From NCBI GenBank assembly GCA_025060295.1, contig JANXCH010000023.1, positions 1 through 64,000 on the forward strand: a stretch of DNA of 64,000 bases. Reading direction: 5' to 3'. The number at the start of each line of letters is the position of its first letter. Position 1 is the stretch's first letter. The notes under the pieces were generated by a model. The model was given only the letters and a program-made list of their open reading frames with translations. It was not told the DNA's origin and ran no database searches. Origin of the DNA: Dehalococcoidia bacterium (GTDB taxonomy: Bacteria > Chloroflexota > Dehalococcoidia > Lucifugimonadales > HRBIN23). The position numbers and the translations under genes are program-made. Positions 1 to 64,000 of the stretch are shown piece by piece.

Positions 1-44
1 TCGTGGGAGTGATGAAACTATCTCCTCTCCGCCTTTCCTCGAGC

Positions 45-1112
45 TTAGTCATTTTTAGGCTCTTTAACCCCCACTTGCGGTAGGGCAGACTCAACAGGTT
101 TGTGAGATTTTAAATAAGCCGAAGCACCGAGCAGTTTGCTGATGAGGTTGCGGAGATTGGCCGTAGCGTTATTGAGCATAGTCACAGCCCTCTGGACTTT
201 GTTATCCAGCTCATCCTGCAGTTGTTTCAGATGTCTTTCTATTTCGCTACAGTAGTTCTGTATTTGTTCTACATCAATGGAGTGCGCTGTTTGCTGATGC
301 AAATGATAAAGGGTGAGAATGTAAAAAATGGCAGCACTGTAGGGCAAGAGTAAAACACGCTGCTGGTACGCTTCCCAGTGAGCACGACGGCAAACCGCAT
401 ACACGGCATCGGGCACCGCTGCAATAGCCAAATTCACGGTAACGGAGGTGTCAATGTATTTGCTTACTTCCCGAGCACGATCCACTACGATCTCCTCAAT
501 TTGCATGAGAAGTTTTTCCCGGCTGGCCTTGTCGGTTTCCCGTTCGAGCCGTTCTAAATACTCGGCAGAAGTCCATTTAGAATCTATGGGAACGCGTTTA
601 CCATTGGCCAAAATTAAGGCGAACTCCACAGGTCTCCCATTCACACGGAAATTAGTTTCCACTACATCCGGAGGGAGCTGCTTGAAAACTTCTGCAAGGA
701 GGTTCTCGCCGGCTTGGCCCCGGGCGCGCCCGCCCACCAGAACGGCTTCTATACGCCGCACGCTTTCGCTGAAATCCTGTTCCCAACGGATACGGGCTTC
801 TAACTGCGTTTTGAGGGTAAGCAAGTGCTGGTGCGCTTCTTGGATATCTTTTTTCAAGACATCTTTGACCCCTGCTGTTGTTTCCACCATCTTGGTTTCC
901 AGGGCCTGCAGACCTTTTGCGAGATCGAAGACAGTATTGCGTAAGCCCTCGTGGGCAGAGGCTAAAGCGTCTATCTTGGCCTTCAGGGCTTCAATATCCC
1001 GAGCCGCAGTGAGGATAGGGGCATCGGGGGAAGGTTCGGAGGTTGATTTCCTTCCCCGCATGAGCCACAAGAGAAGGACAATCACACCCACCAGGAGGAT
1101 TACAGCCATCAT
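45..1112 (-). CDS. rmuC: DNA recombination protein RmuC family
   Basis: This 355-residue protein has the classic RmuC layout: one N-terminal membrane segment (about residues 2-19, hydrophobic and ending in Arg-Gly-Arg), a long charged coiled-coil stretch (about 35-135) and the conserved RmuC nuclease-like core (about 130-320), with motifs such as RARGQAGE and ANGKRVPIDSKW. Family knowledge: RmuC limits inversions at short inverted repeats and is predicted to be a PD-(D/E)XK-type nuclease. Two adjacent ATG codons (1112 and 1109) follow a GGAGCGGGG ribosome binding site, so the exact start is uncertain by one residue. It lies 40 nt downstream of the acyl-CoA mutase gene on the same strand and may share its transcript. 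Nothing looks broken. The function in this organism is inferred from the family. Confidence 0.88.
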   Translation of the reverse strand: MMAVILLVGVIVLLLWLMRGRKSTSEPSPDAPILTAARDIEALKAKIDALASAHEGLRNTVFDLAKGLQALETKMVETTAGVKDVLKKDIQEAHQHLLTLKTQLEARIRWEQDFSESVRRIEAVLVGGRARGQAGENLLAEVFKQLPPDVVETNFRVNGRPVEFALILANGKRVPIDSKWTSAEYLERLERETDKASREKLLMQIEEIVVDRAREVSKYIDTSVTVNLAIAAVPDAVYAVCRRAHWEAYQQRVLLLPYSAAIFYILTLYHLHQQTAHSIDVEQIQNYCSEIERHLKQLQDELDNKVQRAVTMLNNATANLRNLISKLLGASAYLKSHKPVESALPQVGVKEPKND

Positions 1113-1152
1113 CCCCGCTCCTTTTGGTGGAGAATGAGGCCTCGTCTACTGT

Positions 1153-2787
1153 CTACACCCCTGCGGGGTGCTTCTGCTCCCCGAACACCCGCCGCAACAC
1201 ATCGCACATCTCCCCGATGGTGCAGTAGGCCTCCACGCATTCCAGAATGGCCGGCACCGTGTTTTCGTCCGAGCGGGCCACCTCCTCCAGGCGGGCCAGG
1301 GTGCGTTGCACCCGGAGGTTGTCCCGCCGCCGACGCACCTCGTGCAGGCGCTCTATCTGCCGGCGCACCGCCTCCGGGGAGATGCGCAAAATGTCTTTGG
1401 GGGGTGGCTCCTCTATGGTAAAGCGGTTCACCCCCACGATGACTGCCCGCCCCTGTTCCACCGCCTCCTGGAAGCGATACGCCGATTCGTGAATCTCCCT
1501 CTGCTGGTAGCCCCGTTCCAGGGCAGCCAAAGCCCCGCCCAGTTCCTCTATCTTGTCCAGGTAGCGTTGGGCCTCTTGCTCCAGGCGGGTCGTCAGCCAC
1601 TCCACATAATAGGATCCCCCCAGGGGGTCCACCACATCGGCTACGCCACTCTCGTAGGCCAGGATTTGCTGGGTGCGCAGGCTCAGACGCACCGCCTCCT
1701 CGGTGGGGAGGGCCAGGGCCTCATCGTAGGAGTTGACATGCAGGCTCTGGGTGCCCCCTAGCACGGCTGCCAAAGCCTGGATGGTGCAGCGGATGACATT
1801 GTTCAAAGGCTGTTGGGCCGTCAGGGTAACGCCTGCCGTTTGGGTATGGAAGCGCAGAAGCCAGGAGCGGGGGTCTTGGGCCTGGAAGCGCTCCCGCATA
1901 ATACGTGCCCACATACGGCGCGCCGCCCGGAACTTGGCCACCTCCTCGAAAAGGTTGTTGTGGGCGGCGAAGAAAAAGGACAGGCGCGGGGCGAAGTCGT
2001 CAATCCGTAGGCCAGCGCCCAAGGCCGCTTGGACGTATTCTATGGCGTTGGCGAAGGTGAAGGCCAACTCCTGCACCGCCGTGGCCCCCGCCTCCCGCAT
2101 GTGGTAGCCACTGATGCTGATGGTGTTCCATTTGGGCATGTGCTGGGCACAGTATTTGAACACATCCACCACCAACCGCATGGAGGGACGGGGAGGATAG
2201 ATATAGGTGCCCCGGGCGATGTACTCCTTCAGGATGTCGTTCTGAATGGTGCCGCTGAGGGCCTCCTGGGGCACCCCCTGCTGTTTGGCCACGGCAATGT
2301 AAAACGCCAGCAGGATGGATGCTGTGGCGTTAATGGTCATGGAGGTGGTTACCTTGTCCAGGGGGATCCCCTCCAGCAGGATCTCCATGTCCCGCAGGGA
2401 GGAGATGGGGACCCCCACCTTGCCCACCTCCCCCAAAGCCATGGGGTGGTCGGAGTCGTAGCCCATCTGGGTGGGCAGGTCAAAGGCGATGGACAGCCCC
2501 GTCTGCCCCTGCTGAAGGAGGTAGTGGTAACGACGATTGGACTCCTCGGCCGTGGCGTAGCCGGCGTACTGGCGCATGGTCCAGTGCCTGCCCCGATACA
2601 TGGTGGGGTGGATGCCCCGGGTATAGGGGTATTGGCCGGGCGGGCCCAGGTCGCGGGCCTCGTCAAATCCGATTTCCTGCAGATCAGCGGAGGTGTAGAC
2701 CGTCTTGAGGGGGATGCCCGAGGGGTTCTCTACAGTCTCCGGAGGTTTGGAGTTGGGCGAAGCGGGGCGGTTGACGGGTGCCGACAT
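1153..2787 (-). CDS. Methylmalonyl-CoA mutase family, large (catalytic) subunit without B12 domain
   Basis: 544 residues forming the substrate-binding TIM barrel of the adenosylcobalamin acyl-CoA mutases. Visible motifs include [52 protein letters not shown] and [15 protein letters not shown]. The protein ends after the barrel, so the cobalamin-binding domain (DxHxxG) must be a separate subunit encoded elsewhere, as in archaeal-type two-subunit mutases. The active-site loop reads [12 protein letters not shown], closer to isobutyryl-CoA mutase-like members than to the QTSGWSLT of classical methylmalonyl-CoA mutase, while RQY keeps the Tyr typical of methylmalonyl-CoA mutase. Substrate is therefore methylmalonyl-CoA or a related branched acyl-CoA. 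The ATG follows an AGGAGG site. VOC proteins at 8421 and 26069 could be epimerase candidates, but that link is weak. Confidence 0.9.
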
Positions 2788-3004
2788 GGAGGCCTCCTCT
2801 GGGTGTCGCCACCAGTGTAGGGGAGCGGGAAGGCGGTGTCAAAAGGGAGGCTCCTTCCGCCCTACGGCAAGGGAGGTGGGGCTCTTCTGTTCACACAGTC
2901 AGCCGTCCCCACAGAAAATGCTGGAGCACCCAGCACCCCCATCGCGCACAAAGAGGTTGCCCTCTGGGGGGAGCTGGGGCATCTCCAGCTGGACGGGAGC
3001 GCCT

Positions 3005-3214
3005 TTAGCCCTTGGCCTCACCCGCCTTCTTGAATCCCAGGGGCCTCAGCACCAGGTCCGAAGGGCAGCGGTCGGTGAAGGCTTCTTGCAGTTTCACGAC
3101 CCCCATTACAGCCACCAACGCCAGCCCTACGGGTGTGCTGACCCATAAGGCGATGGCAGCGGATGCCAAGAGCACAATCCCTTGCGCTACAGCGCGCGCC
3201 TGATGCAGTGTCAT
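3005..3214 (-). CDS. Small DUF2892-like (YgaP transmembrane-domain) membrane protein
   Basis: A 69-residue protein with two hydrophobic segments (roughly 12-28 and 30-42) followed by FTDRCPSDLVLRPLGFKK, which resembles the conserved CPxxxxxG tail of the DUF2892/YgaP-like membrane family. I chose the ATG at 3214 over one 39 bases upstream because CAGGGGGGTG lies directly before it at ribosome-binding distance. Its role is unknown; in other bacteria this domain accompanies rhodanese domains, which are absent here. It faces away from lysC and sits alone, separated from the mutase gene by a 217-nt stretch in which I see no gene. Confidence 0.6.
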   Translation of the reverse strand: MTLHQARAVAQGIVLLASAAIALWVSTPVGLALVAVMGVVKLQEAFTDRCPSDLVLRPLGFKKAGEAKG

Positions 3215-3371
3215 GGCACCCCCCTGTGCGGTGCAGGTTGGCTCCACCGTCACTGAGCTCCCATGCGCAGACTACTGACCCAGCGGAGTTTCTGTCAAGG
3301 CTAAACCTTTCTGCTGGTGGGGCGAAAGGACGCAAACAGCAAGGATTCCACCCTTTCCAGACGGGTGTCTG

Positions 3372-3401
3372 TTCGCTCAGCGGCCCCCGTTATCCTACAA
3401 T
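3372..3401 (+). promoter_or_regulatory. Candidate sigma70-like promoter of lysC
   Basis: A weak -35 TTCGCT (3372-3377) and a good -10 TACAAT (3396-3401) are separated by 18 nt. The start codon lies about 84 nt downstream, leaving a short leader in which I cannot see a lysine riboswitch-sized structure. Confidence 0.4.
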
Positions 3402-3484
3402 AGAGGTGAGAGTCATCGCTGAAAGCCCCACGCAGGCTACCCCCTCGACATAGAGAGGATCACGATAGGAGGCAAGGATAGGGG

Positions 3485-4708
3485 ATGGCGCTTCTGGTGC
3501 AGAAATACGGAGGCAGTTCCCTGGCCGATGCCGAGAAGATACGCCACGTGGCCCGGCGCATCGGGGCCACCCGCGAGAAGGGCCACCAGGTCGTAGCGGT
3601 TTGCTCGGCCATGGGCGATACCACCGACGACCTCATCAAACTGGCCTATACGGTGAGCCCCCGTCCCGACCCCCGGGAGCTGGATTTGCTCCTGTCCACG
3701 GGGGAAATTGTCTCCTGCACCCTGGTGGCCATGGCTTTGACGGGCATGGGCTACCCCGCCGTAAGCCTGACAGGTTTCCAGGCGGGCATCCGCACCGAAC
3801 GCCTGTATGGCAAGGCGCGCATCGCCCACATTGATCCCCAGCGCATTCAGCGAGAACTGCAGCAGGGCAAAATCGTCATCGTGGCGGGCTTCCAGGGCTT
3901 TACCGAGGATATGGACATTACCACGCTGGGGCGCGGGGGGTCTGATACCACGGCTGTGGCTTTGGCTGTGGCGCTGGGGGCGGAGCGATGTGAAATCTAC
4001 ACTGATGTGGAGGGCATCTATACCGCCGACCCCCGCATCGTTCCTGAAGCCCGCAAACTGAAGGAGATTGACTATGAGGAGATGCTGGAACTGGCGGTGT
4101 CGGGGGCGAAGATGCAGCCCCGTTCCATCGAGTTGGCTGCCCTCTACCGGGTGCCGGTGCTGGTGGCCGGCACCTTCTCGGAGGCGCCCGGCACCTTAAT
4201 TCACGGAGAGGTAAGCATGGAACTGCGTGAGCGCGTGCGTGGTGTGGCTTATGATACCAATGTGGCCAAAATCACCGTGCTGGGGGTGCCCGATCGTCCA
4301 GGCATCGCCGCTGCCCTTTTTGAGCCTTTGGCTAAGGTGGGCATTAGCGTGGATGTCATCGTGCAAAACGCCTCCGTGGAGGGGCTGACCGACCTGAGTT
4401 TCACCGTCGCTCGCTCGGATCTGCCCAAGGCTTTGGAGGTGGTGCGCCCCGTCGCCCAGGCGATAGGCGCGCGGGGTGTGCACAGCGATGCCCATATGGC
4501 CAAAGTGAGCGTCGTGGGCACCGGGATGCAAAACGCCCCGGGCTATGCCTCCCGCATGTTCCGCGCCCTGGCCGATGCCAACATCAATATTGAAATGATC
4601 ACGACCTCAGAAATTCGTATCACCTGCATTGTGCGGGAGGAGAGGGTGAAAGAGGCGGTGCGCGCCCTGCACAAGGCCTTCCGCCTGGACGAGGGGGGGA
4701 ACACCTAG
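3485..4708 (+). CDS. lysC: Aspartate kinase
   Basis: 407 residues, the usual length of monofunctional aspartokinase II/III-type enzymes. It phosphorylates aspartate in the first step toward lysine, threonine, methionine and diaminopimelate. The kinase domain begins with KYGGSSLAD (about 7-15) and contains FTEDMDITTLGRGGSDTT (about 140-157) and TDVEGIYTADPRIV. Two C-terminal ACT domains (about 260-335 and 340-405) should bind the feedback inhibitor. ATG 3485 follows AGGAGG at a rather long spacing. An in-frame ATG at 4217 is preceded by GGAGAGG with 5 nt spacing; it would give a 163-residue ACT-only product, the arrangement known for alpha2beta2 aspartokinases of Bacillus and Corynebacterium. 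The P-type ATPase gene follows on the same strand. Confidence 0.95.
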   Translation: MALLVQKYGGSSLADAEKIRHVARRIGATREKGHQVVAVCSAMGDTTDDLIKLAYTVSPRPDPRELDLLLSTGEIVSCTLVAMALTGMGYPAVSLTGFQAGIRTERLYGKARIAHIDPQRIQRELQQGKIVIVAGFQGFTEDMDITTLGRGGSDTTAVALAVALGAERCEIYTDVEGIYTADPRIVPEARKLKEIDYEEMLELAVSGAKMQPRSIELAALYRVPVLVAGTFSEAPGTLIHGEVSMELRERVRGVAYDTNVAKITVLGVPDRPGIAAALFEPLAKVGISVDVIVQNASVEGLTDLSFTVARSDLPKALEVVRPVAQAIGARGVHSDAHMAKVSVVGTGMQNAPGYASRMFRALADANINIEMITTSEIRITCIVREERVKEAVRALHKAFRLDEGGNT

Positions 4709-4753
4709 CTTGCCTGTCTATCCTGTTTGCTGGTGGACGCAGGCACCCGTGCG

Positions 4754-7450
4754 ATGCGCACCCAGTCGGCAGTGGCCAGGGGCGAGGAGTCCCTGTGGTA
4801 TGCCCTCCCGGCGGAGGACATCGCGGCCCGTTTCGGCACCCATCTCACTGATGGCCTGACCCGCACCGAGGCCGAGGAGCGCCTGCGCCAGTATGGGCCG
4901 AATACTTTAACCGTGGGACGGGGGGTAAGTGTCTGGGCGGTCCTGCTCCACCAATTCACCAGCCCCCTCATCTACCTGCTCCTGGCGGCCCTGGCCATTA
5001 CCCTGCTCATTCAACATTGGACGGATGCGGCTGTCATCGGGGCGGTGCTGGTCATCAACACCACGGTGGGCTTTATCCAGGAGTATCGCGCCGAACGGGC
5101 CATGCAGGCCCTTTTGGCCCTGGTGGCCCCCATGGCCACGGTGGTGCGAGACGGCGTAGAGCACGAGGTGCCCAGCAGTGCTGTGGTGCCAGGCGACCTG
5201 GTCGTGGTGAGGGGGGGCGACATCGTCCCCGCCGACCTACGCCTGGTGCGCGCCACCCGCCTGGAAATAGACGAGTCCTTGCTCACGGGGGAGTCCACAC
5301 CCGTCTCCAAGGGGACGGAGCCGTTGCCCGCCAGCCGTCCTATCCCTCTGGCCGAGCGACGCAATATGGCTTTTATGGGCACGGTGGTCACCGCGGGGCG
5401 CGGGGTGGGGGTGGTGGTGGCCACTGGCTCGGCCACCCAAGTGGGCCACATCGCCCAGAGCATTCAGCGCATCGGCCGCCAGGAGGTCCCCCTGCAACGT
5501 CGACTAGCGTCGTTGGGGCGGTTCATCACCTTTACCGTGATCGGTGCGGGCCTGGTGGTGCTGGTGTGGAGCCTCTTGGTCGGTTCATCGTTCCAAGAGG
5601 CCCTCCTGACCACTGTGGCCATGACCGTGGCCGTGGTGCCCGAGGGGTTGCCCGTGGCCGTGACCATCGCTTTGGCGGTGGGGGTGCGGCGGATGGCGCG
5701 CCGGCGCGCCATCGTGCGCCGATTGGCAGCGGTGGAGACCCTGGGCAGTTGCACCGTGGTGGTCTCCGACAAGACGGGCACCCTCACGGAGAACTCTATG
5801 ACGGTGCAACGCATCTGGGCAGGGGGGGAGACCTTTGCCCTCACAGGCAGTGGGCGCAGTCTGCGCGGGGAGGTGCAGAAGGACGGCCAAAAGGTTTCCA
5901 TCACCGAGGGTAGCCCCCTGTATTGGACGCTGGTGGCGGGCGTGATGACCAACGAGGCGTCTGTAACCCCTGCGGGGGATACCTATGAGGGGCGCGGGGA
6001 TCCCACCGAGGTGGCCCTGCTGGTGGCCGGCGCGAAGGTCGGCCTGTGGCGGCGGGCATTGCTGGAGCGCTACCCCCTGGTAACGGAGATACCTTTTGAT
6101 CCGCCCCGACAGTTTTCGGCGAGTATTCACCACGACGGCTCCACCGAACGGGTGTTCGTCAAAGGTGCCCCCGAACGCGTCCTGGCTATGTGCGATGCCT
6201 TGCTTACCCCCGATGGCCCGCGGTCGCTGGATGCGGCTGGCGTAGCGCAGGTGGCACGCCAGATGGCCAGCGAGGGCTTGCGGGTGTTGGGAATGGCAAT
6301 GGGCATAGGGGAAAAGGCGGTGCACTCCACCCGCGCGGGGACGCCGCAGGGGCTTGTGTTCCTCGGTTTGCAGGGGATGTGGGATCCGCCCCGCCCCGAG
6401 GCGATAGAGGCTCTTCGCGCCGCCCGCCGTGCAGGCATTCGGGTGCTCATGGTAACGGGCGACCACGCCGGCACGGCGGCTGCCATTGCTCAACGCATGG
6501 GGTTGACGTCCTCGTCCCCTCGCGTAGTGACCGGGGCAGACCTGGAGGGGATGGCGGATTCCACGCTGGAGCAGGTGATGCGGGAGGTGGTGGTGTTCGC
6601 GCGGGTTACCCCCCAGCAGAAGTTGCGCATCGTAGAGGCCTTGCGCCGTCAGGGGGAGGTGGTGGCGGTAACAGGGGACGGAGTGAACGATGCCCCCGCG
6701 TTGAAGTCGGCGCATATCGGGGTCGCTATGGGGCGCAGCGGCACCGCGGTGGCGAAAGAGGCCAGCGATATCGTCTTGGTGGACGATAACTTCGCCACCA
6801 TTTACGCCGCTATTGAAGAGGGGCGCACCTCCTTCGCCAACATCCGCAAGGTAACCTTTTTCCTCGTCTCCACGGGCGTAGGGGCGTTGATATCCATTTT
6901 TGCGGCTTTGGCGTTGGGCATGCCTATCCCCTACCTGCCGGCGCAACTCCTGTGGCTCAACCTGGTAACCAACGGCGTACAGGATGTGGCGTTGGCCTTT
7001 GAGCCTGGGGAAAGGTGGTTCGTGCACCAACCGCCGCGTCCGCCCAACGAGCCAATTCTCAACCGTCGCATACTGGAGCGTACGGTCTTGGTGGGGCTGG
7101 TGTTGGCAGCGGGCACACTGGGACTGTTCGCCTGGGAACTGGGGCGGGGGGCCGACCTGGATTACGCCCGCGTGACGGCCCTGACCACGATGGTGCTGTT
7201 CCAGAACTTCAATGTGGGCAACAGCCGGTCGGAGCGTTTGTCGGCCTTCGCCTTGAACCCGTTGCGTAACCCGTTCCTGTTCGTGGGCACCGTGGGGGCG
7301 GTGGCGTTGCACATCGGGGCGATGCATTTCGGCCCCACCCAGTTCGTGCTCGGTCTTCAGCCCCTGAGCCTGGAGTCGTGGTTGCGCATCCTTCCGGTCG
7401 CGGTGAGCGTGGTTCTGGTGGTGGAGGTTCATAAACTTTTGCGGCGGTAA
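4754..7450 (+). CDS. Cation-translocating P-type (P2-like) ATPase
   Basis: About 898 residues with every hallmark of a P-type pump: an N-terminal cation-ATPase domain (TDGLTRTEAEERL), the actuator LTGEST loop, TM4 motif VPEGLPVAVTIALAVG, phosphorylation site SDKTGTLTEN (Asp about 339), nucleotide-domain KGAPERVL, MVTGDHAGTA and the hinge GDGVNDAPALK. The C-terminal membrane block holds LLWLNLVTNGVQDVALAFE, placing it among P2 pumps related to Ca2+ and Na+/K+ ATPases; the ion cannot be read from this, because the TM6 signature differs from that of SERCA. The start is uncertain: ATG 4754 is taken, while GTG 4733 or TTG 4727 would add 7-9 residues, and none has a convincing ribosome binding site. 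Confidence 0.9.
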   Translation: MRTQSAVARGEESLWYALPAEDIAARFGTHLTDGLTRTEAEERLRQYGPNTLTVGRGVSVWAVLLHQFTSPLIYLLLAALAITLLIQHWTDAAVIGAVLVINTTVGFIQEYRAERAMQALLALVAPMATVVRDGVEHEVPSSAVVPGDLVVVRGGDIVPADLRLVRATRLEIDESLLTGESTPVSKGTEPLPASRPIPLAERRNMAFMGTVVTAGRGVGVVVATGSATQVGHIAQSIQRIGRQEVPLQRRLASLGRFITFTVIGAGLVVLVWSLLVGSSFQEALLTTVAMTVAVVPEGLPVAVTIALAVGVRRMARRRAIVRRLAAVETLGSCTVVVSDKTGTLTENSMTVQRIWAGGETFALTGSGRSLRGEVQKDGQKVSITEGSPLYWTLVAGVMTNEASVTPAGDTYEGRGDPTEVALLVAGAKVGLWRRALLERYPLVTEIPFDPPRQFSASIHHDGSTERVFVKGAPERVLAMCDALLTPDGPRSLDAAGVAQVARQMASEGLRVLGMAMGIGEKAVHSTRAGTPQGLVFLGLQGMWDPPRPEAIEALRAARRAGIRVLMVTGDHAGTAAAIAQRMGLTSSSPRVVTGADLEGMADSTLEQVMREVVVFARVTPQQKLRIVEALRRQGEVVAVTGDGVNDAPALKSAHIGVAMGRSGTAVAKEASDIVLVDDNFATIYAAIEEGRTSFANIRKVTFFLVSTGVGALISIFAALALGMPIPYLPAQLLWLNLVTNGVQDVALAFEPGERWFVHQPPRPPNEPILNRRILERTVLVGLVLAAGTLGLFAWELGRGADLDYARVTALTTMVLFQNFNVGNSRSERLSAFALNPLRNPFLFVGTVGAVALHIGAMHFGPTQFVLGLQPLSLESWLRILPVAVSVVLVVEVHKLLRR

Positions 7451-7502
7451 GGGGAGGGTGAGGTGTTCTGGGAAGTGTGGTCTGTGCTAGGCTAGGAAAG
7501 GT

Positions 7503-8411
7503 ATGGCGTCGTCGGATGTTGCGCCGTTGGGCCCAGGGCAACGGGCCCGGGTGCTGGGCCAGTTGGGGTTGGTGGTGGTGTTGTGGGCCAGCACCTTCCC
7601 GGTGAGCAAAGTGGCCCTGGCCGAGACCACCCCTCTCTTGCTGGCCGGGTTGCGCTATGCGGTCAGCGGGCTTTTCCTGGGGCTGTGGTGGCATCTGCGA
7701 GCTACCCCCCGTCGGGTGGGGAACAAGGTGCCGTGGGGGAGTGTGGTGGCGTTTACCCTGACGGGCGTGGTGGCCTTTAATGCTTTCTTTTACTTGGGGC
7801 TACGCCAGTCCACGGCGGTCAACGGCTCCCTTATTCAGCCCGTTGTTGCGGCGATAATGACGGCTCTGCTGGGGTGGATCATTCTGGGCGAGCGGATGGC
7901 TTCGTGGCGCTATGCCGCTTTCCCTTTGGCGACGGCGGGTGTGGTGTTAGTCATTGTGGGCGCCCCGGCCCGTATGCTAGATCTCTCCACCCTGGTGGGC
8001 AACCTTCTGTTTGTCTTGGCGGGTTCCTCTTTCGCCCTCTCCAACATCGTGGGGAGGCACCTGTTCCAGCGTGTGGCAACTCTGCCGGCGGTTGTGCTGG
8101 CCACTACCCTAGGGGCGGTGGTGCTCCTGCTCCTGGCGGGGGTGGAGGGGGGATGGGGCCGGCTAGACGAGGTGTCGTGGCGGGTGTGGGCGATTGTGCT
8201 CTACATGGGGGTGGGGGCGACAGGTCTGGGGTATCTGTGGTGGTATAGGGGGGTGGAAAGCATCGGGGCCACCCGCACGGGGGTGTTCATCTTTTTGGTG
8301 CCGGTGGTGGGGGCGCTGTTGTCTGTCCTCTTTCTGGGGGAAACGCTCCATCCTGTGCAGGTCGTGGGCGGGGTGCTCGCCCTGGTGGGGGTCGCCTTGG
8401 TTTTGCTGTAG
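7503..8411 (+). CDS. EamA/DMT-superfamily transporter
   Basis: 302 residues, almost entirely hydrophobic, arranged as two repeated EamA domains of about five membrane helices each (roughly 18-150 and 165-300). Landmarks are ASTFPVSKVAL in helix 1, the helix ending in NGSLIQPVVAAIMTALLGW, and the second-repeat ends SIGATRTGVFIFLVPVVGAL and LGETLHPVQVVGG. Family members export amino acids or metabolites, or import sugars or nucleotides; the substrate is unknown here. The ATG lies just downstream of a TAGGCT -10-like hexamer (about 7490). It begins a tight four-gene plus-strand run (8421, 8780, 10094) with gaps of 9 nt or less or overlap, except 18 nt before the last gene. Confidence 0.88.
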   Translation: MASSDVAPLGPGQRARVLGQLGLVVVLWASTFPVSKVALAETTPLLLAGLRYAVSGLFLGLWWHLRATPRRVGNKVPWGSVVAFTLTGVVAFNAFFYLGLRQSTAVNGSLIQPVVAAIMTALLGWIILGERMASWRYAAFPLATAGVVLVIVGAPARMLDLSTLVGNLLFVLAGSSFALSNIVGRHLFQRVATLPAVVLATTLGAVVLLLLAGVEGGWGRLDEVSWRVWAIVLYMGVGATGLGYLWWYRGVESIGATRTGVFIFLVPVVGALLSVLFLGETLHPVQVVGGVLALVGVALVLL

Positions 8412-8420
8412 GGGGTGGGG

Positions 8421-8783
8421 ATGATTGAGAGTATCGCTGGGGTCATTCTGTGGACGGATAACATGGAGGACATGGTGCGTTTCTACCGGGATGCTCTGGG
8501 TTTGAAGGAGCACAGCCGCCACAAAGATTTCGTGGCCTTTGCGGTGTCCCCGGGGGTGCGGTTGAGCGTAGGTCGGCACAGCCAGGTGCAGGGGAAGGCC
8601 CGCGACCCCTTTCGGGTGATGGTGAACTTGCAGGTGGCGGACATCCACGCCGTCTATGAGGAACTGCGCCGGCGGGGGGTGGTCTTCCTGCGTCCGCCGG
8701 AGCGGGAGCATTGGGGTGGGTGGGTGGCCACTTTGCAAGACCCTGACGGCAACATTCTGCAACTTCTCCAACTGCGGGGATGA
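8421..8783 (+). CDS. VOC-fold (glyoxalase/bleomycin-resistance-like) protein
   Basis: 120 residues, the size of a single VOC metalloenzyme unit with two beta-alpha-beta-beta-beta modules. Typical features are the opening IAGVILWTDNMEDMVRFYRDALGL and the closing ATLQDPDGNILQLLQL, which carries the usual metal-ligand Glu/Gln region. The family includes glyoxalases, dioxygenases, epimerases and antibiotic-binding proteins, so no reaction can be assigned. ATG 8421 follows GGGGGTGGGG directly after the stop of the DMT transporter. Its own stop overlaps the ATG of the next gene, implying translational coupling. Confidence 0.8.
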   Translation: MIESIAGVILWTDNMEDMVRFYRDALGLKEHSRHKDFVAFAVSPGVRLSVGRHSQVQGKARDPFRVMVNLQVADIHAVYEELRRRGVVFLRPPEREHWGGWVATLQDPDGNILQLLQLRG

Positions 8784-10075
8784 TTTGGATGGAGCAGAAG
8801 GCCCTGCTGGCACTGGGGGTCTTGGCTCTGACGTATGTGGGCATCATGTTCACCCGCCTGCCCCATACCAATCTGGATCGCCCGGCAGCTGCCCTTGTGG
8901 GTGGGGTGCTCATGGTGCTGCTGGGGGTGTTAACCTTTGACGAGGCGGCCCAGGCCATTGATGTGCATACCATTGCTCTGCTGTTGGGGATGATGCTCCT
9001 AGTGGGGGTGTTGCAGAGGGCGGGGTTTTTCACTTTACTGGCGGGCTACACCCTTTCTTTGGGGAGCACCCCGTTGCGCCTTCTGGCGGTGGTCATTTTG
9101 GCGACGGGGGTGGGCAGCGCCTTTCTGGTGAACGATGTGGTGGTGCTGTTGTTCACGCCTGTGGTTGTCCAAGCCTGTCGGGCGTTGGGGGTCAACCCCG
9201 TGCCCTACCTTATCGCCGAGGCCATGGCGTCCAATATCGGCTCGACGGCGACCATTGTGGGCAATCCCCAGAATATGCTGATCGGGGTAGCGTCGGGCAT
9301 CCCCTTCGGGCGGTTTTTTGTTCTCTTGGCGCCTGTGGCCGTGCTGTCGGGGGTGGTGCTATTTGTTGTGGTGTGGGCCTTTTACCGAAAGAGTTTGCGG
9401 TTGGGGGTGGGGAGCGATGGTGTGGCGGGGCGTGCCCTTGCGGTGGCGGCGGGGCACGCCTTTCCCGCAGAGGCGCATCGCCTTTTGTGGCGGTCGGTGC
9501 CGATCCTGTTGGCCACCATTGCCGGCTTCTTTTTGAGCACGACTTTGGGCATCGGGGTGCACACGGTGGCTTTGGTGGGAGGAACGGCGGCTGTGGTGGT
9601 CAGCGGGGTGCGCCCCTCCCAGGTCATCCAAAGCGTGGACTGGACTCTGTTGGTGTTTTTTGCGGGGCTGTTTGTGGTCATCGGCGGTGCGCAAAAGGCG
9701 GGCCTGTTGGAGGTGTTCTTGGAACGCCTGGCGTTGGAGCCTAACCTCACCGGCATCGTCTCGGTGCACCTCGTGAGCACGGTGGTGTCGCAAATTGTGA
9801 GCAATGTGCCCCTGACGATGCTGGCTATCCCTCTGTTGAAGCCTGTGGGGGGGGAAGTATTGTGGCTCTCGCTGGCGGCGGGGTCCACTTTGGGCGGCAA
9901 TGCCACGCTCATCGGAGCGGTGGCCAACATCATCGTGGCGGAGGTGGCGGCACGGGACGGGGCCATTATGGGCTGGTGGGAGTTCACGAAGGTGGGGTTA
10001 GTGGTTACTGTTCTGACGGTCGGGCTGTCTATGGGCATCCTGGCTTTGGAATGGTATCTGGGTCTTGTGGGATGA
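8780..10075 (+). CDS. ArsB/NhaD/CitM-like (ion transporter superfamily) permease
   Basis: 431 residues with about 11-12 membrane helices and the two inverted repeats of the ion-transporter superfamily. Each repeat carries its Asn/Thr-Gly signature: SNIGSTATIVGNPQNMLIG (about 155-172) and LGGNATLIGAVANIIVAE (about 370-387). The N-terminus, with VHTIALLLGMMLLV, resembles ArsB arsenite and SLC13-like anion permeases. No arsR or arsC is nearby, so arsenite is only one possibility beside dicarboxylates, sulfate or sodium/proton exchange. Start ATG 8780 overlaps the previous stop in an ATGA arrangement; an in-frame ATG at 8789 is an alternative. Confidence 0.82.
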   Translation: MIWMEQKALLALGVLALTYVGIMFTRLPHTNLDRPAAALVGGVLMVLLGVLTFDEAAQAIDVHTIALLLGMMLLVGVLQRAGFFTLLAGYTLSLGSTPLRLLAVVILATGVGSAFLVNDVVVLLFTPVVVQACRALGVNPVPYLIAEAMASNIGSTATIVGNPQNMLIGVASGIPFGRFFVLLAPVAVLSGVVLFVVVWAFYRKSLRLGVGSDGVAGRALAVAAGHAFPAEAHRLLWRSVPILLATIAGFFLSTTLGIGVHTVALVGGTAAVVVSGVRPSQVIQSVDWTLLVFFAGLFVVIGGAQKAGLLEVFLERLALEPNLTGIVSVHLVSTVVSQIVSNVPLTMLAIPLLKPVGGEVLWLSLAAGSTLGGNATLIGAVANIIVAEVAARDGAIMGWWEFTKVGLVVTVLTVGLSMGILALEWYLGLVG

Positions 10076-10093
10076 CGCAGCGGGGGATGGGCG

Positions 10094-10822
10094 ATGGAGA
10101 TTGTGCCCGGCGTGCACCTATTGCCCGGCAAGGTGGGGTGTAATGTGTATGTTCTGGTGGGGGAGGGTGGTCTGGTGCTGGTGGATAGTGGGTTGCCCTG
10201 GGGGGCGTCTCGCATCCTGAAAGGTTTGGATGGGTTGGGGTATTCCCCCCAGGCCGTGCGCGCCATCCTGTTGACCCACGGCCATCCCGACCACTATGGG
10301 GGGGCCTACACCCTGCAGCAGGAAACTGGGGCGCGGGTCTATATGCACCGGGCGGATACTATCCCCACCCGCAGGGGGGATGTGGTGCCACGTTTTTATC
10401 CCATCCCTGGTGCGCCCCGACCAGTGGTGGACGGCTTTGTGGAGGAGGGGCAGGTGCTCCCTGTGTTGGGGGGGTTGCGGGTGCTTCACACCCCCGGCCA
10501 CACGCCGGGGAGCGTCTGCTTCCTGCTGGAAAGATATGCCCTGCTGTTCACAGGAGATACGCTGCTCACGGTAGGCAGGCGTTTGGCCCGCCCCCTTCCC
10601 ATGCACGAGCCTGCGGTCTATATGCAGTCGCTGGAACGGTTGGCGCTCCTGGCGTTTGAGAGAGTGTGTCCTGGGCATGGGCGTCCTTTGCTGGAGCAGG
10701 CGGATGAGAGGCTACGGGGTTTGGTGGCAGCGGTGCGGAACAGGGGCAGACCGGGGTGGAGACGCTGGGTGAAGTGGGTGGGGATGCTGGCGGGGTTGGG
10801 CGAGGAGAAGCACCACCGGTAA
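10094..10822 (+). CDS. Metallo-beta-lactamase-fold hydrolase (glyoxalase II-like)
   Basis: 242 residues. The zinc motif is THGHPDH at about residues 61-67 (HxHxDH), followed by HTPGHTPGS (about 136-144), the metal-bridging FTGDTL (about 156-161) and a late CPGHG (about 194-198). These are the complete ligands of a dinuclear metallo-beta-lactamase-fold enzyme. Beta-lactamase activity is not implied: most such bacterial proteins act on thioesters, lactones or phosphoesters. It is the last gene of the DMT/VOC/permease run, 18 nt after the permease. The VOC protein and this enzyme together recall a glyoxalase I/II pair, which is suggestive only. The C-terminus is Arg/Gly/Trp-rich. Confidence 0.85.
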   Translation: MEIVPGVHLLPGKVGCNVYVLVGEGGLVLVDSGLPWGASRILKGLDGLGYSPQAVRAILLTHGHPDHYGGAYTLQQETGARVYMHRADTIPTRRGDVVPRFYPIPGAPRPVVDGFVEEGQVLPVLGGLRVLHTPGHTPGSVCFLLERYALLFTGDTLLTVGRRLARPLPMHEPAVYMQSLERLALLAFERVCPGHGRPLLEQADERLRGLVAAVRNRGRPGWRRWVKWVGMLAGLGEEKHHR

Positions 10823-10833
10823 AGCGGGTGGGT

Positions 10834-10887
10834 GTAACAAAAGGGCAAAACCCCTGAAATCCCTGCGAAACACCCCCGAGGGATGCT
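10834..10887 (+). promoter_or_regulatory. Four-box GlnR-like operator and -10 element of amt-PII
   Basis: Four pentamers at exact 11-bp pitch: GTAAC (10834), GCAAA (10845), GAAAT (10856) and GAAAC (10867). They match the published actinobacterial GlnR pattern GTnAC-N6-GnAAC repeated twice. A -10-like GATGCT starts 11 nt after the last box (10882-10887), so the last two boxes would cover the -35 region. The amt ATG lies 36 nt further on. Confidence 0.72.
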
Positions 10888-10923
10888 ATTTGTGAAAAAC
10901 ATCCCAAGATGGGGGAGGGAGTT

Positions 10924-12559
<1,636 letters not shown>

Positions 12560-12578
12560 CAGACCCCTTCGGCGAGCG

Positions 12579-12606
12579 CTCCCCCCGCCTGTGCAGGCGG
12601 GGGGAG
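12579..12606 (+). terminator. GC-rich hairpin after the amt-PII operon
   Basis: A perfect 12-bp stem, CTCCCCCCGCCT pairing with AGGCGGGGGGAG, closes a 4-nt GTGC loop. Only a short run (GTGCTTTAGG) follows rather than a clear U-tract, so it may be a terminator or a transcript-stabilising/attenuating hairpin. It separates PII from the next operator. Confidence 0.5.
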
Positions 12607-12641
12607 GTGCTTTAGGAAGGGCGCTGGGGGGCGCAAGGGTT

Positions 12642-12695
12642 GTTACAGCCCTGTAGCACCCTGGTAACATTTGTGAAATATGGTGCGAGCATGCT
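12642..12695 (+). promoter_or_regulatory. Four-box GlnR-like operator and -10 element of the 31-aa gene
   Basis: Pentamers GTTAC (12642), GTAGC (12653), GTAAC (12664) and GAAAT (12675) are separated by exactly 6 nt each. CATGCT starts 11 nt after the last box (12690-12695), the same geometry as upstream of amt and glnA. A transcript start near 12702 would leave a leader of about 29 nt before the microprotein ATG. Confidence 0.72.
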
Positions 12696-12730
12696 GAGGG
12701 TGGTATCACACCTATCTCAAGGAGGCGCAG

Positions 12731-12826
12731 ATGTCTGTGGAGACGGTTGTCGGCCTGGTGAGTTTTCTGGGCATGGTGGGGCTGTGGGTGGCCCTGCCCA
12801 TTCGCCTGCGGCGTGCCCAGGGATAG
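12731..12826 (+). CDS. 31-residue single-pass membrane microprotein between PII and glnA
   Basis: ATG 12731 to TAG 12826 encodes MSVETVVGLVSFLG followed by a hydrophobic helix (about residues 6-24) ending in a positive Arg-rich tail (RLRRAQG). An AAGGAGG ribosome binding site sits 5 nt before the ATG. Its own four-box nitrogen operator lies upstream (12642-12679) and a second one directly follows its stop codon (12832), upstream of glnA. The positive-inside rule predicts a cytoplasmic C-terminus. It is too short for family recognition; possible roles are a small partner of Amt, GS membrane association, or a leader peptide linked to glnA expression. The strong SD, membrane-like composition and placement support a real gene, but no homolog could be checked. 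Confidence 0.6.
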   Translation: MSVETVVGLVSFLGMVGLWVALPIRLRRAQG

Positions 12827-12831
12827 GGCCC

Positions 12832-12885
12832 GTAACACGGCTGTAACTTTTCGGTAACACCCCTGAAACCTACAGGCGTTAGCCT
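12832..12885 (+). promoter_or_regulatory. Four-box GlnR-like operator and -10 element of glnA
   Basis: The best of the three arrays: GTAAC (12832), GTAAC (12843), GTAAC (12854) and GAAAC (12865), each separated by 6 nt. TAGCCT starts 11 nt after the last box (12880-12885). Start of transcription near 12892 would give a leader of about 23 nt before glnA. Confidence 0.75.
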
Positions 12886-12914
12886 GTGAAAAAGAGAACA
12901 AATAAGGAGAGGCT

Positions 12915-14399
12915 ATGACGACCACAGTTGGTGCCGGCTCTCCCACGGGGCGGCGGCCCACAACCCCTGCCGAGGTGGTGCGCTTTGCGCGGGAGCGCGG
13001 GATCCAGATGGTGGATCTGAAGTTCTGCGACCTCCCCGGCACTATGCAACACCTCACTATCCCCGTGGAGGAACTGACGGAGAAACTGTTCACCGAGGGG
13101 ACGGGGTTCGACGGCTCCAGCATTCGGGGCTTCCAAGCCATCCACGAGAGCGACATGCTCCTGGTGCCGGATCCCACCACCGCTGCTATAGACCCCTTTT
13201 TCACCATTCCCACTCTCTCCCTCATCTGCAATGTGGTGGACCCCCACGGGGGCGGATGGAACCGCCCCACCCCTTACTCCCGCGACCCCAGGTATGTGGC
13301 CCAGAAGGCCGAAGCCTACCTGAAGCGCAGCGGCCTGGCCGACACCAGTTACTGGGGGCCGGAACTGGAGTTCTTCATCTTTGACAGCGTCCGCTTCGAC
13401 CAGAACGCCCACTCGGGCTTCTACGAGGTGCAGTCGGACGAGGGCATCTGGAACAGCGGGAAGGAGCGGGACCTGCGTGGCAACCTCAACCTGGCCTATC
13501 GCCCCCGCCACAAGGAGGGCTACTTCCCCGCTCCCCCCACCGATACTTTCCAAGACCTGCGTTCGGAGATCTCCTTGAAACTGGCGGGATTCGGCATCCA
13601 GGTGGAGAAGCACCACCACGAGGTGGCCACCGCCGGGCAGGGGGAGGTGGACTTCCGCTACGACACTCTGGTGCGCACTGCCGACAATGTGCTGGTCTAC
13701 AAGTACATCGTCAAGAATGTGGCACGCGCCCACGGGAAGGTGGCTACCTTTATGCCTAAGCCGTTGTTCGGAGACAACGGCTCGGGTATGCACACCCACC
13801 AGTCCCTCTGGCGCAACGGGGTCAACCTGTTCGCTGGGGAGGGGTATGCGGGCCTCTCCCAACTGGCCCTGTGGTATATTGGGGGCTTGCTGAAGCACGC
13901 CCCGGCGCTGCTAGCCATCTGCGCCCCCACCACCAACTCCTATCGCCGTTTGGTGCCCGGGTTCGAGGCCCCTGTCAACTTGGTCTATTCCATGCGCAAC
14001 CGCAGCGCTTGCGCCCGTATCCCCGTGTACTACGATAAGCCCGAGGCCAAGCGGGTGGAGTTCCGCTGTCCCGACCCCTCCTGCAACCCCTACCTGGCCT
14101 TCGCGGCGATGCTCATGGCGGGGCTGGACGGCATCCGCAATCGCATAGACCCGGGAGAGCCTGTGGATAAGGACATTTACGCCCTCCCGCCCGAGGAGGC
14201 GGCCAAGATTCGTCAGGTGCCCGGCAGCCTGGACGAGGCCATCAAGGCGCTGGAGGAGGACCACGAGTTCCTCCTGCAAGGTGGGGTGTTCACCGAGGAC
14301 CTGCTGGAGACCTGGATTCGCTACAAGCGGGAGAGGGAGATAGACCCGGTGCGCCTGCGCCCCCACCCGTACGAGTTCTTCCTGTATCTGGACGCCTAG
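12915..14399 (+). CDS. glnA: Glutamine synthetase, type I (first copy)
   Basis: 494 residues. It makes glutamine from glutamate, ammonia and ATP, acting as a dodecamer in the cytoplasm. Landmarks are [11 protein letters not shown] (about 58-68), the metal ligand region [38 protein letters not shown] (latch/His metal site), [13 protein letters not shown] (Glu flap) and the C-terminal [16 protein letters not shown]. The last is the segment that carries the adenylylated Tyr (397 in E. coli), and here the Tyr is kept, so GSI-beta-type covalent control is possible although no glnE is in the window. ATG 12915 follows AAGGAGAGG. Expression is probably nitrogen-controlled through the four-box array just upstream. 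Confidence 0.95.
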
Positions 14400-14409
14400 A
14401 GGCGTATGC

Positions 14410-14453
14410 GGGGTGCACGGTGCACGCCAGCCCGTGCCCCCCCTTCTTTTCTG
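14410..14453 (+). terminator. Probable rho-independent terminator after first glnA
   Basis: GGGG-GCACGG pairs with CCGTGC-CCCC (one bulged T, 11-nt loop) and is followed by CCCTTCTTTTCT. It lies 10 nt after the glnA stop, separating glnA from the promoter of the second glutamine synthetase gene. Confidence 0.45.
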
Positions 14454-14510
14454 ACAGTCCCCTCTGCTCTTTTTCGGAGCAGGGACGCACAGGCGATGGG
14501 GGCCTGCCCC

Positions 14511-14539
14511 TTGACAGGGGCAGGCCAAAAGGATATAGT
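14511..14539 (+). promoter_or_regulatory. Consensus sigma70-type promoter of second glutamine synthetase
   Basis: A perfect -35 TTGACA (14511-14516), a 17-nt spacer and -10 TATAGT (14534-14539). No four-box nitrogen operator is seen here, so this gene is probably expressed independently of the regulon that controls the first glnA. Confidence 0.72.
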
Positions 14540-14595
14540 AAACTGATATTGTTCTGGTTTTCACAACCCCTGCGGGGCTCGGGGAAGGAGGGGGG

Positions 14596-15933
14596 ATGGT
14601 ATCCCCCAGGAACGACACCGCTATCCAATATGTGCTGCACCAGGCCAGGGAGCAGGACATCAAGTTCATCCGCCTCTGGTTTCCTGATATCCTGGGCCAT
14701 CTGAAAGGCATGGCCATCACGGTAGAGGAGCTGGAGGACGCCCTCACACGGGGCGTGGGCTTTGACGGCTCGTCCATTGAAGGGTTCGCTCGGGTGGACG
14801 AGTCGGACATGATCGCCTTGCCCGACCCCACCACTTTTCGCATCCTCCCGTGGCGCCCCCGGGAAAAAGGGGTGGCACGTCTTTTCTGCGATATCCTTAC
14901 TCCCGACGGACGCCCCTTTGAGGGCGATCCCCGCTATGTGCTGAAGCGGAACCTGGAGCGGGCCGCCCGCCTGGGGTACACCTTCTATGTGGGGCCGGAA
15001 CTGGAGTTCTTCTACTTGACATCCAGCGAGCGCCCCGAACCCCTGGACCAGGGGGGCTACTTTGAGCAAACCCCTGCCGATGAGGCCACCGACCTGCGCC
15101 GGGACACGGTGCTCACCCTGGCCGAGATGGGCATCCCCGTCAAGCACTCCCACCACGAGGGGGCGCCCGGCCAGCACGAGATAGACTTCCAATATACCGA
15201 TGCCCTGAGCATGGCCGACAACCTGATGACCGCTCGCTTGGTCATCAAGGAGGTGGCCCTTCGGCACGGCGTCTACGCCACTTTTATGCCCAAGCCCTTC
15301 TACGGCGTCAACGGCTCGGGCATGCACACCAATGTCTCCCTGTTCCGAGGCGACCGCAACGCCTTCTACGACCCTCAAGACCCCCTGAAAATCTCCGGGC
15401 TGGCGAAGGCCTTCGTCGCCGGCCTTCTGCGCCACGCCCGGGAGATCACGCTGGTTACCAATCAGTGGGTGAACTCTTATAAGCGCCTGGTGCCCGGCCA
15501 TGAGGCACCCGTCTACATCACCTGGGCACCCATCAACCGCTCGGACCTCATTCGCATCCCCGCCTTCAAGGGGCGGGAGGATGCCGTGCGCATTGAATAC
15601 CGCGCCCCCGACCCCGCCTGTAACCCCTACTTGGCCTTCGCAGTCATCCTGGCAGCTGGCCTGGAGGGGGTGGAGAAGGAGTATCCTTTGCCCCCTCCCG
15701 TGGAGGAGAATGTGTTCGCCCTCTCCGATGCCGAGCGCCAGGCCCGGGGCATCCTCCCCTTGCCCACCAGTTTGTGGGAGGCCATTCAGTTTGCCCAGAA
15801 CAGCGACCTCTTGCGCCGCGCCCTGGGCGAGCATGTGTTCACCAGCCTCCTGCGCAACAAGATGATTGAGTGGGAGCGCTTCCGCGCCCAGGTTACCGAC
15901 TACGAAGTCAAGCGCTACCTCCCCTTGCTCTGA
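14596..15933 (+). CDS. glnA: Glutamine synthetase, type I (second copy)
   Basis: 445 residues, shorter than the first copy and of the more GSI-alpha-like kind. Motifs: IRLWFPDILGHLKGMAI, VGFDGSSIEGFARVDESDM, FYVGPELEFFYL, HSHHEGAPGQHEIDFQY, NGSGMHTNVSLF, NSYKRLVPGHEAPVYI and EYRAPDPACNPYLAF. The adenylylation segment is replaced by VFALSDAERQARGI, without the Tyr context, so adenylylation is unlikely. The C-terminus ends in WERFRAQVTDYEVKRYL, which carries the Arg/Glu pattern used for feedback control in GSI-alpha enzymes. ATG 14596 follows GGAGGGGGG. It could be the housekeeping GS or act on a related substrate such as a polyamine; the active-site residues look fully GS-like. Confidence 0.92.
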   Translation: MVSPRNDTAIQYVLHQAREQDIKFIRLWFPDILGHLKGMAITVEELEDALTRGVGFDGSSIEGFARVDESDMIALPDPTTFRILPWRPREKGVARLFCDILTPDGRPFEGDPRYVLKRNLERAARLGYTFYVGPELEFFYLTSSERPEPLDQGGYFEQTPADEATDLRRDTVLTLAEMGIPVKHSHHEGAPGQHEIDFQYTDALSMADNLMTARLVIKEVALRHGVYATFMPKPFYGVNGSGMHTNVSLFRGDRNAFYDPQDPLKISGLAKAFVAGLLRHAREITLVTNQWVNSYKRLVPGHEAPVYITWAPINRSDLIRIPAFKGREDAVRIEYRAPDPACNPYLAFAVILAAGLEGVEKEYPLPPPVEENVFALSDAERQARGILPLPTSLWEAIQFAQNSDLLRRALGEHVFTSLLRNKMIEWERFRAQVTDYEVKRYLPLL

Positions 15934-15966
15934 AGCGGTGCCGGAGCCAGTAGGATGTCCCCTCTC

Positions 15967-15995
15967 TTGCCAACGATGAAGTCCACAAGTAGACT
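15967..15995 (+). promoter_or_regulatory. Candidate promoter of gltB
   Basis: TTGCCA (15967-15972), a 17-nt spacer and TAGACT (15990-15995). gltB starts 46 nt further downstream. No four-box nitrogen array is visible in the 107-nt intergenic region. Confidence 0.5.
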
Positions 15996-16040
15996 TGGAA
16001 ATCTCACGGGATCGCTGTGGGGCCCGTCTAGGAGGCGGCT

Positions 16041-19000
16041 ATGGTAACTTCAGTGTGTGCACCCCTGTATCGCCCCGAGCACGAGCGGGACGGCTGTGGT
16101 GTGGGCTTTGTGGCTCATGTGGAGGGGCGAAAGTCCCACGCCATCGTCCAGATGGCCTTGCAGGCCGTCGTGAACCTCACTCACCGGGGTGCTGTGTCAG
16201 CCGATGGCAAGTCGGGGGACGGGGCGGGCATCCTGACCCAAATACCCCTACCCCTATTCAATCGTCTGCTGCGCCCTCTGGGTGTGCAGGCGGAGCAGGA
16301 CGGCGATCTCGGGGTGGGGATGCTGTTCCTCCCCCCCCAAAACTCCCAGGCGGCGCGCAACCTGGTGGAGGCGTGCCTGAAGGGCGTGGGGTTGCAGGTC
16401 GCTTTGTGGCGTCCCGTGCCCACCGACCCCTCCGCCCTGGGGGAAAAGGCCCTGGCTACCAAACCTGACATCTGGCAGGCCCTCGTCCTGCGCCCGCGCG
16501 GGATGGACTTCACAGCCTTCGCCCGTGCCCTGTATCTGGCCCGGAAGGAGGCCGAACGCCTGGCCCAGCAGCAGGGGCTGAAGGGCTTTTACATCCCCTC
16601 CTTCTCCAACCGCACGGTTGTCTACAAGGGGCTGATGGTGGCGCCCCAGCTGAGCAAGTTCTACTTGGATCTGCAGGACCCCGACTTCCAATCCGCCCTG
16701 GCGGTGTTCCACCAGCGCTACAGCACCAACACCTTCCCCACGTGGTTTTTGGCCCAGCCCTTCCGCTTCCTGGCCCACAACGGAGAAATCAACACCCTGA
16801 TGGGCAACCGCAACTGGGTGCGGGCCAAGGAGCCCGAACTCTCCTGCAAGGTGTGGGGGGAGGAGGTGCGCCGCCTGGTGCCAATCATTCAGGAGGGCGG
16901 CTCCGACTCGGCCCAATTGGACAACGTGCTCGAGGCTTTGGTGCTCTCCGGGCGGGGTGTGCTCCATAGCATGGCCATGCTGGTGCCCGAGGCGTGGGAG
17001 AATATGCCCCACCTGGATCCCGCCTGGCGCGCCTTTTACGAGTATCACGCCTGCTTGATGGAGCCCTGGGACGGGCCGGCCGCCCTAGCTTTTACGGATG
17101 GGGTGGTGGTGGGCGCTGCGCTGGACCGCAACGGGCTGCGCCCCGCCCGCTACCAGGTTACCTACGACGGTCTGGTGGTCATGGCCTCCGAGGTGGGGGT
17201 GCTGGATATCCCCGAGGAGTCCATCGTGGAGAAGGGGCGTCTGGGGCCGGGGCAGATGTTGGCCGTGGACACCGCCACCCAGCGCCTCTTGAAGAACCAG
17301 GAGATCAAGGACGCTTTGTCCCAGGCCCAGCCCTACGGGGAGTGGGTACGGCGGCATCTGGTCTCTTTGCCCCAAACCGTCAAAGACCTGGGCTTGAGCC
17401 CCGTTACTCCCTCACGCCCCGACCTGCGCCTGGAGCGGGCCTTTGGCTACACCAGCGAAGAGGTGAACCTGGTGCTGGAGCCGATGGCCGCCAACGCCCA
17501 AGAGCCTACAGGCTCCATGGGGGACGATACCCCCTTGGCGGTGCTGGCCACGAAGCCCCGCCTGCTGTACTCCTACTTCAAGCAGAAGTTTGCCCAGGTT
17601 ACCAACCCGCCCATTGACCCCTTGCGGGAGCAGATCGTGATGGCCCTGCATACATACCTGGGCCCCCGCAGGAGTTTCCTGGAGGAGGACCCCGAGGCCG
17701 CCCACCTTTTGTTCCACCCGAGCCCCATCCTCCTAGACCATGAACTGGAGGCCATTCGCCGCCACCCCGACCCGGCGTTCCGCGCTGTTACCATCCCGTG
17801 TCTTTTCCCCGTGCAGGCGGGGGTGGACGGCTTGGAGCCGGCCCTACGCGAGGTGTGCCGGCGTGCTGTGGAGGCGGTGGACAGCGGGGCGGGCATCCTT
17901 ATTCTGTCCGATAAGGGTGTCAACGAGGCCTACGCTCCCATCCCCATGCTGATGGCCGTGGGGGCGGTGCACCACGAACTGATTCGGCGCGGGCGGCGGA
18001 TGCGCTGCTCCATCGTGGCGGAGACGGGGGAGGCGCGGGAGATGCACCACATCGCCTGCCTGCTGGGCTACGGGGCACAGGCGGTCAACCCCTATCTGGC
18101 CTTTGCGGCCCTGCGCCACATCGTGGAGGACGCCCATACCCCTATCCCTGATCTCACTCTGGAGAAGGCCCTGGCCAACTACAAGAAGACCCTGGAGAAG
18201 CAGGTCCTCAAGATCATGTCCAAGATGGGCATTAGCGCCGTGGCCTCCTACTGCGGTGCCCAGATTTTTGAGGCTATCGGCATTGGCGACGAGGTGCTGG
18301 AGTTCTGCTTCGCGGGCACCGAGTCCCGCGTGGGGGGCGTGGGCTTTCGGGAGATCGCCGCCGAGGTGTTGGAGCGCCACCAGCGGGCTTTCCGTGAGGA
18401 GGCCAAACTCCTGGACGATTACGGCTATTACCGCTTCCGCAAGGGGGGCGAGCCCCACGGCTACAACCCCTTCATGGTGCGGGCGTTGCATAAGTTCACC
18501 ATGGAGGGCGTCCCCAACGCTTATCAGGAGTTCGTGAGGGAGGTGCGCTCCCTTCCCCCATTGGCCCTGCGGGATCTGCTCACCTTCCGCCCCTTGGGGA
18601 GCCCCGTGCCTCTGGAGGAGGTGGAGCCCGCTAGCGAAATTGTCAAGCGCTTTACCACCGCATCCATGTCGTTGGGGGCCTTGTCGCCCGAGGCTCACGA
18701 GGTGTTGGCCATCGCCACCAACCGTATCGGAGCGCGGGCCAACACGGGTGAGGGGGGCGAGGAGCAGAGGCGTTTCCGCGAACGGCGCAACGGCGATAAC
18801 CCCAACTGTGCTATCAAGCAGGTGGCCTCGGGACGGTTTGGTGTTACCCCCGAATACCTGGCCATGGCCGACGAGCTGGAGATCAAGATGGCGCAAGGCT
18901 CCAAGCCGGGCGAGGGGGGCCAACTGCCCGGCCACAAAGTGGTGGCCCACATCGCCGCCATCCGCTACACCCAGGTGGGGGTGCCCCTCATCTCGCCTCC

Positions 19001-20570
19001 GCCCCACCACGACATCTACTCCATTGAGGACCTGGCGCAACTGATCTACGACCTGAAGGTGGCCAACCCACGGGCGAAGGTGGCGGTCAAACTGGTGGCC
19101 GAAGCGGGGGTGGGCACCATCGCTGCGGGCGTCGCCAAGGCTTATGCCGACATTGTGCATATCTCGGGCCACGAAGGTGGAACAGGCGCATCCCCCCTGT
19201 CGTCCATCAAGAACGCCGGCTCCCCGTGGGAACTGGGGGTGGCCGAGACCCAGCAGGTGCTGGTGTTGAACGACCTGCGGGGGCGGGTGCGCCTGCGCAC
19301 CGACGGCATGATGCGCACGGCCAAGGATGTCATCACTGCGGCGATGCTGGGAGCCGAGGAGTACGCCTTCGGCACGGCGGCGCTCATCGCCATCGGGTGC
19401 CAGATGGCACGCCAGTGCCACCTGAACACCTGCCCCGTAGGGATAGCCTCCCAAGACCCCAAACTGCGCGCCAAGTTCAAGGGCCAGCCTGAGCACCTCA
19501 TTCGCTACTTCTTCGCCGTGGCTGAGGAGGTGCGCCAGGTGTTGGCTCACCTGGGAGCGCGCAAGTTGGAGGACATCATCGGGCGGGCAGATTTGCTTCA
19601 CCCCGTTCAGCTAGAAGGCCACCCCAAGGCCCATACCTTGAACCTGGCGCCTCTCACCGCCTTGCCCGACCCCACTTTGACACGCCCGCGCTATTGCGTT
19701 CAGGAGCGTAACGACCGCCCCGAGCCGATTTTCGACGACAGCCTCCTGCCTGCTCTGACGGCGGCGTTAGAAGGGCGGGAGTCGGTGCGCCTGGAACTGC
19801 CCATCCGCAACATCCACCGCACGGTGGGGGGGCGCATCGCCGGGGAGATCGCCTACCGCTACGGCAACAAAGGGTTGCCCGACGGGGTGCGCATTGAGCT
19901 GGTGTTCCGTGGCTCGGCGGGGCAGTCCTTCGGGGCGTGGTGCATCAACGGCCTGCGGTTGGTGCTCTATGGGCAGGCCAACGATTATGTGGGCAAGGGG
20001 ATGCACGGGGGCGAAATCATTCTGCGCCCCCCCGAGGGGGCTCCCTACCTGCCCCACGAGAATGTCATCTGTGGCAACACAGTGCTCTACGGGGCCACGG
20101 GGGGCTACCTGTTCGCCGCCGGGCGTGCCGGGGAGCGCTTTGCTGTGCGCAACTCGGGAGCGTGGGCTGTGGTGGAGGGCACGGGCGACCACTGTTGCGA
20201 GTATATGACGGGTGGGGTGGTGGTGGTCCTGGGGCCGACGGGGCGCAACTTCGGAGCGGGAATGTCGGGCGGTATCGCCTTCGTGCTGGACGAGGCGGGG
20301 ACGCTGGAGCACAACCTCAACCCCGAGATGGTGCAGATGGAAACCGTTGCCGACCCCCAAGATGTGGATCTGCTTCTGTTCCTGGTGCAACGGCACGTGG
20401 CCGAGACGGGGAGCCTGAAGGGGAAGCAGGTGCTGGCTGAGTGGAACGCCTTCCTGCCCCGCTTCCGCAAGGTGAGCGCCAAGCCCACCGTTGCTCCACC
20501 CCCGCCACGCGAGCTTTTGCGCCAGCGGCGGGATGCCCTGCTGGCTGCCGCTCGAACGGCGGGGCGCTAG
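16041..20570 (+). CDS. gltB: Glutamate synthase (GOGAT) large subunit
   Basis: 1509 residues. It converts glutamine and 2-oxoglutarate into two glutamates. The Ntn-type glutaminase domain (about 19-430) should mature at Cys19 in DGCGVGFVAHVEG, after an 18-residue propeptide. The central domain runs about 480-780. The FMN/synthase domain (about 840-1210) contains TGEGGEEQRRF and the [3Fe-4S] ligands IGCQMARQCHLNTCPVG (CX5CX4C), and the GXGXG beta-helix follows (about 1250-1450). ATG 16041 follows AGGAGG. The NADPH-oxidising small subunit gene gltD, usually adjacent, is missing here, so electrons may come from ferredoxin or from a GltD encoded elsewhere. Linked to two glnA genes, it completes the GS-GOGAT cycle. 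Confidence 0.96.
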   Translation: MVTSVCAPLYRPEHERDGCGVGFVAHVEGRKSHAIVQMALQAVVNLTHRGAVSADGKSGDGAGILTQIPLPLFNRLLRPLGVQAEQDGDLGVGMLFLPPQNSQAARNLVEACLKGVGLQVALWRPVPTDPSALGEKALATKPDIWQALVLRPRGMDFTAFARALYLARKEAERLAQQQGLKGFYIPSFSNRTVVYKGLMVAPQLSKFYLDLQDPDFQSALAVFHQRYSTNTFPTWFLAQPFRFLAHNGEINTLMGNRNWVRAKEPELSCKVWGEEVRRLVPIIQEGGSDSAQLDNVLEALVLSGRGVLHSMAMLVPEAWENMPHLDPAWRAFYEYHACLMEPWDGPAALAFTDGVVVGAALDRNGLRPARYQVTYDGLVVMASEVGVLDIPEESIVEKGRLGPGQMLAVDTATQRLLKNQEIKDALSQAQPYGEWVRRHLVSLPQTVKDLGLSPVTPSRPDLRLERAFGYTSEEVNLVLEPMAANAQEPTGSMGDDTPLAVLATKPRLLYSYFKQKFAQVTNPPIDPLREQIVMALHTYLGPRRSFLEEDPEAAHLLFHPSPILLDHELEAIRRHPDPAFRAVTIPCLFPVQAGVDGLEPALREVCRRAVEAVDSGAGILILSDKGVNEAYAPIPMLMAVGAVHHELIRRGRRMRCSIVAETGEAREMHHIACLLGYGAQAVNPYLAFAALRHIVEDAHTPIPDLTLEKALANYKKTLEKQVLKIMSKMGISAVASYCGAQIFEAIGIGDEVLEFCFAGTESRVGGVGFREIAAEVLERHQRAFREEAKLLDDYGYYRFRKGGEPHGYNPFMVRALHKFTMEGVPNAYQEFVREVRSLPPLALRDLLTFRPLGSPVPLEEVEPASEIVKRFTTASMSLGALSPEAHEVLAIATNRIGARANTGEGGEEQRRFRERRNGDNPNCAIKQVASGRFGVTPEYLAMADELEIKMAQGSKPGEGGQLPGHKVVAHIAAIRYTQVGVPLISPPPHHDIYSIEDLAQLIYDLKVANPRAKVAVKLVAEAGVGTIAAGVAKAYADIVHISGHEGGTGASPLSSIKNAGSPWELGVAETQQVLVLNDLRGRVRLRTDGMMRTAKDVITAAMLGAEEYAFGTAALIAIGCQMARQCHLNTCPVGIASQDPKLRAKFKGQPEHLIRYFFAVAEEVRQVLAHLGARKLEDIIGRADLLHPVQLEGHPKAHTLNLAPLTALPDPTLTRPRYCVQERNDRPEPIFDDSLLPALTAALEGRESVRLELPIRNIHRTVGGRIAGEIAYRYGNKGLPDGVRIELVFRGSAGQSFGAWCINGLRLVLYGQANDYVGKGMHGGEIILRPPEGAPYLPHENVICGNTVLYGATGGYLFAAGRAGERFAVRNSGAWAVVEGTGDHCCEYMTGGVVVVLGPTGRNFGAGMSGGIAFVLDEAGTLEHNLNPEMVQMETVADPQDVDLLLFLVQRHVAETGSLKGKQVLAEWNAFLPRFRKVSAKPTVAPPPPRELLRQRRDALLAAARTAGR

Positions 20571-20661
20571 GGGGCGTCTGGCAGGGGCGCTTTACCCCGG
20601 CAGGGAGGACGGGCCGGACATAGAGGGGAAGCGGCGCCCCAGGTCGCCCAGGGGAGCAGGT

Positions 20662-20820
20662 CTAGCCCCCGACCGGGCTTCTGAGCATCTCCACCAAGCC
20701 GTCCTTGATGGGCAGAGGCTCTTGGGTGATGTCGTAAACCAGGGGGGCGTGAGCCTGGCTCCCCTCAAAGATGATGCTGTTGGGTAGGGAGGCGCCGAGG
20801 TGCTGAACACCTTCCCCCAC
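20662..20820 (-). CDS. Possible 52-residue protein or gene remnant, function unknown
   Basis: A minus-strand frame from GTG 20820 to a TAG stop at 20664-20662 encodes a protein-like sequence, including SLPNSIIFEGSQAHAPLVYD and PLPIKDGLVEML. The composition looks like a real acidic/hydrophobic polypeptide rather than the Arg/Gly/Pro-rich translations of GC-rich noncoding frames. A GAAAGGGA stretch upstream could be a weak ribosome binding site. The frame is closed by a TGA 12 nt upstream of the GTG. It may be a small gene or the surviving 3' end of a lost one. I do not recognise a family. Confidence 0.3.
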   Translation of the reverse strand: MGEGVQHLGASLPNSIIFEGSQAHAPLVYDITQEPLPIKDGLVEMLRSPVGG

Positions 20821-20899
20821 AGGCGTTCCCTTTCAAGAGGGTTCTCGCCTATGAGCAGGGGAGCTGTCTGCCTGGGAGTGGGGGAGAGGAGTGAGAAGG

Positions 20900-20975
20900 T
20901 GGTGGAGATGGGGGGATTCGAACCCCCGACCTCCTGCATGCCATGCAGGCGCTCTCCCAACTGAGCCACATCCCC
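20900..20975 (-). tRNA. tRNA-Ala (GGC)
   Basis: On the minus strand the 7-bp acceptor GGGGATG pairs with CATCTCC and includes the G3:U70 pair that defines alanine identity. The anticodon stem CCTGC/GCAGG encloses loop ATGGCAT (anticodon GGC), the T-arm contains GTTCGAATC, and the CCA end is encoded (20900-20902). Confidence 0.95.
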
Positions 20976-21081
20976 ACAGGGGGGCGGGGAGCCATCTCCT
21001 TTTCCTACTATACTCCCCTGCGGGCGTTCTGACAAGCCCCCGGGGATGTCTGACGTGGGGTATGCCCCGACGGGCTGGCTA

Positions 21082-21110
21082 TTGCCCTTCCCGCCGTAGG
21101 GGGGTATAAT
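21082..21110 (+). promoter_or_regulatory. Promoter of pdxS-pdxT
   Basis: -35 TTGCCC (21082-21087), a 17-nt spacer and a perfect -10 TATAAT (21105-21110), 33 nt before the pdxS ATG, which has an AAGGAGGAG ribosome binding site. Confidence 0.75.
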
Positions 21111-21143
21111 CCCCTCAGGAGGGCATAGAACAAGGAGGAGTGT

Positions 21144-22025
21144 ATGCAGAAAGGGACGTGGGCGGTCAAAGTCGGCCTGGCCCAGATGCTTAAGGGCGGG
21201 GTCATTATGGATGTGGTAACCCCCGAGCAAGCCAAGATTGCGGAAGAGGCGGGGGCTGTGGCGGTCATGGCCCTGGAGCGTGTGCCGGCCGATATTCGCG
21301 CCGCTGGGGGCGTGGCGCGCATGGCCGACCCGGAGCGCATTTTGCAGATCATGGAAGCGGTGACTATTCCTGTGATGGCCAAATGTCGCATTGGGCATTT
21401 TGTGGAGGCCCAGGTGCTGGAGGCCCTGGGAGTGGACTACATTGATGAGTCGGAGGTTCTCACCCCCGCCGACGAGCAGAACCATATTTGGAAGCACGAT
21501 TTCAAGGTGCCCTTTGTGTGCGGGGCGCGGGACTTGGGCGAGGCCTTGCGCCGTATCGCCGAGGGGGCGGCTATGATCCGCACCAAGGGCGAGGCGGGCA
21601 CGGGCAATGTGGTGGAGGCGGTGCGTCATATGCGTGCTATCCAGGCCCAGATCCGCAAGGTGCAGAATATGCCGGATGAGGAACTGGTGGCCGAGGCCAA
21701 GCAGATGGGCGCTCCGCTGGAACTGCTGATGGAGGTGAAGCGTTTGGGCCGTCTGCCCGTGGTCAACTTTGCCGCCGGAGGCATTGCCACCCCCGCCGAT
21801 GCTGCTCTGATGATGTGGCTGGGGTGCGATGGGGTGTTTGTGGGCTCGGGTATCTTCAAGTCCAGCGACCCCGCCCGACGGGCTAAAGCCATCGTGCAGG
21901 CCGTTACCCACTACAAGAACCCCGAGATCATCGCCCAGGCATCCCGGGGCCTCGGGGAGCCAATGCCGGGCATAGATGTGCGCACCCTCAAACCGGAGCA
22001 GCTGCTGGCGGTGCGTGGCTGGTAA
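21144..22025 (+). CDS. pdxS: Pyridoxal 5'-phosphate synthase, PdxS lyase subunit
   Basis: 293 residues, full length for PdxS (about 294). It builds pyridoxal 5'-phosphate from ribose 5-phosphate, glyceraldehyde 3-phosphate and ammonia delivered by PdxT; 12 PdxS and 12 PdxT subunits form the complex. The (beta/alpha)8 barrel is seen in [34 protein letters not shown] (first catalytic Lys region), [20 protein letters not shown] (second catalytic Lys and phosphate loop) and [14 protein letters not shown]. The start is firmly set by AAGGAGGAG. pdxT follows after 3 nt, so the two are coupled. Confidence 0.97.
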
Positions 22026-22028
22026 AGT

Positions 22029-22685
22029 ATGCTCCCGAAAGTTCCCACGCCTATCCCCTGGCAACTGGCTCTACAGGGGAAACGCCAGGCGTCGCGCCGG
22101 GTGCGGGTGGGTGTGCTGGCGTTACAGGGGGATTTCCTGGAGCACCGCCAGGTGCTGGAGGCTTTGGGGGCTGAGGTGGTGGAGGTGCGCCTGCCCCAGG
22201 ACCTGCACGGTGTGGAGGGCCTTATCATCCCCGGGGGCGAGAGCACCACGATAGCGCGCCTTTTGGATGCCTTGGATATGCGCGCCCCCCTCGTCCAGCG
22301 CATTCGCGAGGGGATGCCCACCTGGGGCACCTGCGCGGGGATGATCCTGCTAGCCAAGCGCTTACGGGAGGATCGCCCCATCCCGCTTGGGGTCATGGAT
22401 ATCGTGGTGGCCCGTAACGCCTTCGGCCGCCAAGTGGACAGTTTTGAGGCCGATCTGGCCATTGAGGGGCTGGAGGGGGGGCCGTTCCGCGCCGTGTTCA
22501 TCCGTGCGCCGGTGCTCCTGTGGGCGGGGCCAGAGGTGCGCATCTTGGCCCGCCTCCCCGACGGCACCCCCGTTGCGGCTCGCCAAGGTTCCCTGTTAGC
22601 CACGGCCTTCCATCCCGAATTGACCGCAGACCTGCGTCTGCACCAATGGTTCCTGGACATGGTTTCTGCCCAGGGCAAAGGGTGA
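22029..22685 (+). CDS. pdxT: Pyridoxal 5'-phosphate synthase, PdxT glutaminase subunit
   Basis: 218 residues. The class I glutaminase core begins at VRVGVLALQGDFLEH (about 25-39) and shows IIPGGESTT, the nucleophile in TWGTCAGMILL (Cys about 101) and FHPEL with the catalytic His and Glu. It is about 25 residues longer at the N-terminus than usual PdxT (about 190-200). The ATG 22029 lacks a good ribosome binding site, while a GTG at 22101 would start exactly at the conserved core, so the true start may be there. It supplies ammonia to PdxS through an internal channel. Confidence 0.93.
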   Translation: MLPKVPTPIPWQLALQGKRQASRRVRVGVLALQGDFLEHRQVLEALGAEVVEVRLPQDLHGVEGLIIPGGESTTIARLLDALDMRAPLVQRIREGMPTWGTCAGMILLAKRLREDRPIPLGVMDIVVARNAFGRQVDSFEADLAIEGLEGGPFRAVFIRAPVLLWAGPEVRILARLPDGTPVAARQGSLLATAFHPELTADLRLHQWFLDMVSAQGKG

Positions 22686-22737
22686 CGGGTGATCCCACTA
22701 TGACCTGCTGGGCAATAGGTTTGCCGAGGCTGTGCTT

Positions 22738-24384
22738 ATGACCGCACCTGTGAAGCGCCCCGATTTCCAGAAGGTTATCGTGGATGATCTGGACGCCTTA
22801 TTGGCCACCTTGCCCCCGCGGGTTCAGGAGGCGCTGCGCCGTCAGCCCGACCTCCACGATCTGATAGAGGTCATCCTTGATTTGGGGCGCCCCGCCCAGG
22901 CCCGTTTCCCCAACCGGGATGTAGACCTGGACAGCCAGGAGGTAACCGAGGCCGATATCCAGCACGTGGTGAGCCGTATCGGCCAGTTTGGGGATGATAA
23001 CCGCGCCGGGATAGAGCGCACGTTGCACCGTATCTCCTGTATCCGCAACCGCACGGGGAAGATCGTGGGCCTGACCTGTCGTGTGGGGCGGGCGGTGTTC
23101 GGCACCGTGCGGGTGATCGAGGACTTGGTCCGCACGGGCAAGAGTGTTCTGCTGCTGGGGCGGCCGGGGGTAGGCAAGACCACCATGCTGCGGGAGGTGG
23201 CCCGCGTGCTCGCCGAAGACCTGCGGAAGCGGGTCATCGTGGTGGACACCTCCAACGAAATCGCAGGCGACGGGGATATTCCCCATCCTGCCATTGGACG
23301 AGCCCGCCGCATGCAGGTCAAGACCCCCTCCTTACAACACGCCGTGATGATTGAAGCGGTGGAGAACCATATGCCCGAGGTGATCATTATTGACGAGATG
23401 GGGACCGAGTTGGAGGCGGCCGCCGCCCGCACCATCGCCGAGCGGGGCGTACAACTCATCGCCACCGCCCACGGTAACACCTTGGACAACCTCATCCTCA
23501 ACCCCACCTTGAGCGATTTGGTGGGGGGTGTGCAGACGGTTACCCTCTCTGACGAGGAGGCCCGCCGGCGGGGTACCCAGAAGACCATTTTGGAACGTAA
23601 GGCTCCCCCCACTTTCGACATCGTGGTAGAGATCCACTCCCGGGATCGGGTGGCTGTGCACCCCGATGTGGCCGCCACGGTGGACGCCCTCCTCATGGGC
23701 TACAGCGTGACGCCCGAGGTGCGCTGGGTGGACGCGCAGGGGGTGGTGCACCGAGGACGAGGGGAACCTATGGTTTTGGGCTCCAGCCCCGCCGGGCGAG
23801 AGTTTTTCCCTTTCCCCCGTGGGCAACGGGAGCGCCGCCGCGAGGGGGAGGCTGTAGCAAGCGCTCCGAGGCTCGCCGCCTCTTCCGGTGAGGTTGTGCC
23901 GGGTTATCCTCCCCCCGCACCCACGGTGGCTCGCGTCTACCTCTACGGCTTGGGGCGCGACCGCCTCCTCCAGGTAGCCCACAGCATGGGCCTCCCCCTA
24001 GAGGTTACCGACCGGGTGCAGGATGCCGATGTGGTGCTGACCACCAAGGCCCACTACCGCCGTAAGGGAGACGCTTTGCGCCGTGCGGAGGAGCTGAATA
24101 AGCCTGTGTATGTCCTCCGCAAGAACACTCCCGCCCAAATCGCCCAGTTCGCCCGCACCATTTTGGGGCCCCGCCTGCCCGAGGGGAATGACCGGGTGGC
24201 GGAAGGCCTGCGGGAGGCTGAGGAGGCTATCGAGCGGGTGCTGGCGGGGGAGCCGTCCGTGGAACTGGAAGCCCAACCCGCTTTTGTGCGCCGTCTCCAA
24301 CATCAACTGGCCGAGCGCTATAACCTCGCCTCGGCCAGCACAGGGCGGGAGCCCCACCGCAGGGTTATCATCTATCGGCCGTAG
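22738..24384 (+). CDS. AAA ATPase with R3H domain (SpoIIIAA-like)
   Basis: 548 residues. After an N-terminal region, a SpoIIIAA/secretion-ATPase-like P-loop domain spans about 90-320: Walker A GRPGVGKTTMLREV (about 142-155), VVDTSNEIAGDGDIPHPAIG, Walker B VIIIDEMGTELEAAAA and the sensor IATAHGNTL. A variable Arg/Pro-rich linker (about 340-395) leads to a second small domain (ARVYLYGLGRDRLLQVA... DADVVLTTKAHYRRKG), and an R3H nucleic-acid-binding domain ends the protein (ERVLAGEPSVELEA... ERYNLASASTG, about 480-545). This composite is widespread in Chloroflexota, Actinobacteria and cyanobacteria, with unknown function, probably single-strand nucleic acid handling. ATG 22738 is preferred over GTG 22732 because the upstream GAGG is correctly spaced. 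Confidence 0.87.
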   Translation: MTAPVKRPDFQKVIVDDLDALLATLPPRVQEALRRQPDLHDLIEVILDLGRPAQARFPNRDVDLDSQEVTEADIQHVVSRIGQFGDDNRAGIERTLHRISCIRNRTGKIVGLTCRVGRAVFGTVRVIEDLVRTGKSVLLLGRPGVGKTTMLREVARVLAEDLRKRVIVVDTSNEIAGDGDIPHPAIGRARRMQVKTPSLQHAVMIEAVENHMPEVIIIDEMGTELEAAAARTIAERGVQLIATAHGNTLDNLILNPTLSDLVGGVQTVTLSDEEARRRGTQKTILERKAPPTFDIVVEIHSRDRVAVHPDVAATVDALLMGYSVTPEVRWVDAQGVVHRGRGEPMVLGSSPAGREFFPFPRGQRERRREGEAVASAPRLAASSGEVVPGYPPPAPTVARVYLYGLGRDRLLQVAHSMGLPLEVTDRVQDADVVLTTKAHYRRKGDALRRAEELNKPVYVLRKNTPAQIAQFARTILGPRLPEGNDRVAEGLREAEEAIERVLAGEPSVELEAQPAFVRRLQHQLAERYNLASASTGREPHRRVIIYRP

Positions 24385-24391
24385 GGGTGTG

Positions 24392-26029
24392 ATGTCGGTG
24401 CCTCATCCACCCGCCTGTGAGGGGCATAGCGTTCCCCCTTCCCCCTACTGTGGCGCGTCGCAAAGGGCGAAACACTATGCCCGTGAGCAGAAGGTGCTGG
24501 GGCGCTACTTTACCCCCGAGGCCGTCGCCGAGATGATGGTGCGCTGGGCACGTGCTGTAGCCCCTCACACGCAGACGGCCTTGGACCCGGCGTGTGGGGA
24601 TGGGGTCTTCTTACGCGTCCTTGTTCAGGCGGGCTTCCGTGAGGTGGTGGGCATAGATATCAAGGATGACCCGGCGGTGCGTGGTGTGCGGGGAGTGGTG
24701 TTCCGCCAGGGCGACGCCCTTCCGCACATCGTTGACTACGAAAACAGGGTGGACTTGTGTGTGGGCAACCCCCCCTTCAGCGCCAAGTACGGGCGCATCA
24801 GGGATAAGCACATCCTCGCTCTATATGCCCTGGGGCGTGGGCGTCCCAGCCAAGCCGTGGAGGTGCTGTTTAGCGAGTTCTTCGTGCGCGCCACCAAACC
24901 GGGGGGCATCATCGCTATCATTCTGCCCCAGGGGATCTTCGCCTCCCTGCCTGCCCTGCCCGTTCGACGATGGATTCTCCAACACTGTACGCCCCTCGCC
25001 ATCATCCGTTTGTCCCGCGCCTTCTTCCGTGCCAACACAAGCATCCTCATCGCGCGTAAGGGGGGGTGGGAGGGTTCTCCCCTTGTCCTCCTGGCCCGGG
25101 CCGAGGATGCTTGCGACCTTGCCCAAGCGCTGGCGGTGTATCAGGGCGCAAAACCTTCCCCCCGAGCGTTCTGGCTCCCTTTGGGCGCTTTGAGGGAGAC
25201 CTGGGCGGTGGAGGCTTTGGCACCCTTTCAGGGGCCACGAATTCCCATCCGCCCCGATGTGCCCCTTGTAGCCCTCAAGGACCTGGTGCGAGAGTGTCGG
25301 ACGGGGGCGACGGAATACGGGGCGCGCCGGCGCTTTCAGAACGCAGGCATTCCCTATATAAGCGCCAAGGTGGTAACCCACCTTGGGCTGGAGTTCCAGC
25401 GGGATGGGCGATGCGTGGAGCCAGGGAGCGCTATGGATAAGCCCCGGGCGCGAGTGCAAGTGGGGGATGTGCTGTTCGTGCGGGTGGGGGTGGGCTGTGC
25501 GGGGCGGGCGGCCGTTGTCCTCAGGGAAGAGGAGCGGGGTGTGGCCGATGACTACATCTACATCCTGCGCCTGTCCGAGCGCCTTTTGCCCGAGTTCTTC
25601 GCCCTTTATACCGCTACCCCGTTCTTTCAGCAGGATACAGCAGTTTTGAAACGGGGGGTGGGCACCGTCACAATCCCTATCAGGGCGTTGTTATCGGTGG
25701 CGGTGCCCGTCCCCAGGAGGGAGGTTCAGGAGCGCTTCGCCCACCGGTATCGCCACCTGCGGGCACGGCTGCAGGCTCTGCCCGGGGAGCGGGCGCAGGT
25801 GGCGCGGGAGATGGCAAGGGTGGTAGCACAGTTGACCCAGTGGTTGCAGGGACAGGGGGAAGAGGATGGTACACTGGGCGAGTCGAGGGCGCAGGTTGGC
25901 GATCTTCGTGGAGACCTGGCCATACCCGTGGCGTGGAAGGGGTTCCCCGTGGCATCGCCGACGCATCGGGCAGACATCCGCGGCATCCTGGCGGATCTCA
26001 TTCCTGTATCCCCAGGTTCCCCATCTTGA
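24392..26029 (+). CDS. Orphan N6-adenine-type DNA methyltransferase with type I-like recognition region
   Basis: 545 residues. The methyltransferase half (about 35-270) has GRYFTPEAVAEMMV, SAM-binding motif I LDPACGDGVFLRVL (DPACGDG at 65-71), the acidic VVGIDIKD and the catalytic NPPF at 126-129, as in type I HsdM, type IIG and related adenine methyltransferases. The C-terminal half (about 280-500) resembles a target-recognition domain: PLVALKDLVRECRTGATEYG, GIPYISAKVV, VQVGDVLFVRVGVGCAGRAAVV and IPIRALLSVAVPVP, ending with a helical spacer. No endonuclease or helicase motif is present and no restriction gene adjoins, so it is either solitary or missing its partner. ATG 24392 is 7 nt after the R3H ATPase stop. 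Confidence 0.82.
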   Translation: MSVPHPPACEGHSVPPSPYCGASQRAKHYAREQKVLGRYFTPEAVAEMMVRWARAVAPHTQTALDPACGDGVFLRVLVQAGFREVVGIDIKDDPAVRGVRGVVFRQGDALPHIVDYENRVDLCVGNPPFSAKYGRIRDKHILALYALGRGRPSQAVEVLFSEFFVRATKPGGIIAIILPQGIFASLPALPVRRWILQHCTPLAIIRLSRAFFRANTSILIARKGGWEGSPLVLLARAEDACDLAQALAVYQGAKPSPRAFWLPLGALRETWAVEALAPFQGPRIPIRPDVPLVALKDLVRECRTGATEYGARRRFQNAGIPYISAKVVTHLGLEFQRDGRCVEPGSAMDKPRARVQVGDVLFVRVGVGCAGRAAVVLREEERGVADDYIYILRLSERLLPEFFALYTATPFFQQDTAVLKRGVGTVTIPIRALLSVAVPVPRREVQERFAHRYRHLRARLQALPGERAQVAREMARVVAQLTQWLQGQGEEDGTLGESRAQVGDLRGDLAIPVAWKGFPVASPTHRADIRGILADLIPVSPGSPS

Positions 26030-26068
26030 CCGACGCACCAGCAAGACCAGCACAGAAAGGAGGCACCC

Positions 26069-26446
26069 ATGCCCGTCGTCGCCATTGACCACATTGAAAT
26101 CATTGTCCGCGATGTGGATGAGTATGTGGCGTTTCTGCAGAAACTAGGCTTCCGCCTTTTGCGGCGCACCTCCCACCACGGGGGATCGGCCGAACTGCAA
26201 CTTCCCGGTCCCAATCAGCCCGTTATAGAGGTTCACAAAGTGGGAGGGGAGGAGAACATCGGCATCAACCATATCGCCTTTCGCGTGGCCAACGCCCAGG
26301 AGGCTTACAGAGAACTGTCGGCCAAGGGCATCACCTTTGAGGAGCCCCCCCGGTTCATTGAGGCGACGGGGCGCACCATCGTCAACTTCCGCGACCCCGA
26401 CGGCTGGCGTCTGCAACTGGTGGACGCCGAGCGCAAACTGACCTAA
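26069..26446 (+). CDS. VOC-fold protein (glyoxalase / methylmalonyl-CoA epimerase-like)
   Basis: 125 residues with a complete VOC unit. It begins VVAIDHIEIIVRDVDEYVAFL (first metal-ligand His), continues with GINHIAFRVANAQEAYREL (second-module His) and ends FRDPDGWRLQLVDAERK with the usual acidic ligand. The AAGGAGG ribosome binding site is strong. The paired DHIEI/NHIAF motifs occur in methylmalonyl-CoA epimerases, and a mutase of that pathway is encoded at 1153-2787, but glyoxalases and dioxygenases look the same at this level. It lies 39 nt after the methyltransferase gene and 83 nt before gltX. Confidence 0.8.
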   Translation: MPVVAIDHIEIIVRDVDEYVAFLQKLGFRLLRRTSHHGGSAELQLPGPNQPVIEVHKVGGEENIGINHIAFRVANAQEAYRELSAKGITFEEPPRFIEATGRTIVNFRDPDGWRLQLVDAERKLT

Positions 26447-26529
26447 AGGATGTCTGCCCTGGCCAGGGAGATACCCCTTGCCGAAAAAAGGCAAAAGCCT
26501 CACCCTAAGAGGGGGAGGAGTCGGTCGGA

Positions 26530-28056
26530 ATGTCTGTGCGCGTGCGCTATGCCCCCAGCCCCACGGGTGAGCCCCATGTGGGCAATATCCGCACCGCTTT
26601 GTTCAACTGGCTGTTCGCCCGCCACCACGGGGGGGCGTTCATTGTGCGTATTGAGGACACCGACCAGGAGCGTCTGGTGCCGGGGGCTGTGGAGGCGATC
26701 TTAGAGGGGCTCCAATGGCTGGGCCTGGATTGGGACGAAGGCCCCACCCCCGATGGGAAAGGCAGTTTCGGCCCTTATGCCCCCTATTTTCAGTCTCAAC
26801 GCCTGCCCCTATACCACCAGGCGGCGCGGACGTTGATGGAGCGGGGGTGGGCGTATGAGTGCTTCTGCACCCCCCAGGAACTGGAGGCCATGCGCCAGGA
26901 GCAACAGCGCCTGCGCCAGCCCCCAGGCTACTGGGGCAAGTGTCGTGCGCTTACACCGGACCAGCGGGAAGCCCTGCGCGCCCAGGGACGGAAAAGTGTT
27001 ATCCGCTTCCGCGTGCCGCGCGACCCCGGGGAGGAGATCAGCGTGCACGACCTGGTGCGGGGGGAGGTGCGCTGGCAGACCGCCCTTTTGGACGACTTTG
27101 TGTGCCTCAAGAGCGACGGCTTCCCCACCTATCACCTGGCGGTGGTAGTGGACGACCACGCCATGCGCATGAGCCATGTCCTGCGGGCGGAGGAGTGGCT
27201 CCCCAGCACCCCTCGGCACCTGCTTCTATATCGCGCCCTGGGGTGGGAGCCCCCCCTGTTCGCCCACCTGCCTATGATCCTGGGGCCCGACCGTTCCAAA
27301 CTGTCCAAGCGCCACGGGGCCACCTCTATCCGTGAGTATCGGCGCATGGGCTACCTGCCCGAGGCCATGCTGAACTTCTTGGCCCTGCTGGGGTGGTCGC
27401 TGGACGAGACGACGGAAATTCTCACTCGGGAAGACCTGATTCGCCACTTCTCCTTGGAGCGGGTGGTGAAGGCGGGGGCCATCTTCAACCTGGAGAAACT
27501 GACCTGGATGAACGGTGTGTATATCCGGCGCCTGTCGCCGCAGGACTTGGCCCAACGCCTGCGGCCGTTCCTGGAGCGCCCCCACGCCGAGGGGGGGCTA
27601 CCTGATAGCGTCCCCCGCCCTCTGGACGAGGCTTACCTCCAGCGTGTTGTGCCGCTGGTGCAGGAGCGTCTGCGCACCTTGGTTGATGGCCCCGCTCTGA
27701 TGGACTTCTTCTTCCTGGACGAGGTGGACTACGACCCGGCGTTGCTGGTGCCGAAGGGGATGGACACTGCAACAACTTTGCGCACGCTGGAGGCGGTGCA
27801 GGAGGCCCTGCAGCGGGTAAGCGTTTGGGATGCTCCGCACCTGGAGGGGGTGTTACGCCCCCTGTGTGAGGCTCTGGGCCTGGCGACGGGGCAGGTGTTT
27901 GGGATGGTGCGGGTGGCCACAACGGGACGCACGGCGGCTCCTCCCCTCTTCCAGACCATGGAGGTGCTGGGGAAGGAGCGCACCCTCCGCCGGCTGGAAC
28001 GGGCCCAGAGGAAACTCAAGGAGTTGTTAGGTGTGCCCCAGGGGAGCCCTTCCTAA
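26530..28056 (+). CDS. gltX: Glutamyl-tRNA synthetase
   Basis: 508 residues, class I synthetase that charges tRNA-Glu. The HIGH signature appears as YAPSPTGEPHVGNIRTALFN (about 6-25) and the KMSKS loop as KLSKRHGATS (about 257-266). ADQ/DT motifs such as FIVRIEDTDQERLV line the active site, and the helical anticodon-binding domain occupies about 330-505. The zinc-site Cys pattern is incomplete (CFCTPQEL only), as in many bacterial GltX. Whether it is discriminating or also charges tRNA-Gln cannot be read from the sequence. ATG 26530 follows a GGGGGAGGAG tract. The stop overlaps that of the convergent dehydrogenase gene by a few bases. Confidence 0.96.
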   Translation: MSVRVRYAPSPTGEPHVGNIRTALFNWLFARHHGGAFIVRIEDTDQERLVPGAVEAILEGLQWLGLDWDEGPTPDGKGSFGPYAPYFQSQRLPLYHQAARTLMERGWAYECFCTPQELEAMRQEQQRLRQPPGYWGKCRALTPDQREALRAQGRKSVIRFRVPRDPGEEISVHDLVRGEVRWQTALLDDFVCLKSDGFPTYHLAVVVDDHAMRMSHVLRAEEWLPSTPRHLLLYRALGWEPPLFAHLPMILGPDRSKLSKRHGATSIREYRRMGYLPEAMLNFLALLGWSLDETTEILTREDLIRHFSLERVVKAGAIFNLEKLTWMNGVYIRRLSPQDLAQRLRPFLERPHAEGGLPDSVPRPLDEAYLQRVVPLVQERLRTLVDGPALMDFFFLDEVDYDPALLVPKGMDTATTLRTLEAVQEALQRVSVWDAPHLEGVLRPLCEALGLATGQVFGMVRVATTGRTAAPPLFQTMEVLGKERTLRRLERAQRKLKELLGVPQGSPS

Positions 28057-28949
28057 AGGTCGGGGGCCCGCAGTTCCACCTTGGCCCGCTCCTCCTGGAG
28101 AAGCACCACAGCGTCCGAGTTGCGCTGGCCCCAGCCGCGATTATGTGCCTCTAGGTACTTCTGCTCCACCAGGGCCAAAAGGTCCACGGGGACGTCCAGT
28201 TCCCTCGCCAGTTCTAGGCCTAGGCGCACATCCTTGAGGGCCAAGTCTACGGCAAAGCCCGGCCTGAAGTCCCCCTTGAACAGTTGATTGCGCAGGCCTC
28301 GGCGCAGGCGGGCGTTGTCGCCCGAACTGCGGGTTACTGCCTCGTAGAGAATGCGGGTAGGTACCCCCGCCTTCACGCCAATGGTGAAGGCCTCCCCGAT
28401 GAGCACATTGAGGGAAAGGGAGATGAGGTTGTTCACGATCTTGCAGACGCTCCCCGCTCCGCTGGGGCCGCAGTAAAAAACCTTGGTCCCGATGGCATCC
28501 AGCAGGGGCTTCACGCGGGTGAACACCCCCTCGTCCCCGCCCACCAGCACCGCCAAGTCACGGGTTTCGGCCCCCGTTACCCCTCCGCTGACGGGGGCGT
28601 CCAGCATGGCAAACCCCTGGGCGCGGAAGGCGGCCGCAATCCGCCGCACGCACGCGGGGGAGTTGGTGGAGAGGTCCACATACACTGCCCCTGGATGCAT
28701 TCCCTCCAAGATGCCGCCCGGCCCCAGGGCCACTTGCTCCACCTCCTTGGGGCCAGGGAGGGAGGTGAAAATGACCTGGCTGGCCTGGGCTACCGCTTTA
28801 GGGCCGTGAGCCCAGCGCGCCCCAAGGGCGATGAGGGGTTGCCCCGCCTCCTCCCGGATGTCATAGACCACCATCTCGTGGCCCGCCTTCAGGATATTGG
28901 TGGCCATGGGGCGTCCCATATTCCCCAAGCCGATGAATCCCACGCGCAT
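28053..28949 (-). CDS. NAD(P)-dependent 3-hydroxyisobutyrate dehydrogenase family oxidoreductase
   Basis: 298 residues, the regular family size. The Rossmann domain opens with VGFIGLGNMGRPMATNIL (about 3-20), followed by FTSLPGPKEVEQV, the substrate loop DAPVSGGVTGAETRDLAVLV (about 120-139) and the catalytic-lysine helix GAGSVCKIVNNLISL (about 168-182). The family oxidises beta-hydroxyacids (3-hydroxyisobutyrate, tartronate semialdehyde, 4-hydroxybutyrate). Given the glycolate-oxidase genes at 48.8 kb, tartronate semialdehyde reductase is one option, not a firm call. ATG 28949 was chosen for its AAGGAGG ribosome binding site; an upstream extension of the frame has no family similarity. It is divergent from the enoyl-CoA hydratase gene. 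Confidence 0.88.
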   Translation of the reverse strand: MRVGFIGLGNMGRPMATNILKAGHEMVVYDIREEAGQPLIALGARWAHGPKAVAQASQVIFTSLPGPKEVEQVALGPGGILEGMHPGAVYVDLSTNSPACVRRIAAAFRAQGFAMLDAPVSGGVTGAETRDLAVLVGGDEGVFTRVKPLLDAIGTKVFYCGPSGAGSVCKIVNNLISLSLNVLIGEAFTIGVKAGVPTRILYEAVTRSSGDNARLRRGLRNQLFKGDFRPGFAVDLALKDVRLGLELARELDVPVDLLALVEQKYLEAHNRGWGQRNSDAVVLLQEERAKVELRAPDL

Positions 28950-29102
28950 AGAAGACCTCCTTCCTGCAGAGGTGTAGCTTGCGCCCTGCCCACGCACGCA
29001 GGATAAGCCTTTCCTACAAAAACGGCAACCCATGTCCCGTAAGGCGTCAAGCCCAGGTGCGCCGGTCTGAACGGAAACTGCAGGCTGGGCCGAGCAGTGC
29101 GA

Positions 29103-29132
29103 TTGCATCCAATGGAAAAAACACGCTATCAT
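29103..29132 (+). promoter_or_regulatory. Candidate promoter of the enoyl-CoA hydratase gene
   Basis: TTGCAT (29103-29108), an 18-nt spacer and TATCAT (29127-29132), 20 nt before the start codon and directly followed by an AAGGAGGAGGG ribosome binding site. Confidence 0.5.
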
Positions 29133-29152
29133 CCCAGGAGAAGGAGGAGGGC

Positions 29153-30013
29153 ATGGCCCAGCAGCAGTTCGTCCGCACCGAGGTGCGCAACGGGGTATTC
29201 CTCGTTACTTTGAGCGATCCCAAAACCCGTAATGCGTTGGGGCCGGAGATGACCCAGCAACTCTCCGAGGCCCTGGATCGCTTTGAAACTGACCCCACCC
29301 TGCGCGTGCTCGTGCTGACGGGTGAGGACCCCGCCTTTTGCTCCGGGGCCAATGTGCGGGGGATGCAGCAGACCATTGACCAGCGCCAGCAGGAGGCCCC
29401 GACCCCAACCTATCCTACGCCCTGGGAGCTGCTGGAGCGCCGCTACTCCCCCAAAGCTCGCCGTCGGGAAGCAGTGGGGGAGGGCGCAAGATATATGCCT
29501 TTACGCATCTGGGACTTGCCCAAGCCCTCTATTGCTGCCGTCAACGGGTTTGCGTATGGGGTCGGTGCGGGCCTGGCCTGGTCGTGCGACATCCGCATCG
29601 CCTCGGAGCGGGCCGAGTTTGCCGAGGCCTTTATCCGTGTGGGCCTGGTGCCGGCCGACGGCTCCTGCTGGCAACTGCCCCGCCTGATAGGCTTGAGCAA
29701 CACCCTGCTGATGCAATACACGGGCGACGCCGTCAAGGCCGAGGAGGCCCTGCGCTGGGGGCTGGTGAGCAAGGTGGTGCCCCACGAGCGCTTATTGGAG
29801 GAGACGATGGCTTTGGCCGAACGGTTGGCCCGCGGTCCGACCTTTTCCATGGGCCTCATCAAATACCTGGTGCACCAGGGCCTGACCAGCGACTTTCGCA
29901 CCCACTTGGAGTGGGCGGGAGTGGCCCAGGACTTGGCTCGGGAGACGGAGGACCATAAGGAGGGGGTGCGGGCCTTCTTGGAGAAACGGCGCCCCGTCTT
30001 CAAGGGGCGGTAG
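29153..30013 (+). CDS. Enoyl-CoA hydratase/isomerase family protein
   Basis: 286 residues. Crotonase-fold features: VFLVTLSDPKTRNALGPEM (about 13-31), the oxyanion-hole segment FCSGANVRGM (about 63-72), KPSIAAVNGFAYGVGAGLAWSCDIRIAS (read in two parts, about 122-149) and FAEAFIRVGLVPADGSCWQLPRLIG. The segment after the first oxyanion hole carries a longer-than-usual insert (about 75-115). The usual catalytic Glu of hydratases near PGxGG is replaced by PADGS, so it may be an isomerase or another crotonase rather than a true hydratase. ATG 29153 has a strong ribosome binding site. Confidence 0.85.
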   Translation: MAQQQFVRTEVRNGVFLVTLSDPKTRNALGPEMTQQLSEALDRFETDPTLRVLVLTGEDPAFCSGANVRGMQQTIDQRQQEAPTPTYPTPWELLERRYSPKARRREAVGEGARYMPLRIWDLPKPSIAAVNGFAYGVGAGLAWSCDIRIASERAEFAEAFIRVGLVPADGSCWQLPRLIGLSNTLLMQYTGDAVKAEEALRWGLVSKVVPHERLLEETMALAERLARGPTFSMGLIKYLVHQGLTSDFRTHLEWAGVAQDLARETEDHKEGVRAFLEKRRPVFKGR

Positions 30014-30267
30014 GGGTATAGGGGGGATCCGTTCTCCTCGGAAAGGGGGGCACGACGGACAGGGAAGCTCAGCGTTACCGTCTCATGCGGCGTCGGCACC
30101 GCCACCGTTTTTTCTGGCGCCGCTGGGGGCGCGCGGGGTGGGTGCGCCTGGGGATAGGGGTGAGCGTGGTGCTAGGGGCGGTGCTCATTGCGTGGTTGCT
30201 CAGCCGATGCCCTCCTCCAGGGGAGGGGGAAACAGCATCTATTGGAAAGGTTCTGGAAGGTGCGCCC

Positions 30268-31206
30268 TCACCCTGGGCGAGGGGTGAAGGAGCGGAGCAA
30301 GTGCTCTACCTCCTCGCGGGTGGGCATGGCGGTCTGGGCACCGGGCTTGGTAACGGCCACTGCCCCCGCAGCGTTAGCGAAACGGACGGCCTCCGGCAAG
30401 GGCATCCCCTCGGCTAGGGCGACCGTTAGCGCCCCGCAGAAGGCGTCCCCTGCACCGACGGTGTCCACTGCTTTCACCGGGAAGGCGGGCACCAGGGCTT
30501 CGGCATCAGCAGTCTTGTAGAAGGCACCCCGTTCGCCTAAAGTGATGATGACCCCTTGGCATCCCCTTCCCAGCAGCGTTGCCGCAGCGCGGCGCACGCT
30601 GTCCACATCGTTCACGGGGTGGCCGACGAGGGCGGATGCCTCCGTTTCGTTGGGGACGATGTAATGGGCGAGGCGATACAGGGCCTCGGGGAAAGGTTTG
30701 ACGGGTGCGGGATTGAACACCACCAGCACCCCCTGCTCCCGCCCCGTGCGAGCCACCTCCAGCAGGAGGAGGGGTGACACCTCCAGAGGGAAGAGGAGGG
30801 CATTGGCCTGACGCAGGAGGCGCTGGGCCTTCATAGTCTCCTCCATCCCACAGCGCCCGTTGGCCCCCACCACCTGCACGATGCGGTTTTGGCCGGTGGC
30901 GTCTACCTCAATAAAGGCCACCCCCGAGGGAGCCAGGTCGTCCTGCCCCACCCCCTCAATGTGCACGCCGTTGGCGTTCAGGCTGGCCAGAAGATCCTGT
31001 CCAAAGGTGTCGTTGCCCACACGCCCTACTAAACTACAGCGTGCTCCCAAGCGGGCGCAGGCCACCGCCTGGTTTGCCCCTTTGCCACCCGGGGTGATGA
31101 AGAAGCGCTCCCCCACCACTGTCTCCCCCGGCGCCGGGAAGCGGGGTGTTACCACCACCAGGTCCATATTGATGCCGCCGATCACCAGCACACGGGGAGT
31201 GGACAT
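30268..31206 (-). CDS. rbsK: Ribokinase (PfkB family)
   Basis: 312 residues. PfkB-family signatures: VIGGINMDLVVVTPRFPAPGE (first 20 positions about 7-26), GGKGANQAVACARLGA (about 38-53), and the catalytic-base/anion-hole motif DTVGAGDAFCGALTVAL (about 253-269). These match ribokinase rather than fructokinase in detail, with the MD and GGKGANQA substrate contacts. It phosphorylates D-ribose to ribose 5-phosphate, which could feed the PdxS reaction as well as nucleotide synthesis. The gene stands alone; no rbs transporter is nearby. The ATG is preceded by AGGAGAGCC. Confidence 0.92.
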   Translation of the reverse strand: MSTPRVLVIGGINMDLVVVTPRFPAPGETVVGERFFITPGGKGANQAVACARLGARCSLVGRVGNDTFGQDLLASLNANGVHIEGVGQDDLAPSGVAFIEVDATGQNRIVQVVGANGRCGMEETMKAQRLLRQANALLFPLEVSPLLLLEVARTGREQGVLVVFNPAPVKPFPEALYRLAHYIVPNETEASALVGHPVNDVDSVRRAAATLLGRGCQGVIITLGERGAFYKTADAEALVPAFPVKAVDTVGAGDAFCGALTVALAEGMPLPEAVRFANAAGAVAVTKPGAQTAMPTREEVEHLLRSFTPRPG

Positions 31207-31348
31207 CGGCTCTCCTCCTGCGCTTCCCTCATGGTAACCCGCGCGTGCATGCTGACAAGGGATACGGCAATCAGGGGCGACACGGGACAGAAGGCAAGGC
31301 TTGCACAGGTGGCGTAGGCATCGGCCATGATAAGGAGCGTGGTGCCAA

Positions 31349-31620
31349 GGCCATAGTCAGATTCAGGATGTGCCCGGCAAAGGCAAAGGGATTTTAGCGC
31401 AAGCCCTGGCCCGGGTGTTAGGGTGCGCTTTGACGCGCATAGGGTTCACCCCCGACCTCACGCCTGCGACCTGTGAAGGATGGGCATCTCCCATCACCGC
31501 CTGGGGGAGGTGGTGGTTCAGCCGGGACCCATCGTCGCTTAAACCGATCCCCGCGGGAACAGTGCTTTCCCTCACGTGGCCATACAGCTGTTGACCGCGG
31601 CGTGTGGGCGTCCGCTGGGG
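31349..31620 (+). pseudogene. Decayed MoxR-family AAA+ ATPase fragment
   Basis: Three successive plus-strand pieces match consecutive MoxR motifs in different frames. From 31349, GHSQIQDVPGKGKGILAQAL and ARVLGCALTRIGFTPDL correspond to the Walker A region and the following strand (MoxR: VPGxGKT ... RIQFTPDLLP). About 31477-31539 encodes LGEVVVQPGPIVA, then a stop, matching GEFxFRPGPIFA. About 31542-31613 encodes NRSPREQCFPSRGHTAVDRG, matching INRSPPKTQ...RQVTVDG. The Walker A Thr is lost, the Walker B segment (LADEI) is deleted and several frameshifts and stops exist. It is clearly nonfunctional, and no intact MoxR gene is nearby. Confidence 0.65.
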
Positions 31621-31722
31621 AAGCTACACCTCGACCCTTAAGGAGCCCAGGCAGTGGGAACCGCCGTGGACAAGGGGTTAAAGGGTGCACCTCCCAGGAG
31701 GGAACGGCACATCCTCATGCCC

Positions 31723-32181
31723 TTAGGAGCAGGTGGTGGGGCCGGGAGCCGTCTCCACGATGCTGATGACCACCTGGCTGACGGTGTGGCGAGGAGGACC
31801 GAAGGGGAAGACGACGGTGTCCTGGCGTCCCTGCCCGTGCGATGCCCCCACTTTACAGGACGCCGAGGCGAGAAGGGCACCCGCTTCATCCTTCAGGTGT
31901 ATGCGCAAGGCGTATGCCGACTGGGCGGGAGGGCTCCAAGCGATCACCAGCCCTTTGACTCGGTTGCCCGGCCCCAATACCCATCCCACCACATCGGCGT
32001 GCAAAGGGATGTCAGCACGCGGGGGGGCTGCGGTGTGCCGAGGCGAGCCGGGGGGCCATTGAACGCTCCCCGGGTTTTGGATGGCATAGATGGTAACGGT
32101 GGAGGCCACCATTGCAAGGAGAATGGCTCCTACCAGGAACTTGCCGAGGGGAAGCGTAGGAATGGTTGGCGACGATTGCAT
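31723..32181 (-). CDS. Membrane-anchored exported protein of unknown function
   Basis: 152 residues. A short cytoplasmic N-terminus is followed by one hydrophobic segment (about 13-33, LGKFLVGAILLAMVASTVTI), then a Pro-rich stretch (about 38-60) and an extracytoplasmic beta-rich domain with two Cys residues (about 110 and the penultimate residue) that could pair. ATG 32181 is taken because AAAAAGGAGG precedes it; an in-frame ATG 24 nt upstream is less well placed. No family is recognised. It is divergent from rpsT and convergent with the MoxR remnant. Confidence 0.6.
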   Translation of the reverse strand: MQSSPTIPTLPLGKFLVGAILLAMVASTVTIYAIQNPGSVQWPPGSPRHTAAPPRADIPLHADVVGWVLGPGNRVKGLVIAWSPPAQSAYALRIHLKDEAGALLASASCKVGASHGQGRQDTVVFPFGPPRHTVSQVVISIVETAPGPTTCS

Positions 32182-32360
32182 ATCCGCCTCCTTTTTCCCT
32201 TTCACCCTAACCAGGGGATTGGTGTCCCCTACAGGGGGGATGCCATCAGTTGCCGCCGCCTCTCCCCTAGACGGTTTGAGGGGCGCTATTTGGGGGCAAC
32301 TCCACCAGGGGATTTACGCTATCATGGGTGCAGACACCTATCGTGACGGGAGGGCAACCG

Positions 32361-32678
32361 TTGACCACAGAGCCAACCCCTCAGGCGCAGCAGCGTGCGA
32401 AGAAGAAGCGCACAAGCGCCCAGCGGGCCGCAGAGAAGGCGGAGCGGCGCCGTTTGCGTCATCGTCCTATCCGCAGTCGGTTCCGCACCTTCATTCGCAA
32501 GGCACGCCAAGCCCTGGCCAGCGGTAACTTAGCCCAAGCCGAGACAGCGGTGCGGGAGGCCCAACGGGTGGCCGATTGGGCTGCCCAAAAGGGCGTCATT
32601 CATCGCAACACGGCGGCACGCTACAAATCGCGCTTACAGACCGCTTTGAACGCCTTGAAAAGTCGCAGTGCCGCCTAA
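32361..32678 (+). CDS. rpsT: 30S ribosomal protein S20
   Basis: 105 residues, somewhat longer than typical S20 (85-95). The family pattern is clear: Lys/Arg-rich start QQRAKKKRTSAQRAAEKAER, then RSRFRTFIRKARQALASGN and the closing AAQKGVIHRNTAARYKSRLQ. It binds 16S rRNA during early 30S assembly. I place the start at TTG 32361, 6 nt after GGGAGGG. A GTG at 32328 would lie only a few bases after a -10-like TATCAT (32320-32325), probably upstream of the transcript start. The unusual TTG start could keep S20 synthesis low or permit autoregulation, as known for E. coli rpsT (UUG start). Confidence 0.88.
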   Translation: MTTEPTPQAQQRAKKKRTSAQRAAEKAERRRLRHRPIRSRFRTFIRKARQALASGNLAQAETAVREAQRVADWAAQKGVIHRNTAARYKSRLQTALNALKSRSAA

Positions 32679-32693
32679 CCGGTAGGGACACGG

Positions 32694-33131
32694 GTGAAGC
32701 GCAGCCTTGCCCTTGCCCTTTTCCACCCGTCCCATCCCGGCCAGGTGGTGGCCGTCCAGCGCCCGCCGTGGGAAAGGGAGTTACCGGGTATTTGGGGGCT
32801 CCCCGCGGTAACCCTGCATCCGGGGGAAAGTGTGGAAGGGGCCATAGCACGGTGTGCTCGCACCAAGTTGGGGGTTGAGGTGCGCCCCCGAATGGTGCTG
32901 GGAGAGGGGTGGCAGGAGGGGGCCGCGGGTCCCCAAACCCTAACCCTATGGGCTGTGGATACCCAGGAGGACACTTTTACCCTTCCCCCAGCTCACCCCG
33001 GGAGCGCTGTCACCCTCTATATCTCTTGGCAGTGGGCCAGGCCTGTCCTGCTGGAGGAGGGGGCGCGCCGTGGTTCGTTATGCTGTCGCCTATTCTTGGC
33101 GTGGAGCGCTGCGGCACCTGCACCTTGGTAG
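32694..33131 (+). CDS. Degenerate Nudix-fold protein
   Basis: 145 residues. The first half follows the Nudix fold: ALALFHPSHPGQVVAVQRP, then LPGIWGLPAVTLHPGESVEG and AIARCARTKLGVEV. In place of the catalytic Nudix box (GX5EX7REUXEEXGU), the helix reads RCARTKLG, so the metal-binding Glu residues of REUXEE are replaced by Cys, Thr and Lys. Pyrophosphohydrolase activity is therefore doubtful; a binding or regulatory role, or a decaying gene, is more likely. The GTG start follows GGTAGGG, 15 nt after rpsT, so it may be co-transcribed with it. The C-terminus has no clear family match. Confidence 0.5.
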   Translation: MKRSLALALFHPSHPGQVVAVQRPPWERELPGIWGLPAVTLHPGESVEGAIARCARTKLGVEVRPRMVLGEGWQEGAAGPQTLTLWAVDTQEDTFTLPPAHPGSAVTLYISWQWARPVLLEEGARRGSLCCRLFLAWSAAAPAPW

Positions 33132-33220
33132 GATGTGCCTTTGTAGACCGTGTTATCCCACTTTGCGGGAGCGAAACAGGCTTGGGCTACCCGCTGAGGG
33201 AGCATTCGGACGCAGGCATC

Positions 33221-33249
33221 TGGGCAAGGCCATTTGCCGTCGTTATAAT
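33221..33249 (+). promoter_or_regulatory. Candidate promoter of the CoA-transferase gene
   Basis: TGGGCA (33221-33226), a 17-nt spacer and a perfect -10 TATAAT (33244-33249), 33 nt before the ATG at 33283. Confidence 0.55.
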
Positions 33250-33282
33250 CGGCGTACCTACTGAGCGAGAAGGGGGGGAGTA

Positions 33283-34476
33283 ATGAGCGACCTGCCACTG
33301 CAGGGTATGCGGGTGCTGGACTTCACGCAAGTGATGGCGGGGCCCTTTTGCACCCTGCTGTTAGGCGACCTGGGGGCCGATGTGGTGAAGGTGGAGCGTC
33401 CCCCCGAGGGGGAGGAGAATCGGCGGGGCGCCGTGCGGTGGAGGGGGGAGTCCCTGCCTTTCCTGCTGATCAACCGCAACAAGCGGGGTATCTGTGTGGA
33501 TTTGAAGCATCCCGAGGGGCGTAAGGTCGCCCTGCGCCTGGCCCAGAGGGCGGATGTGGTGGTGGAGAACTACCGCCCCGGCACAATGAAAGACTTGGGC
33601 CTGGACTATGAGGCCGTCCGCAGGGTGAAGCCCGACATCATCTACTGCTCCATATCGGGTTTTGGACAAACGGGCCCGTACGCCTATCGCGGGGGGTACG
33701 ACCTTATCGCCCAGGGGATGAGCGGGCTAATGTCGGTAACGGGCACCCCCGAGGGTCCACCTGTCAAGGTGGGGGTGCCCGTCTGCGACCTGGTGGCGGG
33801 GATGTATGCTGCCCAGAGTATCCTGGCGGCCTACATCTATCGCCAGAAGACGGGCCAGGGGCAGTATCTGGATGTCTCGCTTTTGGAGTCGGGCATCGCT
33901 CTGACCTTCTGGGAGACGGCGGAGTACATGGCTACAGGGCGGCCGCCGCGGCCGATGGGGTCGGCCCACCGCCTGTCGGCACCGTATCAGGCCTTTCGGG
34001 GGAGCGACGGGAAGTACTTCACCATCGGGGCGGGCAACCAGGCCAACTGGCGTCGCCTCTGCCAGGCCATTGGACGCCCCGACCTGCTGGAGGACCCCCG
34101 ATTCGCCGACGGCGCAGGGCGCATACGTCACCTGCAGGCTCTGCAGCAGGAACTGGAGCGCACCTTCGCCACCCGCCCCGTTTCCCACTGGCTGGCAGTG
34201 CTGGACGCCGCTGAAGTCCCATGTGGTCCTATTTACACCCTTGAAGAGGTATACAAAGACCCCCATGTGCAGGCCCGCCAGATGCTGGTGGAGGTGGAGC
34301 ATCCCACTGCGGGGCCTGTGCCCCACATTGGGGTGCCGGTCAAGTTCTCTTTGACGCCGGGACGTATCCGCCGCCCCGCCCCCACTTTGGGCCAGCATAC
34401 CCAGGAGGTGCTGGAGGAGGCGGGTTTCTCGCCCCAGGAGATCGAGGCCCTACGGCAGTGTAAGGCCGTTATGTAG
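33283..34476 (+). CDS. CaiB/BaiF family (class III) CoA-transferase
   Basis: 397 residues. Class III features: LQGMRVLDFTQVMAGPFCT (about 6-24), LGDLGADVVKVERPPEGEE, NRNKRGICVDLKHPEG, ENYRPGTMKDLGLDYE, the glycine-rich segment SGFGQTGPYA and GQGQYLDVSLLESG, in which Asp197 occupies the nucleophilic position that forms the acyl anhydride with the substrate. It moves CoA between carboxylic acids; the pair of substrates (formyl/oxalate, succinyl/other) cannot be assigned. ATG 33283 follows AAGGGGGGG. Its stop overlaps that of the convergent alpha/beta hydrolase gene. Two paralogues lie at 60260 and 61841. Confidence 0.9.
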   Translation: MSDLPLQGMRVLDFTQVMAGPFCTLLLGDLGADVVKVERPPEGEENRRGAVRWRGESLPFLLINRNKRGICVDLKHPEGRKVALRLAQRADVVVENYRPGTMKDLGLDYEAVRRVKPDIIYCSISGFGQTGPYAYRGGYDLIAQGMSGLMSVTGTPEGPPVKVGVPVCDLVAGMYAAQSILAAYIYRQKTGQGQYLDVSLLESGIALTFWETAEYMATGRPPRPMGSAHRLSAPYQAFRGSDGKYFTIGAGNQANWRRLCQAIGRPDLLEDPRFADGAGRIRHLQALQQELERTFATRPVSHWLAVLDAAEVPCGPIYTLEEVYKDPHVQARQMLVEVEHPTAGPVPHIGVPVKFSLTPGRIRRPAPTLGQHTQEVLEEAGFSPQEIEALRQCKAVM

Positions 34477-35389
34477 GGGCGTCCCGCTGGGTCAAGAAGG
34501 CGGTGAGGGCCTGCTCCCAGGCGGGGGGATTGTCGCCGGGAACTAGATGTCCTGCCTGGGGAATGGTAACCAGTTGACAGTGGGGTAAGGCTTTGGCCAT
34601 CTCCTGGGCGGTGTGGGGTGCCAGCACATCGCTCTCCGCGCCCCGCACTAACAGGACGGGGCAGCGCAGGGCGCGCCACGCCTCCCATAGGGTGTCGCTG
34701 GGTGCCATGCGGCGGATGCGCTGGGTGGGGTCGCGCAGAGCGGGGTCATATTTCCAGGTCCAGCGCCCGTCGGGGAGTTGCTTCAGGTTGTGGCGTAGGC
34801 TCCCCCGGATCAACCACTCGGGGCGCAGGGGGTTATAGCGCTTGGTGCGCTCCACGAAGGCGTCAAAACTGTCCAACACATCCGCGGACGCCATAAACCG
34901 CCCGATACGGTCGGTGCCGGCGCGGTTGACCTCGGGGCCCGTGTCGGCCACTACGAGGGTACGCACCCGCTGGGGGTAGCGGGCCGCATAGACGAAGGCG
35001 TTGCGCCCCCCCATAGAGAGGCCTACCAGGGTAATATCCCGCAGATCCAGGGCGTTGACGAAGGCGTCCAGGTCGGCCACAAAGGCGTCCAGGGAGTAAT
35101 CACCGTCGGGTGCCCAAGAGGTATCGCCGTGCCCCCGCTGGTCCAGGGCGAGAATGCGGTAGCGGGTGCACAAGGCCAAGGCGGTGAAGTCCCACATATG
35201 GGCGTTTTGGGCCACGCCGTGCAGGCACAGCATCACAGGGAGGCCCTCTCCGCCCCAGTCTAGGTAATGGAAGCGCAGGCCTCGCAGGTCTATCCAGCGG
35301 TCGGTGGGCTGCCGGTGGGGGTCGGCAATGGTTACCCCGGCGCGGCGGGCTGCCTCCAGCAAGGGGAGGCCAAAGGTGGCGTCGCTCAC
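34469..35389 (-). CDS. Alpha/beta hydrolase
   Basis: 306 residues. Classical alpha/beta-hydrolase fold: LCLHGVAQNAHMWD (oxyanion loop with HG), LALDQRGHGDTS, the nucleophile elbow VGLSMGGRNAF (Ser in GLSMGG), the acid region VRGAESDVLAP and the catalytic His in IPQAGHLVPGDNP. A family of esterases, C-C hydrolases and haloperoxidase-like enzymes; substrate unknown. GTG 35389 was chosen because GGAGGG lies 8 nt upstream and the preceding frame belongs to the DUF971 gene in another register. It is the third gene of a minus-strand set with TlpA and DUF971. Confidence 0.86.
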   Translation of the reverse strand: MSDATFGLPLLEAARRAGVTIADPHRQPTDRWIDLRGLRFHYLDWGGEGLPVMLCLHGVAQNAHMWDFTALALCTRYRILALDQRGHGDTSWAPDGDYSLDAFVADLDAFVNALDLRDITLVGLSMGGRNAFVYAARYPQRVRTLVVADTGPEVNRAGTDRIGRFMASADVLDSFDAFVERTKRYNPLRPEWLIRGSLRHNLKQLPDGRWTWKYDPALRDPTQRIRRMAPSDTLWEAWRALRCPVLLVRGAESDVLAPHTAQEMAKALPHCQLVTIPQAGHLVPGDNPPAWEQALTAFLTQRDAPT

Positions 35390-35393
35390 AGGA

Positions 35394-35729
35394 TCATCCC
35401 TCCCTTTTTGTTTTCTGGCACACGGGGCACGGGCAGACCTCCCGCAAAACGCGGAAGGGGTAGATGCCGGTGGCGTGTCCATCACTGAATAGGAACTGCA
35501 GGGCATACCGCCCGACTTCCAGATAGTCCAGGGTCTCCACCCAGGGGGGCACGGATGCCTCATCCAATTGGCGCTTGGCGGGCCATTCGCCCACACATCC
35601 GGCGCACCGACAGTGCAGGCGCAGGTAGCGATGGGGATAAAGGCTGGTGTGGCCATCGTCCCATTCCAGCGCCACCCCTTCAGGGGTGATGACGACCTTC
35701 CGGGGAGTGGGCGACGGTATCGAGCTCAC
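35394..35729 (-). CDS. DUF971 (gamma-butyrobetaine hydroxylase-like N-terminal) domain protein
   Basis: 111 residues, a stand-alone DUF971 domain. PRKVVITPEGVALEWDDGH, the zinc-type cluster LRLHCRCAGCVGEW and VGRYALQFLFSDGHATGIYPF are characteristic; a C-terminal CPCPVCQ adds three further Cys. The domain occurs next to ApbC/Mrp-type Fe-S carriers and has been proposed to act in Fe-S cluster handling, but no function is proven here. Its 5' end overlaps the TlpA-like gene by 4 nt and its stop is 4 nt before the hydrolase start, so these three genes form a tight operon. Confidence 0.85.
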   Translation of the reverse strand: MSSIPSPTPRKVVITPEGVALEWDDGHTSLYPHRYLRLHCRCAGCVGEWPAKRQLDEASVPPWVETLDYLEVGRYALQFLFSDGHATGIYPFRVLREVCPCPVCQKTKREG

Positions 35730-36391
35730 GGGGGTGTCTCCTGTATGAGGGAGGTCAGCACAAAGCGCAGATACCCTTCATTGACATAACCCACAATGCG
35801 CCGGGCGATGCGTCCTTCGCGGTCTAAAAAATAGGTTGTGGGCAAAGTCGTTACTCTATAGGCTACAGCGATACGGCCATCGGCGTCCAGTCCCAAGGGG
35901 TAGGTAACGCCGACCTGCTGGGCAAAGGCCAAAGCCTCGGCGGGACGATCGCCCGTCGCCACTCCCAGGATGGCAACGCCCTGTCCTTGCCACGTTTGCC
36001 ACGCCCGCTCAAACTGGGGCATCTCCGAACGGCAGGGAGGGCACCACGAGGCCCAGAAGTTGAGCACCACGATGTGCCCCCGTAAGGTGGAGAGGGTGGT
36101 CTGCTGCCCGCTGAAGAGGGTCAGGGGGAAATCGGGCGCAGGGATGCGCTGGTCGGGCGAGGCGATGCCGGTGGAGCCGGGGATGACTCGGGGAAGGGAT
36201 TCCAAGGGCATGGGCGGAGGAGCGAAGGGGGAAGGTTGGGGAGGAGGGGCGAAGGGTGTGGACTGGGAGGTAGGGGTCGGAACTGGAGTAGGTGTGGGGT
36301 ACGGCGTGGGCGGGGGAGGGGGAGAGGCCACCCCTCGGCATGCCATGACCAGCGCCAGTAGGACCACGACGGCCAGCGACCACCGCACCAT
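35726..36391 (-). CDS. TlpA/ResA-like thiol-disulfide oxidoreductase lipoprotein
   Basis: 221 residues. A lipoprotein signal (about 1-18) ends in LVMAC, the lipobox Cys being residue 18. A long Pro/Thr/Ser linker (about 24-70) of PTPTP/APPP repeats spans the envelope, followed by a thioredoxin-fold domain (about 80-221) with the redox site NFWASWCPPCRSEMPQFE (CPPC about 116-119) and the cis-Pro loop TTLPTTYFLD. It should reduce disulfides outside the membrane, for example during cytochrome c maturation or on exported proteins. The ATG is followed by a typical basic n-region (VRW). Two 22-bp direct repeats lie upstream (36535-36578). Confidence 0.9.
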   Translation of the reverse strand: MVRWSLAVVVLLALVMACRGVASPPPPPTPYPTPTPVPTPTSQSTPFAPPPQPSPFAPPPMPLESLPRVIPGSTGIASPDQRIPAPDFPLTLFSGQQTTLSTLRGHIVVLNFWASWCPPCRSEMPQFERAWQTWQGQGVAILGVATGDRPAEALAFAQQVGVTYPLGLDADGRIAVAYRVTTLPTTYFLDREGRIARRIVGYVNEGYLRFVLTSLIQETPP

Positions 36392-36534
36392 AGGCCCAAT
36401 CAGTTCGGCGTTCTCATGATACCCCCTGGGGGTGGCTTTGCCCAGCGGGAGTGCTCGCCTGGGAGGAGGGCAAGGGGATGTGCAAGGGAAACAATTCCCA
36501 CGCTACAAGGGGGCAGGAAAAGATACAAGGATGA

Positions 36535-36578
36535 TTCAGTAAAAACCTGGTAGCGGTTCAGTTAAGTTTTGGTAAAGG
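36535..36578. repeat. Two tandem 22-bp direct repeats, possible regulator site
   Basis: TTCAGTAAAAACCTGGTAG and TTCAGTTAAGTTTTGGTAA begin the two copies, at 36535 and 36557; 15 of 22 positions match. The 22-bp pitch equals two DNA turns, as for OmpR/PhoP-type direct-repeat sites. It lies about 145 nt upstream of the TlpA-like gene and just past the end of the 241-aa gene. Confidence 0.4.
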
Positions 36579-36586
36579 TGGGGCGG

Positions 36587-37312
36587 TTAGGCCCAGCGGC
36601 GGAGGTGGGTGGCTTGGATGCGGGCCAGGTGCTCCAGGCCGCGGCGCGTGTCGCTTGCGGCTCGCTCGGGGACCGAGGTGGCCACGCGACGCTGAAAGAG
36701 GCGATAGGTGAACTCGTGGGCTTCAGCGCGGGAGAAGGGTTGCCCCGGCGGCCAGCCCCGCTCCTGACAGAAGCGCGCCCGCAAAACCGAGTACGGTTCC
36801 CCATACAGGCGAGCGAAAGCCTCCTCTCGCACCCTTGCCCCAGGCCGACGGCCACTGACCACTATCTCCTTGCGCACCTGGGCCTCCTCGGCCGCTTGCA
36901 GGGCCTGCTCGACCTGCACTCCATACCAGAAGTTCAGGTAGGCACGGAACTTCTCTACGCCCAGAGCCCGTCGCAGTTCCCCCTCCGAGACGGGGCGGGG
37001 GAAAAAGCCCCGCATCACCGACTCCTTCTCCTCTTGGGGCACGTGGCCGTTCATGGCGGAGCACAGCCGACAGGCCAAGAGGGGCCAGTCCAGGGCCTCC
37101 CCTGCAATAAGGTACCGCCACCGCTGGCGTCCCACCATCTCTTCGGTCAGGGGCCACAACCCCATCGCCTCAAGGAGCGCCGCAATCCATTCCTGACCTG
37201 CCCTTAGGGAGCGCCCGAAATGCAGGATGGCCTCCCGCCCCGGGTGGTCCAGTGGGAGGTCGCTTGGTTCAGGCACTGGGGTTAAGAAGCCCGACGGCGT
37301 TGGGTCAGCCAT
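36587..37312 (-). CDS. Conserved-looking protein of unknown function downstream of polX
   Basis: 241 residues, soluble and largely helical, with no signal peptide or membrane segment. Notable blocks: HFGRSLRAGQEWIAALLEAM, RWRYLIAGEALDWPLLACRL, EKFRAYLNFWYGVQVEQAL and a basic C-terminal half. Two Cys (CRLCSAM) are near residue 85. ATG 37312 overlaps the end of polX by 31 nt and has GGAG upstream, so it is probably translated from the secA-polX transcript. Codon use matches its neighbours. I do not recognise a family; the overlap with polX suggests, but does not show, a DNA-related role. Confidence 0.62.
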   Translation of the reverse strand: MADPTPSGFLTPVPEPSDLPLDHPGREAILHFGRSLRAGQEWIAALLEAMGLWPLTEEMVGRQRWRYLIAGEALDWPLLACRLCSAMNGHVPQEEKESVMRGFFPRPVSEGELRRALGVEKFRAYLNFWYGVQVEQALQAAEEAQVRKEIVVSGRRPGARVREEAFARLYGEPYSVLRARFCQERGWPPGQPFSRAEAHEFTYRLFQRRVATSVPERAASDTRRGLEHLARIQATHLRRWA

Positions 37313-39027
37313 TGCTCCAGATCCCGTAGGGGGCGGGTGTTTAGGATAGCCGACGCCTCGCACCAGCCCCGCCGCGCCTGACCCACCCCGAAGCGCATAG
37401 CCCGTAGGCCTTCAGTGCTATGGGCATCGGTGCTAATCACCAGGGGGATGCCTACCTCGCGCGCCCGGAAGATGTGCGTATCCTTGAGATCCAGGCGCTG
37501 GGGGCTGGCATTGATTTCCAGGGCCACCCCCGTTTGCAAGGCCGCACGGAAAACCGCTTCCAAGTCAATATCTATCGGCTCCCGCTCGCCCAGGAGGCGA
37601 CTGGTGGGGTGGCCAAGGATGGTAACATAGGGGTTGCGCAAGGCTCGAATAACCCTTTGGGTCATCTTCTCCCGGGGCTGTTGGAGGCTGGTGTGCACCG
37701 ATGCCACGACCAGGTCCAACTGTGCCAGAGCCTCGTCGGGCAGGTCTAGGCTTCCATCAGCCCGGATATCCACTTCTGCACCGTGGAACACGCGGATGCC
37801 ATAGCGCACCTCTAGGGCCTGCAAGAGGCGCTTCTGCTCGGCGAGGCGTTCGGGGGTGAGGCCCCGTGCCACCCCTAAACCCTGGGAGTGGTCGGTGATG
37901 GCGATGTACTCATAGCCCAGGGCCTTAGCCGTCGCCACCATCGCCTCGGCGCTCGCCTGACCGTCACTCCAATCGGTGTGCATCTGGAGATCCCCCTTGA
38001 TGTCTTCCAGGCGTACCAGGTGAGGGAGGGTGCCCTGCTCCGCCCGCTCTATCTCCATCAGCCCCTCCCGCAGTTCCGGGGGAATCCACGGGAGCCCCAA
38101 ACGGGCGTAAAAACCCTCCTCGGTGGGGAACTTCTCCAGATGGCCACTCTTGAGGTCGGTGATGCCGTACTCACTCAGGGAGAGGCCCTTGCGGTTAGCG
38201 TAGTCCCGCAGGAGGATGTTGTGCTGTTTGGAGCCGGTGAAATATTGAAGCATGGAGCCGAAGGCGTCGGCATCCACCACCCGTAGGTCTACTTGAAGGC
38301 CCTGATGCACCAGGACACTGCCCTTCTTCGGGCCGTGAGCCAGAACCTGGGCCACTAGGGGCAGGCGCACGAAGGTGTCTATGACCTCTTGGCTCTGGGG
38401 GGCCACTACCATAATGTCAATGTCGCCCACCGTGTCCCGCCAGCGGCGTATGCTCCCCACAGGGAGAGCCTCCGTGATAGAGGGGAGGCGCTCCTTGAGG
38501 GCGTAGACAACCGCCTCGGCCACCGGGAGGGCTTGGCCCAGGGGGATGCGTGTCTCCTTCCTGCGGGTGGCCTGGAGGGCTTTGAGGATGTTCTCAGCGC
38601 TTTTCGGCCCCAGGCGGGGCAAGGAGGCGACGCGCCCATCCAGGATGGCTTGTTCCAGGTCCTCCAAGGTCTGCACCCCCAGTTCCTGCACCAGGCGCAG
38701 AGCGGTCTTGGGGCCGATGCCGGGAATTTCCATCAGGGTAAGAACCCCTGGGGGGAACTGGGCCTTGAGTTGCTCGTAGGCTTGCACCTTCCCCGTCTGC
38801 ACCAACTCCACGATTTTACTGGCGATGGCTTCGCCCACGCCGGGGATAGCGCGCAGGTCCTCTTCGCGCCCCTCTTTCACCAACAGCTCCAAAGGTTCGG
38901 GGTGCTGTTCAATGGCGCGCGCCGCCCTCTGGTAGGCGCGGATTTTGAACACATTCTCCCCCTTCAGTTCCAGGAGGCCAGCCATGTTCTCAAAGAGGCG
39001 GGCGATGGCGTCGTTGGTCCAGGGCAT
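37282..39027 (-). CDS. polX: DNA polymerase/3'-5' exonuclease PolX
   Basis: 581 residues. N-terminal helix-hairpin-helix 8-kDa domain (IARLFENMAGLLELKGENVF; GVGEAIASKIVELV; IPGIGPKTALRLV), then the family X nucleotidyltransferase domain with VGSIRRWRDTVGDIDIMVV (GS...DID catalytic motif, about 200-217). A C-terminal PHP exonuclease domain (about 335-575) keeps its metal ligands: HTDWSDG, AITDHSQGLG, FHGAEVDIRADG, VASVHTSL, LGHPTSR and STDAHS. It acts in gap filling and base-excision repair. It lies 74 nt downstream of secA on the same strand. Confidence 0.94.
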   Translation of the reverse strand: MPWTNDAIARLFENMAGLLELKGENVFKIRAYQRAARAIEQHPEPLELLVKEGREEDLRAIPGVGEAIASKIVELVQTGKVQAYEQLKAQFPPGVLTLMEIPGIGPKTALRLVQELGVQTLEDLEQAILDGRVASLPRLGPKSAENILKALQATRRKETRIPLGQALPVAEAVVYALKERLPSITEALPVGSIRRWRDTVGDIDIMVVAPQSQEVIDTFVRLPLVAQVLAHGPKKGSVLVHQGLQVDLRVVDADAFGSMLQYFTGSKQHNILLRDYANRKGLSLSEYGITDLKSGHLEKFPTEEGFYARLGLPWIPPELREGLMEIERAEQGTLPHLVRLEDIKGDLQMHTDWSDGQASAEAMVATAKALGYEYIAITDHSQGLGVARGLTPERLAEQKRLLQALEVRYGIRVFHGAEVDIRADGSLDLPDEALAQLDLVVASVHTSLQQPREKMTQRVIRALRNPYVTILGHPTSRLLGEREPIDIDLEAVFRAALQTGVALEINASPQRLDLKDTHIFRAREVGIPLVISTDAHSTEGLRAMRFGVGQARRGWCEASAILNTRPLRDLEQWLTQRRRAS

Positions 39028-39101
39028 AGCCTTCCTCTCCGCAAGCGGCGCCCATACTCACCGGCTGGTGCCCGTGTGGTGGCGATCCGGGAGACGCCCG
39101 C

Positions 39102-41825
39102 TCATGCCGCCGCACCGTGGCATTTCTTGTATTTCTTCCCGGAGCCGCAGGGGCAGGGGTCATTGCGCCCCACCTTGCCCCCCACCGTTACCGGCTCTTG
39201 GGGGCGGTTACTGTGCAGACGGGCCATGGGGCTGGGGGGCACTGCTCTGGCGGGGCTGGGTCTGGCGGGGGCGGGGGCACGCCCGGGGGTGGGCTGGCGC
39301 TCTATGGTGATGGTGTAGTGGTAGATGGAGCGGGCCACATCGTGGCGGATACGGGCCAGGAGGTTCTGGAACATCTGGTGCCCCTCGGTCTTGAAGGCCA
39401 CCAGGGGGTCCCGCTGGCCATAGGCATACAGGCCGATACCCTGGCGGAGGTTTTCCATGGCCGTGAGGTGCACCACCCAATGGCTGTCTATGGTGCGCAG
39501 GAGCACCAAACGCTCCAGGAGGCGCATAGGCTCGGAGCCGATGGCCTGCTCGCGTGCCTCGTAGAGACGACGGGCATAGTCCAGGATGCGCCCCTCTATC
39601 TCCTCGCGGCTCAGGGGGGCCAAAGCCTCCTTCTGCAGTTCGGGGGGTAGGGGGAAGAAGGTGCGCACATCCCGCACCAGGGCGTCCAGGTCCCACTGGT
39701 CAGGGTCCTTACCGGGTAAGTGGAGCGCACAGACCTCCCGTAGCTCCTGCTCTACCATCCCCAGCACGTTGGCCTTGAGATCGGCCCCGCTGAGAATCTT
39801 GCGCCGTTCGCTATAAATGACATCCCGATGCTTATTGACCACATCGTCGTATTCCACAAGGTATTTACGGATTTCAAAGTTATAGGCCTCCACTTTCACC
39901 TGGGCGTTCTCAATGGCCTTGCTGACCATCCTGCTCTCAATGGGCTGATCTTCGGGGAGACCTGCCCAGTTCATAAGGCTTTTAATGCGCTCGCCCCCAA
40001 AGCGGCGCAGGAGGTCGTCCTCCAGGGAGACGTAGAAGCGGGAGGAGCCGGGGTCGCCCTGGCGTCCGGCGCGCCCCCGCAATTGGTTGTCAATGCGGCG
40101 GGCCTCGTGTTTTTCGGTGCCGATGACGTGCAAGCCCCCCAGGGCCACCACCTTGTCGTGCTCCTCCTGCCAGCGGGCCATGACCTCGGCCTTGGTCTTC
40201 TCCACAATAGCGGGTGGGGCGTTGTCCAGGGTGTAGCCGTGCTTGCGCAGCGCTTCGGCCAGGAGGCCCTCGGGGTTGCCGCCCAGGATGATGTCGGTGC
40301 CCCGTCCCGCCATATTGGTGGCCACCGTTACCGCCCCGGTGCGCCCCGCCTGGGCGATGATCTGTGCCTCCCGCTCGTGATGCTTGGCGTTGAGCACCTG
40401 GTGGGGAATGCCCCGCGCACGGAGCATGGCGCTCAGTTTCTCGGAGTTCTCTATAGAGGTGGTGCCTACCAGGATGGGACGCCCCAACTTGTGGAGGGTT
40501 TCAATCTCCCGCACTACCGCCTCCCACTTGGCCTTCTCGGTCTTGAACACCAGGTCGGGGAGGTCCTGGCGAATCATAGGCTTATGAGTGGGGATGACGA
40601 CCACATCCAGTTTGTAAATCTTGTAGAGTTCCTCGGCCTCGGTGGCAGCGGTGCCCGTCATGCCCGCCAGCTTCTCGTATAGGCGGAAGTAGTTCTGGAG
40701 GGTGATAGTGGCGTAGGTGATGGTTTCCTGCTGGACCTTGAGGCCTTCTTTGGCCTCCACGGCCTGGTGCAAGCCGTCGGCCCAGCGCCGCCCCTCCATG
40801 AGGCGGCCGGTGAACTCGTCCACAATGACAACCTGGCCATCCTTCACGACATAGTCCCTGTCACGTTTGTAAAACACCAGGGCGCGCAAGGCGTTCTCGA
40901 TGTAGTGGGTGAGGGCATAGTTGCCTGGCTCGTAGAGGTTGCCCACATTCAGCCACCGCTCCATCTTGGCGATGCCGGCCTCGGTGAGGGTAACGGTGCG
41001 GTGCTTTTCGTCGGTGGTGTAGTCCTCTCCGGGCACAAGGCGGGGGACAAGGCGGGCCATCTGGTAGTAGAGTTGGGTGGATTCCTGGGCCGGCCCGCTG
41101 ATAATGAGGGGGGTGCGGGCCTCATCGATGAGGATGTAGTCCACCTCGTCCACGATGGCGTAGTGCAGGCCCCGCTGGACCACTTGGGAGAGGTCAATGG
41201 CCATGTTGTCCCGCAGGTAGTCAAAGCCGAACTCGTGGTTGGTGCCGTAGGTGATGTCGGCCTGGTAGGCCTCACGGCGGGAGACGGGGCGCAGGTGGCG
41301 CAGGGAGAGGTTGTCGGTGGTGTAGGTGGGGTCGTATAGATAGGCCGCCTCGTGCTGGAGGCATCCAACGGTGAAGCCTAGGGCGCGGTAGACGGGGCCC
41401 ATCCACTGGGCGTCGCGGCGGGCCAGGTAGTCGTTGACGGTAACGACATGCACGCCTTTGCCGGTGAGGGCGTTCAGGGCGACGGGCAGGGTGGCTACCA
41501 AAGTTTTGCCCTCGCCGGTCTTCATTTCGGCGATTTTGCCCTGATGGAGAACGATGCCGCCCAGAAGTTGCACATCATAGTGGCGCAGGCCGATGGTGCG
41601 GCGGGCAGCTTCCCGCACGGCGGCGAACACTTCGGGGAGGAGGTCATCCAGGCTTTCGCCCTGGGCGTGGCGCTGGCGGAACAGGTCCCCCTGGGCGCGC
41701 AGGTCGGCGTCGGACAGGCCCTGGAAGCGGGGCTCCAAGGCATTGATGCGCTCCACCAGGGGCCAGAGGGCTTTGACGGCCCGCTGGTGGGGGTCGCCGA
41801 ACAGACGCGTAAAGGCTTTGAGCAT
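39102..41825 (-). CDS. secA: Preprotein translocase ATPase SecA
   Basis: 907 residues, complete. NBD1 carries Walker [20 protein letters not shown] (about 102-120), [14 protein letters not shown] and Walker [20 protein letters not shown]. The preprotein-crosslinking domain and NBD2 follow, with [29 protein letters not shown] and [15 protein letters not shown]. The scaffold/wing domains continue, and the C-terminus has a Pro/Ala-rich linker ending in the zinc-binding SEC-C motif [17 protein letters not shown]. It drives Sec-dependent export through SecYEG and would serve the lipoproteins and signal-peptide proteins seen here. It heads a secA-polX-unknown run on the minus strand. Confidence 0.97.
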
Positions 41826-41853
41826 GGGTGTTACTCTTTTCGGGGTTGACCCC

Positions 41854-41927
41854 TGCCCCGTCTGGGATTCGAACCCAGGACACCCGGATTAAAAGTCCGG
41901 TGCTCTGCCGGGCTGAGCTAACGGGGC
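41854..41927 (-). tRNA. tRNA-Lys (TTT)
   Basis: Acceptor GCCCCGT pairs with ACGGGGC over 7 bp. The anticodon stem CCGGA/TCCGG encloses loop CTTTTAA (anticodon TTT), and the T-arm has GGTTCGAATCC. The CCA is not encoded (GGG follows the discriminator A). It lies 28 nt upstream of secA. Confidence 0.95.
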
Positions 41928-41975
41928 GCGCCCCTTTTTATTCTACCATAGGGGTCGTCCCCGTCCCGCCCAGGG

Positions 41976-42593
41976 TCAGGAGGGGTGAAAGCGGGTGCTG
42001 ACTCCGCGGGGCACCAGCACACTGATCAGCCCTATGCGGGAGAGGGGCCAGTAGGTGATCCACGCCTTGCCGATGATATAGCGCCGGTGCAAAGGTCCCC
42101 AGGAACGGGAGTCGTTGCTTAAGGGGCGGTTGTCGCCCAGGACGAAGTATTCGTCCGCCCGCAGATAGAGCGGGTTCATTGTAAAGGTGCCGGGGTTCTT
42201 GATGTACGGCTCGTGTAGGGGGCGGTCGTTGACAAAGACAATGCCAGAGCGGATTTCCACCTTATCCCCTGGGCCGGCCACCACTCGCTTGACGAAGTCC
42301 CGTTGGGGGTCACGGGGGTAGTGGAATACCACCACATCGCCCGGGCGGGGCCCACGGAAGGGCTCCCACACGGCCTGGGGGGACAGGGGAACAAACGGGA
42401 GCCAGCCGAACAGGCGCCCGATGGGTATGCGCAGGTAGCGGGCCTTATTTACCACCAGATACTCCCCGTGCTTCAGGGTCGGCTCCATGCTCGAGCCCTC
42501 CACACGGAAGTTTTGGAGGGTGCTCTGCAGGAGCAGGAACACGATGCCTGCCAGCACGAGGGTTTGGAGGGTCTCCCGCAGGAAGCGGCGCAT
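41976..42593 (-). CDS. lepB: Signal peptidase I
   Basis: 205 residues, single N-terminal membrane anchor (about 9-26). Catalytic Ser35 lies in VEGSSMEPTL (box B), the general-base Lys in FVKRVVAGPGD (box D), and box E reads VLGDNRPLSNDSRSWGP. It cleaves signal peptides of Sec-exported proteins on the outer face of the membrane. ATG 42593 is preceded by AGGAGCC; the frame upstream of it runs through tRNA genes and is not coding. Position between tRNA-Lys/secA and tRNA-Pro/tRNA-Arg makes a small export cluster with secA. Confidence 0.94.
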   Translation of the reverse strand: MRRFLRETLQTLVLAGIVFLLLQSTLQNFRVEGSSMEPTLKHGEYLVVNKARYLRIPIGRLFGWLPFVPLSPQAVWEPFRGPRPGDVVVFHYPRDPQRDFVKRVVAGPGDKVEIRSGIVFVNDRPLHEPYIKNPGTFTMNPLYLRADEYFVLGDNRPLSNDSRSWGPLHRRYIIGKAWITYWPLSRIGLISVLVPRGVSTRFHPS

Positions 42594-42613
42594 GCGCAAG
42601 GCTCCTGTGGGCC

Positions 42614-42689
42614 TGGTCGGGGCGGCCGGGATTGAACCGGCGACCTCCAGGTCCCAAACCTGGCGCGCTGGCCGCTGCGCTACGCCCCG
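42614..42689 (-). tRNA. tRNA-Pro (TGG)
   Basis: Acceptor CGGGGCG pairs with CGCCCCG. The anticodon stem CCAGG/CCTGG encloses loop TTTGGGA (anticodon TGG), the T-arm is GGTTCAATCCC, and CCA is encoded at 42614-42616. C1-G72 is the proline identity pair. Confidence 0.94.
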
Positions 42690-42697
42690 CAACAAAG

Positions 42698-42775
42698 TGG
42701 CGCCCCTGGCGCGACTTGAACGCGCGACACCCGGCTCCGGAGGCCGGTGCTCTATCCATGCTGAGCTACAGGGGC
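42698..42775 (-). tRNA. tRNA-Arg (CCG)
   Basis: Acceptor GCCCCTG pairs with CAGGGGC. The anticodon stem CCGGC/GCCGG encloses loop CTCCGGA (anticodon CCG), the T-arm is CGTTCAAGTC, and CCA is encoded at 42698-42700. It is 8 nt upstream of tRNA-Pro on the same strand, so the two are probably co-transcribed. Confidence 0.94.
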
Positions 42776-43067
42776 GTGCGTTTGCAGTATAGCACAGACC
42801 CCAAAAGCCCACAAGGATGTCCTTTCCGAAAGGGGAGAGATGGGGCTGGCCGTGCCCACGGCGCATCGTGGAACCCCCCCTTGCCCTAACCCCTTGAGGC
42901 GAAAGACATGCGCCGTCGTGCTGGCCTCCTTGAACAAGCGCCACGAACGCACAATTCCCGAATATATCAGGGATCTCCCCTCCGAATAGCATCTTCAGAC
43001 AGGGATCAGGCCACGGTATTTGGTGAAGAGGTGTTTTCCATAAGATAAGTTGTGCAAAGATATGTAT
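42776..43067. other. Intergenic stretch without a recognisable gene
   Basis: Between tRNA-Arg and the ABC importer promoter I find no open frame with protein-like composition, no repeat and no RNA fold I can name. It is distinctly more AT-rich near 43000-43100 than the surrounding genes, as expected for a regulatory region serving the plus-strand importer. Confidence 0.5.
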
Positions 43068-43106
43068 GTGCAATGAGTTGCAAAATTGCACTGCCCTCTA
43101 TATCAT
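43068..43106 (+). promoter_or_regulatory. Promoter of the peptide ABC operon with overlapping inverted repeat
   Basis: -35 TTGCAA (43078-43083), a 17-nt spacer and -10 TATCAT (43101-43106). A perfect inverted repeat, GTGCAAT (43068-43074) with ATTGCAC (43085-43091), brackets the -35 element, and a further GTGCAAA copy lies just upstream. This is the layout of a repressor operator. Confidence 0.65.
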
Positions 43107-43141
43107 GCGATGAACGGCCTACCGAGTGAGGAGGTTTGGCT

Positions 43142-44803
43142 ATGCGCCGAACGGCTATTATCGTGCTGGTGACCCTTCTATGGGTGCTGGTGGGGTGTGC
43201 ACCCCAACGGGCTGCGCCCACGCCCACCCCGCAACCGCCGCGCCCCGCAGCCCCCGTCGCCCAGCCTCCCCAGACTCCTCCGGCGGCTACCCCCACCCCG
43301 GCGCGTCCTGCCCCCTCTGGGGAGATCGTCATCGCCCTCACCGATGAGCCGCAAAACCTCAACCCCATCTTTATGGACTTTTACGCTGGCAACTGGAAGT
43401 CCTTCAACGGGTTGGTGAAGTATGACCAGAACCTCCAACTGGTGCCGGACCTTGCGGCCCAGATGCCCGAGATAAGCGCCGATGGGCGCACCGTTACCGT
43501 GCGCTTGAAGCCGGGCGTGCGCTTCCACGACGGCCATCCCCTCACGGCTGAGGATGTGGTGTTCACCTGGCGCGCTCTGGCAGATCCCAAGGTGGCCAGC
43601 ACCCTGCGGGATCGCTTCGACTTGGCCAATGTGCTGGAGGATGTGCAGGCGGTGGACAGTGTGACGGTGCGGTTCCACCTCAAGCGTCCCGATGCCGCTT
43701 TCCTCCACAAACTGTATGTGGGCATTGTTCCCAAGCACCTGTTGGAGGGGCAGGACCTGAACACGGCCGCCTTCAACCGCCAACCCGTGGGCACGGGCCC
43801 CTATGTGTTCAAGGAGTGGCGGGCTGGTGAGCGCATCGTGATGGAGGCCAATCCCGACTACCACGGTGGCCCTGTGGGCATCGCCCGCCTGATCTTTGTG
43901 TTCATTAACGACGAGAATGCGCGGGCGGCCCAATTGCTGGCGGGCACTGTGGATGTGGCGGGCCTGCCCCCACGCTTGGCAGCGACCTTCCAGAATAACC
44001 CCCGCTTCCGGGTCTACCGCATCCCCAGTGCTGACGCCCGTGTCGCCGTGCTCCCCTATGATGAGCCCAACCTCAAAGACCCCCGTGTGCGCCGTGCCCT
44101 CTCCATGGCGGTGAACCGACAGGCCATTGTGGACGGGGTGCTGTTGGGTGCAGGGGAACCCGCCTATGGGCCTTTCATCGCCGGTGCGCCCCCTCCTGTT
44201 ATCCCTTACGACCCTGAAGGGGCCAAGCGCCTCCTGCAGGAGGCGGGATGGACGCCGGGGCCCGACGGCTTTATGCAGAAGGATGGGCGCCGTCTGACCT
44301 TTACCTTGATGCATCCCGCTCACGATAGCGTGCGCCGCGACATTGCTCTGGCTATCCGCTCCGACCTGCAGCGCATCGGGGTGGATGTGCAGGTGGAGGG
44401 GTTGGGATGGACCGCCATTCGGGAGCGGTTTGGGAAGGCAGGCAATGTGTTCGGGTGGGGCCAGCCCTATGACCCTGATCTGGAGATCTACCGTCTGTTC
44501 CATTCCATCTACGCCTACGATGACGCCCCCTTTACCAACCCTGCCCGCATCATCAACCCCGAGATAGATCGGGCTCTGGATGAGGGGCGCCGGGAGTATG
44601 ACCAGCGCCGGCGTTTGGAGGCCTATTCCCGCTTGCAACGCCTCATCCAGGAGGACGGCCACTGGCTGTTCACGGTCTATTTGACCCCCATCGTGGTTAC
44701 CACCAGCAAGATCACCAATGTGCAAATCCAGCGGGAGGGGCATGCCCACGGGTTCTCGCGTGGGATGAGTTGGAACCTGGAGAGTTGGCGGATTGAGCGA
44801 TGA
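43142..44803 (+). CDS. Peptide/nickel-type ABC transporter substrate-binding lipoprotein
   Basis: 553 residues. Lipoprotein signal with lipobox LVGC (Cys about 19), then a long Pro/Ala/Thr-rich tether (about 24-60), then a family 5 solute-binding domain starting GEIVIALTDEPQNLNPIF. Family markers are GVRFHDGHPLTAEDVVFTW, PVGTGPYVFKEW, DPRVRRALSMAVNRQAIVDG and AKRLLQEAGW. It captures oligopeptides or similar solutes outside the cell. ATG 43142 is preferred over TTG 43136 because GAGGAGG is properly spaced from it. First gene of a five-gene operon; its stop overlaps the permease start (ATGA). Confidence 0.92.
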   Translation: MRRTAIIVLVTLLWVLVGCAPQRAAPTPTPQPPRPAAPVAQPPQTPPAATPTPARPAPSGEIVIALTDEPQNLNPIFMDFYAGNWKSFNGLVKYDQNLQLVPDLAAQMPEISADGRTVTVRLKPGVRFHDGHPLTAEDVVFTWRALADPKVASTLRDRFDLANVLEDVQAVDSVTVRFHLKRPDAAFLHKLYVGIVPKHLLEGQDLNTAAFNRQPVGTGPYVFKEWRAGERIVMEANPDYHGGPVGIARLIFVFINDENARAAQLLAGTVDVAGLPPRLAATFQNNPRFRVYRIPSADARVAVLPYDEPNLKDPRVRRALSMAVNRQAIVDGVLLGAGEPAYGPFIAGAPPPVIPYDPEGAKRLLQEAGWTPGPDGFMQKDGRRLTFTLMHPAHDSVRRDIALAIRSDLQRIGVDVQVEGLGWTAIRERFGKAGNVFGWGQPYDPDLEIYRLFHSIYAYDDAPFTNPARIINPEIDRALDEGRREYDQRRRLEAYSRLQRLIQEDGHWLFTVYLTPIVVTTSKITNVQIQREGHAHGFSRGMSWNLESWRIER

Positions 44804-45765
44804 TAGCCCTTATTCTGCGGCGCCTGCTGGTGCTCCCGCTGGTTCTGGCGGGGGTGGCAGTAACCACTTTCCTCATCGCCGCCGTGTCTCCTTTTGACCC
44901 CATTGCGGCGTATGTGGGCAATGAAACGCCCATTAGCCGCCAGACGCGGGAGGAGATCGCCCGCGCCTGGGGCTTGGACAAGCCCTTAGCGGCACAGATG
45001 CTGGGCTGGCTGGGGCGTGTCGTGCAGGGGGATTTGGGCTACTCCCGCCTTCAGGGGGGGAAACCCGTTGCGCAGATCATTCGGGAGCGGATAGGGCCTT
45101 CGGCGCTGCTCGTGGGGAGTGCTTTGGGCCTGGTGCTGGTGGGGGGTTTGGTGGTCGGCACCCTGGCCGCCGCCTACCGCGACAGTTGGTTTGACTGGCT
45201 GGTGCGCGCGGTGTGCCATTTTAGCATCGCCTCCCCCTCCTTTTGGATTGCTTTGCTCTTCCTCCTCGTCTTCTCGGTTCAGCTTGGGTGGTTGCCGGGA
45301 GCGGGGATAGCGGATCCCCGCGCTGCGGAGGGGGGGCGGATCGACCTGCGCCGACTGGTGCTCCCCATGCTGTCCCTGGCCTTCACCCAGCAGGCGTGGT
45401 TTACCATGTTCGTCCGCAACACGGTGCTGGATCTCCTGCGGGAGGACTACATCCGCTTCGCCCAAGCGCACGGCAAATCCTGGCTCGCCATTGTGTTCCG
45501 GCACGCTTTGCCTAATGCCCTCATCCCCTTTGTTACCCTGATTGGGGTGCACCTGAGCGAAATTCTGGGGGGAACGGTGCTGGTGGAGAGCATCTTTGCG
45601 TGGCCAGGATTGGGGACGCTCACCCGTGATGCGGCTCTGGGGGTGGACATTCCGCTCCTGATGGCTATCACCTTGGGGGCGTCTTTCTTGGTGGTGATGG
45701 GGAACTTGTTGGCGGACGTGGCCTATCGGGTGTTGGATCCCAGGGTGCGGGAGGGACGGCTGTGA
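44800..45765 (+). CDS. Peptide ABC transporter permease (DppB-like)
   Basis: 321 residues with six membrane helices and the BPD_transp_1 domain (about 90-315). The N-terminal LRRLLVLPLVLAGVAVTTFL and the TREEIARAWGLDKPLAAQML segment are typical of OppB/DppB. The cytoplasmic coupling EAA-like loop is RFAQAHGKSWLAIVFRHALP, followed by NALIPFVTLIGVHLSEILGG. It forms half of the membrane channel together with the next gene. Start overlaps the binding-protein stop by 4 nt and its stop overlaps the next start. Confidence 0.92.
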   Translation: MIALILRRLLVLPLVLAGVAVTTFLIAAVSPFDPIAAYVGNETPISRQTREEIARAWGLDKPLAAQMLGWLGRVVQGDLGYSRLQGGKPVAQIIRERIGPSALLVGSALGLVLVGGLVVGTLAAAYRDSWFDWLVRAVCHFSIASPSFWIALLFLLVFSVQLGWLPGAGIADPRAAEGGRIDLRRLVLPMLSLAFTQQAWFTMFVRNTVLDLLREDYIRFAQAHGKSWLAIVFRHALPNALIPFVTLIGVHLSEILGGTVLVESIFAWPGLGTLTRDAALGVDIPLLMAITLGASFLVVMGNLLADVAYRVLDPRVREGRL

Positions 45766-46658
45766 GCACCTGGGTGGGCGCGCTGCGGACAGCTACCCGT
45801 TGGTCGCTGACGCGCACGGTGGTGCGGCGCCTGCCGTGGAGCGCCACCGTGGCTATGGGGGTGTTGGTGGTGTTGGGGCTGGCCACAGCCCTGGCCGATG
45901 TGGTGCGCCCCCTGGATAGTTACACCGTGGATTTCCAGAAGTCCCTCCGCCCACCTACCTGGGCTCACCCCTTAGGCACCGATGACTTAGGGCGCGATGT
46001 GTTGGCCAGGGTGTTGCATGGGTTGCGGGTGTCGTTCCTCGTGGGCGTGCTGGCATCGTTGGTGGCGTTGGGCATTGGGGGTGTGGTGGGTATCACGGCG
46101 GGCACCCTGGGGGGACGGGTGGATGCGGTGTTGATGCGCTTTTTGGATATGTTCGCCTCCCAGAATCACCTGCTATTCGGCATCATTTTGGCGGTGTTGT
46201 TTCGTCCCGCTTTTGGGCCCATGGGGGCGGTGCTCCTGTCGGTGGGGTTGACCCACTGGACGACTTTGGCCCGTATCGTGCGAGGGGAGCTGCTGTCGCT
46301 ACGGGAGCGCCTGTTTATCCGCGCAGCCGTGCAGAATGGAGCAGGGAGGCTTCACCTGGCGCGCCGGCACTACATTCCCCATCTGCTCCCTGCTCTGGTG
46401 CTGGGGTTTGTGCTCCTGGTTCCCCATGCTGTGTTTCACGAGTCGGCCCTCTCCTTTTTGGGGGTGGGCCTTTCGCCGCACCAAGCGTCTCTGGGTAACA
46501 TTCTGGCCGACAGCCGGCGCACTCTGTTAGTGGGGGCCTGGTGGACCACCGTCTTCCCCGGGTTGGCCCTGTTTCTGGTGTCCATGGCCATAGGGGTGGT
46601 GGGGGAGTATTGGCGCGACCGGCACAACCCCCGCTGGCGCTCCGAGTTGGAGTTGTAA
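45762..46658 (+). CDS. Peptide ABC transporter permease (DppC-like)
   Basis: 298 residues. N-terminal extension with one helix, then LRPPTWAHPLGTDDLGRDVLARVLHGLRVS (the conserved HPLGTDxxGRDVL block of OppC/DppC), followed by helices and the coupling loop RAAVQNGAGRLHLARRHYIP. The closing ESALSFLGVGLSPHQASLG is diagnostic. It pairs with the upstream permease. The GTG start overlaps the DppB-like stop. The next gene starts 3 nt after its stop. Confidence 0.92.
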   Translation: MSTWVGALRTATRWSLTRTVVRRLPWSATVAMGVLVVLGLATALADVVRPLDSYTVDFQKSLRPPTWAHPLGTDDLGRDVLARVLHGLRVSFLVGVLASLVALGIGGVVGITAGTLGGRVDAVLMRFLDMFASQNHLLFGIILAVLFRPAFGPMGAVLLSVGLTHWTTLARIVRGELLSLRERLFIRAAVQNGAGRLHLARRHYIPHLLPALVLGFVLLVPHAVFHESALSFLGVGLSPHQASLGNILADSRRTLLVGAWWTTVFPGLALFLVSMAIGVVGEYWRDRHNPRWRSELEL

Positions 46659-46661
46659 GGG

Positions 46662-47603
46662 ATGGCTGTGCTGGAGGTGGAGGGCCTGACGGTGCGCTTC
46701 CGCACGCCGCGGGGGTTGGTGCACGCCCTCACCGATGCCCACTTCCGCGTAGAGAGGGGCGAGGTGTTGGTTATTCTGGGGGAAAGCGGCAGTGGGAAGA
46801 CGGTGCTGGCTCACGCTTTAATGCGCCTTTTGCCCCGCAATAGCGTGGTTACGGGGAAGGTGGTGCTGGAGGGGATCTCCCTTTTTGACCTACCCGAATC
46901 TCGGATGCGCGCTGTGCGGGCACGGCGCATGGCTTTGATTCCGCAAAGCGCCGGCGCGGCTCTGAACCCGGTGCGCCGTGTGGGGCCTCTGCTGATGGAG
47001 TTAGCGCGGGGCAAGGGCTTGGACGCCCAGACGGCCCGCGCCCGCCTTGCTGCGGCGTTGCAGGAGCTGGACTTGCCCCTCGAACAGATCTGGGATCGCT
47101 ATCCCCACCATTTGTCAGGCGGGATGCAACAGCGGGTGGTGAACGCTTTGGCGTGGGTGGGGAAACCGGCGGTGGTCATCGCCGACGAGCCGACCTTCGG
47201 GTTGGACGCGGATCTGGTGGAGGTTACTGCCAGCTCCCTGCGGCGCATGGCGGAGCAGGGGGCGGCGGTGTTGGTCATTACCCACGATCTGCGTTTGGCT
47301 CAAAGGCTGGGCACCCGGGTGGCGCTGATTTACGCCAGTTATATCGTGGAGCTGCGAGACACGCCCGCCTTTTTTGCCGGGCCGGCCCATCCTTATGGAC
47401 GGGGCCTCTTGCAGGCTCTGCCGGAACGTGGAGGCATCCCCATCCCCGGTTTCCCCCCGGAACTGACGCACCTTCCGCAAGGATGCCCCTTTGCCCCCCG
47501 CTGTTCCCATCGCACGGAGCGGTGTAGCCGAGAGGTGCCACCCCTTCTGCCCCTCCCAATGGATAGGGGTGCTGTGCGGTGTGTCCTGTATGCTAGTGGC
47601 TGA
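46662..47603 (+). CDS. Peptide ABC transporter ATP-binding protein (DppD-like)
   Basis: 313 residues. Walker A GESGSGKTVLAHALM (about 40-54), Q-loop IPQSAGAALNPVR, ABC signature LSGGMQQRVVNAL (about 148-160), Walker B VIADEPTFGLDADL and switch VITHDLRLAQRLG. The C-terminal oligopeptide-type extension contains the Cys-rich block CPFAPRCSHRTERC, which in related proteins can hold a [4Fe-4S] cluster. It works with the next ATPase as a heterodimer. The next gene starts inside its last codons. Confidence 0.93.
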   Translation: MAVLEVEGLTVRFRTPRGLVHALTDAHFRVERGEVLVILGESGSGKTVLAHALMRLLPRNSVVTGKVVLEGISLFDLPESRMRAVRARRMALIPQSAGAALNPVRRVGPLLMELARGKGLDAQTARARLAAALQELDLPLEQIWDRYPHHLSGGMQQRVVNALAWVGKPAVVIADEPTFGLDADLVEVTASSLRRMAEQGAAVLVITHDLRLAQRLGTRVALIYASYIVELRDTPAFFAGPAHPYGRGLLQALPERGGIPIPGFPPELTHLPQGCPFAPRCSHRTERCSREVPPLLPLPMDRGAVRCVLYASG

Positions 47604-48279
47604 AGGCGTTGCCAAATGGTATGGCTCGGGGCGTGCCCGGGTGGTGGCCCTGGAGGAGGCGTCGTTGACCCTGGCGCCGGGGGAGAGGGTAGGGGTCGTG
47701 GGGCGCAGTGGGTCGGGTAAGTCCACCTTGGCGCAAATCCTGAGCCTGGTGCTCCGTCCGGACCGGGGGCGGGTGTCCGTGGATGGGGAGGTGGTGAGCC
47801 GATGGGGTGTGGATGCCCCCAAGCACCTGCGCCGGCAGGTGCAGTTGATGTGGCAGTCGCCCCGCTTGTCTACTGACCCCCGCATGCGTCTGTGGGAGAT
47901 CATCCTGGAGCCGTTGGCGATACACGGTCTGCTCCCCCGTCGGCCGGCCGAGCGGCACGCGATACTGGAGGAGTGGCGGGAACGGGTGGGTTTGACCCCG
48001 GAACTGCTGGAGCGCTATCCCCATGAAGTGTCCGAGGGGCAGTTGCAGAGGGCGTGCTTGGCCCGGGCGTTGATTGTGCACCCCCGTTACCTGATCTGCG
48101 ACGAAATCAGTTCTATGCTGGATGTGTCCACGCAGGCGGCGCTGTTGGCTACCATCGCCCAGGAGCAGGCGCAACGGCCGATGGGGGTGCTGCTTATCAG
48201 CCACGATACGGTGCTGGTGCACTATTGGTGCACGCGCGCCGTCCGTTTGGAGAAGGGGAAAACTATGCCCCTTTCCTAG
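47590..48279 (+). CDS. Peptide ABC transporter ATP-binding protein (DppF-like, short)
   Basis: 229 residues, about 90 shorter than usual DppF/OppF because the C-terminal oligopeptide extension (the Cys-rich block) is absent; the protein ends shortly after the switch histidine region LISHDTVLVHYW. Walker A GRSGSGKSTLAQIL is intact. The signature reads VSEGQLQRACLARAL, with Glu in place of the usual second Gly, and Walker B is YLICDEISSMLD. ATG 47590 overlaps the upstream gene's end by 14 nt; a longer frame upstream runs through the neighbour's coding sequence. One ATP site of the heterodimer may be altered by the signature change. Confidence 0.88.
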   Translation: MLVAEGVAKWYGSGRARVVALEEASLTLAPGERVGVVGRSGSGKSTLAQILSLVLRPDRGRVSVDGEVVSRWGVDAPKHLRRQVQLMWQSPRLSTDPRMRLWEIILEPLAIHGLLPRRPAERHAILEEWRERVGLTPELLERYPHEVSEGQLQRACLARALIVHPRYLICDEISSMLDVSTQAALLATIAQEQAQRPMGVLLISHDTVLVHYWCTRAVRLEKGKTMPLS

Positions 48280-48362
48280 TCTAGGGGGCGGAGCGCTTGG
48301 GGGTTGTGCCGCGGGGCCGCTCCCTTTACGGGCGGGGGCGCTCCGTGCTATGCTGGCGTGGG

Positions 48363-48770
48363 ATGGATAAGGTCAGTCGCCAAGACCGCCGAGCCGCCCG
48401 CAAGCGGGAGGAGGAGATTCAGAATATCCTTTTCGCCCTCCTGCGTGCTCACCATGACCCCTCCCGCCCCGAGGTCCGGGAGAAGGGACTGGATGAACGG
48501 GACCTGGCGTTTGAGGCCGATTTGATTATCCCCGCCGAGATGGAGATGGCGGTCTACGCCACGCAGAAGCGGGGGCATATCCTCTCCCTGTTGCGCACGA
48601 TGAGGAGTCGAGGGTTGGTGGAGTATGCTCCGGCACCTCCCACAGGTGTGTATCGGGTGCGTCTAACCCCTTACGGGCAGGAGGTGGCCACCCATCTCTT
48701 CCGTCCCTGGTGGGCGCGTCTACGCGATGCCCTGCGTCGGCGTCGCCCCTTCGCACCGCCATCCTCCTAG
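48363..48770 (+). CDS. Small winged-helix-like protein, possible regulator of the glycolate oxidase operon
   Basis: 135 residues. A basic N-terminal helix (RQDRRAARKREEEIQNILFA) is followed by a middle region compatible with a winged helix-turn-helix (QKRGHILSLLRTMRSRGLVE, then a wing GVYRVRLTPYGQEVA) and an Arg-rich tail. I do not recognise a named family; PadR-like is a possibility. A -10-like TATGCT (48349-48354) lies only 8 nt before ATG 48363, so the transcript may be leaderless. It is followed after 12 nt by glcD, which makes a local regulatory role plausible. Confidence 0.6.
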   Translation: MDKVSRQDRRAARKREEEIQNILFALLRAHHDPSRPEVREKGLDERDLAFEADLIIPAEMEMAVYATQKRGHILSLLRTMRSRGLVEYAPAPPTGVYRVRLTPYGQEVATHLFRPWWARLRDALRRRRPFAPPSS

Positions 48771-48782
48771 GGGAAGGTCTCC

Positions 48783-50219
48783 ATGCACTCACGGGCTGCG
48801 TTAGCCTCTGCCTTACGCCGTATTGTGGGGCAGCGGTATGTCCTGGACACCCCCGAGGCCCTTCTGGTGTATGAGTACGACGGCTCGGTGGACCGCTCCG
48901 TGCCGGGTTTGGTGGTGCTCCCCGGTTCGGCGGAGGAGACAGCCCAGGTAGTGCGGACGGTGCGGGAGGCAGGCTGGGCATTGGTGCCTCGGGGGGCCGG
49001 CACAGGGCTATCGGGGGGAGCGGTGCCTCTGCAAGGGGCGGTGGTGCTCTCCCTGGCACGCCTGAACCGCATTCTGGAGATTGACCCCGACAACATGCTC
49101 GCCGTGGTGGAGCCGGGGGTGGCCAATTTGGACATTAGTAAGGCCGTGCAGGCCTACGGCCTCTACTATGCCCCCGACCCTTCTAGCCAGAAGGCGTGCA
49201 CCATCGGCGGGAATGTGGCAGAGAACGCCGGCGGCCCCCACTGTTTGGCGTACGGGGTTACCACCAACCATGTGCTGGGGATGGAGGCCGTGTTGGCCGA
49301 CGGCTCCCTGGTGTGGGTGGGGGGCAAACATCGCCACAGCGTTGGCTACGACCTGCGGGGTGTGGTGATCGGCTCCGAGGGGATGTTGGTAGTGGTCACG
49401 AAGGTGGTAGTGCGCCTTTTGCCCCTGCCGGAGGCGGTGAAGACCCTGCTGGCGGTGTTTACGGAGATTGACCAGGCCAGCGCCGCTGTCTCGGCCATCA
49501 TCGCCAGTGGGATGGTGCCGGCGGCTTTGGAGATGTTGGACCGTTTGACCATTGAGGCGGTGGAGCCGGCTGTCCACGCAGGGTATCCCAAGCAGGCGGG
49601 GGCAGTGCTCCTGGTGGAGGTGGAGGGCTTGCGGGAGGCGGTCGCAGAGCAGGGTGCCCAGGTGGAGGCCATCTGCCGCGAGATGGGGGCTGTGGAGGTG
49701 CGTTCGGCCGACCGCCCCGAGGAAAGGGAGCGCCTGTGGGCCGGGCGCAAAGGTGCTTTGGGGGCGCTGGGGCGTTTGGCGCCCAACTATCTGCTGCTGG
49801 ACGGGGTGGTGCCGCGCACGCGCATCGTGGAGGCCCTCCAGCGTATCCGGGCCATTGCGGAGTTTTACCGCCTTCCCATCGCCAATGTGTTCCACGCGGG
49901 CGACGGTAACCTGCATCCGTGCATCCTGTTTGACGAGCGGGACCCCGACCAACTGCGCCGGGCCAAGGAAGCGGGCGGGGCTATCCTCAAGATGTGTGTG
50001 GAAATGGGGGGTGCCCTGTCGGGGGAGCACGGCGTGGGCATCGAGAAGCAGGAGTATATGCCCCTGTACTTCACTCAGGAGGATATGGCGGCCATGGCCA
50101 AACTGCTCCACGCCTTTGGGAGTGCGGGGTTCCTGAACCCTGGGAAGGTGTTTCCCCAGGGGAAGCCGCCTGGCGACTTCCGCCCCAGGACACGCCTGCC
50201 CGCCGACGCTGTCGTGTAG
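48783..50219 (+). CDS. glcD: FAD-linked oxidase, glycolate oxidase subunit GlcD-like
   Basis: 478 residues. The N-terminal PCMH/VAO FAD domain contains VVLPGSAEETAQVVRTVREA, VPRGAGTGLSGGAVPLQGAV (FAD phosphate loop, about 71-90), DPSSQKACTIGGNVAENAGG and YGVTTNHVLGMEAVLADG. The C-terminal FAD-oxidase domain ends with VFHAGDGNLHP, the typical catalytic-site GDGNLHP, and SGEHGVGIEK. It oxidises 2-hydroxyacids (glycolate, lactate or 2-hydroxyglutarate) with electrons passed to GlcF and quinone. It is separated from glcE and glcF by an anion transporter gene in the same operon. Confidence 0.92.
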   Translation: MHSRAALASALRRIVGQRYVLDTPEALLVYEYDGSVDRSVPGLVVLPGSAEETAQVVRTVREAGWALVPRGAGTGLSGGAVPLQGAVVLSLARLNRILEIDPDNMLAVVEPGVANLDISKAVQAYGLYYAPDPSSQKACTIGGNVAENAGGPHCLAYGVTTNHVLGMEAVLADGSLVWVGGKHRHSVGYDLRGVVIGSEGMLVVVTKVVVRLLPLPEAVKTLLAVFTEIDQASAAVSAIIASGMVPAALEMLDRLTIEAVEPAVHAGYPKQAGAVLLVEVEGLREAVAEQGAQVEAICREMGAVEVRSADRPEERERLWAGRKGALGALGRLAPNYLLLDGVVPRTRIVEALQRIRAIAEFYRLPIANVFHAGDGNLHPCILFDERDPDQLRRAKEAGGAILKMCVEMGGALSGEHGVGIEKQEYMPLYFTQEDMAAMAKLLHAFGSAGFLNPGKVFPQGKPPGDFRPRTRLPADAVV

Positions 50220-50222
50220 CCT

Positions 50223-51629
50223 ATGCGCCCCCGCTGGCCCAGCCGGCAGGGTATGGCCCTTATCCTCGGGCCCTTATTATTCGGTGCTGTTCTGCTCTTA
50301 GCCCCTACGGGTTTGGAGTGGAAGGCTAGGGTAGTGGCGGCTCTGACGGTGTGGATGGCGGTGTGGTGGCTGATGGAGGCGGCTCCTCTGGCCGTTACCG
50401 CCCTTCTCCCCCTGGTGGTATTGCCGGTGCTGGGGGCGGTATCCTTCGGGGGGCTAGCGGCTCAGTATGCCGACTCGGCCATCTTCCTTTTGTTGGGGGG
50501 CTTCCTGGTTGCCTCGGCCATTGAGCGGTGGGGGTTGCACCGGCGGTTCGCTGCAGTGGTTCTCGCCCGCACGGGGGGGCGTCCCTGGTTGGTGCTGGGT
50601 GGGGTGATGTTCGTTACCGCCTCTTTGTCGGGGTGGATCAGCAACACCGCGACGGCCATGCTGGTCTTGCCGGTGGCGACCAGTATCCTGTCGGCGTATG
50701 GGGAACCGAAGGGGGGGCGCTTCGGGACGGCTCTGCTCCTGGGGGTGGCCTATTCGGCCACCATTGGGGGGATTGGTACCCTGGTGGGCACCGCCCCCAA
50801 CCTCATTTTCGCCGGAGCCTATCGCTCTCTGGTGGGGCGGGAGGTGTCGTTTTTGGAGTGGATGTCCTACGGTTTGCCCCTGGCGCTGTTGATGTGGCTG
50901 GGGGCGTGGCTATACTTAGCCTTCGTCTATGCCCGCGTCGGCACGAAAGGTACGCAAGTTTCGCAGACGATGCCCAGTGCTCTTGCACCGGGGGCGTGGA
51001 CGCGGGAGCAGGTGCTGGTGTTGGGGGTGTTTCTCACTGTAGCCCTACTGTGGATGACCCGTCCCGCTTGGGGCGGGCGCTGGCCGGCCGTTACCGATGC
51101 CTGGATTGCTATGGCGGGGGGCATAACGCTTTTTTTGCTCCCGGCGCGGCCGGGGGGCCGTTTGCTCACAGGGGAGGCGATCAAGGCTTTGCCGTGGGAT
51201 GTGGTGCTGTTATTGGGGGGTGGGCTGGCGTTGGCCCATGCCTTTAGCGCCACAGGGCTGGATACCTGGCTTGCTCAGCGGCTGACGGTGTTGGGCGGGC
51301 TTCCGCCCGTGCTGATCTTGGGGATTGTGGTGGCGGCTATAGTGTTTGCCACGGAGTTGGCGTCTAACACAGCCATCGCCAGTATCACCTTGCCGGTGGT
51401 GGGGAGCATGGCCGTGGCGTTGGGGGTGGAGCCGTTCCCTCTGATGATCGCCGTAACCTTTGCAGCCTCGTTGGCCTTCATGTTGCCGGTCGGCACACCT
51501 CCCAACGCCATCGTGTTCGGCACAGGCTATTTCACGTTGCCCCAAATGGCACGGGTGGGGTGGTGGATGAACCTGATGGGCATCGCTATAATAACGGTAT
51601 ACATGGCCCTCCGCTGGGAGGCCCGTTGA
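50223..51629 (+). CDS. SLC13/DASS-family anion transporter inside the glc operon
   Basis: 468 residues, about 11-12 helices. DASS landmarks are WWLMEAAPLAVTALLPLVVL, FLLLGGFLVASAIERWGLHR, the Ser-Asn-Thr motif SGWISNTATAMLVLPVA (first SNT) and its second-repeat counterpart TELASNTAIASITLPVVG, plus ATIGGIGTLVGTAPNLIFAG. Such transporters move di- and tricarboxylates or sulfate, usually with sodium. Located 3 nt after glcD and overlapping glcE, it most likely carries the hydroxyacid or a related carboxylate oxidised by GlcDEF. This is an inference from context. Confidence 0.9.
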   Translation: MRPRWPSRQGMALILGPLLFGAVLLLAPTGLEWKARVVAALTVWMAVWWLMEAAPLAVTALLPLVVLPVLGAVSFGGLAAQYADSAIFLLLGGFLVASAIERWGLHRRFAAVVLARTGGRPWLVLGGVMFVTASLSGWISNTATAMLVLPVATSILSAYGEPKGGRFGTALLLGVAYSATIGGIGTLVGTAPNLIFAGAYRSLVGREVSFLEWMSYGLPLALLMWLGAWLYLAFVYARVGTKGTQVSQTMPSALAPGAWTREQVLVLGVFLTVALLWMTRPAWGGRWPAVTDAWIAMAGGITLFLLPARPGGRLLTGEAIKALPWDVVLLLGGGLALAHAFSATGLDTWLAQRLTVLGGLPPVLILGIVVAAIVFATELASNTAIASITLPVVGSMAVALGVEPFPLMIAVTFAASLAFMLPVGTPPNAIVFGTGYFTLPQMARVGWWMNLMGIAIITVYMALRWEAR

Positions 51630-52978
51630 GCGCTCCCACGTCCCTCGCCCGGCGTTTGAACCCCTCCCTTCTCCACTCAGGGGAGCGTCTCAGGGGGTTC
51701 GCCGTGGACGGCCTTGTGCCTCGGTTGGCGGTGCGCCCTCGCACGGTGGAGGAGGTGGCCCAGGTGCTGGCACTGGCACATCAGGAGGGGGCGGCAGTGG
51801 TGCCCTGGGGAGGGGGCACCCGTATGGACTTGGGGGGGATACCCCGTGCGTATGAGGTGGCTTTGGACTTGACGGGCTTGCACCAGCCTCTGGAGCATTC
51901 CCCTGCCAACTTGACGGTGCGGGTGGGAGCAGGCGTTACTTTGGAGCACCTGCAGAAAGTGCTGGGGCGGGAAGGGCAGTTTTTGCCCCTAGACCCCCCC
52001 TTGCCTCACAGGGCAACCATCGGAGGAACCATGGCCTCGGCGACCTATGGCCCCCTGTGCGCGGGATATGGTCTGCCGCGGGATTTGGTCATTGGGATGG
52101 GGGTGGTGCACGCCGACGGCACCCGCACGAAGAGCGGGGGGCAGGTGGTCAAAAATGTTACGGGCTTTGAGATGCACCGCCTCTACACGGGCTCGTTGGG
52201 CACGTTGGCCGTGATAACCGAGGCTACTTTCAAGGTGGCTCCTCTGCCCAAGGAGGAGCGCACGGTGGTGGCGGCCTTCCCGTCGGCCGAGGGGGCTGTG
52301 GGGGCAGGGCTGGAGACGGTGCGCATAGGGCTGGCCCCGATGGCGATGGAGGTGCTCACCGATTCGGCGTGGGCGATGGTGCCTGCCCCTGCAACGCCCT
52401 TGGCTCCCCAGGGCGAAAAGGTGTTCTGGCTCCTGGTGCGGTTTGGGGGTCCGCCGTCGGCGGTGGCGCGCCAGGAGCGGGAGGCCTTAGCCGTGTGTGA
52501 GCGCTTTGGGGTTGCGGGGGGGGCAGTGGAGGTGCTGAAGGGGGAGCAGGGGCGGGCCTTGTGGCGCGGGGTGGCTAGCTGGGGATGGGGGGAGCCCTAT
52601 CCTCCCTTGGGCGTGCGCATCTCCTGCCTGCCCCGCCAAGTAGTGGAGGTGCTCCAGCTGCTGGAAAGTGGGGAACAGGATAGGGGAACGCGCCCCGCCG
52701 TTGCCATCCATGCCAGTATAGGAGTGGTGCGGGTGTTTTGGCCCGTCAGCCCCGCGGGGGAAAACGCGCAGGATGTGGCGTCGGCACTGGGGCGACTGCG
52801 GGAGCGGGTGCACGGGTTGGGGGGGCGCATGGTGGTGGAGCGCGCGCCCGTGGAGGTGAAGCGCTTACTAGACCCGTGGGATGTAGCCCCTGAGACGCTG
52901 GGCCTGCACCGTGCCCTGAAGGCCCAGTTCGACCCCAAGGGGGTGCTCAATGCGGGGCGTTTTGTGGGGGGCATCTGA
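51626..52978 (+). CDS. glcE: FAD-binding oxidase subunit GlcE-like
   Basis: 450 residues, starting at a TTG that overlaps the transporter stop (TTGA) and has GGGAGG upstream. A PCMH-type FAD domain spans about 25-235: LAVRPRTVEEVAQVLALAHQ, VVPWGGGTRMDLGG, PHRATIGGTMASATYGPLCA and KSGGQVVKNVTGFEMHRLYTG. The remaining part is less conserved and ends AQFDPKGVLNAGRFVGG. GlcE is the second flavin-type subunit of the glycolate oxidase complex. Its stop overlaps the glcF start. Confidence 0.87.
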   Translation: MSAPTSLARRLNPSLLHSGERLRGFAVDGLVPRLAVRPRTVEEVAQVLALAHQEGAAVVPWGGGTRMDLGGIPRAYEVALDLTGLHQPLEHSPANLTVRVGAGVTLEHLQKVLGREGQFLPLDPPLPHRATIGGTMASATYGPLCAGYGLPRDLVIGMGVVHADGTRTKSGGQVVKNVTGFEMHRLYTGSLGTLAVITEATFKVAPLPKEERTVVAAFPSAEGAVGAGLETVRIGLAPMAMEVLTDSAWAMVPAPATPLAPQGEKVFWLLVRFGGPPSAVARQEREALAVCERFGVAGGAVEVLKGEQGRALWRGVASWGWGEPYPPLGVRISCLPRQVVEVLQLLESGEQDRGTRPAVAIHASIGVVRVFWPVSPAGENAQDVASALGRLRERVHGLGGRMVVERAPVEVKRLLDPWDVAPETLGLHRALKAQFDPKGVLNAGRFVGGI

Positions 52979-54312
52979 TGGGCCAAGCCGGTTCCGTGCG
53001 GGAGCGCTCTGTGGTGCAGGGGTTTGTGGGCCCCGACGCCCCAGCCGAAAAGGACTTGTATACCTGTGTGCACTGTGGGCTGTGCCTCACGGCGTGTCCC
53101 ACCTATCTGGAAACGGGTCTGGAGACCGAATCGCCGCGCGGGCGCATCGCCCTGATGCGGGCGGTGTATGAGGGGCGGTTGGCGTTGACGCGGGAGGTGG
53201 TGCGCCATTGGGATCTCTGCCTTGCCTGCCGAGCGTGTGAGGCGGTGTGCCCTTCGGGCGTGCCCTACGGACGGCTCATTGAACACACCCGTGCCCAGGT
53301 CTTGAGGCATTTGCCCCCGCCGCTGTGGGTGCGTTGGGGGGAGGGCTTAGTGTTTCGGCACCTCCTACCCTATCCCGGGCGATTGCGCCTGGGGATGCGG
53401 CTGTTGCGGTGGTACCAACGTCTGGGGGTGCAGGGGGTGGTGCGCAGAACGGGACTTCTGCGGCCCTTTCCCCTGCTTCACAGAATGGACAGCCTGTTGC
53501 CTCCCCTGCCCAGCCATTTCTTTTCGGCGCGGGGGCAGGTGTATGCCCCGCGGGGCACGCCGCGCGGGCGTGTGGCGCTTCTTTCGGGGTGTGTGATGCC
53601 TCTGGTGCACGCCGCCACCATGCGGGCGTGCGTGCGGGTGCTGACCCACAATGGCTGGGAGGTGGTGGTGCCCCGGTCCCAGGTGTGCTGTGGGGCGCTC
53701 CATGTGCACAGCGGGCGGTTGGAAGAGGGGCGCAATTTGGCTCGGCACAATATCCAAGCCTTCCTGGAAACCCAGCCCGATGCTATCATTGTGGCGTCGG
53801 CGGGGTGTGGCTCCACTATGAAGGAGTACGGCCACCTGCTGAAGGACGACTCCCGCTTTGCCACGCAGGCGCGCGAGTTTAGCACAAAGGTCAAGGATAT
53901 CCACGAGTTTCTGGTGTCCTCGTCCTTCACACCTCCTCAAGCCCCCTGGGAGATAACGGTTACCTATCAGGAGCCCTGCCACCTGGCCCACGCCCAACGC
54001 ATCTCCCAGGCCCCGCGCCGTCTCTTACGCTCCATCCCCGGTCTGCGCTTGGTAGAGATGCATACCCCCGCCAAGTGCTGTGGGGCGGCGGGGAGTTATC
54101 AAATCTTCCAAAGGGAGATGTCGGAGCGTCTGGCCGAGGATAAACTGCGGGACGCTCTCTCCACCGGCGCCCAGGTTTTGGCCACGGCCAACCCAGGCTG
54201 TGCCCTGCAACTGGAGGCGAGTGTGCAACGCCGGCGCTTGCCCCTGCGCGTGGCGTATGTGATAGACCTGCTGGACGAGGCCTACCAGCGGGAGGCAGAG
54301 GGGGCATCCTAA
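52978..54312 (+). CDS. glcF: Fe-S subunit GlcF-like (CCG-domain oxidoreductase)
   Basis: 444 residues. Two [4Fe-4S] motifs are near the N-terminus: CVHCGLCLTACPTYLE (about 24-39) and CLACRACEAVCPSGVPYG (about 82-99). Two CCG domains follow (about 200-300 and 330-420), with SGCVMPL, VPRSQVCCGALHVHSG, EPCHLAHAQ and PAKCCGAAGSYQ. It accepts electrons from GlcD/GlcE and passes them toward the quinone pool or another carrier. The start overlaps the glcE stop. An -10-like TATGCT for selD lies 30 nt after its stop. Confidence 0.92.
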   Translation: MGQAGSVRERSVVQGFVGPDAPAEKDLYTCVHCGLCLTACPTYLETGLETESPRGRIALMRAVYEGRLALTREVVRHWDLCLACRACEAVCPSGVPYGRLIEHTRAQVLRHLPPPLWVRWGEGLVFRHLLPYPGRLRLGMRLLRWYQRLGVQGVVRRTGLLRPFPLLHRMDSLLPPLPSHFFSARGQVYAPRGTPRGRVALLSGCVMPLVHAATMRACVRVLTHNGWEVVVPRSQVCCGALHVHSGRLEEGRNLARHNIQAFLETQPDAIIVASAGCGSTMKEYGHLLKDDSRFATQAREFSTKVKDIHEFLVSSSFTPPQAPWEITVTYQEPCHLAHAQRISQAPRRLLRSIPGLRLVEMHTPAKCCGAAGSYQIFQREMSERLAEDKLRDALSTGAQVLATANPGCALQLEASVQRRRLPLRVAYVIDLLDEAYQREAEGAS

Positions 54313-54365
54313 TCGGGACTCCCCTACGGCCCCCTTCTGCGCTATGCTGGTAGGCGAGGAGGCCC

Positions 54366-55403
54366 ATGTCGGACAAGCAGATCCGCCTCACGAGCCTGGC
54401 CCACTGCGCCGGCTGAGCGGCCAAGTTTAGCCCAGAGGCTCTGGGCAAACTGTTGGCCAGCCTGCCGGTGATGCGTCATCCTGACCTGCTGGTGGGCGTG
54501 GAGACCGGGGACGATGCCGCCGTCTACCGGTTGAGGGAGGGTCTTGCCCTTGTTCTGACAACTGACTTCTTCCCCCCCATCGTGGATGACCCCTATTGGT
54601 ATGGGGCCATCGCCGTGGCCAACTCCCTGAGCGATGTGTATGCCATGGGAGGACGTCCCCTCCTTGCCCTGAACATCCTGGCTTGGCCCATGGGTCAACT
54701 GGAGGCGGAACTGCAGGAGACCCTGCGGGGGGGCTATGCCAAGGCCCAGGAGGCGGGGTGCCTCATTGTGGGGGGCCACACGGTGGACGATAAGGAACCC
54801 AAATATGGCCTGGCTGTCGTGGGGGTGATTGACCCCCAACGGGTAGTGCGCAATGTGGGGGCCCGCCCTGGGGATGTTCTGGTTCTGACCAAGCCCCTGG
54901 GCACAGGCATCATTACCACGGCGGCTAAGCAAGGCCTGGCAGAGGCTGCCGTGCTGGAAAAGGCTACTCAGGTTATGGCCCATCTCAACCGTGCGGCGAG
55001 CGAGGCGATGCAAGAGGTGGGCGTAGATGCCTGCACCGATGTTACGGGTTACGGTTTGCTCGGGCATCTGCTAGGGATGGTGCGGGGCAGTGGGGTGGGA
55101 GCACGGGTGTGGGGGGAGCAGGTGCCCGTGTTGGAGGGAACATGGGATCTTTTGGAGGCGGGTATCGCCCCCGGAGGCACCCACCGCAACTTCTCCTGGG
55201 TGGGGAAACTGGTGCGCTGGGGCGAGGGCATCCCCCGCACGGCCCAACTCCTCCTGTGTGATGCCCAGACCTCGGGCGGGCTGTTGATGGCCGTGCCCCG
55301 CCAGCGCCTGGATGCTTTGCAGAGGGCCCTGCACCAGCGGGGCGAGCAGGGCTGGGTGGTGGGGGAGGTTACTGCTGACGAGGGAATTCGGGTGGAGCGG
55401 TAA
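54366..55403 (+). CDS. selD: Selenide, water dikinase (SelD), itself a selenoprotein
   Basis: 345 codons including an in-frame TGA at 54414-54416 (codon 17), read here as selenocysteine. The protein begins MSDKQIRLTSLAHCAG, then Sec, then AAKFSPEALGKLLASLP, and continues with the full SelD body: VETGDDAAVYRL, DFFPPIVDDPYWYGAIAVAN, DVYAMGGRPLLALNIL, GGHTVDDKEPKYGLAV, TKPLGTGIITTAAKQG and CTDVTGYGLLGHL. The TGA aligns with catalytic Cys17 of E. coli SelD (GAGCGCK), and U/C exchange at this residue is known in the family. It makes selenophosphate from selenide and ATP. GGCGAGGAGG precedes the ATG. A SECIS-like hairpin follows the TGA. Confidence 0.93.
54419..54458 (+). promoter_or_regulatory. 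Bacterial SECIS-like hairpin for selD codon 17
   Basis: Two nt after the TGA, GGCCAA-GTTT-A-GCCCAG pairs with CTGGGC-AAAC-TG-TTGGCC, giving 16 base pairs with small bulges and the apical loop AGGCT (or GGC if A pairs with T). The loop starts about 19 nt after the TGA and has G within its first two positions, as described for bacterial SECIS elements bound by SelB. Confidence 0.8.
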
Positions 55404-55405
55404 GG

Positions 55406-55831
55406 ATGGACAAGGAGCGGTTTGTGTTGCCGCGGGAGATGTGGGAGCAGATGGTCGCCCACGCCCGTCGGGAGGACCCCAACGAGGCGTGTGGGGCCTT
55501 GGCGGGGAAAGGCTCCCACGCCCAGCGCCTCTACCCGCTCACCAATACCGAGCGCAGTCCCTACCGCTACATGACCGACCCCAAGGAACTCTACCAGGCG
55601 ATGAAGGACGCCGAGCGGTCAGGGCTGGAGATCATCGCCTTCTATCACTCCCACACGCACACGCCGGCGTATCCCTCACCTACGGATGTGCGCCTGGCCA
55701 CCTGGCCGGAGGCGTACTACCTTATCATTTCCCTGCAGGACAAGGCTTCCCCTGTGGTGCGCGCCTTCCGCATCCAGGATGGACGGGTGCGGGAGGTGCC
55801 GTTGGACATTGTCCCCCCCTCCCAGGGCTAA
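55406..55831 (+). CDS. M67-family JAMM metallopeptidase
   Basis: 141 residues, a single Mov34/JAB1-type domain. An upstream Glu lies in DPNEACGALAG, and the zinc motif reads HSHTHTPAYPSPTD (about 75-88), matching HxHx7SxxD. Bacterial members such as Mec cleave the C-terminus of ubiquitin-like sulfur carriers in cysteine or cofactor synthesis. It starts 2 nt after selD, so it is translationally coupled to it. No sulfur-carrier or MoeB-like gene is adjacent, making a link to selenium or sulfur delivery a hypothesis only. Confidence 0.88.
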   Translation: MDKERFVLPREMWEQMVAHARREDPNEACGALAGKGSHAQRLYPLTNTERSPYRYMTDPKELYQAMKDAERSGLEIIAFYHSHTHTPAYPSPTDVRLATWPEAYYLIISLQDKASPVVRAFRIQDGRVREVPLDIVPPSQG

Positions 55832-55888
55832 CCCCGGTGCCCCTCCTGCGTTTCTATTGGTGAAACACCGCTTCAAGGAGGTATACCG

Positions 55889-56773
55889 ATGCGCAAAGCC
55901 CTGTGGATACCCCTCGTGTTAGCCGCTTTTGTGGTTGTGGGTGTGGGGACAGTCTTCGCCTGGCCTCGGGGGACGGCCCGCGCCCAATCCTCTGATGCAT
56001 CGCCCCGTCAAGCGAAGGCATACCTGGGCGTGCAGGTGGCAACCATTACGGAAGCCCTCTCCCAGCGTTTGGGTTTACCCATCGGGGGTGTGGTGGTGGT
56101 CCGCGTCCTGCCGGGGAGCCCCGCCGAGGCGGCGGGCCTGCAGAGGGGTGATGTGCTGACCCAGGCCACCCTGGGCACCACAACCGTCGCCCTCCAGCGC
56201 CCCGCCGACTTGACCACCCTCCTGCGGAACGCCCAGCCCGGTCAGCAGGTTACCTTGACGCTCCAGAGGGGTGGCCAGAGCCGCACGGTGACTATCAGCT
56301 TGGGGCAGTGGCCTCAACCCCCCATCGACCGTGGGCATGACCTGGGGAAGCCAGGCTTGCCTTTCCCCAAGCGCGGCCGCATGGATAGCGTCCTGCGGGG
56401 GCAGGTAACCCTGCAACAGGGCACCACAACCGTAACCTACGCCTTCTTCGGGGGCACGGTGAGCGCTACCAGCACCAACGCCATTGTGGTTACGCCCTTG
56501 GACGGCAGTGCGCCGGTAACGGTGAATGTGACGGATCAGGTGCGTGTGGTAGGGTGCCCGCGGGGTGAGGGGGCGAACTTGGCTGTGGGGAGTCGGGTGG
56601 TGGTGGTCTCCCAGGACGGGGTGGTGCGGTGGGTGAAGGTGCTGGGGCCGTGCGGAGCGGGAGAGCACCTCTGGGGGAAGAGGCACGAGGGGGGAGGCCC
56701 TATCCGTATCCAGCCCGTCCCACAACGGCACTCCCCCGTGCGAGGGGCGTCCCCCCAAGGTGTCAATCTCTAG
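55889..56773 (+). CDS. Secreted or anchored PDZ-domain protein
   Basis: 294 residues. A Sec-type signal/anchor (about 6-25) is followed by a likely cleavage or tether near ARAQ. A PDZ domain (about 44-135) is shown by AYLGVQVATITEALSQRLG, RVLPGSPAEAAGLQRGDVL and GQQVTLTLQRGGQSRTVTIS. A beta-rich domain similar to DUF5666-type OB/beta barrels follows (about 165-250, with GGTVSATSTNAIVVTPLDG, GSRVVVVSQDGVV). No protease domain is present, unlike HtrA, so it is probably a scaffold or envelope-stress protein. An AAGGAGG site precedes the ATG. Confidence 0.82.
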   Translation: MRKALWIPLVLAAFVVVGVGTVFAWPRGTARAQSSDASPRQAKAYLGVQVATITEALSQRLGLPIGGVVVVRVLPGSPAEAAGLQRGDVLTQATLGTTTVALQRPADLTTLLRNAQPGQQVTLTLQRGGQSRTVTISLGQWPQPPIDRGHDLGKPGLPFPKRGRMDSVLRGQVTLQQGTTTVTYAFFGGTVSATSTNAIVVTPLDGSAPVTVNVTDQVRVVGCPRGEGANLAVGSRVVVVSQDGVVRWVKVLGPCGAGEHLWGKRHEGGGPIRIQPVPQRHSPVRGASPQGVNL

Positions 56774-56798
56774 GGAGGTGTGCCACCTCTCTTGCGGA

Positions 56799-56826
56799 AA
56801 GGGGAGGGGGGCATCCCCCTCCCCTT
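56799..56826. terminator. Bidirectional hairpin terminator between convergent genes
   Basis: A perfect 12-bp stem, AAGGGGAGGGGG with CCCCCTCCCCTT, and a GCAT loop lie between the stops of the PDZ gene (plus) and the SDR gene (minus). Short T-rich runs flank it on both sides. A smaller GAGGTG/CACCTC hairpin precedes it. Confidence 0.6.
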
Positions 56827-56857
56827 GTTGTGTAGGAAACGGCTCTTGGGTATGGCG

Positions 56858-57652
56858 CTACATCATGGTGTACCCGCCGCTCACCGAGAGGGTTTGGCCC
56901 GTAATGAAACTGGCGGCGTCGGATGCCAGGAAGACGACGGCGTTGGCCACCTCTTGGGCCGTCCCCAGCCGGCGCAAGACGTAGTTGCGCTTGGCCCGCT
57001 CCATAACCTCGTCGGTAAAGATGGCCCGTTGCTGTTTCCACATGCTGGCCTCCCCCACCTCTTCGTCGGAGCGGGGGACGGTGAGGCCGGGGCACACGGC
57101 GTTAAGGCGGATGTTGTAGCGCCCCACCTCGCGGGCGAGGGCCTTCATCAAAGCGATGACCCCCGCCTTGCACGCCCCATACACCGCCTCCCGATACTCC
57201 CCCATGCGCCCGGCATCGGAACTGATGCTCACAACGGCCCCCCGCTGACGCTGGACCATGTGGGGCAGGACAGCCCGACAGCAGTTGATAACCCCCCACA
57301 GGTTGACCTTCACCTCTTTTTCCCACTCCTCCCGAGGCTTCTCCAGAAAGAGGCGGTCTACTGTCCACCCCACATTGTTCACCAGCACATCAATCGCCCC
57401 ATACGCCTGGAGCACACGGTTGACCATGTTTTCCACCGAGGCGTAATCGGTAACATCGGTTTTGACCACCAGGGCGGTCGCCCCGGTGCCCAAGCGGGCC
57501 ACCTCTTGGGCGACCTTGTGGGCCTGGGGTTCGTCTATCTCAGCGATGGCGATGCGCGCCCCCTCCTGGGCGAAGGCGAGCACGATGGCCCGGCCGATGT
57601 TGGATCCGCCCCCTGTAACGATGACGCTTTTGCCGCGCAGACCCAGGTCCAT
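56858..57652 (-). CDS. Short-chain dehydrogenase/reductase (SDR)
   Basis: 264 residues. Classical SDR: the cofactor loop VTGGGSNIGRAIVLAFAQEG (about 12-31), TDVTDYASVENMV, NNVGWTVDRLF (NNxG) and the catalytic set SISSDAGRMGEYREAVYGACK (Ser, then YxxxK about 155-159). The closing GQTLSVSGGYTM is typical. An acidic residue after strand 2 (AEIDEP) favours NAD(H). Substrate unknown: 3-hydroxyacyl and 2,3-dihydrodiol types look alike. I use ATG 57652, which has AGGAGGTGCC before it; an in-frame start 6 nt upstream is possible. Divergent from mtnA. Confidence 0.9.
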   Translation of the reverse strand: MDLGLRGKSVIVTGGGSNIGRAIVLAFAQEGARIAIAEIDEPQAHKVAQEVARLGTGATALVVKTDVTDYASVENMVNRVLQAYGAIDVLVNNVGWTVDRLFLEKPREEWEKEVKVNLWGVINCCRAVLPHMVQRQRGAVVSISSDAGRMGEYREAVYGACKAGVIALMKALAREVGRYNIRLNAVCPGLTVPRSDEEVGEASMWKQQRAIFTDEVMERAKRNYVLRRLGTAQEVANAVVFLASDAASFITGQTLSVSGGYTMM

Positions 57653-57735
57653 TGGCACCTCCTAAGTGGGATGTCCCATGTAGTGTAGCGCACCAACAGA
57701 CGGCGATATGCTAGGATGCGCTTCAGGAGGGTGGC

Positions 57736-58818
57736 GTGGAGATACGTGCAGTGGCGTGGCGAGACGACGCCCTGTGGCTTTTGGACCAATCGGCGTTGCC
57801 GGTGCAAGTGTCCTGGGTGGTGTGTCGGAGCCCCCAGGAGGTGGAGGAGGCCATCCGCTCTTTGAAGGTGCGGGGTGCACCTGCCATCGGCATTGCGGGG
57901 GCCTACGGCGTGGCACTGGCGGCGCGCCATCTCCCCGACACTCTTCCCCTTGAGGAGTATCTGGAGAGGTTGCACGTCCAGGGGGAGAGGCTGGCCCGTG
58001 CTCGCCCGACGGCTGTGAACCTGCGCTGGGCGGTGGAGCGCACGCTGCGCGTCGCCCGCGCGCACAGACGCGTGCAGGAGGTACGGGAGGCGGTGTTGGC
58101 CGAGGCCCACCGTATTCTGCAGGAGGATGTGGAGGCCAATCGGCGCATCGGGGCGCTAGGGGCAGATTTGCTGCCCCACGGGTGTTGGGTGTTGACCCAC
58201 TGCAACACGGGGGCATTGGCCACTGGGGGTTGGGGCACGGCACTGGGGGTCATCCGCACGGCCTGGGCGCAGGGGAAACTGCGGGGGGTGTATGCCACTG
58301 AAACACGACCTCTCCTGCAAGGGGCGCGCCTGACCACCTGGGAACTGCACCAGGAGGGCATTCCCGTCACGCTGGTGGTGGATGGGGCCGTAGGGGCGCT
58401 CCTACGCCAGGGGAAGGTGGATGCCGTGGTGGTGGGGGCCGACCGCATCGCCGCTAACGGCGATGTGGCCAATAAAATCGGCACCTATCCCCTGGCTGTG
58501 TTGGCTCACCGACACGGCATCCCCTTCTATGTGTGTGCTCCCACCAGTACCCTAGATTGGGCAACGCCCTCGGGAGAAGCCATAGTTATAGAAGAACGCT
58601 CCCCTTTGGAGGTGGTGCGTGTGGGCTGGGGGTGGGGCAGGGAGGGGCAGGGTCTTCCCATCGCCCCCGCGGGGGTGCCAGCCTGGAACCCCGCCTTTGA
58701 CATCACCCCGGCTGACCTTGTTACTGCCATCATTACTGAGGTAGGGGTTGCCCGCTTTCCCTACGCCCATACCCTGCCACGCCGGTGCGGGAGCGGGGAA
58801 AGCGCTGACGCCCGGTAG
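57736..58818 (+). CDS. mtnA: S-methyl-5-thioribose-1-phosphate isomerase
   Basis: 360 residues. Strong MtnA/eIF2B-like pattern: VRGAPAIGIAGAYGVALAAR (about 45-64), RPTAVNLRWAVER (about 91-103), LTHCNTGALATGGWGTALGV (about 154-173, catalytic Cys region), VYATETRPLLQGARLTTWEL, VVGADRIAANGDVANKIGTY (about 233-252, catalytic Asp) and the closing PAWNPAFDITPADLVTAIIT. It isomerises methylthioribose 1-phosphate in methionine salvage. A GTG start is preceded by AGGAGGG; the -10-like TATGCT (57707-57712) lies just upstream. No other salvage gene is adjacent, so it may also act on 5-deoxyribose 1-phosphate. Confidence 0.95.
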   Translation: MEIRAVAWRDDALWLLDQSALPVQVSWVVCRSPQEVEEAIRSLKVRGAPAIGIAGAYGVALAARHLPDTLPLEEYLERLHVQGERLARARPTAVNLRWAVERTLRVARAHRRVQEVREAVLAEAHRILQEDVEANRRIGALGADLLPHGCWVLTHCNTGALATGGWGTALGVIRTAWAQGKLRGVYATETRPLLQGARLTTWELHQEGIPVTLVVDGAVGALLRQGKVDAVVVGADRIAANGDVANKIGTYPLAVLAHRHGIPFYVCAPTSTLDWATPSGEAIVIEERSPLEVVRVGWGWGREGQGLPIAPAGVPAWNPAFDITPADLVTAIITEVGVARFPYAHTLPRRCGSGESADAR

Positions 58819-58842
58819 AAGGCACATCTCGGGGGGCAAGGG

Positions 58843-60108
58843 TCAGGGGAAGAGCCCCCGTAGACGCATGGCGTCGGCGACCCGGCGGATGGCCACCATA
58901 TAGGCTGCCAGACGCATATCGCTCTTCTCCCGTTCTGCGAGGGAGGCCACCTCCCCGAAGGCACGCACCAAGATACGTTCCAGGTTGCGGTTGACCTCTT
59001 CTAGGTCCCAGAAGTAGAACTGAAGGTCCTGCACCCACTCAAAGTAGGAGACGACGACCCCGCCAGCATTCGCCAGGATGTCGGGCACTACCAGGACGCC
59101 TCTCTCCCGCAGGATGGCATCTGCCTCGGGAGTGGTGGGGCCGTTGGCTCCCTCTACCACAAGGCGCGCCTTCACCCGGTCGGCGTTGCGCCCGGTGATT
59201 TGGTTCTCCATGGCGGCGGGGACGAGGATATCGCAAGGCAAGGCCAGCAGGTCGTCGTTGGTAATGGCCTCGGCGTGGGGGAAGCCTTGCAGTTGCCCGT
59301 GCGTCTGCTTCCAGGCCTGCACACTGGGTAAATCCAGGCCGTGGGGGTTATAGAGGCCACCGACCGAATCGCTGATAGCCACCAGGCGAGCTCCCATCTG
59401 GGTGAAGCACTGGGCAGCGTGCAGTCCCACATTGCCTGCTCCCTGGATGGCTACCGTGGCCCCTTGCAAGGAGAGGCCCTTGAAGCGCATGGCCTCCCGG
59501 GCGATGATGGCGACACCGCGCCCTGTTGCCTCGCGACGCCCCAGGGTTCCTCCCACAGCCACGGGCTTGCCCGTGACTACGCCTGGCACCGAGTAGCCTT
59601 TATGCATGGAGATAGTGTCCATAATCCAGGCCATGACCTGGTCGTTGGTGCCCACATCGGGGGCGGGGATGTCGCTTTCGGGGCCGATGAGCAGGGCGAT
59701 TTCCGAGGCGTAGCGGCGGGTGAGGCGTTCCAGTTCGCCCAAAGAGAGGCGCTTGGGGTCAACGGCTACTCCCCCTTTTGCTCCCCCATAGGGGATGTTG
59801 ACGACGGCGCATTTCCAGGTCATCCACATGGCTAGGGCGCGCACCTCGTCCAAGTCCACAGCGGGGTGATAGCGGATACCCCCCTTAGCTGGCCCCCGTG
59901 CGAGGTTGTGCTGAATGCGGTAGCCGACGAACATGCGCACGGAGCCGTCGTCCATGCGGACAGGGAAATGGACGGTCAGTTCCCTTTTGGTCTGGCGCAA
60001 GTGCTGGCGCAGGTCGTCCTCGAGGCCCAGGCGCGCGGCAGCGGCGTCAAACTGGGCCAGGGCCACATCGTAGGCTGACAAGGGGCGTTGAGCGGGCGCG
60101 GTAAGCAT
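58843..60108 (-). CDS. gdhA: Glu/Leu/Phe/Val dehydrogenase family, glutamate dehydrogenase-like
   Basis: 421 residues. The family core shows [19 protein letters not shown] (about 68-86), [20 protein letters not shown] (active-site Lys in PYGGAKGG), [20 protein letters not shown] and the Rossmann [16 protein letters not shown] (about 217-232). Length and the GPAKGGIR signature match NAD-type hexameric glutamate dehydrogenases of thermophiles and Chloroflexota. It deaminates glutamate to 2-oxoglutarate or works in reverse at high ammonium, complementing GS-GOGAT at 13-20 kb. No four-box nitrogen operator precedes it. It is divergent from the CoA-transferase gene. Confidence 0.93.
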
Positions 60109-60123
60109 GAGTTCGCTCCTTTG

Positions 60124-60154
60124 TTGCTCACTATATGGGCCTCTCCTCTATAAT
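60124..60154 (+). promoter_or_regulatory. Candidate promoter in the gdhA/CoA-transferase divergent region
   Basis: A perfect -10 TATAAT (60149-60154) lies 19 nt after TTGCTC (60124-60129). The same bases read on the other strand as TATTAT, so overlapping divergent -10 elements for gdhA and the CoA-transferase are possible. Confidence 0.4.
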
Positions 60155-60259
60155 AAGGTTCGCCCAGTCCTAGAGGGATATGGTGAGCAAGGGTGTCTGT
60201 CTGCCGTATGCCCTGTGGCCTCGGTTTATTGTGTCTACACGGTTGGCGAGGAGGGTGCT

Positions 60260-61471
60260 GTGCCCCAGGCGTTAGAGGGCATCCGTGTCCTTGATTTGAC
60301 CCACTACATTGCGGGGCCTTTCGCCACCCGCCTGCTGGCAGATTTGGGGGCGGATGTGGTGAAAGTGGAACGTCCTCGGGGGGGCGACCCTGCGCGGCGT
60401 CTGGGCCCCTTCTTCCAAGATATCCCGCAAGGGGAGCACTCCCTCCTGTTCTTTTTCTTGAACCTCAACAAACGCTCCATCACTCTGGACGTGAAAACGG
60501 CGACGGGGCGCTCCCTCTTGCGCCCCCTGGTGGAGTGGGCGGATCTGGTGGTGGAGAACTTTGCACCCGGCACCCTAGCGTCGTGGGCCCTCTCCTACGA
60601 GACTCTGGCCTCCTGGAACCCCCGGGTGGTGCTGGTCTCCCTTTCCAACTTCGGGCAGTGGGGGCCGTACCGGGATTACCAGGTGGACGACCTCATCGCC
60701 TACGGGATGGGTGGGCCCATGCTGATGACGGGGATAGCGGATCGGGAGCCCTCAACCATCGGGTTGTATATCCCCTTGTACCAGGCGGGTGCTGTGGCAG
60801 CGCTGGCTGGCCTGATGGGGGTTACCCAAGCCGAACTGACCGGGCGGGGCGATTGGCTGGATGTCTCGATCTTCGAAACCCAGGTGGGAAGCCAGGATCG
60901 GCGCACGGTGGCGCTGGTGGGATATCAGTATACGGGGGAGACCTTTACCCGCCGTGTCCCTGCTGCCACCATCGCCAGTGGGATCAAGCCGTGTCAGGAC
61001 GGCTATGTGGGCTTTGCCGGCTTTGGTCCGCGGTTTGTATCCGTTGTGGCGATGTTGGGGCGTCCCGAATTACTGCAGGATCCCCGCTGGGGCACGGTGG
61101 AGGGGCGCGCCAGACCCGAAGCGGCGGAGGCTTTTGACAGGGAGGTGTTTTTGCCCTGGCTGATGCAGAGGACCATGCGGGAGATTTGGGAGGTGGCGCA
61201 GGCACACGGGGTGATCGCAGGGCCGGTGTTCACGGTCAAAGAGGTGCTGGAGGACCCGGTGTTCCGTGCGCGGGGGGTGTGGGCAGAGATAGAGCACCCG
61301 GTGCTGGGAAAGGTCTGCCTGCCGGGGCGGCCCTTCCTGATGGATGCCACCCCTTGGGCGCTCCGTCGTCCCGCACCCTTATTGGGACAGCATAACCGAG
61401 AGGTCTTCGTGGATATGCTGGGTCTTTCTTCATCCGACCTGGTGCGCCTGCGCCAGATGGGGGTGGTGTAA
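60260..61471 (+). CDS. CaiB/BaiF family CoA-transferase (second)
   Basis: 403 residues. Class III pattern: LEGIRVLDLTHYIAGPFATR (about 5-24), LADLGADVVKVERPRGGDPA, LNKRSITLDVKTATGR, ENFAPGTLASW and GRGDWLDVSIFET with the nucleophilic-position Asp201. GTG 60260 is chosen because GGAGGG lies 5 nt before it; the upstream in-frame sequence has no family similarity. Substrate unknown. It is the first of three plus-strand genes that overlap or nearly touch (61474, 61841), including a second CoA-transferase, which suggests a common pathway for an organic acid. Confidence 0.9.
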   Translation: MPQALEGIRVLDLTHYIAGPFATRLLADLGADVVKVERPRGGDPARRLGPFFQDIPQGEHSLLFFFLNLNKRSITLDVKTATGRSLLRPLVEWADLVVENFAPGTLASWALSYETLASWNPRVVLVSLSNFGQWGPYRDYQVDDLIAYGMGGPMLMTGIADREPSTIGLYIPLYQAGAVAALAGLMGVTQAELTGRGDWLDVSIFETQVGSQDRRTVALVGYQYTGETFTRRVPAATIASGIKPCQDGYVGFAGFGPRFVSVVAMLGRPELLQDPRWGTVEGRARPEAAEAFDREVFLPWLMQRTMREIWEVAQAHGVIAGPVFTVKEVLEDPVFRARGVWAEIEHPVLGKVCLPGRPFLMDATPWALRRPAPLLGQHNREVFVDMLGLSSSDLVRLRQMGVV

Positions 61472-61473
61472 CC

Positions 61474-61839
61474 TTGGAGTTCCCACGCCATAGTATACAG
61501 GTGCGTATTGCCGTGTTTCCCTGTGAGCCCCTAGCCCGTCTGGCCGCCTCGCGTCTGGTGGAGGCGGGAATCCCCTGCCTGGTGCGTTCGGAGGGTGTAG
61601 GGCCGGGGGCGTGGGGCAGCGCTGCCAATCTGCCCTACAGCATTTTGGTCCCTGAGGGGGAGCAGTGGCGGGCGCGGGAGGTGCTGGGCCTGCCCCCTGC
61701 GGAGGTGCTGGAGCGGTGTTCACCTCCTTCGGGGACACGCCCCCCTCTGGGGGTGCGGATAGCGCTGGTGGTCCTCGCCCTGATGCTTCTCCTTGTTCTC
61801 GGGGCAGGGGTAGGGATGCGTCTCCTGCAAGGGGGGTAA
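61474..61839 (+). CDS. DUF2007-like small protein with C-terminal membrane helix
   Basis: 121 residues. The N-terminal part (IAVFPCEPLARLAASRLVEA, then GIPCLVRSEG and PYSILVPEGEQWRAREVLG) resembles the DUF2007 putative signal-transducing domain, which folds like a PII/ACT-type module. A hydrophobic helix (about 96-115) ends the protein, so it is tail-anchored. Starts are TTG 61474, 2 nt after the preceding stop, or GTG 61501 just before the conserved part. It sits between two CoA-transferase genes with almost no spacing; its job is unknown. Confidence 0.7.
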   Translation: MEFPRHSIQVRIAVFPCEPLARLAASRLVEAGIPCLVRSEGVGPGAWGSAANLPYSILVPEGEQWRAREVLGLPPAEVLERCSPPSGTRPPLGVRIALVVLALMLLLVLGAGVGMRLLQGG

Positions 61840-61840
61840 G

Positions 61841-63142
61841 ATGACGGCTTCGCTTCCTCTGAATGGCGTGCGTGTTGTAGACCTCACGGTGGTCTGGGTA
61901 GGGCCTTATTGCACCATGTTCCTGGCCGACTGGGGGGCGGAGGTGATTCGGGTGGAGACGCACCAGGTATTTCAGCCCAGCACGCGGGGGTATGTGCCCT
62001 ACCCGAGCAAGGAACTGATGCGCACCCAGCGCACCTGGAGCCTGGCCTTGCCCAACTGGGAGCCGGGGCGTCGTCCCTGGAACCGCACGCCTCTGTTCAA
62101 CTCCCATGGGCGCAACAAACTCTCCTTTACCGTGGACTTGCGCCGCCCAGAGGGGCGGGAGGTGCTCTATCGTCTGGTGGCTATTTCGGACGTGCTCATT
62201 GAGAACAACGCCCCCGACACGATGGAGAAACTGGGGGTTACCTACGAGAATCTGCGCCGTTACAATCCGACGCTGATCATGGTGCGCATGCCTGCCTACG
62301 GGCTTTCGGGGCGATATGCCACGTACCGGGCCTTCGGTTCCCAACTGGAGTCCGTGGTCGGGCACACCTCACTGCGGGGCTATCCCGACACTGATCCCTC
62401 TTTGCGAGGGGATGTGTTTACGGCCGATGCGGTGGGGGGGATTATCGCCGCCGTTGCCACCCTGGCGGCCCTGCGCCACCGCCGGCGCACCGGTCAGGGT
62501 CAGCAGATTGAGTTCCCCCAGGCCGAAGCCTTTCTCCCTTTGCTGACCCCTGCCTTCCTGGACTATATTCTCAACGGGCGTGTGCAGGGGTCGCCGGGCA
62601 ATCGCCACCCCTCCTTCGTGCGGGGGTGCTACCCGTGCCTGGGCAAAGACCGTTGGCTGGTCATCTCCCTCTATACCGATGCCCAGTTCCAGGCCTTGTG
62701 CCGTGTGATGGGACGCCCGGACATGGCTAACGACCCCCGGTGGGTGGATTCCCTGTCCCGCCGGAAGAACCAGGACGCTTTGGACCAGGAGATCACTCGT
62801 TGGACACAAACCCAGGAGGCCTATCAGGCCTTTCGGCGTTTGCAGGAGGCGGGGGTGCCTGCGGGGGTGGTGAGCCACGAGGGGGATATCTTCTCCGACC
62901 CCCACCTGGGGGTGCGCCGATACTTTGAACCCCTTACCCAGGAGGACACGGGCACCCATTACTACCCCGGCCTCTTATGGAAGGCGATGCACACCCCCAA
63001 TCGTCTGCGCTTGCCCCCTGTGCGCCTGGGGGAACACAACCGCTGGGTCTATCGGGACCTGCTGGGCTACGACGAAGAGGAGTATAAGGCCCTGGAGGCG
63101 GCGGGCCATATTGGGGAGGACTATCCCCCGAACCTGCGTTAG
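61841..63142 (+). CDS. CaiB/BaiF family CoA-transferase (third), catalytic Asp replaced by Glu
   Basis: 433 residues. The fold is clear: LNGVRVVDLTVVWVGPYCTM (about 7-26), LADWGAEVIRVETHQ, NKLSFTVDLRRPEG, ENNAPDTMEKLGVTYENLR and PFLRGYP-like central segments. At the nucleophile position, where paralogues have VDVS/LDVS, this protein reads GQGQQIEFPQAEA, so Glu224 stands in for Asp. Glu might still act as the acyl acceptor, or the protein may be an inactive partner of the neighbouring transferase at 60260. Longer N-terminal insert (about 40-75) than the other two copies. The stop is 4 nt past the convergent peroxiredoxin stop. Confidence 0.86.
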   Translation: MTASLPLNGVRVVDLTVVWVGPYCTMFLADWGAEVIRVETHQVFQPSTRGYVPYPSKELMRTQRTWSLALPNWEPGRRPWNRTPLFNSHGRNKLSFTVDLRRPEGREVLYRLVAISDVLIENNAPDTMEKLGVTYENLRRYNPTLIMVRMPAYGLSGRYATYRAFGSQLESVVGHTSLRGYPDTDPSLRGDVFTADAVGGIIAAVATLAALRHRRRTGQGQQIEFPQAEAFLPLLTPAFLDYILNGRVQGSPGNRHPSFVRGCYPCLGKDRWLVISLYTDAQFQALCRVMGRPDMANDPRWVDSLSRRKNQDALDQEITRWTQTQEAYQAFRRLQEAGVPAGVVSHEGDIFSDPHLGVRRYFEPLTQEDTGTHYYPGLLWKAMHTPNRLRLPPVRLGEHNRWVYRDLLGYDEEEYKALEAAGHIGEDYPPNLR

Positions 63143-63588
63143 ACGGCTCCGAGGGCCTGGAACACCTGCAGGAACTGGGCCACATTGCCGGGCTGGAACC
63201 AGGGAATCGCCTCAACAATGCGCCCCTCTGCATCTATGACGAACACGGCGCGCTGGGCGCGACGGCCGTCTGCGCTTACCACCCCGTAGGCGCGGGCCAC
63301 TTGCAGGTCGGGGTCGCTGGCCAGGGGGAAAGGACACCCCCCCAGGGCCTGCCCGAAGCGCTCCTGGATGGGGAGCGGGTCGGCGCTGATGGCGATGACC
63401 TCGGCCCCCGTGCCCTGGACGGTGGCGTACTCGTCCTTGAAGGAGGACACTTGCAGGCTACAGGCGGGGGTCAGCGCCTCGGCGAAGAAGAGGAGCACCA
63501 CCTTGCGCCCCCGGTAGTCTTGGAGGCGGATGGGCCCGAGGGTGCTCGGGAGGGTGAAGTCGGGGGCAGGGTCACCGACCTGGGGCAT
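63139..63588 (-). CDS. Peroxiredoxin (AhpC/TSA, Bcp-like)
   Basis: 149 residues. VGDPAPDFTLPSTLGPIRLQ opens the thioredoxin-fold domain. The peroxidatic Cys43 lies in ALTPACSLQVSSFKDEY, and DPLPIQERFGQALGGCPFPL and GVVSADGRRAQRAVFVIDAEG follow. The conserved Pro of the PxxxTxxC motif is Ala36 here, an unusual change close to the active site. The resolving Cys may be in GGCPFPL. It reduces peroxides with thiols from thioredoxin. ATG 63588 follows AAGGAGAG. Its 5' end overlaps the flavodoxin-like gene by 17 nt, so the two are coupled. Confidence 0.88.
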   Translation of the reverse strand: MPQVGDPAPDFTLPSTLGPIRLQDYRGRKVVLLFFAEALTPACSLQVSSFKDEYATVQGTGAEVIAISADPLPIQERFGQALGGCPFPLASDPDLQVARAYGVVSADGRRAQRAVFVIDAEGRIVEAIPWFQPGNVAQFLQVFQALGAV

Positions 63589-64000
63589 GGGTCTCTCCTT
63601 GCGGGTTGTGCAAGCGGAGGGCGATGGTGGCCAGGCGCTGGCCGAGGCGACGGGCCTGGGCCAGGTCCTCCTCGGTGGCGTAACCGGCGGCGGTGGCACC
63701 GTAGTAGGAGCCCGAGCGCTCCATCTCTTTCGTCCAAGGCAGGCCCACCACCAACATCCCGCACGCCAGCATCCAGTGGAGTAAGGCCAGCAGGGTGAAC
63801 TCCAGGCCGCTGTGGCGTCCCCGTCCCGCCACGAAGGCGGCGCCAGGTTTGCCCGCCAGGGAACCCTCCTCCCACAGATCGCCCTGCTCGTCCAGCCAGG
63901 CCTTTAGGCGTGCGGGGATACCGCTCCAGTTGGGACACCCCAGGGCGAGGGCATCGCAAGTCAGGAGGTCGCTCCGTTGAGCCTGAGCGACAGGGCGCAG
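63572..64000 (-). CDS. Flavodoxin-like/WrbA-type NAD(P)H:quinone oxidoreductase, N-terminus outside window
   Basis: The last 142 residues of a gene whose start lies beyond the window edge. It reads ALALGCPNWSGIPARLKAWL, then EEGSLAGKPGAAFVAGRGRH and SGLEFTLLALLHWMLACGML, which is the FMN-binding pattern of flavodoxin-like WrbA/NQO proteins (TSGGQHGG is GRGRHSG here). Near the C-terminus it has SYYGATAAGYATEEDLAQARRLG. It likely reduces quinones by two electrons using NAD(P)H. Coupled to the downstream peroxiredoxin by overlap, suggesting an oxidative-stress pair. The missing N-terminus limits the call. Confidence 0.82.
   Translation of the reverse strand: MRPVAQAQRSDLLTCDALALGCPNWSGIPARLKAWLDEQGDLWEEGSLAGKPGAAFVAGRGRHSGLEFTLLALLHWMLACGMLVVGLPWTKEMERSGSYYGATAAGYATEEDLAQARRLGQRLATIALRLHNPQGETHAPGR

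Follow-up and report, generated by a model that had tools for sequence, protein, structure and literature searches.

The window analysed in this study is a 64-kb stretch of DNA, and its features discussed below belong to a nitrogen island with the gene order amt-PII-[sORF]-glnA1-glnA2-gltB (Table 1). The small open reading frame (ORF) of this island, for which Table 1 gives the positions from the ATG to the end of the stop codon, encodes a microprotein of 31 residues (MSVETVVGLVSFLGMVGLWVALPIRLRRAQG), a length that is short enough to escape gene finders. On both strands of the window, it is the sole ATG ORF of 20-50 amino acids that combines a Shine-Dalgarno (SD) sequence of at least 6 nt with a transmembrane-like segment. 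The Kyte-Doolittle hydropathy of the product, averaged over 19 residues, reaches a maximum of 2.25, and AlphaFold2 with the single sequence as input predicted one helix spanning residues 3-30 (mean pLDDT 93). An earlier note on this DNA had claimed a strong SD sequence with 5 nt spacing, a hydrophobic helix and a placement between two nitrogen operators in the amt-PII-glnA island, and all three are borne out by the features described here.

Table 1. Features of the window and loci of the fused long forms (positions without a locus prefix are those of the window)
Feature	Coordinates	Strand	Basis
Amt ammonium transporter, clade II, proposed partner	10909..12204	+	PF00909 search, Amt clades
PII signal protein	12218..12559	+	ORF similarity to PII; adjoins Amt in relatives
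Strong hairpin between PII gene and operator 1	12575..12611	+	-32.1 kcal/mol, z -4.5
Operator 1, GTTAC-n6-GTAGC-n6-GTAAC-n6-GAAAT, GlnR type, 5' of microprotein	12642..12679	+	pattern scan; kept in G001
Shine-Dalgarno AAGGAGG, 5-nt spacer to ATG	12719..12725	+	sequence; AAGGAGG in same place in G001
31-aa single-span membrane microprotein gene, clade II subtype of Amt-linked family	12731..12826	+	sequence, homologues, AlphaFold2
Operator 2, GTAAC-n6-GTAAC-n6-GTAAC-n6-GAAAC, between microprotein and glnA1	12832..12869	+	pattern scan; kept in G001
Glutamine synthetase GlnA1	12915..14399	+	
Fused form	L293:1501-2673		
Fused form, somewhat longer as read	L296:310-1677		
Fused form	L309:1486-2688		
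Fused form	L310:394-1599		
Fused form	L304:1486-2697		
Fused form	L308:1489-2703		
Fused form	L246:4105-5349		

When the window was scanned for the three-repeat pattern GTAAC-n6-GTAAC-n6-GTAAC with up to three mismatches, eight matches were obtained against 0.33 expected, and seven of them fall at operators 1 and 2 with their immediate flanks. Upstream of amt (10834-10871), a candidate degenerate operator of the same phase, GTAAC-n6-GCAAA-n6-GAAAT-n6-GAAAC, was read by eye. The hairpin between the PII gene and operator 1 has no U-run and was not called by a consensus terminator scan; at the same place after the PII gene, the genome G001 from the same genus has a hairpin of different sequence with a U-run. 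The hairpin of the window is probably the end of the amt-PII transcript, and since strong hairpins follow the PII gene in both genomes, the microprotein gene probably begins its own transcript at operator 1.

The earlier note had named beforehand the loss of the frame in close relatives as the observation that would speak against a gene. In G001 the frame is intact, again between PII and glnA1, with 81% amino-acid identity to the microprotein of the window, and the proposal is thus not refuted. At the DNA level, the ORF is 82% identical between the window and G001, compared with 49% for the 5' spacer and 68% for the 3' spacer, of which the operator is the best conserved portion. The differences in the ORF are distributed as 6, 2 and 9 over the first, second and third codon positions. 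The note had also called for a comparison of synonymous and nonsynonymous change, which gave a dN of 0.114, a dS of 0.511 and a dN/dS of 0.22 against G001; other close pairs behave similarly (for example, dN 0.053 and dS 0.75 for the microproteins of L132 and L133).

A very short ORF that sits between two operators might also be a chance ORF, a leader peptide or a piece of an RNA element, but we regard this as exceedingly improbable in view of the third-position bias and the dN/dS values well under 1 in several pairs. In addition, across 50 members of the family described below, P23 is invariant and F12 and W19 are each conserved in more than 90%, the family is found in varied surroundings and as fused forms, and the only Rfam match over the locus is a sub-threshold one to an animal microRNA, covering the hairpin. 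A chance ORF or an RNA element was therefore rejected on the codon pattern and the homologues. These data show that the microprotein gene is a selected protein-coding gene, and selection, homologues, operator statistics and hydropathy lend strong support to the view of the earlier note that it encodes a real, unannotated small membrane protein and has a nitrogen operator of its own.

A profile search retrieved 102 distinct members, mostly from Chloroflexota. Most have 27-60 residues, with the helix at the N-terminus and the core E-x7-[AS]F-x6-W-x3-P followed by a basic tail. With the profile at E 0.01, 28 of the 294 genomes of the class and 33 of the 301 of the phylum gave a match, a few of these matches being weak. 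Elsewhere the microprotein is rare: outside Chloroflexota, it was found in 1 of 246 genomes from the phylum of G646, in 11 of 43 from that of G654 and in 4 of an assorted set of 50, two of these four being labelled Chloroflexi or Anaerolineae. Tandem copies occur at L137, L151 and L160, and weak matches in genomes without Amt (L341, L342) have different surroundings. Clade f125 (L206-L228, L233, L234, L239), found in 18 genomes of one family, has a clear homologue and no operator; no Amt was found within the fetched stretch, and at two of the loci checked the homologue adjoins a D-serine-dehydratase-type gene. No known family in Pfam, NCBIfam or PDB matches the microprotein; when 28 members were compared with Pfam and NCBIfam, the best E value was 0.023 and the matches were scattered over unrelated families. 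Known one-helix subunits (KdpF, CydX/YbgT, FixQ and the like) were considered and rejected, as no curated family profile matched. The conservation of one side of the helix is suggestive only (p = 0.086, not significant). Judged from these sequence comparisons, the family is one of previously undescribed single-span microproteins.

To describe the regulation of the family, the 260 bases upstream of each member were scanned, and an operator was counted when no more than 2 of 60 shuffles reached its score. A three-repeat GlnR-type site, typically 75-120 bases before the start, was found for 45 of 100 members, that of the window included. Many members lacking the operator sit close behind Amt or PII and could share their transcript; others, clade f125 among them, are not explained in this way. 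The window genome encodes four OmpR-type regulators. The product of L352:1468-2187:- (G000:C13) has an atypical receiver, and its closest solved structures are 8hig, 8hih and 8hml, which we take to be GlnR, the structure table giving only the OmpR family. This GlnR-like regulator is likely to read the operators. The consensus of the actinobacterial GlnR is GTnAC-n6-GTnAC, in tandem at amtB and glnA (PMC3087709). The window genome thus resembles the GlnR regulon of Actinomycetota in the tandem GTnAC-n6-GTnAC repeats, the atypical OmpR-type regulator and the amtB and glnA targets (PMC3087709), but differs from it in its place in Chloroflexota and in having the microprotein as an extra, repeated target. 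A GlnD-type uridylyltransferase was not found in the window genome (95.7% complete) and is present in only 4 of 59 relatives. Since PII nonetheless retains the T-loop tyrosine, its control must work otherwise. There is no clear link of the microprotein to the absence of GlnD, as nearly all relatives are without it.

Among the 91 distinct members left after excluding clade f125, 77 have an Amt gene within 1.5 kb on the same strand, and the microprotein mostly lies 3' of it. Several of the other 14, which are without a near Amt, are on short contigs. The loci of the class and phylum had been fetched by way of the microprotein itself, so a fair test of linkage uses Amts found independently, and all PF00909 Amts in the 59 relatives served as the unbiased sample. 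In one of the relatives (L337:1997-3218, G029), an Amt gene is split into two frames (PF00909 1-182 and 180-399), the result of a frameshift or an assembly error. In this sample, 15 of 59 informative Amts are accompanied by the microprotein, and most Amts of the relatives occur without it. Mapped on the Amt tree, its presence requires 2 changes, whereas 500 shuffles required 13.5 on average and never fewer than 9.

The Amts with the microprotein form two clades, each with its own microprotein subtype. Those of clade I are approximately 35% identical to the window Amt, with the microprotein directly after or before Amt, and in clade II, which includes the window Amt, the usual order is Amt-PII-microprotein. 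Relatives with several Amts have the microprotein essentially only beside those of clades I and II, and G002, from the same family as the window genome, has neither Amt nor microprotein. In G030 (L146), the order is Amt-I, microprotein A, Amt-II, PII, microprotein B and GlnA2, and similar loci exist. In a test that left out whole families, the subtype sequence predicted the clade of the associated Amt correctly in 73 of 77 cases; of the four misses, one (L154) lies on a contig that stops before any clade I Amt is visible. The Amt clade and the species history are partly confounded, although several genomes contain both kinds of Amt. No Amt residue marked both partner clades at the thresholds used.

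Proteins of approximately 390-415 residues whose N-terminus is formed by the same helix occur in G639, G558 and the phylum of G654 (Table 1). Most of these fused proteins are encoded directly 3' of Amt, and the residues E, F, W, P and R of their helix are invariant. The remainder, of approximately 350 residues, gave no convincing match in Pfam or PDB. As the same helix carries this part, which would be cytosolic, in a second phylum, it is best read as a docking module, and the fused form suggests that a cytosolic part can be attached to the helix as a docking element. The existence of several copies, of subtypes matched to the type of Amt and of a long fused variant is beyond what a single sequence could offer.

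The suggestion of the earlier note that the microprotein tethers or modulates glutamine synthetase (GS), Amt or PII was too open. Its Amt part is the one favoured, because the microprotein follows two Amt clades regardless of whether PII or GS is close by and is absent next to other Amts encoded in the same genomes, and GS or PII has become the less favoured choice of main partner. The location between PII and glnA1 in the window, with glnA next at many loci, would suit a membrane tether or modulator of GS or PII, and of approximately nine more copies that have no Amt nearby despite good flanks, three adjoin GS or precede it or a GS operon (L140, L148, L240). Small proteins acting on GS or PII exist, for example sP26 of M. 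mazei and the cyanobacterial PirA. We consider such a role quite unlikely, however, because at L151, L238 and L249, where Amt and the microprotein are present, no PII or GS was recognised over 12-17 kb, because the presence of the microprotein tracks the Amt clade, and because GlnA1 is common in relatives that do not have it. The comparative data single out Amt, and the evidence thus points to Amt over GS as the probable partner.

The microprotein might instead be a general membrane peptide of nitrogen starvation, which makes no contact with Amt and owes its neighbourhood to a shared GlnR regulon. Members that retain the operator away from Amt (L235, L236, L340) are consistent with this, as are the exceptions to Amt linkage, above all clade f125. 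It is nevertheless unlikely, since a single genome may have the microprotein beside one Amt and lack it beside another, since the subtype corresponds to the Amt clade, and since the long fused form is likewise mostly behind Amt. Taken together, the linkage to Amt and the frequent nitrogen-control site of its own make it probable that the family is a component of ammonium uptake that has so far been overlooked.

We therefore return to Amt as the partner, and we infer that the microprotein is probably a nitrogen-induced, single-span subunit or modulator that binds specific Amt transporters. Clade f125 and the approximately nine well-flanked copies without Amt limit our confidence in this reading. 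According to the positive-inside rule, the N-terminus would be outside and the basic C-terminus cytosolic. Under nitrogen shortage, the GlnR-type regulator would switch on the microprotein together with amt and glnA, and the helix may then pack against the Amt trimer via the conserved E4, F12, W19 and P23. As a small accessory subunit or modulator, it might stabilise Amt, or adjust either how actively Amt transports or how PII closes it. To a broader reading, in which the family would be a hitherto unknown, Amt-type-specific transmembrane component of Amt-PII uptake and the long versions an Amt-anchored cytosolic arm for regulation or signalling, we give about even chances.

Few transporters have been studied as thoroughly as the Amt/Mep/Rh proteins, which are described as homotrimers under the control of soluble PII. 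If the Amt reading is true, a one-helix, nitrogen-controlled partner matched to Amt clades phylum-wide would be an added component of this textbook system and an additional layer of control in organisms without GlnD. It would also be a clear case of a conserved gene class concealed by length cut-offs, and the fused forms would point to an undescribed Amt-linked cytosolic module. Our search of the open-access literature turned up no publication describing a transmembrane partner of Amt, nor any describing a small protein associated with Amt in Chloroflexota.

Among known systems, sP36 of Methanosarcina mazei is a protein of 61 amino acids that is cytoplasmic under nitrogen limitation and moves to the membrane on ammonium upshift (PMC10714827); the binding of AmtB1 and GlnK1 is a trait of its family. 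Like the microprotein, sP36 is a small protein of nitrogen metabolism tied to Amt, and it is induced under nitrogen limitation; its carriers are without GlnD (PMC10714827), as is the window genome. In contrast to sP36, however, the microprotein has approximately half the length and a predicted permanent membrane helix (residues 3-30), and the microprotein-bearing G007 and G030 do have GlnD-type matches. Size and location speak against membership in the sP36 family, which is characterised by approximately 61 residues and a cytoplasmic location with movement to the membrane; the microprotein is a hydrophobic, mostly helical protein of 31 residues.

A review lists soluble PII proteins as the only small regulators of Amt (PMC10710835). 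We file the microprotein among the small membrane proteins that attend transporters. Like AcrZ on AcrB (PMC10710835) or KdpF, it consists of one short helix, which probably packs against a large transporter that it would modulate or stabilise, and its proposed action on Amt resembles that of AcrZ on AcrB. No sequence relation to these proteins was found in Pfam, and the transporter attended by the microprotein would, unlike theirs, be Amt.
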